Source of the DNA: Lophium mytilinum
Lineage: Eukaryota > Ascomycota > Dothideomycetes > Mytilinidiales > Mytilinidiaceae
Length of the DNA stretch: 64,000 nucleotides
Reading direction: 5' to 3'
Assembly: GCA_010093605.1 (NCBI GenBank)
Contig: MU004186.1
Coordinates: 848,616 to 912,615, forward strand
Shown here piece by piece: positions 1 to 64,000 of this stretch (position 1 is its first letter; every line of letters starts with the position of its first letter). Below the pieces are notes generated by a model. That model had not been told where the DNA came from. It made no database searches and worked only from the letters and a program-made list of their open reading frames with translations. A program made the position numbers and the translations under genes.

Positions 1-2088
1 TCTATACGCATTTAAACTATAGCCTAATACTATAGCCTTTTTAGCTCTTGGTTCTAATTTAGTTATTTGCGTTTTAACCTTATAATAAGCTGTAGAGCCA
101 AAGATTTTTATATTATCTATTTCAGCTTTTCTTTTATAATATAGCTTAAATGGCGTTTTATCTTTTAAGCTAGAGTGCGGCGTTCTATTATATATATATA
201 CGGCCGCATTTACAGCTTCTCCCCATAGATTAAAAGGTAAATTAGCTGTATATAATAGAGCCCTTACTATATTAAATATAGTTAAATTAATTCGTTCTAT
301 TAAGCCGTTTTGTTCCGGCGTATAGGGGCTTGAGAATTGATGGGTTATACCCGTTTTTAAAAGAGTTGTTTTAAACTTCTTATTTATATATTCTCCCCCA
401 TTATCAGTTTTAAAGATTTGTATCTTTCTTTTATCTCCTGTATTTTCAGCCTTAGCTTTATATTCTAAAAAGGCGTTATAAGCTTTATCTTTAGACTTTA
501 ATAGTTTATATTCTATATATCTTGAAGCTGTATCTATAAAGAAGATAACGTATTTATTACCCCCTAAAGTAGGTGGATTTATAGGCCCTGCTAGATCTAA
601 AGATACTTTTTGTAAAGGAATTTCAGATTTTACTGTTAATTCCTTACTTCTTTTATTTTTAGTCATCTTAGCTTTTATACAGGCTTCGCATTATATAGGT
701 TCTTTTATAGGTGGTATACCTAATAGTATACTAAGCTTTCTAGAGCTTATATGGCCCATTCTTTGGTGCCAAATAGATAGATTATTTCTATCTATGTATG
801 TATTTGTTAAATCGCTTTTATCTATCTCTTTATGTATTTAGTTCATTTTTTCATCTATTTGCTTTATAAAAAGCGTTGTATTTTCTAGATTTATATAGTA
901 TAAAGAGTTTTTAAGCGATGCTATTACTAGTATATTATTCTTTTTATATATAATAGCTGTTTTATTTTTAAATGTAACGTTTATTCCTGCAGAATCTAAT
1001 TTACTTATAGATATTAGATTATATCCAAAGTTAGGTATAAAAAGGCACTTTTCTAGTATAAATATATTCCCATTTAGTTTTAATTGTACATTTCCTACAC
1101 CCTTTGCGGTTGTAGTTTTATTTTCTCCCCAATTTAATATAGTAGCTTGTTCTTTATAGCTAGTAAATAGCTTTCTATCTACTATTATATGGCTTGTGCT
1201 CCCGGAGTCTAATATATAATTAGCTTCGTTATTAGGGGTATAATGGGATGCTAGAAATACCTTTACTTTAGCTGCATCTAGTTCTATATCGAAATCGTCC
1301 CATCTAGGGTTAGATTCCTCTATAATTAAGGATTCTTCCTTATTTTCTTTTGGTGGTTCAAAATATTCTTTTGTTCTAAACCATTTTGGTGCCTTTTCAG
1401 GAAATAGATAGAAACAATCTTTTGTAAGGTGCGTAGCTGTTTTACACTTCTTACAATATCTTGTTTTTTCTACTCTATTCTTATTTTTAGGCAAGAACTT
1501 TTTAGTTCTATTAAATAGAGCCGTTTCGTGCTCTTTAGACTCTTATCTTCTTACTTCGTCCATTAAATTAGAGAATAAATCATCTAATTTAATATTAGAT
1601 GAATTTTCCCTATAGGATTGCGTAACCATTATTACAAAGCCATCGTAGGGGTCCGTTAGGTTATTTAAAACCCAGGCTACAATAACTTAATTTAGTAATT
1701 CAAGCTTTTTCGCTTTTAATTGATCTATTAACTATTTTATCTTATTTAAGTAATCTTCCATAGTTAAAAACTTAGATAAAACAGTATTAAACAGCTCCTT
1801 ACAAATAAGGAATTTAGAACTAAAGCCCTTTGGGCTATATAGCTTCTTTAGTAGCTTCCAAGCTTCTATTGCAGTAGCAGAATACTGTAATTGTAATAGA
1901 GGACCATCCTCTATAGTAAGCCTAATAGTGGCTAATGCTTTTGCATCGTTTTCCTTATTAATAGGAATAGGAGTAGTGCTGCTAATAGCATCACTACAAC
2001 TTTTTTCTACTAAGAGAGATTGTACTCTTAGAGCCCAAACTTCGTAGTTAGATTGACCAACTAGCTTGGTAATACTGATTTTATCCAT
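1..2088 (-). mobile_element. Ty1/copia LTR retrotransposon fossil, broken, cut by window edge
   Basis: Remains of a copia-family LTR retrotransposon on the minus strand. Order from its 5' side: a gag-like segment (about 1732-2088, with the NYEVWALRVQSLL type motif of copia gag), then a stretch with a CCHC-like zinc knuckle and the DSGSTSHI aspartic protease motif (about 838-1494), then integrase-like sequence reaching position 1. The rest of pol lies beyond the window. The element is broken at several places and sits in very AT-rich DNA, consistent with an old copy hit by repeat-induced point mutation. No LTR was identified with confidence on its right side. It is treated here as a fossil. 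Confidence 0.85.
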
Positions 2089-2096
2089 TTTAGATT

Positions 2097-2255
2097 GAAT
2101 AGATAGATAGATAGCCCGTTAGGCAAATAGATAGATAGCCCGTCAGGCAAATAGATAGATAGCCCGTTAGGCAAATAGATAGAAAGCCCTTTAGGCAAAT
2201 AGATAGATAGCCCGTTAGGCAAATAGATAGATAGCCCGTTAGGCAAATAGATAGA
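2097..2255. repeat. 24-bp minisatellite built on GATA units
   Basis: About six to seven head-to-tail copies of a roughly 24-bp unit consisting of AGATAGATAGCCC followed by GTTAGGCAAAT. The copies differ by one or two bases. It begins immediately beside the 5' end of the copia gag-like segment. The open frame across it is only an effect of a repeat unit divisible by three. Confidence 0.9.
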
Positions 2256-2545
2256 TAGATAAATAGATAAATAGATGGATTTCTATATATCTATAGATTT
2301 GTTAAATAGATAGATTTCTATCTGTCTATGTATTTGGCGAATGGATAGATAGATGGATTCTATGTATCTATGTATTTAATGAATAGATAAATAGATAAAT
2401 AGATAAATAGATGGATTTCTATATATCTATAGATTTGTTGAATAGATAGATTTCTATCTATCTATGTATTTAGTAAATAGATAGATAGATGGATTCTATG
2501 TATCTATATATTTGATAAATAGATAGATAGATAGAAAGAGAAATA
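2256..2545. repeat. degenerate GATA/TATC microsatellite tract
   Basis: Continues from the minisatellite as imperfect AGATAGAT and ATCTATCT runs. Longer blocks containing GATGGATTTCTATATATCTA and ATCTATGTATTT are repeated two to three times at intervals of roughly 100-120 bp. A further clean (GATA)n run lies at 3118-3142. This is low-complexity DNA inside the AT-rich block, with no gene. Confidence 0.8.
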
Positions 2546-2707
2546 TTTCAATTTTTAATCAATTTCTTTATCTTGTGTTGGATAAGATAATAGGATAAAA
2601 GGTTACAATCTAATCTGGAGTATCTAGATTTAATACATAATAGATAATAGATGTTAGAAGGTTGATTGCGTGGTTTGTAACGTGATATAAGCTTATAGAA
2701 GCTTCGT

Positions 2708-2985
2708 GTTAATAGATATAATAAATAGGTAATATTTCTTCAGTCTGATTTTGTTCGTGATAGATTTGCAATTCCAGATCGCGTTCCAGCTGTTGTATAG
2801 CGGGTTTATAGTCGATAACTTCGTCTCCTTTAATTTCGGCTTCGTTTTCGGCTTCGTTTTGTGCTTGAAACCACTCGTAGGGTGGTGTAGTAGGTTCGTA
2901 CGCTGGAGATGGTGATCGAGATGGTAAACGGCGTCGTTTTCGTCCGATATTTGGTCGATTTAAATAATTCTGGTTGATATTTCGT
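2708..2985 (-). other. coding-like remnant, unrecognised
   Basis: One minus-strand frame stays open for about 85-90 codons in otherwise stop-rich AT-rich DNA and has protein-like composition. A basic, serine-rich start (GRKRRRLPSRSPSPAYEP) is followed by TPPYEWFQ and an acidic, glutamine-rich tail ending before 2708. There is no good ATG at its 5' side. It may be a decayed host gene or part of a repeat element; I do not recognise it. Confidence 0.3.
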
Positions 2986-2989
2986 TAAT

Positions 2990-3700
2990 TTGGATGATTT
3001 TAATCAATATCTAGTTAATTTTAAGATGGAACCTGCCCGTTAGTGCTTTATATAGCTGTAGATTGCGTGGTGCAATCCAAGCTTATAACCTATCAAAGGT
3101 ATAGAGTCAATGGGAGAATAGATAGATAGATAGATAGATAGGAATTATATTACTTGAGTTCTATTCTACATCAACAGCAACAAAGTATATATACAGCATT
3201 TAATGCATTATAAAACGTTTCTCTAACGTTCTTGTAACGTTATCTAACGTTTGTTGTATCACGTTTAAACGCTCACGGTTTCATCCCGTTTGAAGGCTTT
3301 TAAGCCTATTATGCGTAAGGATATAACGCTTATGCTATTATAATCCTTACAATATCTGTAATATAATGCAGGTTTAACTAGCTTAGGGGCGGGTAGCCTA
3401 TAATTTAAGTTGCTATAGTTGGAATTATAAGCTGGCTATTTATACTTAAAATAGCGTGCTAAAAGAGGCGTTTTACCGTTTCAATAGTATATAGTAATTA
3501 TATTACTATATAAAACATATAATATCTATTAGTAATATATACTTAGCTTTCTATTATAAGAGTAGTATATATATATACTAAGTTAACTAAGCTACAGTCT
3601 ATTAGCTAGATTATTAGTACTAATAGTAGCCCTTAGTCTCTATAGATGCATAGTAGGCTATTTTATAATTTATAGATTTCTTATAGTTTAATAGGATATA
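2990..3700. other. AT-rich intergenic block, no gene seen
   Basis: AT-rich sequence with a (GATA)n run at 3118-3142, a cluster of repeated TAACGTT motifs around 3215-3265, and many TA-rich runs. I see no gene. Base composition changes abruptly to about 50% GC at about 3.7 kb. Confidence 0.6.
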
Positions 3701-3859
3701 TATAATATGTTATCCTGTTCTAACCTTGCTACTATACACATTCTTCCTGTTTACACAGGAAGTCTGCCTAGAATACAGAGAACCTGCCTTCCAGGAGAAG
3801 CTTTACAGCGACCTAACTTTGAACTAAACAAGTCCTTATCTTCATTAGGCTATTCCCAT

Positions 3860-4694
3860 CTATGGAAACTGGTCTTCTACCTGCTTGAATCTTGGCCACC
3901 CACTGGTGTCCTTACCTAGATATTTGGCCACAAGTTCGATAACACCCTGGATGTCCTCTGCGTCTTTGGCGTTGACCCCAATGTATCGGGTGCCTCTCAA
4001 GTGGACCAAAGTTGTATAATATGCCCCTTGTCCCATCGTGAGTGATAGAGTAACCAACTCATTCTCCACAGGAGACAGCACGTTCAGATCCCCCAAGAAA
4101 AGCCCGTAAATAACGTAGTCCACAGTCCAAGCTACCTCATTTAGCTAACTCTCTCTATGATCGAGTCTTGGCTTGGGATAATCACTCACTGAAATCTTCC
4201 TCATTAGCATACGTGCCCTCAATTCTCGCGATTTCTTCTGGCTTGAACACCTTTCCCCACCATTCATTTCGACGCTGTATAGCACGTTCAGGTGCAGCGG
4301 CATACTCCTTCCGGTCCCACTCTCGCGCCGAATCTTCCTCGGGTTCCACGCGTTTGAGAGCGAAAAAGGCGTCACTACATCTCGGCATGCCGGCTAGACA
4401 CCAAGACTTCAGGATTACCGCACGTAGCCGTCGGGATACATTCCGACGTGCTTCCTGGGTACTATCGCTTCCAAGCTCTTTGATAATGAACTTATATAGT
4501 TCGGCAACGTGCTTTCCGCCATCTGCGGTGATAAGGGTCGCTGTCTATCCACGGATCGTGTTAGTGGGGGATTGAGCCCATACGGTACCTGAACCTACAA
4601 CTATAATGTACCAGGAATCATCCGAAAGAGATTTCGGGGTTTGGTCTCGGGCTGCTTGGAATACGGCCTCTAATGACGATGCTTCGTTGGACAT
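3860..4694 (-). CDS. carboxymuconolactone decarboxylase-like (AhpD-fold) protein
   Basis: Predicted 240-aa protein from three exons: 4694-4599, 4544-4190 and 4131-3860. The introns begin GTAGGT and GTGAGT and end in AG, and all three exons stay in one frame. The N-terminal half carries GGKHVAELYKFIIKEL and SWCLAGMP. The C-terminal half, with NEWWGKVFKPEEIARIEGTY, then VDYVIYGLFLGDL and VHLRGTRYIGVNAKDAEDI, fits the fungal carboxymuconolactone decarboxylase/AhpD-like family. I see no clear CxxC redox pair, so an alkylhydroperoxidase activity cannot be claimed. The start at MSNEASS is the first ATG that fits the family; upstream residues in frame lack similarity. It is divergent from the D-amino-acid oxidase gene. 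The enzymatic substrate is unknown. Confidence 0.72.
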
Positions 4695-5124
4695 GATTGG
4701 AAGTGTGCGGAAATCAGATGTGTTTAGTCTGCGCCGAACGTATTTTTTATGCAACGATCCAAGTAGGGAGTTGAGCAATTGCTGTTGTTTTGCAGGAAAC
4801 GTATGTTAGTTAGTGCACAAGACTGGCGGCCATCGACATGAGACCCATTATTTGATATACCAGAGGATGGCATCGGGAAGTCTGTCAGTCGGGCCATACA
4901 ATTTCCACGATCCGAAGATGGTGACCTGGGACGGCTCGGTTGCGGTGGACGGAGCGGAGTTGTGAGAGCCGGCACAAAAGGTGGTTCCTAAGATTTGATT
5001 GGTCCCCGCATTTGATGCATTTGCCTTTCTATTGCCTGCACAAAGTGAACGCTCTTCAAATACTAAATATTTCCAATCTTTCTCCAATTCGTGTCGCGAG
5101 TACTCTGTGTTGCAGAGTCACATC
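4695..5124. promoter_or_regulatory. shared divergent promoter region (CMD-like / D-amino-acid oxidase)
   Basis: The 430 bp between the two divergent start codons must contain both promoters. I see no clear TATA box or named operator, so this is assigned by position only. Confidence 0.4.
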
Positions 5125-6809
5125 ATGAGCGTGCCTAAACGTTGGATTGGTCTCGCACTAAGCATTGTAGCCTCTATAGCCATGTACTATCATCCGGTGT
5201 CTTGGTTCTCGGTGCCAAAGCGAGTTATTGTTTTAGGGTCAGTGCTTCTTTTATGAAATATGTCAGTGGCCTCTGACATAAGATAAATGTAGTGGAGGTG
5301 TCGTGGGACTGCAAACAGCAGTCGATCTACTCGAAGCTGGCTATGCAGTCAATTTGATATCGAAAGATCTCCCGGGTGACATAGATCTCAATTACCCCTC
5401 GCAGCAGTAAGTCTTCTTGTACAAATAGGTGGCTCCATGCTTAGTTCACCAGAGCTGCCGCTACGTGGGCTTCGGATGAGCCTGTGGTGGATGTTGAAAC
5501 GAAACGCTGGTATGAGGAAGGATACAAACAGTGGGAGGTGATGTCTCAAGGCGATGAGTTCCATTCCGCAGGCGTTGCTGTAAGTTAGTATCCGTGCGTT
5601 GACGGGATTATATATGTTGATTCTCATAGAAACGACCCTGTTTTCGATATTGGTGAGTTTTCCTATCATTTACAGTTACTTTACAGAAGGTGACTCTCAC
5701 GTGTCTAAGGGAGAATCCTCCAGAGAACCTCGTCAAGGGTGGTTCGTCGGCGCTTTGGCACTCGGAAGGAGTGTCTTCTTTTAGAATCCTAAAGTCGGAA
5801 GAGCTGCCATCAGGGGTTGGCTTCGGTACAACCTTCACAACCTTTTGTGTCAACGCACCAGCGTATCTTGACTATCTTCAGTCACGGATTCTTGCTTTAG
5901 GCGGAACTATCAAGCGTGCAACTCTCCCTGTTGACAAGGGTCTGGAAGAGGGACTGAAAGCAGCGAGACTACTCATCGCAGACGAATTGGCTGGTTCAAA
6001 GGACCAGCCCGTGTATGCATATGTGAATGCAATGGGGATGAACGCGATGAGGCTAGCGGATGATAAAACTTTATTCCCTATCAGAAGTCAGTCAATACAT
6101 ATCAAAGGCGAAGCGCACAAGATTGCGGACCGCATAGACGCGAACGGCATCTACTACGCTATTCCAAGGGTTGGCGAAGGTGTTACAGTTCTAGGAGGCT
6201 TTATGGAGGTTGGCAATTGGTAAGGGTTCTTCAGGTCGCAATCCGACGCACTCCGCTGATCTTGGGATTCAAGGAACGCGACCATAAATCCTGAGCTCAA
6301 CCGAAAAATTCTCAAAGGTTGCAAACAGCTAATACCAGAATGTCTGGATGACAATGGCGAGTTCACGATTCTGAAAGAGTATGTCGGTCTGAGGCCGCAT
6401 AGGAAAGTAGGGCCAAGAGTAGAGATAGAGCAACTTAAAGACAAAGCGGAATTTGGGGAGAGCATCGTCGTGCACAATTACGGACATGGTCCGGGTGGGT
6501 AAGTTAATACACAAATCGCTGCTTTGATTCCTCATGGAATCCGTATTCAAGGAGCTGAACTACGTGCGCATAGGTTTTTCAAGTCCGTGGGCGCCTCGAG
6601 AAAGGTTGTACGACTCCTGAATGGCTTTGCATCAGGTGAGCTACCACTTCAGAATCGTGCATATGCGGGAAATAGTAACGAAGAGTTTTCTATTTGTAGG
6701 GATCTTACCTGCTGCAGACACTGAGACGCCGAGCTCGTCCTCGAAGGAGCAAGAGGTATTCGAAGGCTTTTACCGTCAGGGTGATCACTCAAAGGAAGAA
6801 GATGTATGA
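5125..6809 (+). CDS. FAD-dependent D-amino-acid oxidase family protein
   Basis: Predicted 427-aa flavoenzyme that would oxidise D-amino acids to keto acids, ammonia and H2O2. Eight exons: 5125-5237, 5293-5406, 5453-5579, 5630-5652, 5710-6219, 6274-6498, 6574-6635 and 6700-6809. The dinucleotide-binding fold is VIVLGGGGVVGLQTAVDLL near residue 35. Later come VYAYVNAMGMNAMRL, YAIPRVGEGVTVLGG, then EYVGLRPHRKVGPRVE and VVHNYGHGPGG, the family's usual C-terminal blocks. The final FAD loop reads GGFFKSVG where most relatives have G-Y-Q-S-S-W-G. The N-terminus has a hydrophobic segment (IGLALSIVASIAMYY) ahead of the fold, possibly a membrane anchor; a later ATG at MYYHPV is also possible. There is no obvious C-terminal SKL peroxisomal signal: it ends in KEEDV. 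Exons 4 and 5 are the least certain joins. Confidence 0.82.
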
Positions 6810-7340
6810 TAGGGGCTCATGTTACTTGCTCTTGGTGAGATGCAGCAAGAGACTGCGTGTCACATGTAAGAATATAGTAGGAAGTCTGCAAGATACGAGA
6901 ACTTATCCAAGTAGTCTCTCATTCCGACTTTTTGGAACGCAGAACGCTTGTTGACTGTGCGTTGATAGCAGTCATCTCAGACATGTGATGGGGGCGTCTG
7001 CATAACGATAATCCTTGATTGTGATACTTCTCTTGAGATAGCGCATCGGGAGTACTCGTTCTCGCCGCAACCTATACTCCCCATAAAGCTCAAACAGGTC
7101 CGAGGTTCCTGGCTAGCAAACCAAAGTACTGGACACATAACCGTTCTATCTGCGACGCACGCTGTGCGGTCTCGTTGTCATTTGCAACAGCCTCCACTGT
7201 GCGCTGTACGATGAACTCAACTACTGTCCTGATTTAGTGCGCGATATGCCAGGGCCAAATTCTTGGCCCTCGTTGCCGCCCTCGGTGCGGATCCATATCT
7301 ATCGCTGGCTTTCGTGTCTCATGTTATCGTCTTGAATGGA
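6810..7340. other. intergenic, nothing recognised
   Basis: Between the converging 3' ends of the D-amino-acid oxidase gene and NIP7. It must hold both terminators. No coding or repeat signal seen. Confidence 0.5.
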
Positions 7341-8233
7341 TCAGGTCGTAAAGAGGGTGTCTTCTTCCCTAAGATACTCGCCAATGTCCCCCTGCCGGAA
7401 TGTCGTGACACCCGTTGGGTCTAGCCGCCTCGCCTCTGCTGTTGACCGCGCACTCACTCCGAATCCCTGGGCGTATGAGTTAGCCGCCGTCCCATTTATC
7501 CTTTGATGGGGCCCAAAGACAGAGCTAGCTTGGGTACTCACTAGAGGGGTGTCGTTCATGCTCAGCACTACCACACCTGTAGACGATAAGCCTTGACCTA
7601 CAAGCACGTATCTTCTAGGCTCATACCTTGATGCTCGGGACAGTCCTCGCTCCACCTTCCAACGTGCGCCTTCACTACATTCCCGCCGTACAAGAACGGC
7701 ATCTCTCCGTTTGGCTTCACCCAGACCTTGTAGCGTGCATGGGGAGCAACAATATCGAGGGCAGTGATGTGCATGCGAAACTTTCCTGTGTGTGAATCAG
7801 CACGGGTGGCCTGCTGCGCTACAAATACCAGGAGGTCATACCAGTCTTGGTAAATTTGCCAACACACGTCCCTAGTGAGAGTAGCTGGGCTCGCGACACG
7901 CTGGTGGCTAGATTCGCTATCGATTCTCTGTCGACACAGTCAGTGCTCAGCGCGCACTTGATTGATCTGTTCGCCGTACCGGACAAAGTATACGCGGTTG
8001 TTCTGAACGCGGAACACATTTCTATCCGAAGAATTCGAGGACGGGTCGGCAATGATGCTCTTGAGAGATGCGCCAGTACTGGACGTTGTGAGTTGCTGCT
8101 CTTTGCGATCTGGTTTTTGGGATTTTACTAATTTGCTAACTTCTCGAAGAGCGTCTTCGTCCTTTACATGGTCAGCTGAGATCCAGAATGCGCATTCGAC
8201 CTAGACATACTCGGTTTCTGTAAGAGGCCGCAT
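7341..8233 (-). CDS. NIP7: 60S ribosome subunit biogenesis protein NIP7
   Basis: Predicted 186-aa protein, close to the yeast length of 181. NIP7 acts in the nucleus on pre-60S particles and 27S pre-rRNA processing. Seven exons are joined by six short introns; the encoded blocks run [104 protein letters not shown] and a C-terminal [16 protein letters not shown]. The N-terminal domain is followed by the C-terminal PUA RNA-binding domain (from about residue 95). The match to the family is near complete with no missing block. High intron density for so small a gene is typical of conserved fungal genes. It shares a 164-bp promoter with NOC3. Confidence 0.96.
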
Positions 8234-8397
8234 TTTAGATGTTGCAGATGGTAGTGGAGGTCTTGGAGCTGCAGACGAAAAAAAGTTGCGGAGGTCTTGA
8301 GCCCGCAGATCGCGGAAGTGGGGCCACTATTTTCCCCCGGACCCTCTTTAATTTTTCTTCCAGCGTCACTCTCAAACTGCAACACAGCTCGACATTC
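8234..8397. promoter_or_regulatory. bidirectional promoter of NIP7 and NOC3
   Basis: Only 164 bp separate the two start codons, so 5' leaders and promoters of both genes must overlap here. Both genes serve 60S assembly. I did not recognise a specific ribosome-biogenesis element in it. Confidence 0.6.
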
Positions 8398-10443
8398 ATG
8401 TCTCGAATACCTGCAGCGAAAAGGCGGCGCCTGTCGCCCCAAGGAAAGGGAGCATCCACCAGCCCGCCTCCGAAATCAGCCAAAGCAAATGGGACTACGC
8501 AGAACGACTATCTTGTCACCGCTTCTAAATGGAACTTGGAGCAAGAATATGAGCAACGGCCACGCAAAGTGAAGAGCAACGACAAGGAGAACTCCAGACT
8601 ACCAATTAGGACATCAGAAGGCTGGGTGGAGCCTGAAGCAGTACCAGAGCCAGAGGCTGCGGCCGAGGAATCGGATAGTTTCTTGGGTTCCGGAGATGAA
8701 GAAGATGGCAGTGAAGAGCAGGAAGCAGTGCCAGAAAAGCCCAAGGTTCCTCTGAAGCAACAGATACTGCAGGCAAAAGAAGAGTTGGCAAGGTTGGCTG
8801 GTCTCATCAATGAGGACCCGGAAGAACATGCGGGCTCACTGCGGGCGTTGGCGCAAATTGCTGCGTCGGAGAATGTTACAATCCGCAAACTGGCATTGGC
8901 GACTCAATTGGCTATCTACAAAGACATCGTTCCCGGATATCGAATACGACCCGCCACAGAGGAAGAGATGAAGACGAAGCTATCGAAAGAAGTTAAGAAG
9001 CTGCGCACTTTTGAGCAGTCATTGGTCTCTACGTATCAGAATTACGTGCGGGAGCTGGCAAAGCTAGCAAAGGGTAGTAATGGCGCCTCATCCGACGAAG
9101 TTGCCGGGCTAGCAACAGTCGCTATCAGCTGCGCTTGCAATCTTCTAATTGCAGTTCCGCACTTCAATTTCCGAGGAGACCTTCTGAAGATCCTTGTCGA
9201 CAAGTTGAGCGGCAAACGAGTCGATGGTGATTTCTCAAGATGCCGCGAAACTCTAGAAACTATGTTCCGAAACGACGATGACGGGAACGCGTCCCTTGGC
9301 GCCGTCACGATGCTGACGAGGATGATGAAAGCCCGCCATTACTACGTAGATGAAAGTGTTCTAAATACGTTCCTCCACTTACGCCTACTCTCTGAATTCT
9401 CACAAAAAGCTTCGCAAAATTCCGTTGACAGACCGTCGGAAGACGCTATGGCTGGGAAAAAGCAGAAACAAAAACGCGAATTTCGGACGAAGAAGACGCG
9501 AAAGCTGTTGAAAGAGCGGAAGGCCATTGAAAAGGAGTTCAAGGAAGCAGACGCGACAGTGAGCCACGAGGAACGCGATCGTATGCAAGCAGAGACCCTC
9601 AAGATGGTGTTTGTTGCTTACTTTCGCATTCTGAAGGCGAGGTCTCCGAAACTGATGGGCGCAGTCCTGGAGGGATTGGCAAGATATGCTCATCTTATAA
9701 ACCAAGACTTCTTCGGGGATATTCTGGAGGCCCTCAAGGATCTCATCCACTATGCAGAATCTGTTGCGAACGACGACGATGACGAAGAAGACGCCGAAGA
9801 CATCCAGGAAGACACTCCTCGTAATGCTAGCCGCGAGTCGCTGCTCTGCGTTATCACCGCATTTGCTCTCCTTCAAGGACAAGACGGTAGCACGGCTGCG
9901 ACGACACTTAAGCTCGATCTGAACTTTTTCATTACGCATCTTTATCGGATTCTACATCCCGTCTCTCTGAACGCCGACATTGAATTTAGCGCCAAGTCTC
10001 TTCATCTTCCTGATCCGCATGCTCCTGACGCTGCGTCGAACCCTAACAAGGTCAACATCCAAACCACTACCGTGCTACTACTGCGTTCGCTTTCCTCAGT
10101 CTTGCTTCCTCAAGCCGCTGTGAGATCGGTGTCTCCGATACGCGTGGCAGCATTTTGCAAGCAGCTTATGACTGTATCCTTGCAACTACCGGAGAAGTCA
10201 TGTCTGGCGATGCTAGGTCTTATGAACAAAGTGACAAAGGTCCATGGACGGAAGATTGGTGCTTTGTGGAACTCGGAGGAGAGGAGGGGCGATGGCGTCT
10301 TCGATGCTATGAGAGAGGAAATTGAGGGAAGCAACCCTTTCGCCAGTACTGTCTGGGAGGGAGAGATACTGAGGAGGCATTTCTGCCCTGCTGTCAGGGA
10401 GGCCGTCGTTGGCATCGAGAAGAACATCGCTGAGGCGCAATAG
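8398..10443 (+). CDS. NOC3: nucleolar complex-associated protein 3 (NOC3)
   Basis: Single-exon gene for a 681-aa nucleolar protein of pre-60S assembly; the yeast homologue also has a role in replication initiation. The basic N-terminus (MSRIPAAKRRRLSPQGKG) and acidic stretches near residues 80-105 are followed by the NOC3 N-terminal block (IYKDIVPGYRIRPATEEEM, then LSKEVKKLRTFEQSLVSTYQ). The CBF/Mak21-like helical repeats come next (KARSPKLMGAVLEGLARYAH, QDFFGDILEALKDLIHYAE). A lysine-rich linker (KKQKQKREFRTKKTRKLLKE) looks like a nucleolar signal. The frame is open back to 8239, but the first 53 codons have no family similarity and run into the NIP7 promoter, so the ATG at 8398 is preferred. 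Confidence 0.95.
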   Translation: MSRIPAAKRRRLSPQGKGASTSPPPKSAKANGTTQNDYLVTASKWNLEQEYEQRPRKVKSNDKENSRLPIRTSEGWVEPEAVPEPEAAAEESDSFLGSGDEEDGSEEQEAVPEKPKVPLKQQILQAKEELARLAGLINEDPEEHAGSLRALAQIAASENVTIRKLALATQLAIYKDIVPGYRIRPATEEEMKTKLSKEVKKLRTFEQSLVSTYQNYVRELAKLAKGSNGASSDEVAGLATVAISCACNLLIAVPHFNFRGDLLKILVDKLSGKRVDGDFSRCRETLETMFRNDDDGNASLGAVTMLTRMMKARHYYVDESVLNTFLHLRLLSEFSQKASQNSVDRPSEDAMAGKKQKQKREFRTKKTRKLLKERKAIEKEFKEADATVSHEERDRMQAETLKMVFVAYFRILKARSPKLMGAVLEGLARYAHLINQDFFGDILEALKDLIHYAESVANDDDDEEDAEDIQEDTPRNASRESLLCVITAFALLQGQDGSTAATTLKLDLNFFITHLYRILHPVSLNADIEFSAKSLHLPDPHAPDAASNPNKVNIQTTTVLLLRSLSSVLLPQAAVRSVSPIRVAAFCKQLMTVSLQLPEKSCLAMLGLMNKVTKVHGRKIGALWNSEERRGDGVFDAMREEIEGSNPFASTVWEGEILRRHFCPAVREAVVGIEKNIAEAQ

Positions 10444-10732
10444 ACAACTAGCCAGAGCTGTACTATATTGCTGCTGTGGGATTGTACCATCTGAAAATAT
10501 AACTTCTGTGACCTCGCTGCACCAGTTCACTTCGTAATAGTAGTCCGTTGGATCACGCTGATTGGCCGTCTTGGTGCCGAATATTCGCCGATATACGTGC
10601 GCGTCAACCTCACATTTCAAGCTGCCTCCATCTCCTCGCAACCACTTCATCGAACCCACAATCCTCTCCATAGCTCCAAGTTCTGTTGCCCAAACAACCC
10701 GAAGGTGCCTGGATCTGCCAATAGCTCTCAAG

Positions 10733-11668
10733 ATGCCGCAGACCGCAGGTAGGTTTCGCCAATCACATTACCCTCACGAAGCAGACCCAGACAGCAGCTG
10801 ACGTCCCCAGCGCGTACAACGCCCTCGCATACGGACCTCCCACCTTCTGTGGAGAAAGCCTACTATCGGAAGTGCATCGACCTTCGCAGGCGCATCAATG
10901 ATATTGAAGAGAACAACGGCGGCACTCAGCTACGGCTCAAGCGACTCAACCGGGCGATCACCAAGATGCGCCTAGAGCGAGCCTTCCTGCTGGAGCAGCT
11001 TGCCCAGCGAATGGAGTACAATGTGGACGAGTCGGATCGCAGCAGCAGCCCCCCGCCTACGGTATGCCTATGCGCGAGCGAGGTTCGCAGCATGAAGTGA
11101 TGGCTGACCAGAAACTCTCTAGCCACAAGACAAGCCCCTTCGCAGCAAGCGGTCGCATCGCAAGAACACGCCTACGCTGGGGCCTCACCCAAGTGGTAGT
11201 TTGGCTCCTCAGCATCCTTCCCCGCCATCGACTCAACACCAGCATCACCAAACAATCCTCAACCCAATGCGTACGTTGTCGTCCGCTCACTCTACCCCCG
11301 ATCCTAGCCGTTCTGGTCCAATTTTCTTCAACAATGTGCCTGGAAGCGCGGCGTCGCCACCCGTCAATGGCACCGGCGCTACGCCGCTGCCTCCCATCCA
11401 TTCCCATCTCCCGCCTCTGCACCCCCATCAGCCTCAGGTCCACCCGGGTCAGCCTGGCGCATTCTTTGATGCGCCTTACGACGATAGGCGCCCACACAAC
11501 AACGAAGCAGAGTATTCTGAGCGAAGGCGAGCGTATTCTGGCGGCCAAGGTCCACCGATTGAGGGCGCCGAGGGCATCAATGGGGACAGGAGAGGACAGG
11601 ATACTGAAATGGGAGATGCGCCGGCTGGAGCAGGATTTGGCGGTGGATTCACTGCGGTGAATAGGTAG
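10733..11668 (+). CDS. INO80 complex subunit F-domain protein
   Basis: Predicted 270-aa protein from exons 10733-10748, 10811-11061 and 11123-11668 (introns GTAGGT...CCCAG and GTATGC...CTCTAG). Residues about 15-75 hold the coiled-coil block found in fungal INO80 subunit F-domain proteins: VEKAYYRKCIDLRRRINDI, then LKRLNRAITKMRLERAFLLE and QLAQRMEY. The rest is disordered and rich in proline, histidine, serine and glycine, ending GAGFGGGFTAVNR. A role in the INO80 chromatin-remodelling complex is inferred from that block only. The tiny 16-nt first exon is supported by frame and splice signals but not by similarity. Confidence 0.78.
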
Positions 11669-12382
11669 GGAGAGAACAGGAAACCGTTTCACAGCTACCT
11701 GGTGATGACTTTTGCTTCACCAAGTGGCTGATCAGATCGTGTGGCAGTCACCCATCTCGAGATCAGCTTGTTCTGTATTTTCAAGATCAGCTTGACGCGT
11801 ATTGCGCAGAACTGACAGAACTGTGCCCGCCGAATTAGAATTGAGGCCCTCCAAATTAGGTTGAAGTCAGCAGCGAAGGTGTTACGGTGGTTGAAATTTT
11901 ACTGGTGCGTGAGTTAGGGGTCAAAGGCTATGAATTCCTGGCCTTGCAGTAAAACATGGGTGCCGACACTGCAATTAGGAGTCATAGCACATAGCTCTTC
12001 TCTTGTTAATGCATGTATTTCTAGCCACTAGGATCATAATATCTGAACAACCTTCCATTTGGATATTCTCAAATCATACCTTTGACAGAAAAGTGTTTCT
12101 ACAGTCTCCCTTACTTGCTACAAGTGCTCCGCGAAAAGCGTATATACATATGCCGCTTGGAAATTTAGCGTTAGATGTACGAGGTACCTCCAATCCAATA
12201 TCGTCCGACGAAGCCTGGGGACTAACCTAGGTACTTGGCCTTGAAATGTACCACCTATAGCCTCGAGAAATCGTGAGAATCGTGATAAATGCGGTCATGC
12301 AGAGTGTACGCCAGAACGCCCGTAATGACAACTGAACAAGGGGACAGGAGCCGCCACCCAACCAGCTCTAAATTGTAATACA
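11669..12382. other. intergenic, nothing recognised
   Basis: Between the converging ends of the INO80 F-domain gene and the MFS gene. No coding similarity or repeat seen. Confidence 0.5.
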
Positions 12383-14272
12383 TCAATGGAAAACGCGCTC
12401 CTCCTCGTTTGCATCTGCATCTGGTGCGGACGCAGGAAACTCGGGCTCGTCGAGATATACTGCGAAAGCATTAGCGGCTGAAATTAGTGCAAGTGAAAGC
12501 CTTCGCACGTACCATGGGGCCTAATAAATAAACTGCAAAGAAAAGCTAATCCGAAAGTCGCAGTCAAGCAGATGAAAACGGTCTGCCTAAACTTGCCAAC
12601 TGTCGCAGCGTAGATAGCATTGAAAATGACGGGTCCAAGAATACGGCCGAGGGCATGCAACAGACCCACAGCTCCCAACAGCTGGCCGGTGCGGTCCGGA
12701 GGAACATGTTTCGTGAGCGCCGAGCCGAGAGTAGGAGAGCCAATGCCACCTGCAGAAGCTAGGGCACCAGACAATATGAAGGCGCCGCCACTTCGAGCTA
12801 GAGTGTAGCCCAGGAAGCCAGCCATGTCAAAGAGCACGGCGACACGGATGACATAGAGATCAAATTTGTCTGAGCCAGTGTTGCGTTGCTTGGATGTTCC
12901 AGTGGGTCCGCGCACGAGACGTGTGACGATGGGCAGGAGGACCACCAGCGAGATTACCCTGCAACTGTTGACAATCGAGACAAATTTGCTGGTTTCGAGA
13001 TTTCCCCACCCGAACTCGATATTGGTGTAGTAGACGACGATGGTCATCGCGCCCATAGCGACGCTGAACATGATTAAGTCGACAGACGCCAGGAGCATCA
13101 GGTTCCGGCGTATAGCACCGCTTGAGCCTTCCCCAGTAGGATAAAGTATTTTGAGAGGCTCGAGAATGTTGTAGCTTCGAATTTGGTTGATCCAATCCGC
13201 AGCGGGCCCCAGTCTCTCTACCTCGATCCTGTGTTTCTCCTGCGCAATGGCTTGTCGAGCTTTAGAAAGAGATTCCGGAATGAAAATCAAGAGGAAAAGG
13301 ATGAAGGCGCCATGGCATCCGAGCGCAATATAGAACACGGATAACACAGATCCGGTCCCTTCGATTATATATCCAGAAAGGATAGGTCCTAGGGCGATGC
13401 CCGTGAAGAGGCAGCCATGAAAATATCCGAATGCAACGTTCCTTAATTGAGGAGGAGTGCAGTCAGTGGCATAAGAGTGTGCCACCGCCATACCGACAAT
13501 GAAGGAGCCACACAGACCGTCAAATGCGTATCCTAGGAGGATCCAGTTCACGTTGATAGTATCCGGGAATCTGGCCGTAAAGATGGTGATGACCTCTCCA
13601 ACGAGCATGCCCAACGTCGTTACTATGAGGAGTTTCTTGCGGCCGTATCGATCGGACAGAGCTCCTAGGTATGGACTCGTGATTGCTGATAACAAGCCAG
13701 AGATCAAACTCCCGTATAGTGTGAATTGCGCTACGCGCTTCTGGACTTCTGGAATCCGGCATTGCGGATTGTCGTCCCCAAAAACAACAGGCAGCAAGGA
13801 GGAATGGGGGTCTGTTCTTGAAACCTCAGCCATGTACTCCCGACAGATCAGGGTGAGGATGAGGTTGAGTTTTGGCACAATGATACCACCGAAAGCAAGG
13901 GTGAAGAGAAGGAAGGGCGGCAAAAGCCAGTAGACCTGTCACGCAGGTTAGACGGCAACTGTGAGTTGTGGAAGAATGAAGACGTACCGAAGGCTTCTTC
14001 CACCAGGGCAAGCCTTGGAAGTCCCTCATGCCCTGCCATGCAGGGACATCATTCTCCCCATCACCAAAGGCGGAGATGCTGCCGGAGCGACTTGACGATC
14101 CGTCTCCAAGTAACGGGCTCTCTTCAGTGCTTTCGTACTGCTCCAGACTGGTTATGCCACCTTTGTCTGCCCTATCGTCGTCTTGATAGCCACTCGAGGC
14201 CCTACTTGGTGCGCCAATGCGGACACCAGCCTCAGCGTCGGCGTCTGCCGTGAACACGGCCTCATTATCCAT
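12383..14272 (-). CDS. MFS transporter, TetA/Hiat1-like type
   Basis: Predicted 594-aa plasma- or organelle-membrane transporter; substrate unknown. Exons: 14272-13988, 13935-12513, 12459-12383. The first ~95 residues are acidic, serine-rich cytosolic sequence (TEESPLLGDGSSSRSGSIS). About twelve hydrophobic segments follow in two groups of six, parted by a loop near KARQAIAQEKHRIEVERLG. The MFS signature between TM2 and TM3 is GALSDRYGRKKLL; TM5 has GPILSGYIIEG. For the last intron I chose the acceptor at 12460 (53 nt); an earlier AG would give a 35-nt intron, unusually short. The tail is acidic (DADANEEERVFH). The gene ends facing the INO80 F-domain gene. Efflux or small-molecule transport is an inference from family only. 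Confidence 0.88.
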
Positions 14273-14823
14273 GTTGGTTTCAAAGTATAACTATTCGACT
14301 GGGCCAAGCTACCTCAACGAGGCAGAACGAGTATGGTGGTGGGTCCGATAAGCGTGCAAGAAGCACCTGCGGTTGTTGATAGCACCCAGGTCACGTCTCA
14401 TGTCTATCGCAGAGTCCACGTAGAGCGTGCTAGCATGTCCGGGTCATAGAAGGAGTGTAGCCGCGTGATTGGGTAACAGTGAGGGGAGTCGTCCGAAGGT
14501 TGGTGCGTGAATGGCGCTGCTTTCTAATCGTCGCCGGAGGTCGGTGTTATTTTGTTCTCAAAGATAAGTGAAGGTGTATAATCTAGATAGTGGACCTGAT
14601 TGAGGCTGTCGATCTTATGGCGCGCGATGGACGTAGTCGTGGTGATGGAGATGGTGGAGACGGTGATCCCAGGGCCGTGGACGCGTTGTTCGTATTTCGT
14701 ACCTTGATGGGATGAAACGATGACGACGTCGAAGATCGGCTGGGGCCAGGGTGAGATGCCGATGTGGCTGAGTTGTTCCCCCTTTTTCAGCTTAGCCATA
14801 GCCACTCTGCTTACATACGCACT
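14273..14823. other. promoter side of the MFS gene; weak 93-codon ORF
   Basis: Holds the MFS promoter. A 93-codon minus-strand ORF at 14524-14805 (starting MAMAKLKKGEQLSHIG, with a TVSTISITTTTSIA stretch) has protein-like composition but no similarity I recognise. I would not call it a gene without transcript evidence. Confidence 0.3.
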
Positions 14824-15015
14824 TACTATGGTATCCGGCGTATCTTTTGTGAGTGGGGACTGAGGCGCGTCAGCAACAGGGGATTAAAACACAGACCAAA
14901 ACAAGGGTTTCCACCAATTATTTCTTCAGCATTTACGTTACCGCGTAGCCGTGCGCTTACCGAGATGAAAACGCCACAGTCCCCACTCACAAAAGATACG
15001 CCGGATACCACAGTA
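14824..15015. mobile_element. MITE-like foldback element, 39-bp terminal inverted repeats
   Basis: Two arms, 14824-14862 and 14977-15015, are reverse complements over 39 bp with one mismatch; the inner 34 bp match exactly (start TGGTATCCGGCGTATC). They enclose 114 bp of unrelated sequence. TACTA occurs directly left of the exact arm and again at 15014-15018, three bases beyond the right arm, so a target duplication is possible but not clean. Size and form fit a miniature inverted-repeat transposon; there is no coding capacity. Confidence 0.6.
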
Positions 15016-18000
15016 CTACTACCACACTACCTATGTCTTACGAGCTGAGTACCAAGTGCACGTTACAAAGCTGAAGACTAATGGACACCTAAACCCCTGG
15101 ATTTGCTCAACAACTCAAACGCAATCCGGGAACACGGATGGGCGCTTTTCGTTTATGAAAAGCCGAACCGGATAGTCGAGAGTCATTGATCTGTTAATGC
15201 TCCATATATTCTGCGTGATGGTAGCGTTACCTAGCTGTTCAGTCACGTCTTCGACCTATTACGTCTACTCAATGGTATATCAAAGCTCATAGAGTCTCTT
15301 TCCACTGCTTCCATGTCCTTGAATCATGCTTGCAAGGTTCTCACTATCAATTTTCTTCGAAGTGCTTGGTTGCTAAATTCGGACATGTTTGAACTTTCCC
15401 GGTAGACACTACCGAACCGTTCTGGCATGCACCGCCAGTTGTTCTATGAGCAATCGAGGTTTATGCTACATTAGGGTCGCTGAAGAAGAGATAGATTACG
15501 AGGCCCCCAGTCGGTCTGAAATAATGGGGGCGGAATACAGGTCTAGGATCAGTAAGCCTTGAACGCACTTGGGACTGATAATTAACCAGCTCCTTTGTTG
15601 ACTAGCCCTCCGTACGAAGTATATGGTATGAGGATGAAAACGCTTCTCCGGTATGTTTGTTATAGATCGCCCTGAGAGCCGAAAGATGTGGAGGGTGCAA
15701 TCCAGAAACATGATATTCATGAAGGGAAACGGCCCGGAAAAACAGCCCTCTTTTGCGAAGAGAGCTGCCAGGACAGGGAAAGAAAATGCTCGAGTCCCTA
15801 CAGATTGTACCGAGACAGCCTCGATGTGTTCTACGAGACGTCTGGTCCAACTGGTTTTTCCCAAGCAAGTATTTGCCAATCAAGTGTTCGCCATGTATGT
15901 ACAAAGCACTATAGCGCCACCAAACACTCTGGGCCTTTGACGTAGAACCCCGAATATGCCCACAATCGCCATCTGCATTTGTAATTCATCAACCTCTTCC
16001 TCATGGCTATCGCGGACTTCCACGCAACGTAATCAATATCGGTGGCGGAGGCACGCGATGAACACGAAGAGAGGAAATAGAAACAATAAACAGATAGACA
16101 CCTGTTTTCTTCCCTCGCTCTAGGCTGCCATCGAGACGCTTCAGGCTATGATTCTAGCTTATGGTCACGATAGGCCGATCCCGCGCAGATCTCCGCTATC
16201 ATTTATCAGAGCTTCGTTCGCAGGGAGTGAAATGAGAGTTGCAAACTTCACTGTTCAGGGGTTGTTAGGTGCATAGTGTTGACGCAATCGCCGCCCAGCT
16301 TCCGGGCGGGCGTTTCTCACAATGTGACAAGATGTTTCTTTTGCCTGGGCTGCATGACTTCTATGATAGATCGGACATTTTATTCCTTGTTTTTACAAAT
16401 TCGCAAGACGAGCTTCCTGGCATTCATGCTAGATACTCTCTGCCTTCCTGATTTTCTGTTGTTATTACGTCAGGTAGCTGATTGCTCCCTACGCTTCAAC
16501 GAACCAAGCTCTCAGTGCTGCACTTCCATGACGGTCCTACGAAGTGTCGTGACGATTGCGAAGAGATGTCCTCAAAGAAGGCATCCAATCAAGCGCTCAT
16601 TAATCCAAAGGCGGCCATAGGCAATATTGAGCCACCCGTGATACGACAGGACTCGAACCAATTGAGTTGCGACCAAACATCCCTTCATTTGATCACCTTC
16701 CAGGCTTTGCATATGCGGAACTGTTCTTATCGCTCAGTGTTCATCATGCGCGCTTCGTTAGATTAGACTTGCCTTGCGGGAAGGACGCACGAATCATTGG
16801 ATCTGATTTTCAGCCTTGCAGCCTGCACCACCACATCCAGATGAACTGACATCGACTGTTTGATTTACCCCGCGATATGCTTCGAATAAGCATCCCTGGA
16901 TACTCAGCCTAATCAATTTAGCCCCCAGGCGGTCCTTAGATCAAGGGAGAAGCAAGGGCACGAAAATAGCAGTCCGCAAGGCGGGCATCATCTCGGTTGC
17001 TTGCCTTGTTGCCTGACATGCAGCCTACGGAATCCGTCACAGGAATGTATCCTTGAGCACAACATTGAGAAGCATCGCGGAAGCATGCATGCTCTACCCA
17101 GACATCTGGATGCCTAGAATTTAATAATCTTAGCTCAGTGATTGACTCGCTCGAAAGCCAATGTTTACCGACACTAAATTCAGCCTTATCGATTATGCAT
17201 CATCGACATCCAAGCTTAACTTCTATGGAGACAGTATCCTGACACGTCCCAGTGAACAATAACCACGAATTACCTTAGAGAGTTTCACTGACTTGTTGTT
17301 GAACACCAGTTCAGCATCTATTGGCCACACTTGCATATATATCCGGCTTGGGAGTGCTGCAGTAACCCAAAACCAGACAGCCGGACGGCTTCCGCCGCAG
17401 CTGCCAACTCAGCTTTATCCACTAACTTGATTCGTCTGAAAGTTTGATGCTGGACATTTCCACAAACAAAAGACATTCCGATGATGCATCTTTGCCTTCT
17501 TGAGGCCGGACGCCGCAAATGGTAAACCTGGCAAGACGGGTTGCTACATCCGGCGTCTCAAGTGTGCTAGTGTAATTCATGCTAATGCGATAGGGAGCCA
17601 CGGAACGTAGACTGCATTTGGGGCGTTGGTGGGAAAGTCTACGCACCTTAACCGAGCTTTCACAAAGATAGGCGCGATCTCTGGGTACACGTAGGTTTCA
17701 GCCTTCAGCCTTCAGGCAGCGAAGTGATCTCGAACACGGGTTCGAGGTTTCGCGATGCGGGGAACGCTGCATTAGGTTACGTGATACGTTTCGCATCTTT
17801 ACTTGCTCACTTGCTCCTGCAACCTCCGCATCCCTCTATCCGCTCGGCTTTCACAGGCTATCACGCTTGCTGCGCATTTACCTGCACATGTAAGTTGGAT
17901 CTATCAGCGTTTGAGCTGCCCTCGGGTAAGCAATTTGACTAGCATCAGCAAAGAGATCGTGGGCAACAAGGATCGATCTGACAAGCTGCCTCCGAAGCTT

Positions 18001-18435
18001 CGTATGGCGCGCTGACACGGGGTTGAAGCTGAGTAGCACTCTCATACTATGTACGACGGACTTGTGCTTCACCAATAGCCTTCCGGGAGAATGGAGCATG
18101 TTGTGGCACATGCGATCACCGTGTGGATGGAGCCGAGTGAGAAGACGCTGTCGGAGGTCAGCTGCGCGTGTAGTGAATAGGATATAATTGATGGTGTTTT
18201 GTCTTACGCCATCGCTCACCTGCGTCAGTTCGTGAGGTCTTTCTAGATGCCTTCTGGAGAGCACTAGAATTTCCAGAACGCGATTGGGTGGGTCCTTTCC
18301 TTCTAGCGTCGTGGAGTTGGGCGCGTGATTCATGAGCATACCACCAGCTTTTCGTAGTGGTTGCTCAAGGCGAGACATGAAAGACTATATCTGACTAGTG
18401 CAATTATGAGTAGTCTTAGACTCCGTTCCGCGGAT

Positions 18436-18819
18436 TTAAGACACGTGGTGCAAGGGGTGGTCCGGTGGACCGTGACTACATTCACAGCAATACCACATAT
18501 CAGACTCGGGAAGTGCCGCGCCATCAGGAGTCAGGCTTAGAGTGACCATTATAGTGTTTGCCTGCATTACTTTGGCGGCGTGAGAGCCATATGACCATTG
18601 CGCATCGTGGTACGATGTCTTCTCTTTGTCACCAGAGTTGAACGGAGAAACCAGAGCGGTGGTATAAGGCAAAGGCGTAGTCAGGAGACAAGTGGAGAAA
18701 GTCGGACTGCGCAACTTGGCTTCTCGGATGGCCCCGGCCGCGATCTCGCAGAAAGATGGGGCTAGTTCATGACAGTAGACAGGATAGACGTATTCGAACT
18801 CAAGATTTGAAATATACAC
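18436..18819 (-). CDS. possible small protein with WYCCEC motif
   Basis: A 127-codon minus-strand frame whose last 25 residues contain MWYCCECSHGP. A WYCCxCxxGP motif recurs in small uncharacterised ascomycete proteins where it normally starts a cysteine-rich block. Here the frame stops 9 residues later, so the expected downstream cysteines are missing or lie in another exon. There is no ATG at the 5' end; the first internal ATG is late. It is probably a fragment or a gene whose exons I cannot define. Confidence 0.25.
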   Translation of the reverse strand: MYISNLEFEYVYPVYCHELAPSFCEIAAGAIREAKLRSPTFSTCLLTTPLPYTTALVSPFNSGDKEKTSYHDAQWSYGSHAAKVMQANTIMVTLSLTPDGAALPESDMWYCCECSHGPPDHPLHHVS

Positions 18820-19724
18820 TGCTACTTACAAATCCCGTCTTAGAGCCTCCCAAGATGGGATTCGATTACCCCTCAGAGCGTGGTGCTACCTCACATACAC
18901 CTCCATAAAGCTCTAAGGCAAAACGAAACTACTGCTTTGGGGAAAGCTATGTAGTCTTCTTACCCATCAAAATGTATGTGGGTGCGGTCCCTTTCTTGCT
19001 GTGCGCAACTGTCCCAGTGTTTTATTGTCATCGCCTTTGCTATCCCGTCATTTCATCCCGCAAATTTATATTTTTTCCTTTCAAAACATTCGAAGGCCTT
19101 GCAACGATTCCGGCTGTGTCGATCGTGAGGGGTGTTGCTAGGTGTACTGTAAACAGAATCTGTGAGAAGTTAGATCTAGACATTCCTCGAGGATCGTAAA
19201 ATCTGGGGTAAGAAGTAACAGTATCGGGAACTTACCATTATATACTATTGGAACTCCACCAACTTGGGAACTATGAGAATTCTGCCTTGTAAGGTTACCC
19301 GGTGATAGCAGTCCTCTGAGCGGAACAACTGAGAAGTAGTTGAGCCATTTATGTTTGGGTCTTCTTCATCCATTGTTCGGACAGCCTGGGACTGTCGAGC
19401 TCGGCAGGCATTGCGAGGAATTGTCCGCCATGCTCTACTCAGCTAAGCAACCTGGATGATGTAGTCGTCGCGAACTCAATCCCACCGAAAATTGCAAGAA
19501 TAGCATTCTTAGCGGGCTCGGCCTAAACATCATCGTAGAGTAGTGCCAGTAGAGGCCTGGCTTTCTATAGCTACCAGATATCACAAGATATGTAGGTTAC
19601 CCGCTGTGACGCTCTGAAAAGCTGATAATGAAAGAAAGGATAGAGTGAACCAGGTAGAAGGATGAACTATCAGCTCTGATTGCCTGGGTATGGGAAATCT
19701 GATTGGAATACTGTCATTTTCGAT

Positions 19725-19784
19725 GGCTCTTTTTGTAGCATCCTGGATCTTTCTGTAGCATCCTGGCTTTTTCTGTAGTATCCT
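19725..19784. repeat. 20-bp tandem repeat, three units
   Basis: Three consecutive 20-bp units of the form GGCTCTTTTTGTAGCATCCT, each differing at two to four bases, followed by a partial fourth. Non-coding context. Confidence 0.85.
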
Positions 19785-22048
19785 GGCTCTGAAAGCTGTC
19801 CTATTCGTTTCGTAGGAAGATGCTCGATGGATTTTCTGCAGCTTATAATGTCTTCGAGTTTCAATGTTTATATCCAAGAGTCCGGTGGAAAGCAGTAACA
19901 CGCGTCATTCCCTCTACGTTCTGATGGAAGAGTTGGAGCAGGTTTGATTCTGTGAGGTCGGGCGCGTCCAATGATCCGGCAGAGAGGTTCGACCATCTTC
20001 CGTTGCTCAAACCTTGCTCGTGCATCCGCTGGCGCATTCGCTGGCCAGTCTCTACCCAACACGAAGCGTGTCGAGTGTTTGATGTGAATCCGCTTTATTC
20101 GTGTACACGGATTCATGCATATTGGGACTCAAGCATGAACCTTCCAGAGACCTTGCCTTCTTGATGCCCAACGACCTTAACATCCGCATCCGGGGTGACA
20201 GCAAATACCTCAATGCTCGCCCTGCTATAACGCTCATCCTCTTTGGGCAGTCGCAGTACGATTGTGATAGCCCTTTCATCAAGACACTGCTTCACTATAA
20301 AATTTGACCGGTAAGTCAAGGCTGAACGTTAGGCCACCCATTCCCCTCTCATTTCGACGCCCTGGAATAGTGACGAGACCGACATGCACGACACCTGATC
20401 CAGGTTTGCTATGTCCAACAAACAGCCCAGCTGGCACATCTCCAGCCCAGCGCTGCCCAGATATCGTTGGGGTCCATTGGTGTGATGTGATGTGATGGTG
20501 GTTGACGCCCATCTCTAAAAGTTCTGTAACATGGAGTACTTGTCATCAGTATAACGACGTTTTGGTGGCCTCGTTATATTTGCCCAATTTCGACCATGGA
20601 GGCGTAGTCGTTGCGATATGCGATGCAATATGCGATTGTAGTGCACATCCTCGGGTAGGACACCCATAACTCAAACCTTTGCCTTGCCACGAAACCATAG
20701 GTCCTTCGTTCTAATTGCAGACGGCGTCGTTGCGGCACAATATGACTCTGGCGCATGCGCCGTACCAGTATTGAGGCGTGGAAGTTGTTCCGGAGAGACG
20801 TGTTGCCTGGCGCTTAGCTGCGGCGTGCCTCTGTCTTCTTGCGTAGCCGCTGAGGCAGAAGAGACACTGGTCGTGTGGAATTTCTTCCTGCGTTAGCAAA
20901 GCAGTAGACTGCAGATAGTCCGCAACAAGGCTGAACCTTGGGATGAAGCCTGGGGGCCTTCTGGAAGCGCAGCCTCGTGGTTTATCTTTAGCCTCGTGAG
21001 AAGGGCGCACTTCACCGAGAGGGCAGTCATCGATTATGAGGTCTGAGGACTCGGGGCCATAAGCAGCTGCCTGGAGGAGGTGCGAAGGGGAGTAGTTCGT
21101 TGGACAAAGGCCAGCATAGTGCCATTTTGCCTCGTGAAGGGTCTATCTTGAACGTGATGCGGGAGAATCGGAGACTTTAAGCTTCTCACAGGGCTGAGTC
21201 CCAGTCATATGGTAGGGAGCGCCCTCCGGTGAATCTAGAAAAATGGACGCGAACGATGCATCCTCTGTGAAGGCAACCTGGTGAGGCATCACGGCGCGAA
21301 GCTCCGCATTCCTATGTACGGTCTCGCGTGGAATTATTGGAGGGGTGGCTTGTGCCGGATATGGAGCAGGTTAGCGGCGGACACATGCAGTCCATGATTC
21401 ATCACGATAGTGTGCTAATCTGAGCGTAGTTCATTCGTCCGTGGGCCGCATACCTTCCGTAGGGATAGCGCGTTACGAGGAGTAGTGAACATGGGGAGGT
21501 GGGGGCTAAATCGGGGTGCCACAGTGCTGAGGAGCTGACGGTGCTAAAAAACGGAATATGACATAAGTACCGAGTGCTTCCTTGACAAAACCCGGCTATA
21601 TTCCTGAAGGCAAAGCAGGCTGAACGGGCGTAAGGGGGACGCCGGCCGGTGAGCCAAGTGGAGATGCACACGCTTGAGCCGCATGCCCCCTGTTGTTCGC
21701 CTGAATGCGAACCGCGAAGGCAACTGAACACGAGCCGGGGTGCGCTTCTAGGTGGCTTGTCGACAATACTCGCTCCCAGATGGAAAAGGTCTATATGGAG
21801 CATGATCCGACTTCACACCGCACTTCACCTCTTCATCGCTCCATTTCATGGCCAATCAGCTCATGACCCGTGTCCCGTCCTCTCTTTTTCCTGTCAGGTA
21901 CTTCCATCCCTCCGTGCGCCTGAGATATCAGGTTGGCACCCCCGCGTTTGCGGCTCAAAGCTCACCGGAGTCAGAACTGGCCGATGAACTCTTTCACTAG
22001 CAAAGACATACGTAGATTACATCGTCTAACCATATACGACTCGCCGGA

Positions 22049-25000
22049 ATGGCAGATTTCCTGCAATCCAAGTAAGTACGCCAAGTTTTCCATGCCGTCC
22101 AGCCAACCAACCGACCACCCCAGATATACGCAAGCCTTGAGGACGCAGGCGAAGACGGCCGTTGCGCAGGAACTCGCCTGTCCCTATTGCAGCGGCCGTA
22201 TCTTTCAAAATGACGACCAACTCTGGGATCATGCCGTTTCAGACCACTCCCCGACTCTGCTGGGCATGGGGATTGATCCTAAGAACCCTGGCAGATTTCG
22301 AAAGGTTTTGAGGGACGAGGCTGCGTGAGTTGAACTTTTCCGCTTTTCTAAATTGGGCCACCGCATGTTGTGCATTAGGTCACCGCAAGCGAACTACCTG
22401 CTGACTGCTACCCAGGCGGTCATTGGTAGACCGAACTGCACGAGAGTCGCACATATCATCCGAAGCGACTGCAGGAGCTGGATCAACGCCCGATTTGACA
22501 CAGCTTTCTTTATTGGAGCCGAAGGGCAAGTCTCAATCACCTCCGCGGTCGAAGAAGAGGCCTGCAGGTTCGGATATCCAAGCGTCTGAATTACAGTCAC
22601 GTGTGCCAATCCGGGATACTAGGCGGACCAAGAAGGCTACTGGCTACGAAGACCCCTCCGGGCCTTATAGAGAGGATTTAGACTACTCAAGAAACATCCC
22701 TTTCTCTGTTGGCGCTGATTCATCACCCCAACCTAAGCCCAATCAACGCCAGCTCTTCAACCCCCATGATGCCGCCAAGGGTTCGCCCACTCTGTACTCC
22801 CAACAAGGCACACACGGCACACCTAATGCTTCAAGTGAGGATTGGTCCGTCGTGGCAAACCCCCACGGGCAGCATCATGCCGCACCTCGACACCAACCCA
22901 AAGGCCAAAGACAGTCGCCCCATGGCAGCCCAAGACATAGCATTGGTTCCGCCCCCCCGCAGTACAACGTTGCCTCCCAACCAAGCTCTCTCCGCCAACC
23001 TGGTATCCTTGAGGTTCAGCGTACCAATCCTCGCTACCCAGATCTTATATCACAGCCCGATGCACGGCCGATCTCCCAGGAACAGCTAGCTTCGGAGGTC
23101 AAGTCTATATACGCCGGCCTGACCATGGTCGAGACCAAATGCATTCACGTCGATCGGGCTCAAGCTTCTGCTCTACCCGATCCAGACGGGGACTCCAAGC
23201 TGGCGAACGACCACTGGCAGGCATTGATCGCTCTACATAGAACCTTGTTGCATGAGCATCATGACTTTTTCCTGGCAAGTCAGCACCCTTCGGCCTCTCC
23301 CGCACTACGCCGTCTTGCATCCAAGTACTCAATGCCGGCGCGGATGTGGAAACATGGTATTCACTCGTTCCTTGAGCTACTAAGACGCCGGCTGCCAGAG
23401 TCGCTAGACTACATGCTAGCGTTCATCTATCTAGCTTACCAAATGATGTCTCTGCTCTACGAAACCGTGCCCACATTCGAAGACACCTGGATTGAATGTC
23501 TAGGAGATCTTGGCCGATACCGCATGGCCATTGAGGACGAGGATCTGCGCGATCGTGAGACGTGGGCAGGAGTCGCTCGCTTCTGGTATAGCAAGGCCGC
23601 TGATAAAAGCCCATACGTTGGTCGTCTATATCACCATCTTGCCATCCTCGCTCGCCCAAACGCGCTGCAGCAGCTCTACTACTATTCCCGCTCTCTCACT
23701 TGTGTTGTTCCATTCATGAGCGCTCGGGAGTCAATTCTTACTTTGCTTGACCCTATTCTTGGACGTTCTAGTGCCTCGTATACGCATTCGCTGCCTATTG
23801 ATACCAGCTTTATCAGGGCTCACGGTATTCTCTTTGGAAGGTTGTCGACCGACGCCTTCGAGGAGTCCATGGCTGCTTTCCTAGGCCAGCTAGACAATCA
23901 CATCGGACGAGTGACGGCAAAGTGGAACGAGCAAGGTGTTTTCATTGCTGTCACCAACATCGCTGGCTTCTTTGACTACGGCTCTCAGGATTCACCTTTG
24001 AGATTGATCTTTCAGTCATACGCTGAGAAAATTGCCCTCAAGTCCCAGCGATCGGCCAGCCCTTCGGAACAGGACTCCTCAAGTCGCTCACCTTCTCCCT
24101 CATCTCCAGGATCAAAGCAACTCAGCTCGGACGAAACCTCGTCGCAACTATCCAAATTGTCCCATGATGTCGCCTTTTCGTCTGCCTGTCGTCTTACTTT
24201 CTCCACTTTTGCTCTTGTTCTTCGGCGTATTGGGGATAAAAACGTTCTTCCGCATGTTCATGTGCTTTTTGCTTTCCTTTCCAGTCTCTCTACCATTCCA
24301 TACGTCTCGGCTCTCGCCGACAACGCTCCTTGGGACGAACTCGTCACCTTCCTCAATACGTTATCGAAGTCCGAAAGGCTCGAGCCACTCGTTAATAACG
24401 ATATATTCCCTGCAAAGGAATTGAGCGACAACGTGCCTCTACCCGAGGACTATCTTATACGTGGGCAGGTGTGGAGCCAATGGTATTTCCCCGAGGGCTG
24501 GTTTGGTGGTGAACATGACGAGGAAGAGCGTTCCCTTGAGCTCGCTTCAACGACGAAGGATAGAACAGAGCGGATCCTACGCCTTGGTCACCAAATCGCA
24601 ACTGTAAGCTGAGAATCTGTTCGCACCACCTGCTGTTGCTTTTACTAAATCTTGAGTAGCTTGAGCGCTGGATACATTACGACCGATCTTCTAATACGTG
24701 GTCTATGTCTTCTGCCTTCACACAAGCCGCGCCAGGACACAAATCTGGCGAATACGTCCCTCAACTCACACATACGTTACTGGCCGATGACATGGACATA
24801 GACCAGCCAGCTCAGACCCAAGAGAAGATTTCTTTGACTTTATCATACGACCTTGGCGATGATTCGCCAGAGATGAGGGAGATTCAAGCCGAGGAGGAAA
24901 ACGCTCAAACACAGCCTCAGCCTACTAAAGGTTCTCAGCCTTCTACAACTTTAGTAAGCTCCAATACGCAGGCACGGTCATCAACCATGACCGCTAGTAA

Positions 25001-25635
25001 GATGTTCGTTCAGCGTTATACTGTAAGTTGTTATCATACTTGAATATCGCGTGTTCCTGATTGCTGGTCCGCAGATCATCGTCTGCGATACGAACCTGTT
25101 GTTAAAACAAAGAGACGTGTTTGAAACCTTACTTCAAAATGGAGACTGGAGGGTCGTGGTGCCCGATGGAGGTGAGCACTGTCCGACTCCCCGAAGATCC
25201 ATCTAACCCAAAATAGCGATTACATATCTACTATTGCTGTCAAGACAAGCGGGTCCGGACAGCGCTCTTGCTCACGACGCCCTACAAAGTGTTCGAGTAG
25301 CCATTGCAGAAGACAAAAACGTGCGAATAGCAACAGATAAAGGTAACGACGTTACAGAGCTATTCCTCTCCGAGAAGATGGGGGGTGGCGATCCAGAGAA
25401 TGTGAGGCAATCAGAAGACAGTATCATCCGTGTTGCTAGGAGCGAGAGCAATCTCAATAGGCAATCGCCTGGGAAGCAAACCGGTAGCCATGCCCAAGCA
25501 AAGCCCGCAGTCTTGCTTACCGAGGACAAGGCCATGAGGATCAAAGCAGCCACTTTTGGAGTTGCGGCTATCGCTACATCTATCATCAAAAAGGTCCTCA
25601 AGAAGTCGGAGCCGGAACAAGTGCCAGGTCAATAA
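22049..25635 (+). CDS. EST1/SMG6-like protein: zinc finger, Est1-type domain and PIN domain
   Basis: Predicted 1,096-aa protein from six exons: 22049-22071, 22124-22324, 22416-24603, 24660-25022, 25075-25171 and 25217-25635. An N-terminal C2H2-like finger (ACPYCSGRIF, then WDHAVSDH) is followed by a long disordered part. The Est1-type DNA/RNA-binding helical domain spans about residues 285-590 (SLDYMLAFIYLAYQMMSLLY, WIECLGDLGRYRMAIEDEDL, GRLYHHLAILARPNALQQLY). A PIN nuclease-like domain closes the protein (IIVCDTNLLLKQRDVFETLL, then EDSIIRV and LLTEDKAMRIKA). SMG6 relatives cleave RNA in nonsense-mediated decay or act at telomeres. Here the usual TELDGL block reads TYLLLL, losing a metal-binding acidic residue, so nuclease activity is doubtful. 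The 23-nt first exon (MADFLQSK) is chosen for its clean GTAAGT...CCCAG intron. Confidence 0.88.
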
Positions 25636-25638
25636 CAA

Positions 25639-25993
25639 CTAACAATTGGTCATATCTTGTCGCGATTTACTTTTCTTGCCAGGAGGAACCTTCCTCAGGA
25701 TGTTATATTGGATGCACTGCCGTGCTGCTTGAAGTTTGGTGTTACCGTTCCCAAGTCCTCCTGGCGCCTCCATGGTGTTGAGGCGAGAAACCCAAGTGCC
25801 GTGGCAAGGTCTCTGTGGATAAGTTTGAAGGGGACGTGGAAGTGTTTGAGAGCATTTGTACATAGTCATTCCGCCATCGGATCTCTTCCCGTTTGGACAG
25901 GACGCCGGACCAGATATACCGGAAGTCTATTCGCGGCCACTTTCCAGTATCTGGATCTCTTAAATTTTGTTTCCCTTGGTCTAGGTTCGCCAT
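25639..25993 (-). CDS. small conserved-looking protein, function unknown
   Basis: Predicted 101-aa protein from exons 25993-25862 and 25812-25639, joined by a 49-nt intron (GTACAA...CCACAG). The first exon starts MANLDQGKQNLRDPDTG and includes WPRIDFRYIWSGVLSKREEI. The second has RPCHGTWVSRLNTMEAPGG and ends with a basic tail (RKVPPGKKSKSRQDMTNC). Composition is protein-like on both sides of the intron, and the joint frame is open, but I recognise no domain. The start is uncertain; more exons may lie upstream. Its stop codon is 3 bp from that of the convergent EST1-like gene, so their transcripts must overlap. Confidence 0.45.
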
Positions 25994-28900
25994 ATTATAC
26001 GTTGTTGGCTGAATTATTTTCGGAAGCACCCTTTGGAATCACCCCACATATGAGTTTGGTCTATCATTTGGATTTCATTGGACAATGTCAGCCCAGCCCG
26101 GGACGAGCAAAGCCACATCCTTTCGCTGCCATTATGAACATCCTGTTCCGGCTCTTCAAAATCTATACGTTTGCTCTCATGAAACACGATGGCCGATGCC
26201 ACGCATTGCTGCCACTATTGGTGCATAGCTAAACGAAACGCGATACCGTTACTTACTCACGTGCGTCCTGCGAATGCCCAAACCCCCTATTACATCTACA
26301 AGATCTGTCGATATGAAACCTCAGCCTTGCGAACCTGCCACGAGACCCACAGTCACGCGGGAGATCGCTGGCCCCCACACACGCCACGCTGCATGCATGA
26401 ACCGCTGCCCGCCAATCGCAACCTTCCAACGACATCTTTCTCAGCCTTACGGAGCGCGCGGTGGCGCCTGCGGGCCAGGTAGCAGAGGCCGGGTGGACGG
26501 CACGGGTTGCCAATATCGGACATAAAAACCTCTTCCGTACGCCCTGTTAGTATGCATCCAGTCATTTTCTGCTTTACAAATCGCGCTCTTCTAGACCACT
26601 TCATTTTTTCTTCTGTCACCTTTCAAATCATTAATTTACTCATTCTTGCTGCAAGGTTGCCTTCTTCTCGCGAAAATTTTCTCAATTCTCTAACTGCAAT
26701 GAAACCGTCAATTCCGCAGCTCGCCTAGTGAGTACTCTCCTTCTTGCGCCTTCCTTTTCGAGTTGGCACTTTATACGAGTAGCATCATGCTCTCCAGACA
26801 CCTGGGGCTGTGTGTTGCCATCGTGCTCACCGATCACGGTGATCGGTACGGTTCACGAGGGAGAAGGCAGATGCGCTGCAGTCATCCCGCGCGGATACTA
26901 TAAAAGCAACGACTCATGCTCTCGGATACGAAAGCAGGCGAAACAGCAAATTGATTCTCCGCTACCTGCACGGAAAGCGGTCACGTTACGCGACTACGTG
27001 ACTGATCGGTGATAGGCAGCAGAGTCTAGCATCCTTTCTCGGCGTAGCGCAGGAGTATATTTGGAGTCATGGGATCTGTTGGTAGACATCACTCTCTTAG
27101 CTGCGTTCTGCAGGCGAAAGAGAAGAGCTATGTTCGTGTGCTTGGCACTGAAGCCTTCAGCCTTGTCCGAAGGCAAACGTCTGGCTAACCGGAAAGCGGT
27201 AAATGCGAACGTATGCTGACGGGATGAATGCGCTTCGGGTTCCGAACGTGGATTGACATATGCGAGCGAGATGAAAGTGGCGGTGACGGGTGGATATAGG
27301 GCGTCGGGCAAGGTGCCGGACTAGATGTCGGACAAGGTGTCGGAGACCGAAGTTAGTTTGGAATTTCGAGCTTTTAGGTAGCTTCTGTGAGCGGAAAAAA
27401 ACTAAAGTGTGGCTTGTAAGTCATCTGGAAAGGGTGGGATCTCCTGCGCATGGCGTATTCATATAAAGCGGTAGGTGATAGGTCTCTGCACGGTGTTACT
27501 CACTTCAATCTCCCACCTCTTCAAAGTCATTGGAGCTGTGCATGCCCTATTAGTCAAGGGCGACGGCATCATAGACTGCTAGAGACGTAGACACTATTGT
27601 GGTAGGCAGTAATGAAGCTTGCTCAAGAGCCAGGAGTAGATGTTATTAAACTCAGCTATCTGTATTGGTCACCGTATTATCTGCGTTTCTACTGAAAGCC
27701 CTTGTGCGTTCCATAACCAACAATGTTATTCTATGCAAAGTGTTTGTGCTAGACTATTGCACATTCTGTGAAGGACGCTGCTCTGTTAGAAGTGAATGTG
27801 TGAGACTCCTAGCACTTGAGCAAGCTCGATGGTGGATAGTGAAGCAGAGAAATTCATCTCCTACGACAGCATCGTGCACCCGTCCTTCACAAATATGGCG
27901 CGATGACCCTGTAGAGAGGGCCGTTTGGAAAATCTTCGTCATACCGCTTAGATCTAACGGCTCCGCAAATGATGGAACATAGTGTACAATAGGGGACGTG
28001 GCGAGTGAGTCGCTTAGGCACACTCGTTATCCTAAACGCTGTTAGACTACTCCATCGATACTAGTGATTTGTAGAGTACCTGCTTGATGTTGCCGAGATC
28101 GCTTCCACATTAACCCCAATGTGGGCCGCCATCGCTATCCTCGTACTATACTACTACTCAATCTTCGTCATGACCATCACGTACTCTCAGAAAACTTTTG
28201 TCTCATCCAACGCTCATTCATCTTTTACAGAGGTATTGTCGAGCTTTCCACTATTGTATGTATCAAATCGCCCCTGAGTGGGCTAACTTTTTGACTTTCG
28301 ACGATGGTGTCGATATCTGGAGCTTTTGCGCACGACTGCTCTTCGCTGGAGCGACGAATGTAGCATATAGAGAAGGGTGGATAGAGTATTGAGAGGTATG
28401 CGAGTATCTGAGGTCACATTCGCGAGTGGGAGTGGCGGTCGAGGTCAAGGAAAGTAACTCTATTCACTGATTAGCTCAACTCACTCCGTGTCCATTGGGG
28501 ACGAAGATTCACTAGAATTTTTCTCAACTTACCAATACGTTGCTTGCTCTAAACTTTCATCGTCGCATTCGATGCATTCTTGCACTGCCACCTGCCCCAG
28601 AGAGTGACATCTATACTCAAGCCATAGCAACGTGGAGGAAGATTATGATGATAACACCTTAGAGCAAGCTGGGAAATTTGCCATTTGAGTTGCAAGCTAG
28701 GAGCCGGCTACCCTTGAGGAGTCAAAGCGCATTGAGCCCAAGGTCCCACGGATTTTCCCTAGGTTCAGTCTGCAGAATAGCAAAGGCTCGCACAAACTTA
28801 AAGGACTCCGTTCACTTCGAGAGAGCTTTGGGGGTATAGGCTTGCTGTTTTTACGGAGACTAAACATGTATCCCGTCTGAAGCCTGAATGCTCCTTTACC

Positions 28901-29827
28901 GGATGACGTGGTATTGAGCAAACGTTCAATAGGACGAAGACGACCATGGAAGCAGAAGAAATGCTTGGAGATGAACGACGTCAGAGCACAACAGCTTTCT
29001 GCGGTTCAGCACGTCACTAACCTCAGCAGTACTGCCATTTCTCGAGGACTTACATGACTAAACCACGCCAATCCCAATCAACGCATACTTATTGCATCAA
29101 TACAATGAGAGTCTACTGGTTCAAAAGAACACTATTCAACCTGCTCCGCAAGCCTTACAAGAGCGCCTCATTGTTGCCTTTGTTTCAGCACTGCCCCTGG
29201 GTCATCCTTTCAGATCCATCACCCCCTCATTCCTGTCAAGACCAAAATAGAACATCAGACCATTGGCTAGACTTTTAGTCCCGAACCCCGAACTTGAAGA
29301 TAACGCTGTCGTCAGCTTTTGCCTTCTTTCTAGTGTGTGAAGTCAGCTCCGTAAGAGTCTCGATGTCTAGGGGTTGCCAAGTTGGCACAGTTGTGCTAGG
29401 ACTAGGACTGGCAAGGTCGTTTAGCAGGATTGGTCCAATTCCCCCGTATCAGCTGGGCAGGCATACTCGAGTGCGGCGATTACGTTGAAACGCGGAGGAT
29501 CTTCATGCATTGTTCTCGGTGTGGCCGGTTGATGCTATGGTTGGACTACAAGGCTGAGGCGAACGTGGCTGTGCTGCCCGCAGATGCAGGGACACGCAAT
29601 GACTGTCAACGTGGAACGTGAACGCGGCAAAACACCCGAACTTTCCGAGTGCTACGAACATAACTTGTTTTAGCAGTCGTGGGGTAAAGGTCGTTGATAT
29701 GTTAATAGGTAAATTCAGGTGTTGATATGTTTGGATTTGGCGAGATGGTTCGTCCGACCAATTGAAACTGGTGGTCCGTGCACGCATTCATCGATGTCAC
29801 TGCCAAGAATAATAGACATGGAGTAGT
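25994..29827. other. gene-poor stretch, nothing recognised
   Basis: About 3.8 kb with only short overlapping ORFs and no recognised motif. It includes a 19-bp near-palindrome at 26829-26847. The upstream parts of the small gene at 25639-25993 may extend into its left end. Confidence 0.45.
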
Positions 29828-29835
29828 ATTTATCG

Positions 29836-30444
29836 GGGGAGGGATAAGCGCACACCCCCTAATTCCTCCACGCACGCCCCCTAATTCCTCCACGCACACC
29901 CCCCTATCGTCTGATCTTCTAAAATTGGCTCGGAGGGCTCGGATCACTGCTCCGGCGTATGTAAGGCCGTACGTGAGGCTGTACTTATAGCAAAGCTATG
30001 CAGTATACCCGTTTTACCATGCATACTTCCCGTTTCCTGTCTATAGAGGCTATTGTATTACTACATATATGCCTACACGTCTAGGAGCATGCCAAAACAG
30101 TCAAAACCTCACCTTATTACGGCACCTCCACATCAAACATCGCCGCCGCACCCCCCTGGCTATCCTAATTAATAACCCCCTCTATTCCATCTGATACAAT
30201 GCCATCTAACGTAGGAGCTCCTCAACAGTAAGCCGCGCCGGCGCTGCCTGAGCCTAAGGCTAAGGCTCAGCGTATTGTGGAGGTGTAGGATAAGGATGTA
30301 ATTGTAGAGAAGTAGAATTAGTAAGCGAGTTAAGCGTGAGAATAGAGCTCCGGGCGACGTTCCGGCCCGTTCTGGCCAATTAGAAGATCAGACGATAGGG
30401 GGGTGTGCGTGGAGGAATTAGGGGGTGTGCGCTTATCTCTCCCC
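29836..30444. mobile_element. nonautonomous DNA transposon A, hAT-like, 8-bp TSD
   Basis: A 609-bp element flanked by the direct repeat ATTTATCG (29828-29835 and 30445-30452). The ends are inverted repeats starting GGGGAG: the left arm spans about 29836-29929, the right about 30374-30444. The left arm carries one extra copy of a 22-bp C-rich subrepeat (29850-29871 and 29872-29893). An 8-bp target duplication is typical of hAT elements. Inside, a frame from the ATG at 30199 (MPSNVGAPQQ, then AAPALPEPKAKAQRIVEV) is interrupted three times by TAA/TAG codons, each explicable by CpA-to-TpA change, the RIP signature. It may be the start of a former transposase. It is not mobile by itself. Confidence 0.8.
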
Positions 30445-30452
30445 ATTTATCG

Positions 30453-33197
30453 TGTCTGATTTGTTCATGTTATGTAGCTCTAACAGCATTCTATGTTGAA
30501 CAGAAACGGAAGTGGTGCAGCAGACAGTCCTCCGGCTCAACGAATGAACTTTCTTCTCGATGAACGCATGGCATACTCCCCAGCTCACGGTACAGAGATC
30601 TTACACTCATTTGTCAGGTAATGAATGGAATTAACGGGCATATCGGCCTTAGAGCAGCGACGAGACGATTATACCGCAAAAACATGTTCCGGGTCATCCG
30701 GCGCATGCGAGTTGGATTAGTTTTAGCAATTTGAACAGAGGGAAAAGGGCAGCGACGACGACACGACATGAGTGAGAAGTGTTATCAGATGATCGGATCC
30801 AACTCTTCTCAAGTCCTAGGGATGGTGTTGGTAGTTTGAAGTCGTATTCTAGGCACCATCACGTGACTAACCACTGCCCCTGACGGTGAAGGGGGGCGGG
30901 GGCCAAGTGCCATTGCTGTGTCTGAGGTCGTTTATCACTGTCAAAGGGGGTAAATATATAGTAATTTAACTGGTAAAAGTTCTGTATTTCGAAAAGCTGA
31001 TAGAGTTCCAGGTGACATAAAGTTCCAGGTGGCATAAAGTTCTACGCGGCGTCTTATCAGCTACGCCGTCACTCGCCGCAAAATTCGAAGTGCACTCTGG
31101 AAAGAATTATTTTTAATACAGCTTTGCTGGCAAGCCAATATGTGAGATGACCATAGTCGTTATGAGGGACTAGGCATTATCATCGCAAGGACTTCCAGGT
31201 GATCCTAAAGCGCCAGCTCAGAGGCTCGAAAAAGGAATGCTGTGGGTAAACGTCCGGCGACAGTAATGCCGTGCCGTGAAGGCGTGGACCGCTAGGCAAC
31301 AGTGCATCTCCTCCTAGGGAACAGCGATGAGGGCAGCTCTCTGGACTGATGAGGCGCTTGGGTCCATAGAAAGTTTGGGATGATGTGGCAGGTCGCCTGA
31401 TGGCTTTTGTGGCTTTTCTGCCAGTCCCTGTCCCGCTGCGAAGTCTGCACGACATCACCCTTCTCGTGGGCACCCGTACGCCCGCCACGAGACGAGTGGT
31501 ATACATTTGCTAGGTTCCACATGATCCATCAAGAAGGCAAACGTACATGAGTGTGGGCCGAGTTCAGGATGGCGGTCAAGGTGGAGGTGTGGAGAAGTCG
31601 AGCTTGGGTCAAATATTGGGTTTGATTCGATGAACAGAGATGCGGTGTCGCCTGTGCGAAGTTGCCTTGTAAATGAATGGAGAGACGCCCCTCTGGAGCC
31701 GGACCCCCTCGCTAGGTGCTTCCTCGGTCATTGGTGATTGTCGATCCGCGCTTCCCCATGACACGGAGGCTCCGACGGCATGTCCCATAAGTGACCAGTA
31801 GAAAGCTGTTGCCTGCTCACACCGATGGTGTGTCGAGGAGACGGGACGGAGCGAGCTTGAAATGGACAACGACAGACGGGCGGTGAGAACGAGGCGACAG
31901 CGAGCGACGGCTTGTGTGACCTACCGGGAGCATCGAAGTGCATCTCGTAAGCATCGGTGTGGCGACAATAGACTCTTTTTGATATGAAGGGACGTTTTGA
32001 AAGGAACATAGACACAGCCTATCATGCCCATGCTTTGCCACCGGCGGGTTAATCATGCATAAACAGGAGTGTGGGTGATTCCTGTGCTAGGAACATCTAT
32101 AGCTGAAAGAACAGGTCATACATTAGGTAAGTTGTGGGAGTTGATATCTACAGGGTATCAAACATCGCCACAGTGCTGGTGGCAACTGCATCGCTAGGGC
32201 ACGGACCACATTCCATAGGGGGATTCTCGTGCCCCTTGGAGTAGTTAGAGGCGACGAAGGCGATAGAAGACAGAAGAAGCATCGAGGAAAATCTTCATTG
32301 AAAATCGAGACGAGTTCTTGCATAGAAAACAATTAGTTGAGCTCGCGGTTCGACCTGACAGCGAAGCCCACAATGTCGCGGTGACTCCGCTTCCCGATCG
32401 CCACTGCCGATTGAAGAGCATCAACATCATTCGAGTATGCACAGAAACTGACTAAGACATGGGAAGAATGAGGACAAGGGAGAACTGAGAAGCGCTGGGT
32501 AGAAGTCATGAGAGCATGATTGCTGAGGCAAACACATGCAAGTGGCGCAAACGTCAGGACCTGAAAAACCGCCGAGTGTGTTTAAGCTGTGCATGATCTG
32601 AAAACGAGGATTCATATCGCTGTAAGACGAGCGCCAGACCACGGAAATGACAGCTGAGGTTTGATCGGAAGACGCTGGGAGAAACAATTCATTGGAGATC
32701 AAGCAAGCTGAGAGTGCATGTGAGCTGAAAGCGCCCATGGAGTGGTGTAGCATTGAGCATGTCTCTTTCTGCATAGGTGAAAAAATCGCAATAGCAGACT
32801 GCGTACAGAGAAATAATGGACAGTACTCACGCTCATCAGCTACGGCTAGTTCAATGCCTCAGGGTGATGTTAGAAAAGAGTTGGTCAACGATGAATAGCG
32901 CCGTGGGGGCCGGGGACCCATTCACGTGCCATTCCCGCGGCATCCCTGTCGCTGTTAGATTCTGCCAGGGCGGTCAGCGACGCGACTAATCTCACTTCCC
33001 GACACGTATCACGATTCCAGTGAATATACCAAACTTCTGTGTGAGCATTGTATCCTCTCTTGTCTTCCTTTATCCCCCAGTCAATGCCCAGGACATCTTC
33101 CGAGATCTTCTCCTTGCCGTGTGTCCCGTCTTGGGGCACATCGATGGGAATTCAATTGCACTCTTGAGCCTGGATTGCGGGTCAATCATCGGGCGGA
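30453..33197. other. gene-poor stretch upstream of ALG5
   Basis: No convincing gene. Short overlapping minus-strand ORFs between 31180 and 32450 have no recognised motif. Around 31005-31045 the phrase GTTCCAGGTGRCATAAA occurs twice in tandem. The right end contains the ALG5 promoter. Confidence 0.45.
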
Positions 33198-34519
33198 ATG
33201 GAGACCATAACTAAGCTTGTTGGTACGGGCGCTGAGATCCTACAAAAAGTGCCGCTATCACTCATTCTGTTGTTCCTTGCGTTTACTGGTCTGGGGGGCA
33301 CTATCCTGGTAAGTTCATGCTGTCTTTCTCATGCTTACTATGTCTAACACGTGCCCATGTATAGCTTTACCTCGCTCTCTTCATTGTAGCGCCTGTACCG
33401 CGACCGTCCCGAGGATCAGAGAAGGGATACAAAACCATACTGCCTGATGGAGAGCGCAGTGGAGTCAAGCAGCTACCATGTTGGATTGATCCCTGGAATG
33501 CAAAGAAACAGCTTGCTCGGCGGAAAGGCGTGCCATTGAACCCTAAAGATCAGATGGAAGAGGCGGAAGTCTTCATGAGTGTGGTTGTGCCGGCATACAA
33601 CGAGGAAAAGAGACTAGGAGGAATGTTAGAGGAAGCTGTAGATTTCCTGCAGCGGGAGTACGGTGATGCTCACAGTACCCCAGAGAAGTCCCAGAGCAAG
33701 GGCCGGAACAACACCACAAAAGCAGCGAGGAGAGGATGGGAGATTCTGGTGGTGTCAGACGGCTCGACGGACGGCACTGTAGACCAAGCTCTGAACTTCG
33801 CACGGGAACACCAGCTTTCTCAGTACCCAGTCCCTGTTCCTGGACCTCGCACACCTCACCCGACACACTCGACTCACATTCCTCATGGCTCGATTCGGGT
33901 GATAACCTTGGAAGAGAACAGAGGGAAGGGAGGAGCTGTCACGCACGGCATGCGACATGTACGAGGCCAATATGCTGTTTTCGCAGACGCGGACGGCGCA
34001 AGCCGATTTGAGGACCTTGCCAAACTGGTCGAAGGATGTCAAAGTATCGAAGACAAAGCAGGCCGAGGCGTTGCAATTGGCTCAAGAGCCCACCTGGTTG
34101 GAAGTGAAGCTGTTGTAAAGGTATTTCCCCGGAAACTACACATCTACTACACGACGAAGCCCTAACTTTCCTAGCGCTCAAAACTCCGCAACTTTTTGAT
34201 GCACTCATTCCATCTCCTACTGCGTCTGATGACGCCACCTGCAACCTCGTCAATAAAAGACACTCAGTGCGGTTTTAAGCTCTTTTCTCGTGCGGCGTTG
34301 CCCTTCATCATTCCCTACATGCATTGTGAGGGCTGGATTTTCGATGTGGAGATGCTCATGCTCGCCGAAAGCGCCAACATAGCCATGATCGAGGTAGCGA
34401 TTGGCTGGAAAGAAGTTCTGGGAAGTAAATTAAACGTCATCTGGGATTCTCTAGGCATGGCTTGGGGTTTAGCGATTTTACGCGCAAGTTGGGCATTCGG
34501 GGTATATCGGAGGGATTAG
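33198..34519 (+). CDS. ALG5: dolichyl-phosphate beta-glucosyltransferase ALG5
   Basis: Predicted 403-aa ER-membrane enzyme that makes dolichyl-phosphate-glucose from UDP-glucose, the glucose donor for N-glycan precursor assembly. Exons 33198-33308, 33365-34120 and 34175-34519. An N-terminal membrane anchor (PLSLILLFLAFTGLGG) is followed by a GT-A fold of family GT2. Its motifs are VVVPAYNEEKRLGGMLEEAV, ILVVSDGSTDGT, LEENRGKGGAVTHGMRHVRG, the metal-binding FADADGASRF, and IKDTQCGFKLFSR. A 40-residue proline/histidine-rich loop after DQALNFAREH is longer than in yeast. The next gene downstream is convergent. Confidence 0.94.
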
Positions 34520-34802
34520 CTCTTCTGGGCGCTTCAGTTGGACTTTCAATGGAAATTATAGGAGCTGATTTGGTTTTTGAGCGGCATGTAATCAGTCACA
34601 AGCTGAGCGGCAAATAGAACGTACGAATATTTCACGGAGTCCCTTGGACACTCAAAATAGAGCCAAAGCCGATTTTCATCATCCGTTGATTGTTGCAAGT
34701 CGGATTTCTCCGCTTTATCAAAGCATACTATGAGAGTCATGCTATCTCTAGTTCTAACTCGTCCGTCGAGTAGTCAAGCAATCTCTCCCAATTCTGAGCC
34801 TC

Positions 34803-37456
34803 TCAATACTGAAACTTCTTGCCGCTCTTCTCAATAGTCTCCAAGGAGACCTGGAAGTCCTGCCAAACTTGAAGAACAGTATCCAGATGATCGGCTCCCA
34901 ACTTCTTCTCCTCCGACACCGCCAGCGTGCGTGCTGTGTTGACCGCATTCGAGATCTCACGGCCATTCATCTCAGGCTTCGCAAACTTCTCAAGGCAGGA
35001 TTCGATCTCAATATCGGCCTCTTCCTTCGGCAACCCAGCAAGCTGTTGAGCCCAAAGCTGCCTGCGGCGTTCGGCATCCGGAGCATCGTACTGCAGCGCA
35101 AGATGGATACGAGAGCGAATGGCGCGGTCGGAGACTTGCACTCGGTTGCTCGTCAGGAACAGGATGCCCTGGAAGTATTCGAGCTGTCGCAGGAATACGG
35201 CGACGAGGTTGTTCTGCGCGAATTGGTCGCCGGGCCCGCTCTGGCGCTCCTCGAGGAAGACGTCGGCTTCGTCGATGAGGACAATAGCATGCCAGATTGA
35301 GGCGTACGCAAGATGGCGTTTAAGTTCTCTTGAGATGCCGTCGCCCCAGCTGCCGAGCTCGCCGGTAGAGATCTTGAGGAGGGGTCGTTTGGTGTGCTCT
35401 GCTACGAGCTCTGTGGTTAAAATTAGCATGGGATATTTGATGTCCGTAGCTATAGCGATTGATCAGAAGTCTATGCACACTCGTTCGCCACTGTCTAGAG
35501 AAACCCCACAGATATCTAAATCTGTAGGCGCGACGTGAAGTTCCGAGCAGTGTCAATTAGACTGCCTCTTGACTGAGCCGCTGCTTAGTAGCTGAGCTAC
35601 TCCTGACAGTAGTGTCGAGTGCACAGAATTTGAGCGAAGCAGTGATGAATGCGTGTACCCAGACTTGTAGCCTAGTACTGCAGGGCGCTTACCAGCTGTG
35701 AGCGTCTTTCCGCTTCCTGGCGAGCCATGCAGCAACAGGATCAGCCCTTTGCCCTTCAAATGAGCCTCATCTCGCGCTTGGTCGGGGAATCGATGAGAAG
35801 TAACCAGTGATCGAATCAGCCTTCGTTGCGCATCTGGCAGGATAAGTCTATCCATCGCGTTTTGCGCCCACTCGATATCTTCAAGGAAGTCGACAAAGAA
35901 CTTGCACCTATGACCCCCCATTAGCCATTTAATGTTCGTAGAGCGGTTAAGCCTAGGGACTGATCTCGGTGTTGCACGGCTCGCCGAGAATGCACTTACC
36001 ATTCCTTCATGTCGAGATTGAAGCCATAGACATATGGCGGACAGAGCATGGGATCTGCTTCGGGATTCTGAGGACCCGTAGGTTCGCGCTGATTGGGGTC
36101 TTTGTGATCGTCGCAGCACGCCCATTCCTCTTTTTGGGAACGCAGCTCTTCGACGAAAGTTTTGCAATCGACGACAACCCGACCTGCTGCCGACCGAGGA
36201 AGCCATATTCCGTCGTAGTTGGCGCGCTCATCGTAGTGATCGTACGGCGGTGTCTTGAGGAAGACGAAGAGGCCATTAGAAGATGTTAGCTATATTATAA
36301 TATGTGTGACAATAACGACGGTCGGGGTGGAAGGGTGAAAAAAAGGGGTAGGTGGAACCTTCGTAGTTGAAGCTCTGGACCCCGCGAATCTTGAGATAGC
36401 GTTCGCCACGTTCAATAAGACGCTGTTTAATGCTTTCTTGTTCGTCGCCGAGGTAGTGAAAAGGATACGTAGATAGTGCGACGATGCTCGAAGGGCTGAT
36501 ACCGACGAACTCTTGCTTCTCCCAGATCTTGAGATTCACCTACTTACCTGTCAGTAGATGTCCAAACATAAAAGAAAGCCTTAGCTTACGTTCGAGGTGC
36601 CAACCCGACTGCCATCGCAGCTAGTATACTCGCAGGTCAGCTCGAAGAACTTTCCTGACGAGCACTCTGAGTCTTGGTAGCCAGTTTTCGTAAGACGATA
36701 TAGGCGCTCATGGTTGTACTCTTTGGAGTAAACGAGATCTCCCGGTTTGAAGATAACCCAAAGGAGGTCGAAAGTGATGAGTCTGCCCTCTTCATAGATA
36801 TATAGTCAGAGGTGTTTATTCAAATGGGGTTTCACGACTTACTGTCAAGTCTCTTTGCTTCTAGACCCTTTTCCCCAGCCTCGTTCTCTAGAAAGTCTAG
36901 CAAGAGCTTGATGTGCTTCTTGGCCTCCTCGTCGCTAGCCTCCTCTCCCCATTGTGTTATCTCTTCCACATGGTGGTTCAATAACATGAACGGAGAATCG
37001 AATGAGACGCTTTGGTCGAAGTGTAACGGCTCGGCGGGGTAGTACTCGACCACCTCCTTCAAACAAGCCAGCAAATGAGGCGAGTAGATATCGACAATCG
37101 TCTTCTCTAGCTTATCTTTCTCATTGAAGACTTGTTTGGCAACCAAAGCGTACTCGTTGAACACACTTTTGAGAGAGGACAGGTACTCGTCTTTCTCCTG
37201 AACTTCACCGTCGCCCTAATTATCGCCGATAGTTAGCAATCGGGGGCGTGAAGTTATGCAATGTGAAGTCGATCGTGAAAGCGTAAGGACATACTTTTTG
37301 CGCTAAGCTCTTTACCGCACATTTCGAGCCTTTGGGTGCCTTTGGTGTGTCTTCCGCCTTCTTCTCTTTGGCGGTACCATTTTCCAGCTTGGTGACTTCT
37401 TCCGCAGCGACGCCGTTCTCGGTAGAATTGGCTGGGGTGCTCGTTTCGACAGCCAT
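34803..37456 (-). CDS. AAA+ ATPase with N-terminal DUF7025-type region
   Basis: Large multi-exon gene, about 675 aa, of a family common in filamentous fungi. Exons: 37456-37295, 37215-36843, 36789-36590, 36539-36359, about 36289-36000, 35907-35693 and 35410-34803. The N-terminus is acidic and lysine-rich. A middle block (LLWVIFKPGDLVYS, then VQSFNYEG and ANYDGIWLPRSAAGRVVVD) precedes the ATPase. Walker A is LLLHGSPGSGKTLTA, Walker B is AIVLIDEADVFLEER, sensor 1 is GILFLTSNRV, and IRSRIHLALQY follows. Family function is not established; remodelling of protein complexes is inferred. The junction between exons 4 and 5 (36290-36359) has no GT-AG pair that keeps frame, so that join is unresolved. 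The sixth intron is long (282 nt). Confidence 0.86.
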
Positions 37457-39081
37457 GGTGGGATAGTTTTGCCAAGTTTTATTCGTAAAGGCGGAGGAAT
37501 CTTACTCAGTTTGTACGCCACAAATATTGCGGCGTGGGTCGGTCAAGATATACACGACGAAGTGTGTCACTAAGAAGAAGGCAAACTCAGCTGGTGTTGT
37601 TGCCTTGCTAGGGGCGGCCTCGTTGATTGCTCGAGTGCTCTAGCTCAGCCCGTGTCAGCCGCGTCATTGGCTGAAGCTAGATGTACCTTAGACGCCTAGT
37701 ATATCATTTTGACGGTGAACAAACTGTAGGCATGGTTTTCACGGGGGCTGAATTACTGTTACCCGAGTTTATGAGCAGTTGTGATATGAAGACCGGTGAA
37801 CGTTCAGCTGCTGTTGTGGAGAACTTGGAGCCTTCCCAAATAGTGCAATGTACAATCCAAATATAGCTACGGGCCCCACATAATCTATCCATAAAAGGGA
37901 AACCCACAGGATTACAATCCATCAGACCCCTGGTGGAACACAGTCCAACCAAAAGCGCCATGAAATGATAGGAAGAGACTCCCATTCTGCCGAAGTACTA
38001 GGCCCTTCACTATTTTGAGGTCGCGAGCCCTCCAGTACATCCGTCGGCCTCAAGCCACATGAAGTTCACGTCTCCTAATTGCCCGCGTCATCCTCTGTGA
38101 TCTTCGACTATTGCCACGCCAGGTTCCAGTTCATGACCACCCCAATTCAAGCAATCCGTACGTAAGCTGACCTTGAAGAAACCCCAGCACTCTGAGCATG
38201 CAAACGGTCGCACACCACACACCCCCAGCAATCATTCTGTGATTTGTGCATATCTCTGCCGCTGCCTGTGGTGTTTTAATGCTCGTTTGAAAAGATGAAC
38301 GAGATGGAAACTCTTAAGTTTGTGCTGTATGGAAACTTGTTAGAGCACTCCAAGCAGTAGCAGACAGATGCACCTACCAAGCCAGCATGAGACAGCGTGA
38401 TAGTTGAGTGGCAGTAGAAGGAGTCGACGAATCCGTGAGGTATACCCAATGTTTTTGTGCCTGTGTACCCTTGTTCAACACTGCTTGAGGTCCTCCAGTA
38501 TGCTATTGCTACTATAAAATAACAGCTTTGGCAAGCCTGATAGCTCTCTGGGCCACCTCAGACGGCGTTAAACTACTAGAGTGCGCCACCTTATTCCTGC
38601 TTAGCATGCACGGTTAGTCGAGACCAAAGAGCTCAAAACAATATGAACATCTGCCATTGAGCTCAACAGCCCCATACACATATGTTTGGGAACTTTTGAG
38701 GGGTTACTGGAAGATTCAAGACACTGGAGAAGTGTAAGTAGCAGAAAGAGAAGATCACCGCGTGGGGCCACCAGAAGACATCCAGGCGGTGCGGTGATGA
38801 GTTCAAAGAGGTATTAAATCTCATTGAAATAGACCTTATTTGAATCCTCCTTTCAGAACCGATCAATCGGACGGCTTGGCGGTACTGAAACAGGGTTGAA
38901 GGTGTGCTACAAAGTCGAGTAGAAGGCGAAGTCTAAACCCTTTTGAAAGCAACATGATATATGAACGTGACGCAAACCTTGAAATATTGTGCTAAGTGTG
39001 GGTATCTACCGCCTTTCAGTAGCAAACTCCGGAACAAAATGCAAAACTCTCTTCTAGTCAATACCGTTTGGCCTTCAGGCA
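37457..39081. other. intergenic, nothing recognised
   Basis: Promoter side of the AAA ATPase gene and the 3' side of the NOSIP-like gene. Short ORFs at 37704-37985 and 38663-38866 show no motif. Confidence 0.5.
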
Positions 39082-40324
39082 TTAGACTTGGAATGCCACC
39101 CCTTGTCTCTTCACTACATTCTTACCCCCGCCTGCAAACCCCGTTCCTTCACTCCTGATCTCAACCAGCCCTGGTTTGAGACCTCGCTCCTTGTCCTTCT
39201 TGTGTTCCTTGCCGTGCTTTACCTTCTTCTCTGGTGGGGTACTAAGATCTGCGTCACAGACATAGCAATGTACTGTCTCTGGTTCGGGGTCCTCATCGTG
39301 AGCATCGCGATGATGCCGATGATGTGGTGTCATGAATTTTGCTACGCATGGTTTGCATAGTACGTGGCCGCATGGTATTGCAAGACACGCCTTGGTGGAA
39401 TTTGTGAGTGCTTTCCGACAGCTGGGACAGCTTGGAACAGGCTTAGTACCGTCGGACGGCTTATCCTGGGTGAATTGTACTGCGGTAAGGGTTTTGAGAG
39501 ATATGTCATGGGGGGCGGAGGTGCTCGAAGCTGGACACGTCGGATTATGCTTTCGTGGGGCGGCAGTAGTGTGGTTGGATGATGGGGTTTCGGAAGGGAC
39601 CCAGAAGGAGGGCAGATGTGGATGAGCCGCTCTCTACCTTAGACGTTAGCTTTGAATGCCTTTACGATCTCGAAGACCTGATGGCGGTCGGCTTGATCAG
39701 AGACAATAGCATACCCTTTCCTCATCCAGAGCCAACTTTGCCCGACTTCTCTCCTCTTTCGCGATGCGCAGCAGCTCCCCCTCGTCAATCTCGAATTTCC
39801 GCTTCTTGCCCCTCCCTTGCGCTGCATCTTCGCCTTCCTTGAGGTCCTCGACTCTCTCCACAACCACCTTTCCACCTTCGCGCCCAATGACCTTGCCCCC
39901 AGCTCCTAGTTTGATTTCGAGTCCCATCTGCACGGCCTCAAAATCCTTCACAGCCCTCTCCCTAGCCTCATCGTCATCCCGCGCCTTCTCATCCACGTCT
40001 TCCTTCCTCTGCTTTTCTAACTCTTTCTCCAACCGCTTGATTTCCTTCCGCTGTGCCAGCAAGTTGTTCATGGCGCACTCGCGACAGAAGAGGTCACCGG
40101 CCGGGCACGCTACCGGGTCGACGGCAGGAAGGAGGCATAGCTGACATGATCCGAAGGTCAAGAAAGAGTCTCTGGTGAGGCGAGTCGATTGTGAGCCCCA
40201 GGTTGATTTGAGTTCGGCGCGTTCATGGGAGGTGAAGAAGGCAAGAGACGTATTGCGCTCTAGGGAGTATTAGTAGAGTGTAATTACTAGTATACAAGTA
40301 TTTCAACATACTGCTATGTGACAT
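39082..40324 (-). CDS. NOSIP-type RING/U-box protein
   Basis: Predicted 369-aa protein homologous to nitric oxide synthase-interacting protein (NOSIP), a nuclear RING/U-box ubiquitin ligase. Exons 40324-40312, 40259-39715 and 39633-39082. It starts MSHSKRNTSLAFFTSHERAE. The N-terminal zinc-nosip block is FGSCQLCLLPAVDPVACPAG with LFCRECAMNNLLAQRKEI, followed by a charged coiled coil (IKRLEKELEKQRKEDVDEK). The C-terminal half has PSFWVPSETP and a second U-box half: PSCRKALTNSTKACLAIPCG, HVLCKPCVAKF, then HCYVCDADL. The first exon codes only four residues plus one base, as often in this family. Fungi lack animal NOS, so the name reflects homology, not function; a role with the spliceosome or in ubiquitination is inferred. 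Confidence 0.9.
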
Positions 40325-40645
40325 TTCACGAGATCTGGTGTGCAAGTTGCGCTTTGGAGGTCACGAGAGGTGGTGATTTACTAGTGTTGTAGGAAGCAAG
40401 ATGTGCTTTGAATGAAGTTTACGAGGCTCGAGGACAACTTAGCGCACGGGCTTCTCCGAACGTCATTTCACCCGCACTGTTCTCGACATCTCTTCTTTAC
40501 TGAACTCCACGTAAATTAACATATTCTCATATGAAGCTATATGGCTAGACCAACACCCTATGGATATTCTCTACACTCTTCAATGCTGTGAACCATCAAA
40601 AATACCACCCAAGGGCCCGAAAAACAGTTCAAGTTTTGACGCATT
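40325..40645. other. intergenic, nothing recognised
   Basis: Promoter side of the NOSIP-like gene and 3' side of the tandem-family gene 2. No motif seen. Confidence 0.4.
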
Positions 40646-41651
40646 TCAATCGAGACCGATAGTCTCGAAGTCATTTAATCCGTATTTGTTTACCTCGCTT
40701 TCCCGATGTTCGGCAAAGGAAGTATTCTCAACCGGGTCGTTCTCCCTTTTCCTTGGTTCTTCGAACACAGCAAACGTCTCCGATACCTTCTTCAGCTTTG
40801 CAAGCCTAGTACTGGGGACCTTCAGTGGCGTGGCATTTGGTCCATGCCAAACCTCCAGCTTCCCGAGCGGGCTCTCAGGACTGTACTCTTGCGCTGCCAT
40901 CCAAGCTTGTTCCGCGCGCTTGAACACGCTCTTCACCTGCCAGTTCGAACTGTCCATTTCTTGTGCATTCATCGCGGCCGCCGTGGCTCTAAAATCAATC
41001 AGAAAAATGCGTCTTGGCCCGAATTATTCAGTTGAAAGATCAGGATCAAACCTACCTTGATATATGGATCTGTCCGTTTCGCCATTCTGGCTTGTGAAAG
41101 CGATGGCTCAACATCCTCACTCCATGCTCCGTCCTCGGCGTTCCTCTAAGAGCCGTAATCGTCTCAGATAGGATGGCTGCATTTGTACGAAACTCATAGT
41201 GACCAAAAAAGTACAGGATCGCAAGCTCTCGTGTTTCTGCTTCTGTCCAGGGCTCCCCCGGATGAGAATGACGCTCTACTGGGAGCAAAATGTTGGGCAC
41301 GGGAGCATCACGTGCCATGGCCGTGTTATTTCGATCATGGCCCTGGGAAGTATCTGTATTCTTGGTCAGCCCTATCAAGATCTAAGATGAGTTCCTGAGT
41401 ATCCTACGCGATCCGTTCTTCGGTACATCTTCCTGCTGGTCATCATTCGCGTTCGAAAAGACACCATGGTCTTGCTTCTTCAGTCCCGGAAATATCCCTT
41501 CATAGTCCGTGTCATCCTCCTCTAGGACACCCTCCAAGCGTTGCGTGAGCTGCTGTCTGTATGTCTGGGTCTTTGGGCTATTGGAGATATTTGAGTCTTC
41601 AAGGGCGTCCTCTAAACTCGCCAGCTCCGCCCGGGAAAGATCTGGTTCCAT
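40646..41651 (-). CDS. tandem-family gene 2, Myb/SANT-like segment, unknown function
   Basis: Predicted 297-aa protein from exons 41651-41427, 41381-41056 and 40988-40646. It shares order and sequence blocks with its neighbour at 41878-42745: an N-terminal LASLEDAL, an acidic linker, then EPWTEAETRELAILYFFG and RTNAAILSETITALRGTPRT. The last intron splits SR and ATAAA with the same phase as in the neighbour. The middle segment (W, a run of acidic residues, LAxLYxFG, R-T before a final helix) resembles a Myb/SANT-like fold, which would suggest DNA or protein binding; this is inference. The first intron (45 nt, GTACCG...CTTAG) is weakly supported and absent from the neighbour. The C-terminal half (KSVFKRAEQAWMAAQEYSP, SPLGKLEVWHGP) is also shared. 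Confidence 0.68.
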
Positions 41652-41877
41652 TACAACTACAAAGTAGTGGTGGTAGTGGTGGTGTGGTATATGAGTTGGC
41701 GGCCTTGCAGAGAAACAATGATGTTGGATTGCATCTCAGGGCTTCATACTGAAGCATGGTAGTTGATGAAAATTCACCCCGTGGTGAGTAAGTCTATACG
41801 TTGACTCGGCCTCCAGGTCGTGACTTTTTACCACTATATAGGGTTCATATATCCATGAACTTCACACCATGGCCCTA

Positions 41878-42745
41878 CTAAACGCTGTAACTCTCCTCTA
41901 CGACGACAATATGGTTCAAGCGCTTCTTATCCTGGAAACGTCTCAAGTCATCCCGATTCCAAACCCACAAGAGGACCCCGGACTGCCTAACTGGTCCGTC
42001 CCAGCTCTGTACCTGGCCAAGGGCGCTCTTTGGGTTCCGTTCTTTGGCTAACTTCCACTCTCTCTTTGCCATGCGGAAAACGCCCTTGACTTTTGGGTCG
42101 TCTGAGAGCATATCGTGGCACTTCGCAGCCGCCTTGGTGGCACTAGATCACGTTAGCAATAACCCCCTTTAATCAATTGGGGAACAAATCCCACACAGGA
42201 ACAGCATACCGCTTAACGATGTAATGACCATTCTTCTTCTTCAACTGCCAGAAATCGCATATAAACTCTCGAATGTGCTCCTTCGTCCGAGTGGTTTCTC
42301 GCGTTGCAGCAAGAATATCAGCAATGATTTCAAGGTTCTTCCGAAAATCTGGAGGGCCGAAGAGGTAGAGTACCGCGAGATCTCGGATCTCCAGGTCACT
42401 CCACCGCCCATCAGAGTTGGTTTGAGGTTCTGCAGGTTCTTGGTCTGAGTCGGTATCTGAGCTTGCTTCTTCGATCTTGATCTGTTCTGTGGCGTTATCC
42501 TCATCTGATTGACCGCTCTTAAAATCCCTAAGCTTTCCCGAGAACCCTGATAGCAAGGAGTTCATGTCAATGCTCCTTAGCCCAGACACTGACCACTTTT
42601 TTCCCTCCTGTCCGCTGGAGGCGTCGATGTTTTCGAGGTCGACGTCTTCGAGATCGATGTTTTCGAGGTTAACATCTTTGAAGTCCATGTTTTGGAGAGC
42701 GTCTTCTAAAGTTGACAGGACATTCCCAGAATGAGAATAATCCAT
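41878..42745 (-). CDS. tandem-family gene 1, Myb/SANT-like segment, unknown function
   Basis: Predicted 266-aa protein from exons 42745-42210 and 42142-41878 (intron GTATGC...GATCTAG). The N-terminus holds LSTLEDALQNMDF and a short acidic repeat (NLENIDLEDVDLENID). After a glutamate-rich linker comes GRWSDLEIRDLAVLYLFG with FRKNLEIIADILAATRETTR, the Myb/SANT-like segment shared with the gene at 40646-41651. The second exon (ATKAAAKCHDMLSDDPKVKG, KREWKLAKERNPKSALGQVQ) aligns with the neighbour's last exon. Same strand, 226 bp apart, same final-intron phase: a tandem duplication that has diverged widely. I do not recognise the family beyond this. Nuclear location is inferred only. Confidence 0.72.
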
Positions 42746-43758
42746 GCTTGCAGTTATAGAAGCCAGGTAGTAGTGTTTGTGGGTTTGTAAGGAGACTCAG
42801 GAGTTGAGATTGTCTGTCCCCTATTTATGCTCTTATTTGTTATAGCAAGAAACTCGGCTCCTTTGTGAATCAAACTACTGAGTAAGTACGGCTTGTCAGG
42901 GCGTAGAAACACATTCACAGTAAAACGAGCTCATAGTCTTCAGGGGTGTATATAAGAGCAGATCGAATGTGTTAGACGTCAAGACAGCAAGCAATTAGGT
43001 AGGGTAGGTTTGTCTAACATAGCTCCGAGCGATAGTCATCCGGACGTCGGCTTTAGTCAAACGCGTAGAAAAGCTTCCGCGCAAGCAGCGGATTGGACGT
43101 CCCACTCGCAAAGCAGCTCAGATATTCTGCCTCATACCAAATTTCGCCACAACGGCGTTGAAAGATTCTAGTCTCGTTTGCAAGGCATATTGAAGAGCTC
43201 TTAAGCGTGTCAAATTGAACCTTTTCAGACCACAAAAACAGAGCAGGGAGCCTCAAGTGGCGCTGGACAAGTGCACTTGGCGCTACAGTGGGTGCATATC
43301 GAGAGCTATAAAAGCGTTAGTCGTCACAGATTCGTTGACCACCACTGTTCATTTAGAGAACCTTAGTAGGCAGGTTTGAAGGACTTTTGAGAGAAGCTGA
43401 GGCTATTTAAGATTTCCTGAGCAGAACTGTTAGAGGCTGAAGGAGATACCTAAAGAAACTGCAGAACGGGCATCGGAATACAGCCTTTAAGACGGAATTT
43501 CATCATCATGCCAAGTCTCTTACTGATCGCAGCTGTGTAACTGTGATATAACGAAAAACATCCATCCCTAACCCATCTAACCCAGGTGAACGCTTAATCA
43601 AACCAAAAAAGCAACAGGACACCCAATCATCCATCATCCAAATTACATACTTATGATAAAGGGTACGAGAGAAACCACTACAAAATATCGACACTGTGAA
43701 GCTTCCATTACTTCGTACGAAACTGTTTCGACACCATCATGATACCATTGCACGGCAC
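42746..43758. other. intergenic, one weak fragment
   Basis: About 1 kb. A minus-strand stretch at 43053-43256 (with FQRRCGEIWYEAEYLSCFAS) looks mildly coding but has no recognised family and no clear exon limits. Otherwise nothing seen. Confidence 0.35.
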
Positions 43759-45153
43759 TCAAGCATCCCTCTTTCTCGCTTCCGCCTTCCAGCTTTTCCT
43801 CAACCCCAACACCGCCAGCCCACCCCAAACAACCCACCACGCCGCCAACACCGGCAAGCACGTCACCAGACTCGGCTTCGGGCCCCCAGCCCAGATGTCA
43901 ATGAGTACTAAATACACGTTCCGCGCCGGCAGGGCCCACGCCCACCGATAGAACCCCGGCACCACCTCAAACGGACTAACCGTGCTCGTAACGTTCAGAA
44001 TAATAAACGTAAGCACGGCTGCCGGCACCGCCGGCACCGGAGCGACCGCGAGCACTGCGTCGAAGAAGAGGCAGTAGATGTGCATCGCCAGCCACAGCAG
44101 CAGCCAAGTCAACGCAAACTCCTTGTCGTGGATGGGCATGTCTTCCTTGAAGATCCAGATGTAGCCGGCCATCGTGACAGCGCAGCAGGCGGTGTAGAGG
44201 AGGGTGATGCTGAGGCGGATGAAGGTGATGGTTTGGAGGGAGGAGTGGGCGAAGAGGTGGGTTTGAGCGGAGACGGCGTTGAGGCCCATGAGGAAGAAGA
44301 ATTGGGGGAGGATGGAGAGGGGGGTGAGGATTGTGTTGATGAAGTTTTTGGAGGCTTGCGATGCAGGGAGGATGTTGATGCTGGTAGTGCCGATAGGATT
44401 GAGGTAGGCGTGGAGAGTGGAGGTGTCGTTGAGAGGGGACGGGAAGGTGGTGGTGAGAGTCAGTCGAGCGGTTTCGACGAGTTGGTGGATTGAGCTGAGG
44501 ACTACGGAAGCAGTGAAGGAAGGGTAGCGTGCTTCGTTCCACACATATGTGAAGGCATCATTGGCGTTGTATTCTTGCGAAGCCGTACCGCCCTGGAGTA
44601 TAGCGTGAAGCCTCGAAGAGGCATTAGGCGTGGAATAGATCGCAGCCCAGTAGTGATGATGCTGGACTGATTTGATAACGTCTTCGGGTCTGCTGTAGTC
44701 CACGGCGCTCTTCGTCTCGAATGTTGGGAAAGTTGGCTGCTTTAGGAGAGCGTACGCCTGTAGCATTGACTGACCAACCATACCGCCATCATAATCGACC
44801 ATAAGGATTTTGAAGGCATGGTACTTGCTTGCTTGTTGGTAGGATGCCCCAAAGAAATATGTCATGTTGCCGAACACGAGAAGTATCATGGTCAAAGCAA
44901 CTGCAACTGCCATGATAGCAAGCTTGCGAGGCTGAAAGACTGGAGGTTCGTGGTTATTGTCATGAGGCTGGCCATAATTGGAGTCTTCATCGAATCCTAG
45001 TGTTGATGCCTTTCCGAAGGATATCGACGATAGTTCGATGGGGTAGTTCGCGTAGTCCAAAGGCTGAAATATGAGAAGAGCAGAGTCACGAATGGAGGAC
45101 TCATGCTTGGTGTGATCGTTCTTTTCAGGAATGCTCTCTAAGGGATGCAACAT
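43759..45153 (-). CDS. SNG1-like membrane protein (DUF3533)
   Basis: Single-exon gene, 464 aa. The DUF3533/SNG1 family includes the yeast nitrosoguanidine-resistance protein Sng1, an integral membrane protein linked to drug resistance and lipid asymmetry; the mechanism is unsettled. Soluble N-terminus of about 75 residues, then TM1 (LAIMAVAVALTMILLVFG), a long lumenal or extracellular domain with KILMVDYDGGMVGQSMLQAY, HHHYWAAIYSTPNAS and YVWNEARYPSFTASVV, and five to six TM segments in the C-terminal half (PLSILPQFFFLMGLNAVS, FALTWLLLWLAMHIYCLFFD). It ends with a basic cytosolic tail (RKSWKAEARKRDA). Length and order match the family, and the start is the only ATG ahead of the first conserved block. 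Confidence 0.9.
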   Translation of the reverse strand: MLHPLESIPEKNDHTKHESSIRDSALLIFQPLDYANYPIELSSISFGKASTLGFDEDSNYGQPHDNNHEPPVFQPRKLAIMAVAVALTMILLVFGNMTYFFGASYQQASKYHAFKILMVDYDGGMVGQSMLQAYALLKQPTFPTFETKSAVDYSRPEDVIKSVQHHHYWAAIYSTPNASSRLHAILQGGTASQEYNANDAFTYVWNEARYPSFTASVVLSSIHQLVETARLTLTTTFPSPLNDTSTLHAYLNPIGTTSINILPASQASKNFINTILTPLSILPQFFFLMGLNAVSAQTHLFAHSSLQTITFIRLSITLLYTACCAVTMAGYIWIFKEDMPIHDKEFALTWLLLWLAMHIYCLFFDAVLAVAPVPAVPAAVLTFIILNVTSTVSPFEVVPGFYRWAWALPARNVYLVLIDIWAGGPKPSLVTCLPVLAAWWVVWGGLAVLGLRKSWKAEARKRDA

Positions 45154-45662
45154 AATGGACAGATTACTTTCGTATGGTGGAAAAGCTTGTATGAAGTCTC
45201 GAGATCAAAATCGCTGTGAAGAGAAAAGTAGGAAACCACATAGTAGGCAGCAGATTCCCGTCATCACCCACCGTTCTCACCGGAGTAACCCGAGTAATCC
45301 TTTCAGCTTGTCGGCGATGTATAGGCGCCGATATGGCGAAGTGTTACCATGACAGATGGCCCCGAGTTGCACAGAACCAATTTATGCATGTCCTTCCACG
45401 TATAATGATGTTATCGTCTCGACATGCAGTCCCGAGTCTTACATGAGCATGGCTATGCTGATGCTACAGCAGCAAGTAGTGACTGTGGATGTTTCATTTT
45501 AATGGAAGAACCATGGTGTTGGCGTTCAGGCATTCGAGGATCGAGGAAGGTAATGTGGTCCGAGCTGCAGCACGTGGTCTGAGCCGCTGGCTACGTAACG
45601 CCTCAGGCTTCCAAAGTTTTCGCCGCTCATGCAGAACCTACTCCGTCCCTCACCACTCTCCA

Positions 45663-46961
45663 ATGCGCCCGGAGGAGCAGCCCGCCAGCCCCAGCCTGCC
45701 ATGGCGCACGAGCTCGGTCTTCACCATGGCCGCGGTGGGCCTCCTTTCACGCGGGTTTCTGTACGGCTTGAGCAGGACCGAGACCCATGGCCTTGACGGG
45801 TTTCTGAAGCTCCTAGACGAGAGGAAGGACGTGGAGGGGAGGCAAAGAGGCTTGGTCACAGGTTTGTGACGCGAAAACTACGTCTGTATCTATCTGACTT
45901 TGAATCTATAGTATCTAATCACGTCTCTGTGTACGTATGTTGACCCCTTGGCATTGCGACCTCCTTGCGACAGCCCTCGCTGATATTTTGCGCCGTGAAG
46001 ACTGGATGATCCTATGATATGGGGAACTTTACCAATTCGATACTTGTTCAACCCCGACAACCTAAGATGGGGTCTTGGGAGCTACGATCTATGCTTTACG
46101 AACAAGTATGCTTCTGTCCTCAGCCTTTTGGTGCTTCGCTGATGCCTTATCAGGGTCCTTTCGACCTTCTTCAATCTCGGACAGGTGCTTCCTACGCACC
46201 GCTCCCTTCATTCGAGGTTTGGAGGCCTGTTCCAGCCTACGGTAGCGCAAGCTATTCGCCTGCTTTCCCAAGGACCTTTCTACTCTAATGATAGCGCAAC
46301 CAAGGCGAACAAGTCGTTCAAGAGCCCCGACCTTTCTGACCCCTTCACGAACGGACACCTAACATTCTCCACAAATGGCACCGACACATTCCCTTCGCCC
46401 TCGGCGTATCTCAGTCGAAGACACAGCTGGGTGCATATATTTCCGGAAGGCAAGGTGCACCAGCAAGAGGACCACACCATGCGCTACTTCAAATGGGGCG
46501 TTTCACGCCTGATTTTAGAAAGCGAACCGTGCCCAGATGTGGTGCCAATGTGGATCGAGGGGCCACAGGAGGTAATGCATGAGAGCAGGGAATTCCCGCG
46601 CTTCTTACCTCGCCCTCTCCGAGACGTGAGCATCACGTTTGGCGAGAAACTGGACGTGGAGAAGGTGTTTGGGGATCTTCGTGCGCGATGGAAACGGTTG
46701 CATCAGCGAGATGTTGGATCGGGACCGGAGGGCAAGCCGGAAATGGGCGTTTTGAGCTCTGCATTGAAGTATGCTGACGAAGCTGTCGAGTTGAGGAAGG
46801 AGTGTACGATGCTTATCAGGAATGCGGTCCTGAACGTTAGGAGGCAGAGAGGGTGGCCAGATGAGGATCCGAAGGGCGGCTTAGTCGAAACCTACCGCGA
46901 GGAAGGAGCAAGGAAGACTGAGGGGCAGATGAAGGACGGGAGCTGGATTAAGGATACATGA
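45663..46961 (+). CDS. TAZ1: tafazzin, monolysocardiolipin transacylase
   Basis: Predicted 376-aa mitochondrial acyltransferase that remodels cardiolipin. Exons 45663-45861, 45912-45930, 46001-46105 and 46154-46961. The tiny second exon codes VSNHVSV and the third begins LDDPMIWGTLP, together making the HX4D catalytic motif (NHVSVLDD). Next come RWGLGSYDLCFTN and the substrate motif VHIFPEGKVHQ, then VVPMWIEGPQEVMHE. A serine-rich insert lies between the HX4D and FPEGK blocks. The chosen start (MRPEEQPASPSLPWRTSSVF) gives the family's N-terminus. The frame is open and has an ATG at 45489, which would add 58 residues rich in arginine and serine and lacking acidic residues late on, like a mitochondrial presequence. 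Confidence 0.92.
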
Positions 46962-48368
46962 GCATTGTGGCCATGTGTCGCTGTATCAACACTGTACACC
47001 AACAGCAAATCATCGGCTCGGAAAAGGACCCAAGGGCAAGAGTCCAGGGTTTGGCTACACTTGGTAAAAATGATCATAGATTTCTTGTTTGAGAGTAGTG
47101 TTCGTGGAACGTGATGTACCAGTATAAGAGAGAGCCTATGGATCTAAGACTGGACGCGTTGCTGAGGCATTGCGCAGAACAATTGCAAATACCCACAGAA
47201 GTGACCGCATGATACGATATGTATTGGAGATGTAGGGTACGCGGTGGGGGACGTGGTGGGGACGTATTGCTCAATTTAGTTGCAAAGAGTTACAGATCTA
47301 ACCGCGTGGAATATTTTTCGCTAGAAGTGACGTATGCGTGGTAGGTAATGCTCGCTGAAGTCTTGCAATGATTCCATAAGTTAGTACTATCACTGTTGAG
47401 TTTCACGATGAGCGACGAGCCTTGTCACCAGGAAATTGCTCAAAAGGACTCTCTGTCATCTCCATCATCAGATACGTATACTTATTTGACAGAAGTATGC
47501 ACAAAATTTGAAGGCTCCAGCAAAACAAAGACATGTGGACAATAAGAAGACATCGAGTATGAAGACAAGTATCAGAAACTCGAGGGGCATGAGGCGTATT
47601 CTTTGTTGCGCATACCCGGCGCCATATGCAGCCATCCACGGGTCTCTGCATAGTAAACGGCTGCCCACGGGTCTCTTTAAGCAGTACACGAACGTCAAAT
47701 CCCTTCATCTAAGAATTCTATGTAGACTGCAGAGCACAACAGCAGCGTTGTCAGATTAGATCAAGTTATTAACCCACATCGACTGCCTGATCAGGCCCAG
47801 CTGATGCCTGGACGGCGACGAAACCTCAGCTTCGAGACGAACGGGCTTCGAGCGTCGTCCAGCAAGCAGAGGCGAAGAAGAGGCACACGGTAAGAAGCCG
47901 CGGGGTGTCTCGGGAGTTGCTCTATCATCATCCAACACTGCTGCCCCCCGGAAGAGGCAGTTGTGGTGGTGAAATTGCGAGCAGCGGCAGACATTTCGAG
48001 GCGGCTGAGGGTTTTGCTTGGCGGCATTCACGCCCGGGGCACCCCTGCAGCTTCAAGGTTCCGTGCAACATTTATACCGGCCTCTGCCCCTCGCTTTGAT
48101 CTCCCCGACGCAACCAAGAAAAAAGCCTCGATCGCCCCACGCCCCGAGCCCACCTGACACCACACAGCGCAGTGAAAAGTTACCGCCACAGCATCCACCA
48201 CCCTTACTAAGCTATCGATAACGTCCGTTCTCGTCGCCGCACCTGCACCTAAGCCGCCTACGCATATAGTTGTGCATCACTGCGTCGCTGCGTCGCCATT
48301 GTGCACATCGCACACACTCATTCACTGGGCGCGCAGCCGCCGTAGCCGCCGCACCGCCGGCCGTATCT
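46962..48368. other. intergenic: TAZ1 3' side and BUR6 promoter
   Basis: No gene recognised in about 1.4 kb. The last 300 bp before BUR6 are GC- and C-rich, as expected of a promoter and 5' leader. Confidence 0.45.
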
Positions 48369-49169
48369 ATGGAGAGTCCCGACGCTTCGTGGGCGCCCAT
48401 GAGCCCTGACCTTTCTGGCTACCACTCCGCTGACCTCGAGCCCGCCGTCCCCCTTCAGCACCAGGGCTACAGAGGCTCCATATCACACACCACGCCCTTC
48501 TCACCCCCGACCTCCTCCCCCACCAGTCATTTCAAGCAGGACTCCTACCAGCCCCAGCCCATGCCGCCGACACTCAAGGACGAGCGCGACGATGACGGCG
48601 AATACTACCCCGACGCCACGGTCGAAGAGAAGCCCTCGCGCGCCCGCAAGGCGAAGCAAGAGGGCAATGGCACCAACAACCTTGTAGGCACCGAGCACAT
48701 CGAGGTCAAGACCAAGTTCCCCGTCGCGCGGATAAAGCGCATCATGCAGGCCGACGACGATGTGGGCAAAGTAGCTCAAGTCACACCTGTTGTTGTTTGT
48801 AAGTTTTGGTTTTTTTCCCATTCCTCGCGAGCCCCACCATGCCCGCCTCATTGAGCCTCAATGGGCATTTAGTCATGATCCTTGCTGACATACGCCACAG
48901 CAAAAGCACTCGAGCTCTTCATGATCTCCCTCGTCACCAAGGCCGCCGTTGAAGCCAAGGCCCGCTCCTCGAAACGCGTCACTTCCGCCCACCTCAAGCA
49001 AGCCGTCACCAATGACGAGCAGTTCGACTTCCTCACCGATATTGTGTCCAAGGTCGCCGACGCGCCGGCCGCCGCAGAGAAGAGCGAGGACACCGTCATG
49101 GAGGGTGAGGGCAAGAAGCGGAAAGGTGGTGCTCGGAAGAAGAGGAAGGCCGACGATGATGACTTCTAG
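48369..49169 (+). CDS. BUR6: NC2 transcription regulator alpha subunit (DRAP1/Bur6)
   Basis: Predicted 232-aa nuclear protein from exons 48369-48798 and 48901-49169. NC2 alpha pairs with NC2 beta through histone folds and clamps TBP on promoters, blocking TFIIA and TFIIB. Residues about 120-200 carry the H2A-like histone fold: [40 protein letters not shown], then [20 protein letters not shown]. The first 110 residues are disordered and proline-rich, longer than in yeast. The C-terminus is lysine-rich then acidic ([14 protein letters not shown]), likely carrying a nuclear signal. The intron falls inside the fold between VVV and SKALEL. An upstream in-frame ATG at 48270 gives an Ala/Arg-rich leader without similarity, so 48369 is preferred. 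Confidence 0.92.
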
Positions 49170-49842
49170 ACGTGTTCTAGTTTCCATCCCATCCATTGCA
49201 AGGGTTTCGTTGAAAGATTTCGGTAGACGGCTTCAGCGGTGGAGCACGTCTCGGTATGGTTTTGTTTTCAGGCGCATGGGGCAAAGGTGTCTGGATATAT
49301 CTTATCCACAAGCGAGGTCGGCGGGCTCTTTGGTACAGGAACGATGCATACGGCCAGGCGTTTATGGTCCTTAGCGTAAGCCCACATCAGTAGGGCTTTG
49401 GGACGCTTGTGCAAAGGGCAGTTTGCACTTGCTTGGGAGTTATTTGATATCTTTAAGAATCATTGTCGATTCTTGAAAACACTACAGAGCATCTGGAATA
49501 CAAACTTGAACTCATACCTCATATGTTCAATCTCCTATTTCGCAGAATATTGGGACAGAAATCTGAAGCTGTACTACTGACTCAACCAATAGGAGGGCTC
49601 CTGAAGCTGTTGAAAAAACTGAAAGCAGAGAGACTGCCACTACTAACCCATACCCACAATAGGAATATACCGAAGAAAGGTCCCAGAGTTATATCTAAAT
49701 TCAGGTACCTTTCTTGCCCTGCAATCCCAACCCTGATGCGGCATCGCGCGTGCCAAGACCCGTCAACTTTGGAACAATAGGTATCTACAGGGCGCGCCTC
49801 AGCACTCTGCAACAACACCCACCACCTCCATCCAGCACCAAG
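49170..49842. other. intergenic, nothing recognised
   Basis: BUR6 3' side and promoter side of the first BTB gene. No motif seen. Confidence 0.45.
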
Positions 49843-51512
49843 ATGGATTCTAGCAGTGACGACGATTACCATGAATCCCCAGCAAAGAGGCTTCATGCAG
49901 ACGATACGCCACCAAAGCCATCCACGCCGGAGCCAATTACGCCAGAGCCAGTCACACTAGCTAATCCAAGTGATTTGACCCTCATCGTTGGTCCCCTCGG
50001 TCAAAGTATTCACGTATCTAGAGGCGCATTGCGTCTCGCGAGCCCTGTGTGGAACACAATGTTCTCAGATCAATGGGCGGAGAGTTCCAAGAAAGAGGTG
50101 CAATTTCCGGACGACGATCCAGAAGCTTTATTAATTGTTTTGGGCATCGCGCATCTCAGATTCAAAGAAAGGCCGAAAGTCTTACTGTATCGCCAACTCG
50201 TCGAACTTGCTGTCATATGCGACAAATATGATACCGTTGCTGTCATTCGCCCTTTCTTGCAAGAATGGATAGGGTACGAAGAGATGAAGGTTGGACCTGG
50301 AACGGAAGAGTGGATTTTCGTCGCTTGGACCTTTGGCATCAGGGATAAATTCGTCAATGGAGTCCAGGACTTGGTGCGAAATACCTTAGCAGATGCACAG
50401 GAATGTTTAGTGTGGCCTGAGCAACATGTGACTTTGCGCCTACCTATAGACCTCTTAGGTATGTTAGAATCATTATCTCTCATTTATCAGTAATCGTTTC
50501 CAGCTCAATCTGTTAAAGTTTCGGAGTTGAACCGCCTATCCGTTATGCTGACGCTATTTTCTAGATTGCATTTCTCAAGCTCGCCAGGAATCGATCACAA
50601 AACTCATGAACCTGGCATTCGGGCACTTGGACACATGTGTCTCTATTAACAAATGCGCTAGAGGAAGTCAAACATGCATAGGGAATACAATGGACGAGCC
50701 TGATTATCACCCCCCTTTTTGCTACGTATCACCCCCCATTTTGCTACATATCACCCCCCCTAGGTTCAGCCTAGCTCCGGCTCGTAACAACTTTGTTTGA
50801 CCAATTAGACTGTTGTCTAGGCTATAATAGTGTTCCACAGCGTTTTTAGTTCACTAGCGTAGCAGCTCTCCACCGGACGATTAGGTAACTTAACACCGAC
50901 CCAGGGCTCTATTTCCTTAGTCACCAACAGTCAACTAACCTTTAAGTGAGGATGGTACTCTATCTACTTGTGAGGCGGAAGCTACTTTAGATAAGGAGCC
51001 GGTAAAGCGGGAGGATATTCAGTCTAGTGTTCCTCTATTTTTGATTTTACGCATATATGTACTAGTCATGCGATTCCTTCTATATAAACGAGGGCGAGCC
51101 TGTGATATGATTGGTAGAACAGCATTAATACGGACCGGAGCTAGGCTAAATCCAGGGCGGGTGATATGTAGCAAAATGGGGGGGTGATACGTAGCAAAAA
51201 GGGGGGTGATAATTAGGCTCGTCCAATACAATTGGACACTTACTAAAGGGGCTGCACGGCGTAGGAATTTGGCCAAACAAGCCTGAGGCATCCACTTACC
51301 CATGTTCTTTTCAAACGCTATATAAGGCGATATCAGCAATCAACATACCGCGGCACGACGGCCCGCTAGACTATTATGGTAAAAACCCACACTCCATGTG
51401 TGCGGATGGTATCGCTGGTCTTCAAAGTGGAATTGACGCTCTCAATGCGTTGTTGCCTTTTGGTTACAAAGCACACCACTTGAAACATATCGAAGTGCAG
51501 GCGGAGAAGTAG
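49843..51512 (+). pseudogene. BTB/POZ-domain gene 1, split by a DNA transposon
   Basis: Exon 1 is 49843-50458; the 106-nt intron (GTATGT...TTCTAG) leads to a second exon that starts at 50565 and is cut at 50691 by a 533-bp transposon. Host sequence resumes at 51233 and continues in frame to a TAG at 51510-51512. Without the insert and one target-site copy, the gene would code 340 aa. The N-terminal BTB fold includes SDLTLIVGPLGQSIHVSRGA, FPDDDPEALLIVLGIAHLRF and LVELAVICDKYDTVAVIRPF. The C-terminal half has no named domain but resembles the tandem neighbour. With the insert, translation enters the transposon and meets a stop near 50800, so the product loses about 93 residues. BTB proteins mediate dimerisation and often Cullin-3 binding; the role here is unknown. 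Confidence 0.85.
50692..51224. mobile_element. nonautonomous DNA transposon B, hAT-like, 8-bp TSD
   Basis: A 533-bp element flanked by perfect direct repeats AATACAAT (50684-50691 and 51225-51232). The terminal inverted repeats, about 94 bp each, begin GGACGAGCCT and are about 90% identical. Each arm holds three copies of a roughly 22-bp unit of the form TATCACCCCCCATTTTGCTA. There is no transposase frame inside. The 8-bp target duplication suggests mobilisation by a hAT-type transposase. It lies within the last exon of BTB gene 1. Arm divergence may be ancestral; the untouched target duplications point to a fairly recent insertion. Confidence 0.9.
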
Positions 51513-51788
51513 AGCGCGTACGGTATCTTGTCTTTTGCAAATCGGTCTTCTCTTGTGCACATAGATTTCGAGTTCTCCAGCTCCTGATTCCCTCTGCAGA
51601 CTTGCGATTCATGGGAGGTTGCGCAGGCCGACAGGACACATTCACCATTTTCATGGCGCTCTCGCTTCTCCCGACATGCCTTCTTCCGCTATATAAGCCT
51701 CTATTAATTCTCGGACTTTGACCTTACCAGCAACCTTGCACCACCGACCTCTGCTCACCCCCACCATTTCCTCTCGGCTCACCCAACC

Positions 51789-53128
51789 ATGGAGTCATCC
51801 TCTCCAACACCTTCAGGCCCATCGACGGAGTCCGATGCCCGCACCATGTCGGACAATCCGTCTTCTCCGCGACTCCATCGTACCGTTTCTTTAGACGACT
51901 CCAGTGACATAGCACTTGTCATTGGAGAAGAGTGCTCGGATGAGCCTGTCCGAGTCGAAGTCCTCAAGGGCGCTCTTCGTCTCTCGAGCTCTGTGTGGAA
52001 GACCATGTTCGAACCAGGTCGATGGGTAGAGAGCTCAAAGGCGGAGGTGGCGTTTCCCGACGACGATCCAGAGGCAATGCTCATGATTCTCCGCATCGTA
52101 CATCTCCGCTTCCGAGAGCTGCCTGAGGGGAAACTCAGCTTGGCAAAGTTGTTGTCCCTTGCTGTTGTATGTGACAAATACGCTACCGTTGGCATCGTCA
52201 GACCCTGGCTTCATGTCTGGGTTGATATCCCTAAGAAAGTTACGAGCGAGCCCGACTGGCTGTTCGTCGCATGGGTGTTTGGATATACGCGTATATTCCA
52301 GGACGTTGCGAATAAACTAGTCACCTACCTGGATACGGACTCCGACACGTATAACTCTCTCATGCTTGATCCAAAACCTCCTGGTATTGTCGGTAAGTAC
52401 TAGACTCCGTTTTCTCACCTTGCTGCAGTAATAGGCCTTTGGCCTGTGCGCGCGGCAGGTTTTCTTTGGCAACTCTGTAGTTGCTTGATACCACCGCCCG
52501 AGCCTGCTTCGTTGCACAAGTATTATATCACGCGCCTTCAAAGGTTAGCTCGGATTTGGGATAAGCGACTGTAGCATTCGGTCCAAAATGTTAGAATCCT
52601 GTGAGCGCACGCTGAGCGATGGCAAACTAAATAGGGGTGCACACATTTCTTGCGAGGCACTATTCTCTCAAACTATTATATAAGTATGTTGTATGCAAGA
52701 CGCTAACTTTTATCCTAGAAAACATCCTCCAGGCTAGGATACAAGTCATACAGCGCATCTTAGACATATGCTACACCACCCTCGACAAAAGCGCTGGAGC
52801 TCGCCATAAGTGCTGCCAACATAGCTCCCCTCTTTGCAGCGCAGCCATTGTAGGAGCGGTGGTGCAGGGATACTACAATTTTGGCCTCCTGCCACATCGA
52901 CTCAACGCCAACACCACCACAATGAGTATATACGATTTGACGGCGAAGCTAAAGAACTTCGATTTGCTCACTCATAAGGAACTCGAATATGGTGGCTACC
53001 TAAGTCACTTACAGTGCCCAGCTAGCTATATCAACATTCTCTACACCGCGCAAGAGATAGGGAAGAAAGCACCTAAGGTCGTTGAGGACAAGCATCTTCG
53101 ACACATGGAGGCGCAGACGAAGGCTTGA
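51789..53128 (+). CDS. BTB/POZ-domain protein, gene 2
   Basis: Predicted 337-aa paralogue of the split gene just upstream. Exons 51789-52392 and 52719-53128. The BTB fold follows a serine/proline-rich start: SSDIALVIGEEC, VLKGALRLSSSVWKTMFEPG, FPDDDPEAMLMILRIVHLRF, LLSLAVVCDKYATVGIVRPW. The second exon starts ENILQARIQVIQRILDI, aligning with DCISQARQESITKLMNL in gene 1, with the intron in the same place and phase. It ends QEIGKKAPKVVEDKHLRHME. The intron is 326 nt, three times that of gene 1. No transposon is seen in this copy, so it may cover the lost function if the two were redundant. No MATH, Kelch or ankyrin partner domain is visible. Confidence 0.82.
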
Positions 53129-53682
53129 GAAGGCAATGTACGACGATTAACGTTTTTAATGTGTATGCACCCTAGTTTGTATGCATTCTTTCAGCATTAT
53201 CTGAGGCGGCCCGGCGACCGACTCGGAGGTTCTAGGTGCTGAACTCCCAGTTGATTCGGGACATTGAATATACTATGGGGTACCGCAGTCAGTGGCAGGA
53301 AGCCACACACATCTGTATGTCGAAGCAGTAGAGGTAACTAGTCTGCAAGACATGAAACATGCGTTGAAGATAAATTCACCCCTAAATTTCTCGCCGAGTC
53401 ACGGCGCTTCAGCTCTAGTAAAGGCATGACAGCCATTTTGCTGCCTGATCTCCATTTCCTGTTAGTCTTTTTAGAGCAAATAGTCACAAATAGCTACAAT
53501 TGATATGAAAAAGAGAAGCTACACTTGAGATACGAGACTGGATCAGCACCGTGACCCAAAATTACAGTACCAAATCTTGCTACCCCGCGTGCCCCCGCCA
53601 AAGCTCTCCCCAAGCTTCAAAAATTTGTTTCTCAAACTTTACTTCAAAGACCGCACCACATTCAGCATTGCACATAGCAACC
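53129..53682. other. intergenic, nothing recognised
   Basis: BTB gene 2 3' side and ADE8 promoter. No motif seen. Confidence 0.45.
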
Positions 53683-54418
53683 ATGCCCGACCAAGCATTC
53701 AACCTCACTGTCCTCATCTCCGGTAATGGCTCCAACCTCCAAGCCCTCATCGACGCCTGCGCCTCCTCCGCCCTCCCTTCCACACGCATAACACGAGTAA
53801 TATCAAAGTAAACCCGCGTACCCTCCCTCCTATAAATTCTCACTCACATTTCCTAGTAAAGCAGACGCCTACGGCCTCACCCGCGCCTCCAATGCCTCCA
53901 TCCCCAGCACCGTCCACAGCCTCGACCCCTACAAAGCGCGCTTTCCCAACGCCAAAAAACCCAAACTCTCCTCCCCAGAAGCCCGCTCAGAGTACTGCAA
54001 AGACCTGGCCAAGCTCGCTCTCGAAGCCACACCGAAACCTGACTTAATTGTCTGCGCAGGGTGGATGCTCATCCTAACGCCCACGTTCCTGACGCCTGTC
54101 GCGGAGGCAGGGATCAAAATCATAAACCTGCATCCTGCGTTACCGGGGGAGTTCGATGGCATAGATGCGATTGGGAGGGCGCATAAGGCGTTTTTGGCGG
54201 GCGAGATCAAGAGGACGGGGGTTATGATTCATGAGGTTATTGAGGACGTGGATGCGGGGCAGCCGGTTGTGACGCAGGAGGTGGAGATGCGGGAGGGGGA
54301 GAGTATTGAGGAGCTGGAGGCGAGGATACATGAGGTCGAGCATGGGTTGATTGTTGAGGGGACGAGGAGGACGTTGCTGGAGATTGGGGAGAGGAGGAAG
54401 GCGGGGGGTGGGGCGTGA
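53683..54418 (+). CDS. ADE8: phosphoribosylglycinamide formyltransferase (GAR transformylase)
   Basis: Predicted 228-aa cytosolic enzyme of de novo purine synthesis that formylates glycinamide ribonucleotide using 10-formyl-tetrahydrofolate. Exons 53683-53807 and 53857-54418, joined across ISN/KADAYG. The nucleotide loop is VLISGNGSNLQALIDAC. The catalytic Asn and His are in KIINLHPALPGEFDGIDAIG, and the catalytic Asp is in MIHEVIEDVDAGQPVVTQEV. The formyl-transferase fold is complete, with a stand-alone GART as in other fungi. The second half has strong G-bias in third positions on the coding strand. The start at MPDQAFNLTVLIS fits the family; the longer frame upstream is leader. Confidence 0.96.
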
Positions 54419-57400
54419 TTAGGGAGGGTGTGGGTTTGGGATGGAGCTAGGGGAGCGACTGGGATGGTGTTGGGAAAAGCTGGTACGTGTGCTTCTTGTA
54501 TATCTACTTCGAAGGGTTCTGTTGTAAATGAGCTATCGATATTTGTCTTGGGATTCCGTTTCTCAGCGTATCGGCTGGCTATATCATCGACTAGATGAAA
54601 ATCGGTTTGAGACTCATATCCTCTCTTCAGAGAATCAAAACCAGCGACTTATCATCACGACTCTCAAAGGGGCATCTGAATCACTTGGTAGCCACGTGCT
54701 AGAGCTTTTCCTTCGTACATAAGAGTCCTTACGTGAGCTCCAATTATCTTATCATCACACAAATGCTCCATAGTTCTAGGAGAAAGGTGAAGACTGCTCC
54801 CATGGCTATTGGTTGGTGCAAAATCTCGAAAGCATGGACGTCATGATTTTGCGGCGGAAAGACCATTGGAAGACGTGTTCAAAAATCCAGTCAATTGTCG
54901 TCATAGCATCGCGGTGGAAAGAGGGTTGGAAGATGTGTTCGGAAGTTGAGTTCACATGCTTAATCAATGATGATGTGCTGCAATCTAGTTTACTGATAGC
55001 GAACTCTGAAGGCTAAGAGTTCTCAAACGAATCTCGGAAAAGATCTCGAGTAGTTCAACCGCCAGCTGGAGACTCTAACAGATGCTAGCAGGATTTCATG
55101 AGCGCAGCACACCATCACCATTCAGCAAGGCCGTAGAGCATCACCGATGAGGATAGATGAGCCAGGACAGAGCCTCCAACACTTCTCAGCCATCAGGAAG
55201 TATTCCTTCTGTTTTTTTTGCAATACAGCTTCGGTATTGCTACGAGATCCAGGCCACCACTTCTAACTCCCTGAAAGCGGATCTAGGCGTTGAGGAACTT
55301 TTATACCCTATCATGGAAGGAAATGCATCCGTCACATGACCCATCATACTCCCTGTACCAATACCGCGAGGAGTCCGAGTCCGAGTTAGTAATTATCGAA
55401 CCATTCAATATGGAGACCAGCCCATATTACCTAAGCATCTCATCCCAACAATTGCTTACAGCAAGGCCATAGCCCGAGCAAAGATCGCATCGAAGGTTGC
55501 AAAAAGAATTTTGTTTTCATGGAAGCATTCGGCCTCTAATCATCTGAAGTCGATCATCTATCTCCCAGATGCTAGGCAAGGATCAACTATACGCTCAGAG
55601 AGAGCTTATTTCCTATAAGCGCTATCCAACGTTGTATATGACCCCAATCTCCAATCTCTTTTACTAACTCTCGAGCTTCAACGCTCGTCCCCCAGTCTAC
55701 TCACATGCAGTTATACATCCCAGCCCCTACCATCCTTGTCCTTCTCCTCCATTTACCAAATAGGCCGCTAGCTTGATCTACAGAGACGCGATACCGCTGA
55801 AGACGCTTCTCCAGCTTTCTGGGTACCGATGTTCTCTCAAACCGGCCGCAGCGACTCTCCGATAGAGCCTCTACACATCCCCCCATCTTTTAACTCTCTG
55901 TCCTTCTAACACTTCCAGGCTTCGGAAGCGGTTGCCCTCTGTAAACTACCATAGAGCTGTCCGGACCCAGCAAAACCGTGGCAGAAACTTCATTCCCCGC
56001 AAGGCTCGTTGTCGGACCGCCCAGGGCGGGCGCCGGGATTGTTGGCGATGGATAGGAAGATTCTGCGAGAGGAGGTTGGAAAAGAGGGTTCGAGCAATTG
56101 AGAAGTTCCTGCCCTTCGAAGGCACTAAAACTCCATCGAGGTCCGTTGCAGAAAGAGCTACGGAGACGTAGAGGAGGGTAAGGTGTCGATGTTTCTTTTG
56201 ATGCCGACGCAGATCTGCCTTCGGTAGGCATCTCAAGGTGCTCCTTGTAGAGTCGGAGGAGAAGCGGAAGCTTAATGGGATGTTGTAGGCCTCAATAATC
56301 ATGAGGCTGGACAAGGAAGTATTATAAGAGGGTGCGTGTAGATGGGAAAGATTTGCATTGCCTTGAAATTATGCCCCTATTTGCTTGAACCACCTCTACC
56401 ACCAGTGAGATGAGGCCATTGCCTCCACTCGCCAGCAGTTCCAGCATCTATAACCTTCTATAAGGCTCTAAAAGGCATATGAGCCACTGTCGCCCTGCTG
56501 GATGTGGCCGTGCAGGAGCAAGAGCGAGCGTCATAACCTTAAGCGACACCTCACTGTTCCGGACCAAACCCTATTGGGTCTAGCGCCCCACTAGCGTTGT
56601 CCGCTGCCTCATAATAAAAAGCTGCGTCCGCCCTCCTTCTCCTCTTCATCCGCTCCGCGACAACACCACCCAGTGCCCAACCTTTCCACGACGGCAGCTC
56701 TGCTAGGGCAAGCTGCAGACAGAGAAGAGATCAGAATGGCGGCCCGTGGCGGCAGCGTCGCGTCACCGACTCCGTTGTAAGACCTCACTTCCCCTCCAGA
56801 CGTCCCGCGGAAGAATTTGCTGACCGTTCGAGTAGAGGCCATAGGCCCCCGCCGAGTTTGCAGGGAGGACGAGGAGTATCCTGTCGACGCCGATGCTGTA
56901 CACCTGGGCAACCCCCAAACACCAAAAGCAGAAGCCGACGCAGGATGGGCGGATCCGACCTGAGGAAGCGCCCGAAGCCCGTACGCATGGGAAGCCCCCA
57001 AACGCCGAAAAGCTGACAGCCAGAGCCTCCGGGTGCGCGATCGACGAAGCCGATGCCGACCCCCCAAGAGATGATTCCATATTATTGCGGATGACGCTGA
57101 CGCCTTTGAGAGGACGCACGAGGTGTCCCGGAAAGTCTTCGGAACGCTAATGCTCAGCACCACCCGTTGGGATACCGTGGCATACGGGCGCTGATGCGGA
57201 GGCTGGAAGAAGGAGTGCCGGATTTTAGGAACAGTTCATAACTTCGGTTTTGGCAAGGTTTGGCCAAGGAACGACGCCTTCACAGCTTTTGTAGCCGCAC
57301 CCGTCTAGGAACACGACACGAGAGGGGGAGCCTGCTAGGGGTCCGCCCTGAAAGGTGAAAGCACTCGAAGGAGACAAAGCGGACGGTGTATACAAAACTG

Positions 57401-58678
57401 TGTCGGGTTGACCGGAAGCCGGGAGAGGATCCCAATGGAGAAAAATCTGGCGCTAGCCTGCTGAGGGAGGGCGGCGAGTAATACCATAGGGAACCTGGAG
57501 GACAAGCGGAATGAAGCTCTGCCAGAGGTGGAGGCTTGAGTGGAGGATGAAAGGGATGGGAACGAATGAAAAAGGGGACAGAGAGAGATGGAGGGATGAG
57601 GAGGGAGAGGGATGAGGATGGAGAGGGATGAGGAGGGAGAGGGATGGGGAGGGAGAGGGATGGGGATGGAGGAGACTTGGGGTACATAGCGCAGGCACTC
57701 TTTTCCCCCTTACGAGGGTTTTTAACGAGGCCAGCATTTCTTCAAAAAAGTTTCTCATGCTTAGTACGCTGTTACTCTTGTTCTTGATGGCTGCCGTCTA
57801 TTAGGAGGCGCAACATTCTTGTCAACATGAGGTTGAGAGGATGTGGGATGAGAAAGAGATGAGATCAAAACCTGGTGCATTGTTCTTCGCCCTTTCCTCA
57901 CGACCACGAGACAAGATGAGAACTTACACATAAGGAATACACCAGGTCTACAAAGATTCAACGAAGTACCTCGACAAGTCCGGAGAGAATGATGGCGATG
58001 TTTGATGGTTGATGAAATCCCGAAGCTATATAAAACCGAGTACCTACCTCGAAAACCACATCTCCATCACTTTCATCCCACCAATCTAACCAATCAAAGA
58101 GCCATCTCAAAGTCCTTTTCAAATTTTGCACACGCTCTTACCTTGTCACCCTTCTTTCATAAACCTCAAACCGCCTAGGGCTGCAGACATCCCGCCCCAC
58201 ACCGCAATCGCTTCACGACATAAAATCATCCCGAGAGAGGGAAATCTCATCAGAGCCATCATCCACTCTTGCGAGCGCTCGGAAAGACATTGTTCGCTAT
58301 CAGGTCGTCCTTCCTCGAAGGGAACGGGTGGAGTGTGTCGCTGGACGTCGGGACTTCGGGAACCCCTGGTGGTTACTTAGTCAGCAAGATATCAAGATCT
58401 AGGTGCCAAGAGATCTCTTGTTTACTCCACCACAACTTCGCTGCATCGCACACTGCACGACAGCTCCCTCGTCACAAAACCCAATTCCACTCCTTCTCCC
58501 TTCCTTTTGCGTGCACTGCCCTTCTCTTGAAGCCTCCAATCAATTCCTCCAAGCAGTAAGTCGCCCATTCCTTACTTGTGCCATCACCAAGCTAACCACC
58601 GGAATGCAATTGACAGTAAGCGCAGGCACCCCTTCGACCCCACATAAAGCAGAGACCGTGAGGCTCTACCTCGTGGAC
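54419..58678. other. 4.3-kb gene-poor stretch before MOB1
   Basis: No gene recognised. Minus-strand ORFs at 55890-56231 (proline/serine-rich) and 56609-57163 (184 codons, GC-rich, overlapped by open frames on both strands) have no known motif. A 16-bp purine minisatellite lies at 57604-57667. The last 500 bp are C/T-rich and probably contain the MOB1 promoter and leader. Confidence 0.45.
57604..57667. repeat. 16-bp purine-rich minisatellite, four units
   Basis: Four exact-length 16-bp units of the form GGAGAGGGATGAGGAT, differing at positions 11 and 16 only, within a longer purine-only strand (about 57570-57675). No gene is implied; the proline/serine frame on the other strand is a repeat artefact. 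Confidence 0.9.
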
Positions 58679-60115
58679 ATGTCTGGCTTCATAACAACAA
58701 TGTTCGTTCCCACTTCTTCTTCCCCCACTACCTTCCCCGCGAATCCAAAGCCCCTCCAGCCGGTCTTCACCCTCGCCCAGAGCGAGAGCTGCATACACTT
58801 CGAATGGGACCCGCTTGGCCGGAGAGATCAAATACTCGGGAAGCAAAGAGATAAAGGGCGCCTCGCATCAGTTCCTGTCCGGCCAGAAATGACATACAAA
58901 AGCCCGCTGCAGAGGGGTTTGGGCGAGGGGTTGCGGGCAGCACAGGCACAGACCCAGGTTCCGTCTATAAACGCAGGCTTCGGTATTAAAGACCACGGAG
59001 AAGAGCTGGATCATCTTCGTATGGCGGTCCCACCTCCGACGCCGGTCTCCAGTCCTAAGCTGGCCCCGCGAGACGCAAGCCCGGCGCGTGACTGCCCCAA
59101 CTACTCGTACAAACTGCTTCCTGGCGGCGGGACGCCTGTTCGTGCCTCTCCGGCCAAACAAGACTGGGAAGGGTGTGCTACTCCGACCACTAAAAAGCTC
59201 TGGGCGGGGTGGGGCACTGGCAGCCCTGCAAGTACTAATAGCACTGTCAAATATCAAACGCCCCGAACTGGATTTGCAGGCCTGAGCTTACTTTCTGGTT
59301 TCTTCAATAGCAATCCCCGGACGCGCACACCGTTCAAGCCGCAGAAGTCGAACCGAGGGACCAGCAGTTGGCAGCTCAAGCAGTATGCGGAGGCGACGCT
59401 CGGGAGTGGAAGCTTGAGGAAGGCGGTCAAGTTGCCGGAAGGGGAGGATAAGGACGAGTGGTTGGCTGTCAACGGTAAGATAGCCATGGAGATGATTAAC
59501 TGTTTGATGGGTTTGCTAATGTAGTGGTCACACAGTGGTCGACTTCTACAACCAGATCAATCTGCTCTATGGTTCGATTACCGAGTTCTGCTCGCCGCAG
59601 ACATGTCCAGAGATGAAGGCTACGGACGAGTGAGTTATGTGTTTCACATTGTTAGATCATGGTATCGCTGCTTATAAGGATAGATTCGAATACCTATGGC
59701 AAGACACAGAGAACTTCAAACGCCCAACCAAGATGGCCGCGCCGGAGTACATCGAGCACCTCATGGCATGGGTCCAGAGCAACATCGACAACGAGCAGAT
59801 GTTTCCCAGCAGAATCGGTTCGATCTCCTTAAGTCTACATCCTTTCCGACAATCAAGCTAACGATCCTAGGCGTCGCCTTCCCCAAGACGTTCCCGGCTC
59901 TCATCCGCAACATGTTCAAGCGCCTCTACCGCGTCTACGCCCACATCTACTGCCACCATTACCCCGTGATCATCGAGCTCGGCCTCGAACCGCATCTGAA
60001 CACGAGCTTCAAGCACTACGTCCTATTCATCGACGAGCACGGGCTCGCGTCGGGTTCGAAAGACTTCTGGGGACCACTGGGCGATCTGGTAGAGAGCATG
60101 CTAAGGAGTGACTAA
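58679..60115 (+). CDS. MOB1: MOB1 kinase activator
   Basis: Predicted 219-aa activator of NDR/LATS kinases (Dbf2-Mob1) in the mitotic exit/septation network, the exact family length. Exons 58679-58701, 59311-59474, 59536-59629, 59684-59817 and 59871-60115. Exon 1 codes MSGFITT and joins [20 protein letters not shown]. The conserved core is [27 protein letters not shown]-like [20 protein letters not shown], and [20 protein letters not shown]. Zinc ligands are in CSPQTCPEM and HIYCHHYP; the tail reads [16 protein letters not shown]. The first intron is 609 nt (GTTCGT...CAATAG), a multiple of three with no stop in frame, so retention would add 203 residues. The short form is preferred from family length. 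Confidence 0.93.
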
Positions 60116-61611
60116 GTTAGAGCAGAGACGCGGTTGCTACGAATGGTGTATGCGGTAATGAGGACATGAAATGGCATTGAGTGGCAAAGCAGCTCTCTAG
60201 GGTTCTTTTGTTTCTAACTGGGGGTAATGGCGCTGTTTTGGCTCATAATCGGACATCAGGAATAGGGGGCGTCGTTCCGGCGAGACATGAAGGTTGTATT
60301 GACGACTAAACAATCCATTTGCGAGTGGTGCTCTTTTCTCTTTTCCAGTTTCATTGACGACGCTCTGACTGGCGAGTCCTGAGATTTTAGACATGAATCC
60401 TCTAAACTCCTATATTCGCTCTTGCTAGTATGGTCTTGTATGATCTTGATCCTCGACTTCTTATAATAAGACGCCCCTCAGTAGTATTCATCCCCAAAAG
60501 CTAGACGCGAGGCTGAAAACAAAGCAGTTGAAAGACCCACTTGTTAGCGGTTAATCTACCCCACGCCTGGGCCCTGTCAAAGCATCTTTGGTGCGATGGC
60601 GTCGATGGCGCACTTAGCGAGGTGGCTAGCGATAAGGCTCCAGGTTTCCTCGTTGATGTTGATGCTGCGAAAAGGGCCCAGGACGAAGTCATGCTCCGTG
60701 TCTCTGAATATTTGGATGTTGCCTTCCCGCATCCTGTACACACGGCGGTCACGAAGTTAGGAAGTAGAGCTCGATAAGCCTTGTTAAAGTAGGTTTAACG
60801 AACAGTAGCGCTCTATTCTCGCTACCAGAGGTACTAGCTCTCCCCAGACCTCCTCTACGTCTAGAGCATCATGAAACCCCCATACGAACGTCCAGTGGCC
60901 TAGATGTAGCTACCCTCCCCGTCCCAAACTTTGGCTCCATCCAGCTCCCATCCAGCGTGAAACCACGAAGGCCCAGGCGTGACGTCACAGCGAACACTGA
61001 TATCCAGGCGAACAACCTCCTTTGTCTGCCGCTCCATCACGATCTTGCGGATGACCAAGGCTCCAAGCGAACGGTGCAACGGTGCTTTCACGCGGCCGTC
61101 GGTCTTGTCTTCCGTCATGCAGCGGCACGGTGGGAACTTTTCGAGTAAACGGGGACGACGATCATGCATCGTGGGGCATCGACAACCCCGCATGAGTAGA
61201 TTCTAGTGGTAGCCCAGCAGCCAGCGCCTGGGTCTACCGCCAATGGCCTCAACCTGGCCGTCAGCGGCGGTAGGGAGAGCTTATGAATGAGGGATCCCCC
61301 AGGGGCCCCGCGTAGGTTGCTTTAAGCTGTCTGTGGGACTGATCTGTGCTCTGGATCATATATCTTGGTGCTTGATTGTGCTTCTTGGTGGTTATTGATT
61401 GAGTGAGGAGATTGATATATGCTTTACTCATAGCTAGAACACCACGATTAGGAATTTGATAACAGCCTATTTGTGCTCTACCTCTATAGGGTTACTATAA
61501 ACACTCTCTAGTAGGGCCCTCAACAAGAGTAAGGATTCCTATTCAAAACTCATTCCATACTTTCGACATCAACCCCAAACTCACCCCTCTCAGACCTCAC
61601 CACCACCAACC
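60116..61611. other. intergenic, nothing certain
   Basis: About 1.5 kb between MOB1 and the sugar-porter gene. A minus-strand stretch at 60900-61193 ending in HAGWELDGAKVWDGEGSYI has protein-like composition but no recognised family. The last 60 bp before the transporter start are C/A-rich, typical of a fungal 5' leader. Confidence 0.4.
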
Positions 61612-63814
61612 ATGCCCCCCTCCCACCACTCCGCCCGCAACTCGTCCGGCGACGAAGAAAAGCCCGACAAGACCAACCCCATCCGCAACTCCAGCATCGC
61701 CCTCTCCGCCGCCGAGCGCGCCCGCCGCAACATCAACGCTAAGCTCGCCAACCCCCTCCAGGGCTACAGCTATGAAGAACTACGCAAGATGGGGCGCGAC
61801 TATGCCTACGAGCACGCGCTGGCCGAAGCAGAAGACGTGCGCGCGCTCGAGCTCGGCGCGATGCTGGCGCGCGATCCCGAGAACATCGACATCATGAAGC
61901 AGTTCGGCATTACTGATGAGGAGCATGCGGTGCTGGTGAGGGAGATTACGCATCGATGGAGCCAGCCGTGGTTGTTGTATTTGGTTATTGTTCTGTGCTC
62001 GACTTGTGCGGCGGTTCAGGGGATGGGTGAGTAACTATTTATGTGTTTGAGTGGAGAGATGCTGAGACCTTGTAGATGAGACCGTGGTCAATGGTGCGCA
62101 GCTGTTCTTTTTACCGCAGTTTGGCATCGATAACGGCGATGAGAGGTCGACGTGGCTTACGGGGCTTGTTAATGGGGCGCCGTATCTTTGTTGCGCGCTT
62201 ATTGGGTGTTGGTTGACTACTCCTTATAAGTAAGTCTACCTCTCCTTGAGTCCTAGAGCAGTGGGATAGGACACTGATTCGGTTGCAGTAATTGGTTCGG
62301 TCGCCGAGGTACCATCTTCATCACTTGCCTCTTCAGCGCTATTGCGTGTTTCTGGCAAGGCTTCGTGAATACGTGGTGGCATATGTTCATCGCGCGGTTT
62401 GCTCTCGGGTTTGGGATTGGGCCAAAGTCGGCTACTGTTCCTATCTATGCGGTAAGTTTGGCTGCTTTGTGCTTCGATGAGGATTCGTAATTGATGGGCT
62501 TTCCAAGGCCGAATGCACACCTCCGCAGATTCGTGGAGCGCTTGTCATGCAATGGCAGATGTGGACTGCCTTTGGTAAGTCACAGTTTGGAAGAGAAGTA
62601 GGAATGGTTACGAGCTGACTTTTCCAGGCATCATGTTCGGCTACGTCTCTGACTTAGCTTTCTATTCCGTCCCGGATAAGCACAACATTACCGGCCTGAA
62701 CTGGCGTATCATGATGGCCTCTGCCATGCTTCCCGCCGTCATTGTATGCATTTTCGTCTTCTGGGTCCCGGAGTCTCCGCGCTGGTATATGTCGAAAGGC
62801 CGCCACGCCTCTGCCTACCAGTCTATGTGCAAGCTCCGCTTCAACAAAGTTCAGGCGGCTCGCGATCTGTTCTATATGTCGGAGCTACTCAAGGCCGAGG
62901 AGAGCATGACCATCGGTCAGAGTAAGATTAGGGAGTTGTATACTGTTCCGAGGAATCGACGTGCGATGATTGCATCCGAGATCGTTATGTTCATGCAGCA
63001 GGTGAGTTTGAGAATCTCCCCTAACTTCCCCCAAACCGCTTTTTCTCCAAATCCTCAACACTCCGCAACAAGCAGCCTACGCTAACACCTTAATAAGTTC
63101 TGCGGGGTTAACGTCATAGCATACTACTCTTCATCCATATTCGTCGAATCCGGCTTCAGCGAACAATCCGCTCTCGGCGCCTCCCTCGGCTGGGGCGTAA
63201 TCAACTTCCTCTTCGCCATCCCGGCCATCTACACCATCGACACCTTCGGCCGGCGCAATCTCCTCCTAACCACCTTCCCCCTCATGTCGCTCTGCCTCCT
63301 CTTCACCGGCTTCTCCTTCTACATCCCCACCAGCTCCAAAGCCCACATCGGCTGCATCGCGCTCGGCCTCTACCTCTTCGGCATCGTCTACTCCCCCGGC
63401 GAAGGCCCCGTCCCCTTCACCTACTCGGCCGAAGCCTACCCGCTCTACATCCGCACCATCGGCATGTCCCTCGCAACAGCCACAACGTGGTTCTTCAATT
63501 TCATCCTGTCCATCACGTGGCCGTCGCTGCTCAAGGCGTTCAAGCCGCAGGGCGCGTTCGGGTGGTACGCTGCCTGGAATCTGGTCGGCTGGGTGCTGGT
63601 CCTGCTCTTCATGCCTGAAACCAAGGGCAAGACGCTCGAGGAGCTGGATCAGGTCTTCAGCGTGCCGACGCATGTGCATGCGGCGTATGGGCTGCGGCAG
63701 GTGCCGTATTTCGTTAATCGGTACGTGTTGTGGCGGAGGGTGGAGCCCGAGAGGCTATATGAGAGGGAGGCGTATGATGAGAATGCTGTCGAGCCGGAGA
63801 CGAATGTGGTGTAA
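61612..63814 (+). CDS. MFS sugar/polyol porter
   Basis: Predicted 629-aa plasma-membrane transporter of the sugar-porter family. Exons 61612-62026, 62076-62229, 62289-62451, 62508-62574, 62628-63001 and 63098-63814. The ~125-residue N-terminal cytosolic part (LQGYSYEELRKMGRDYAYEH, EHAVLVREITHRWSQPWLL) is typical of a fungal subgroup often annotated as myo-inositol/polyol transporters. Twelve membrane segments follow with family motifs: NNWFGRRGT, ARFALGFGIGPKSATVPIYA, PESPRWYMSKGR, FMQQFCGVNVIAYYSSSIF, DTFGRRN, and PETKGKTLEELDQVFSV. Segment 10 has VYSPGEGPVPFTYSAEAYPL. The C-terminal tail is acidic. The substrate cannot be read from the sequence. All five introns keep frame and have clear GT-AG ends. 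Confidence 0.93.
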
Positions 63815-64000
63815 ATTGTGAGGAGGGAATCGAGGTAATACGTGAAGAAGAAATAGGAGGGAAGGGCTGATAATGCGATGTTCGAAAGCCAGATTGAAAT
63901 AGTTTGGTGAGAGGGACGGTTGGAACGCTTTCTTTGATACCCAGTTCCTTCATTTGGTACTCAGATCTGGTGGGAACTTTCCTTGTATGATTGTTTTGCT

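Follow-up and report, generated by a model that had tools for sequence, protein, structure and literature searches.

The window analysed here is a 64-kb stretch of DNA from a genome whose 24 contigs total 43.2 Mb. Its short introns and RIP-like repeats, together with the gene content, suggest a filamentous ascomycete as the source. Scans of the 64-kb window for tRNA genes and Rfam families gave no matches. Within the window lies a two-exon gene of the BTB type whose last exon is interrupted by a short element with inverted ends, followed downstream by an intact paralogue (Table 1). The model of the split gene was built from sequence alone.

Table 1. Features of the split BTB gene, its insert and the neighbouring paralogue (positions in the window).
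Feature	Position	Strand	Basis
Exon 1, 616 nt, with BTB domain	49843..50458	+	open frame, GTATGT donor at 50459, PF00651
Host intron, predicted	50459..50564	+	GT...AG ends, relative position as in the intron of the neighbouring paralogue
Exon 2 before the insert, 127 nt, its last bases being the first target copy	50565..50691	+	open frame
Target copy AATACAAT, left	50684..50691	+	sequence
Non-autonomous MULE insert (element B of the first-pass annotation), 533 bp	50692..51224	+	inverted ends, target copies, ends common to the C2 MULE
Left inverted arm, about 114 bp, 22-bp C-rich units	50692..50805	+	sequence alignment
First in-frame stop (TGA) for the host frame inside the element	50798..50800	+	translation
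Right inverted arm, about 115 bp	51110..51224	-	sequence alignment
Target copy AATACAAT, right	51225..51232	+	sequence
Exon 2 after the insert, 280 nt, TAG end	51233..51512	+	open frame, alignment with three paralogues
Neighbouring intact paralogue, 337 aa, exons 51789-52392 and 52719-53128	51789..53128	+	two-exon open frame

Exon 1 encodes a BTB/POZ domain, identified by its match to PF00651 (25.8 bits, cut-off 20.5). When the insert and one target copy are set aside, the coding parts join into 616 + 127 + 280 = 1,023 nt, a length that is divisible by three and open throughout, and the rejoined host frame runs from 49843 to the TAG at 51512 with one intron and encodes 340 amino acids. The first-pass annotation had described a transposon splitting the last exon of a BTB gene, which the open rejoined frame bears out; its account of host sequence in the same frame on both sides, 127 nt before the element and 280 nt after it, ending in TAG, is exact. 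As the DNA stands, the frame encodes 283 amino acids, composed of 247 host residues (the BTB domain included) and 36 from the element, the latter counted as codons lying wholly or partly within it. The 93 residues lost align with three paralogues. In this lost part three or all four of the sequences agree at 21 alignment columns, which include an H-x-x-C and, at the terminus, H-I/M-x-x-Q; in the part of exon 2 that precedes the insert there are 10 such columns. No Pfam family was matched by the 92 residues encoded downstream of the insert.

The insert is abutted directly at both ends by perfect copies of AATACAAT, and the first-pass observation is correct to the base. Its two arms are identical at 100 of 114 aligned bases (a 115-bp alignment at 87%), and over the outermost 52 bases at 50 of 51. 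C-rich units recur in both arms at a spacing of 22-23 bp and may represent putative transposase binding sites. Given that the inverted repeat fixes the ends, we infer a chance of about 1 in 65,000 for an exact flush 8-mer at equal base frequencies, a figure that would be less extreme at A/T-rich sites. Because these odds are low and the pattern recurs across the family, the flush 8-bp copies exceed what chance would give. The insertion into the exon, although clearly marked, is an ordinary event of a known sort.

When the insert was used as a DNA query against the genome, at least 52 matches from 20 scored candidates were obtained. Sixteen regions were fetched; 10 of these hold a copy that was compared at both ends and two contain the ends of a stretch of 11.5 kb on C3, while L015, L018, L020 and L024 each show one believable tip and were left out of the member count. 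The 12 members compared are thus the window's insert, L009-L014, L016, L017, L019, L021 and the C3 end pair. Exact, flush 8-bp target copies were found in 11 of these 12. The exception, L012, is AT-rich and degraded, and its right end, placed where the search match stops, is uncertain. Six or more A/T bases are present in 10 of the 11 target 8-mers, compared with 14.6% of 8-mers in the window. Among the matches listed, the best other match over most of the insert is the degraded L012, at 68% identity, and no near-identical sister copy of the insert was found in the genome among them.

Three members are of full length. L009, on C2, measures 2,852 bp and has arms of 130 bp that are 97.7% identical. 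L010 on C5 (2,852 bp, 33% GC, RIP-like index 1.59) and L011 on C6 (3,071 bp, 30% GC, RIP-like index 1.60) have transposase matches riddled with TAG and TAA codons. The C3 end pair (C3:1976428-1987921; L022, L023, L061 and L062) consists of two ends of the same family that lie 11.5 kb apart with TTTTGCTT outside both, a broken transposase is present near the right end, and the first half has 24-38% GC. Neither half contains an ATG/GTG/TTG open frame of at least 100 amino acids. The content of this pair could be either nested insertions or captured DNA.

The C2 copy contains a MULE transposase domain, PF10551, at 81.2 bits (E 8.1e-23, cut-off 27.6), and this piece scores above the cut-off for PF21056 (ZSWIM1-3 RNaseH-like) as well, with 29.3 bits against 27.2. 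Both ends of the insert match this copy, over 116-138 aligned bases, as do 44 internal bases, at 82-84% identity. On this alignment the insert appears as a non-autonomous member of the family whose middle is mostly unmatched, and not as a recent simple deletion of the C2 copy. The transposase domain in the full-length relative, the 8-bp target copies and the long inverted ends together place the insert family among the MULEs, for which target copies of 8-11 bp and terminal inverted repeats of 14-500 bp have been described (PMC6446971). PF10551 was also found in three of 14 named control genomes, and the domain alone is therefore no marker of fungal MULEs; the ends and target copies are.

The coding sequence of the C2 copy is split into separate open frames. 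Across the genome there are 17 matches to PF10551 (16 above the cut-off), 15 of them with stops; stop-free matches were seen in the C2 copy and on C10, where a partial match at 1914742 falls in an open frame of 310 amino acids. When the C2 copy's first transposase piece was used as the query, 23 matches were obtained, of which 21 hold stops; the other two are the C2 copy and a stretch on C7 with 30% identity. Since most transposase matches hold stops and the C2 copy is broken, no intact helper of the insert's family was seen among the matches listed in the genome. Such a helper may have been missed or may sit in another strain.

Comparable elements have been described in other ascomycetes. VdMULE1-3 of Verticillium dahliae belong to the Mutator superfamily and have full-length forms of 3.4-3.6 kb (PMC3441728). 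Their inverted ends are given as 53-86 bp in the text of that source and as 73-86 bp in its table, VdMULE1 and 2 carry three sub-terminal direct repeats of 15-17 bp, an 8-bp target copy is reported for one VdMULE, and shorter defective copies span 363-2,371 bp (PMC3441728). The same source names Hop1 as an active MULE of Fusarium oxysporum and reports the terminal consensus GGNAA for Hop1 and the VdMULEs (PMC3441728). By these descriptions VdMULE1-3 resemble the insert family as MULEs of a fungus, in their inverted ends and sub-terminal repeats (the latter in VdMULE1 and 2), in the 8-bp target copy of one of them and in having shorter defective copies, and Hop1 shares with it the MULE type and an ascomycete host. 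The insert family differs in having GGACG or GGAGG at the ends of most copies in place of the GGNAA of VdMULE1-3 and Hop1, in its longer arms of about 115-130 bp with 22-bp C-rich units (53-86 bp in the VdMULEs), and in full-length members of 2.85-3.07 kb that are shorter than those of VdMULE1-3 (3.4-3.6 kb). A narrow look through the literature for insertions in fungal BTB genes found no match, and we do not claim that such cases are absent from print.

It is very probable that a MULE lacking its own transposase was mobilised in trans and hit the BTB gene at an A/T-rich 8-mer within the last exon, duplicating it. The shared ends suggest that the transposase of a full-length relative moved the short MULE; the insertion itself is shown by the anatomy of the locus. 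The 340-residue protein can no longer be translated directly from the allele. If the allele were transcribed and translated, the product would consist of 247 host residues with the BTB domain and 36 residues from the left end of the element. Loss of the full-length product from the split allele is well supported by the predicted reading frame, and the function of the gene is likely to be lost or impaired. The event had been called a clear insertional inactivation. With respect to the full-length product, which the stop at 50798 would end, this description holds; as a statement of full inactivation it goes too far, since the allele still encodes the BTB domain and, in all, 247 of the 340 residues. 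The locus illustrates cleanly how a coding exon of a fungus can be broken by a short derivative of a MULE. It also calls for caution in annotation, as automatic gene calling could return a 283-residue BTB protein with a tail made by a transposon.

It is possible, if rather unlikely, that the allele has been changed without becoming null and yields a short BTB protein, working or altered, whose tail comes from the element. Of the 340 residues 247 remain open, among them the intact BTB domain, and 36 more codons are read into the element; with that domain unharmed, the shortened product may retain its function. Transcript decay triggered by an exon junction requires that junction to lie downstream of the stop, and is not expected here because the stop falls in the last exon. 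The 93 residues lost, however, hold positions common to all four aligned relatives (the H-x-x-C and the terminal H-I/M-x-x-Q), and the new 3' untranslated part of the split allele is long. A further step in the same direction would be that the C-rich ends of these MULEs swap a C-terminus for a proline/histidine-rich tail and that the BTB allele is a fusion kept by the fungus, a proposal that we consider very doubtful. Two of the three frames reading into the MULE ends are open, for 26 and 35 codons (in the reverse orientation 25 and 67), as counted in this one copy. If the proposal were true, insertions in exons would tend to replace protein tails and not stop proteins at once.

Removal of the element from RNA in the manner of an intron, as with introner-like elements, would leave the gene working and is highly improbable. 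Fourteen GT-AG pairs would keep the frame open to the host stop, some of them using the TTAG at 51216 in the right arm. None of the 14, however, fits the donor pattern GT[A/G]NG, which the gene's own intron does fit; pairs that do not start inside the element also delete host residues, and in no case is the original host sequence recovered exactly. This explanation was rated unlikely, as none of the frame-keeping pairs has a good donor by the tested pattern. A shortened working BTB protein is the more serious rival of the two, because the BTB domain is untouched. That the insert is a hAT-type element, a type that likewise makes 8-bp target copies, deserves almost no credence and was rejected because the related 2,852-bp element holds a MULE domain and two scanned open frames of that C2 copy matched no hAT family, even with E values of up to 1 allowed. 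Arms of more than 100 bp are, moreover, long for a hAT. Two Verticillium hATs are described with ends of 20-22 bp (PMC3441728).

The first-pass annotation had taken the clean target copies to suggest that the insertion could still be polymorphic, and had treated it as a fresh disruption; neither freshness nor polymorphism is supported by these copies. The degraded members L010 and L011 also keep perfect 8-bp copies, and target copies therefore do not separate young from old; within the insert's family perfect target copies have no dating power and are no sign of youth. The arms were compared between the insert and nine other members, with L012 left out. Identity is 107-114 of 115 in L009, L010, L011, L016, L017 and L019, 101/114 in L014, 95/105 in L021 and 77/95 in L013, such that eight of the nine have more equal arms than the insert. 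If anything, the uneven arms of the insert count against a very young element. No age was derived from arm divergence, since the arms may not have been equal at insertion.

A neutral decay simulation of the downstream part, in which the indel rate was assumed to be one tenth of the substitution rate, left this part open in 76% of runs at 1% divergence, 26% at 5%, 7% at 10% and 0.7% at 20%; with stops alone counted, 24% were open at 20% divergence. The open downstream part therefore bounds the age only weakly. Comparison with the C9 paralogue gave 24/92 identical residues for the downstream part of the split gene and 28/91 for that of the neighbour (Fisher p 0.52), and by these counts the lost part appears to carry no excess divergence. 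For the part of exon 2 before the insert the corresponding figures are 7/42 and 15/44 (Fisher p 0.085). This lower likeness to C9 ahead of the insert suggests that the gene may have been diverging anyway.

It had also been proposed that the intact neighbour may have made the insertion tolerable. The neighbour is 32% identical to the split gene (105/324) and is no closer to it in exon 1 (47%, 130 bits) than is the C9 paralogue (48%, 150 bits), and its role as a backup is unsupported. Its own BTB match, at 16.0 bits, falls under the threshold of 20.5 that Pfam sets. Over exon 2, 31/134 residues of the split gene are shared with the C9 paralogue and 29/134 with the neighbour, while the latter two share 43/135. 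A search with exon 1 gave 20 matches in the genome, the split gene itself counted. No empty paralogous site was seen, the 280-nt downstream part matching only itself in the genome at E 0.001. Some BTB relatives are clustered, with four matches at C15:622612-628854 and three at C5:2301990-2312982, and one of the C15 relatives has two in-frame TAA stops.

Other repeats are present in the window. A second element with inverted ends, of 609 bp and with other ends, lies at 29836-30444 and has perfect 8-bp copies of ATTTATCG on both sides. Its relatives are found near PF10551 matches on C7, C10, C12 and C17, and because of this proximity the 609-bp element is probably another non-autonomous MULE. 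At 14824-15015 there is a 192-bp stretch with 44-nt inverted arms that are 95% complementary. The first part of the window (1-4000) is AT-rich, with 28-34% GC, and an open frame at 838-1494 resembles, by eye, a retrotransposon gag-protease stretch.
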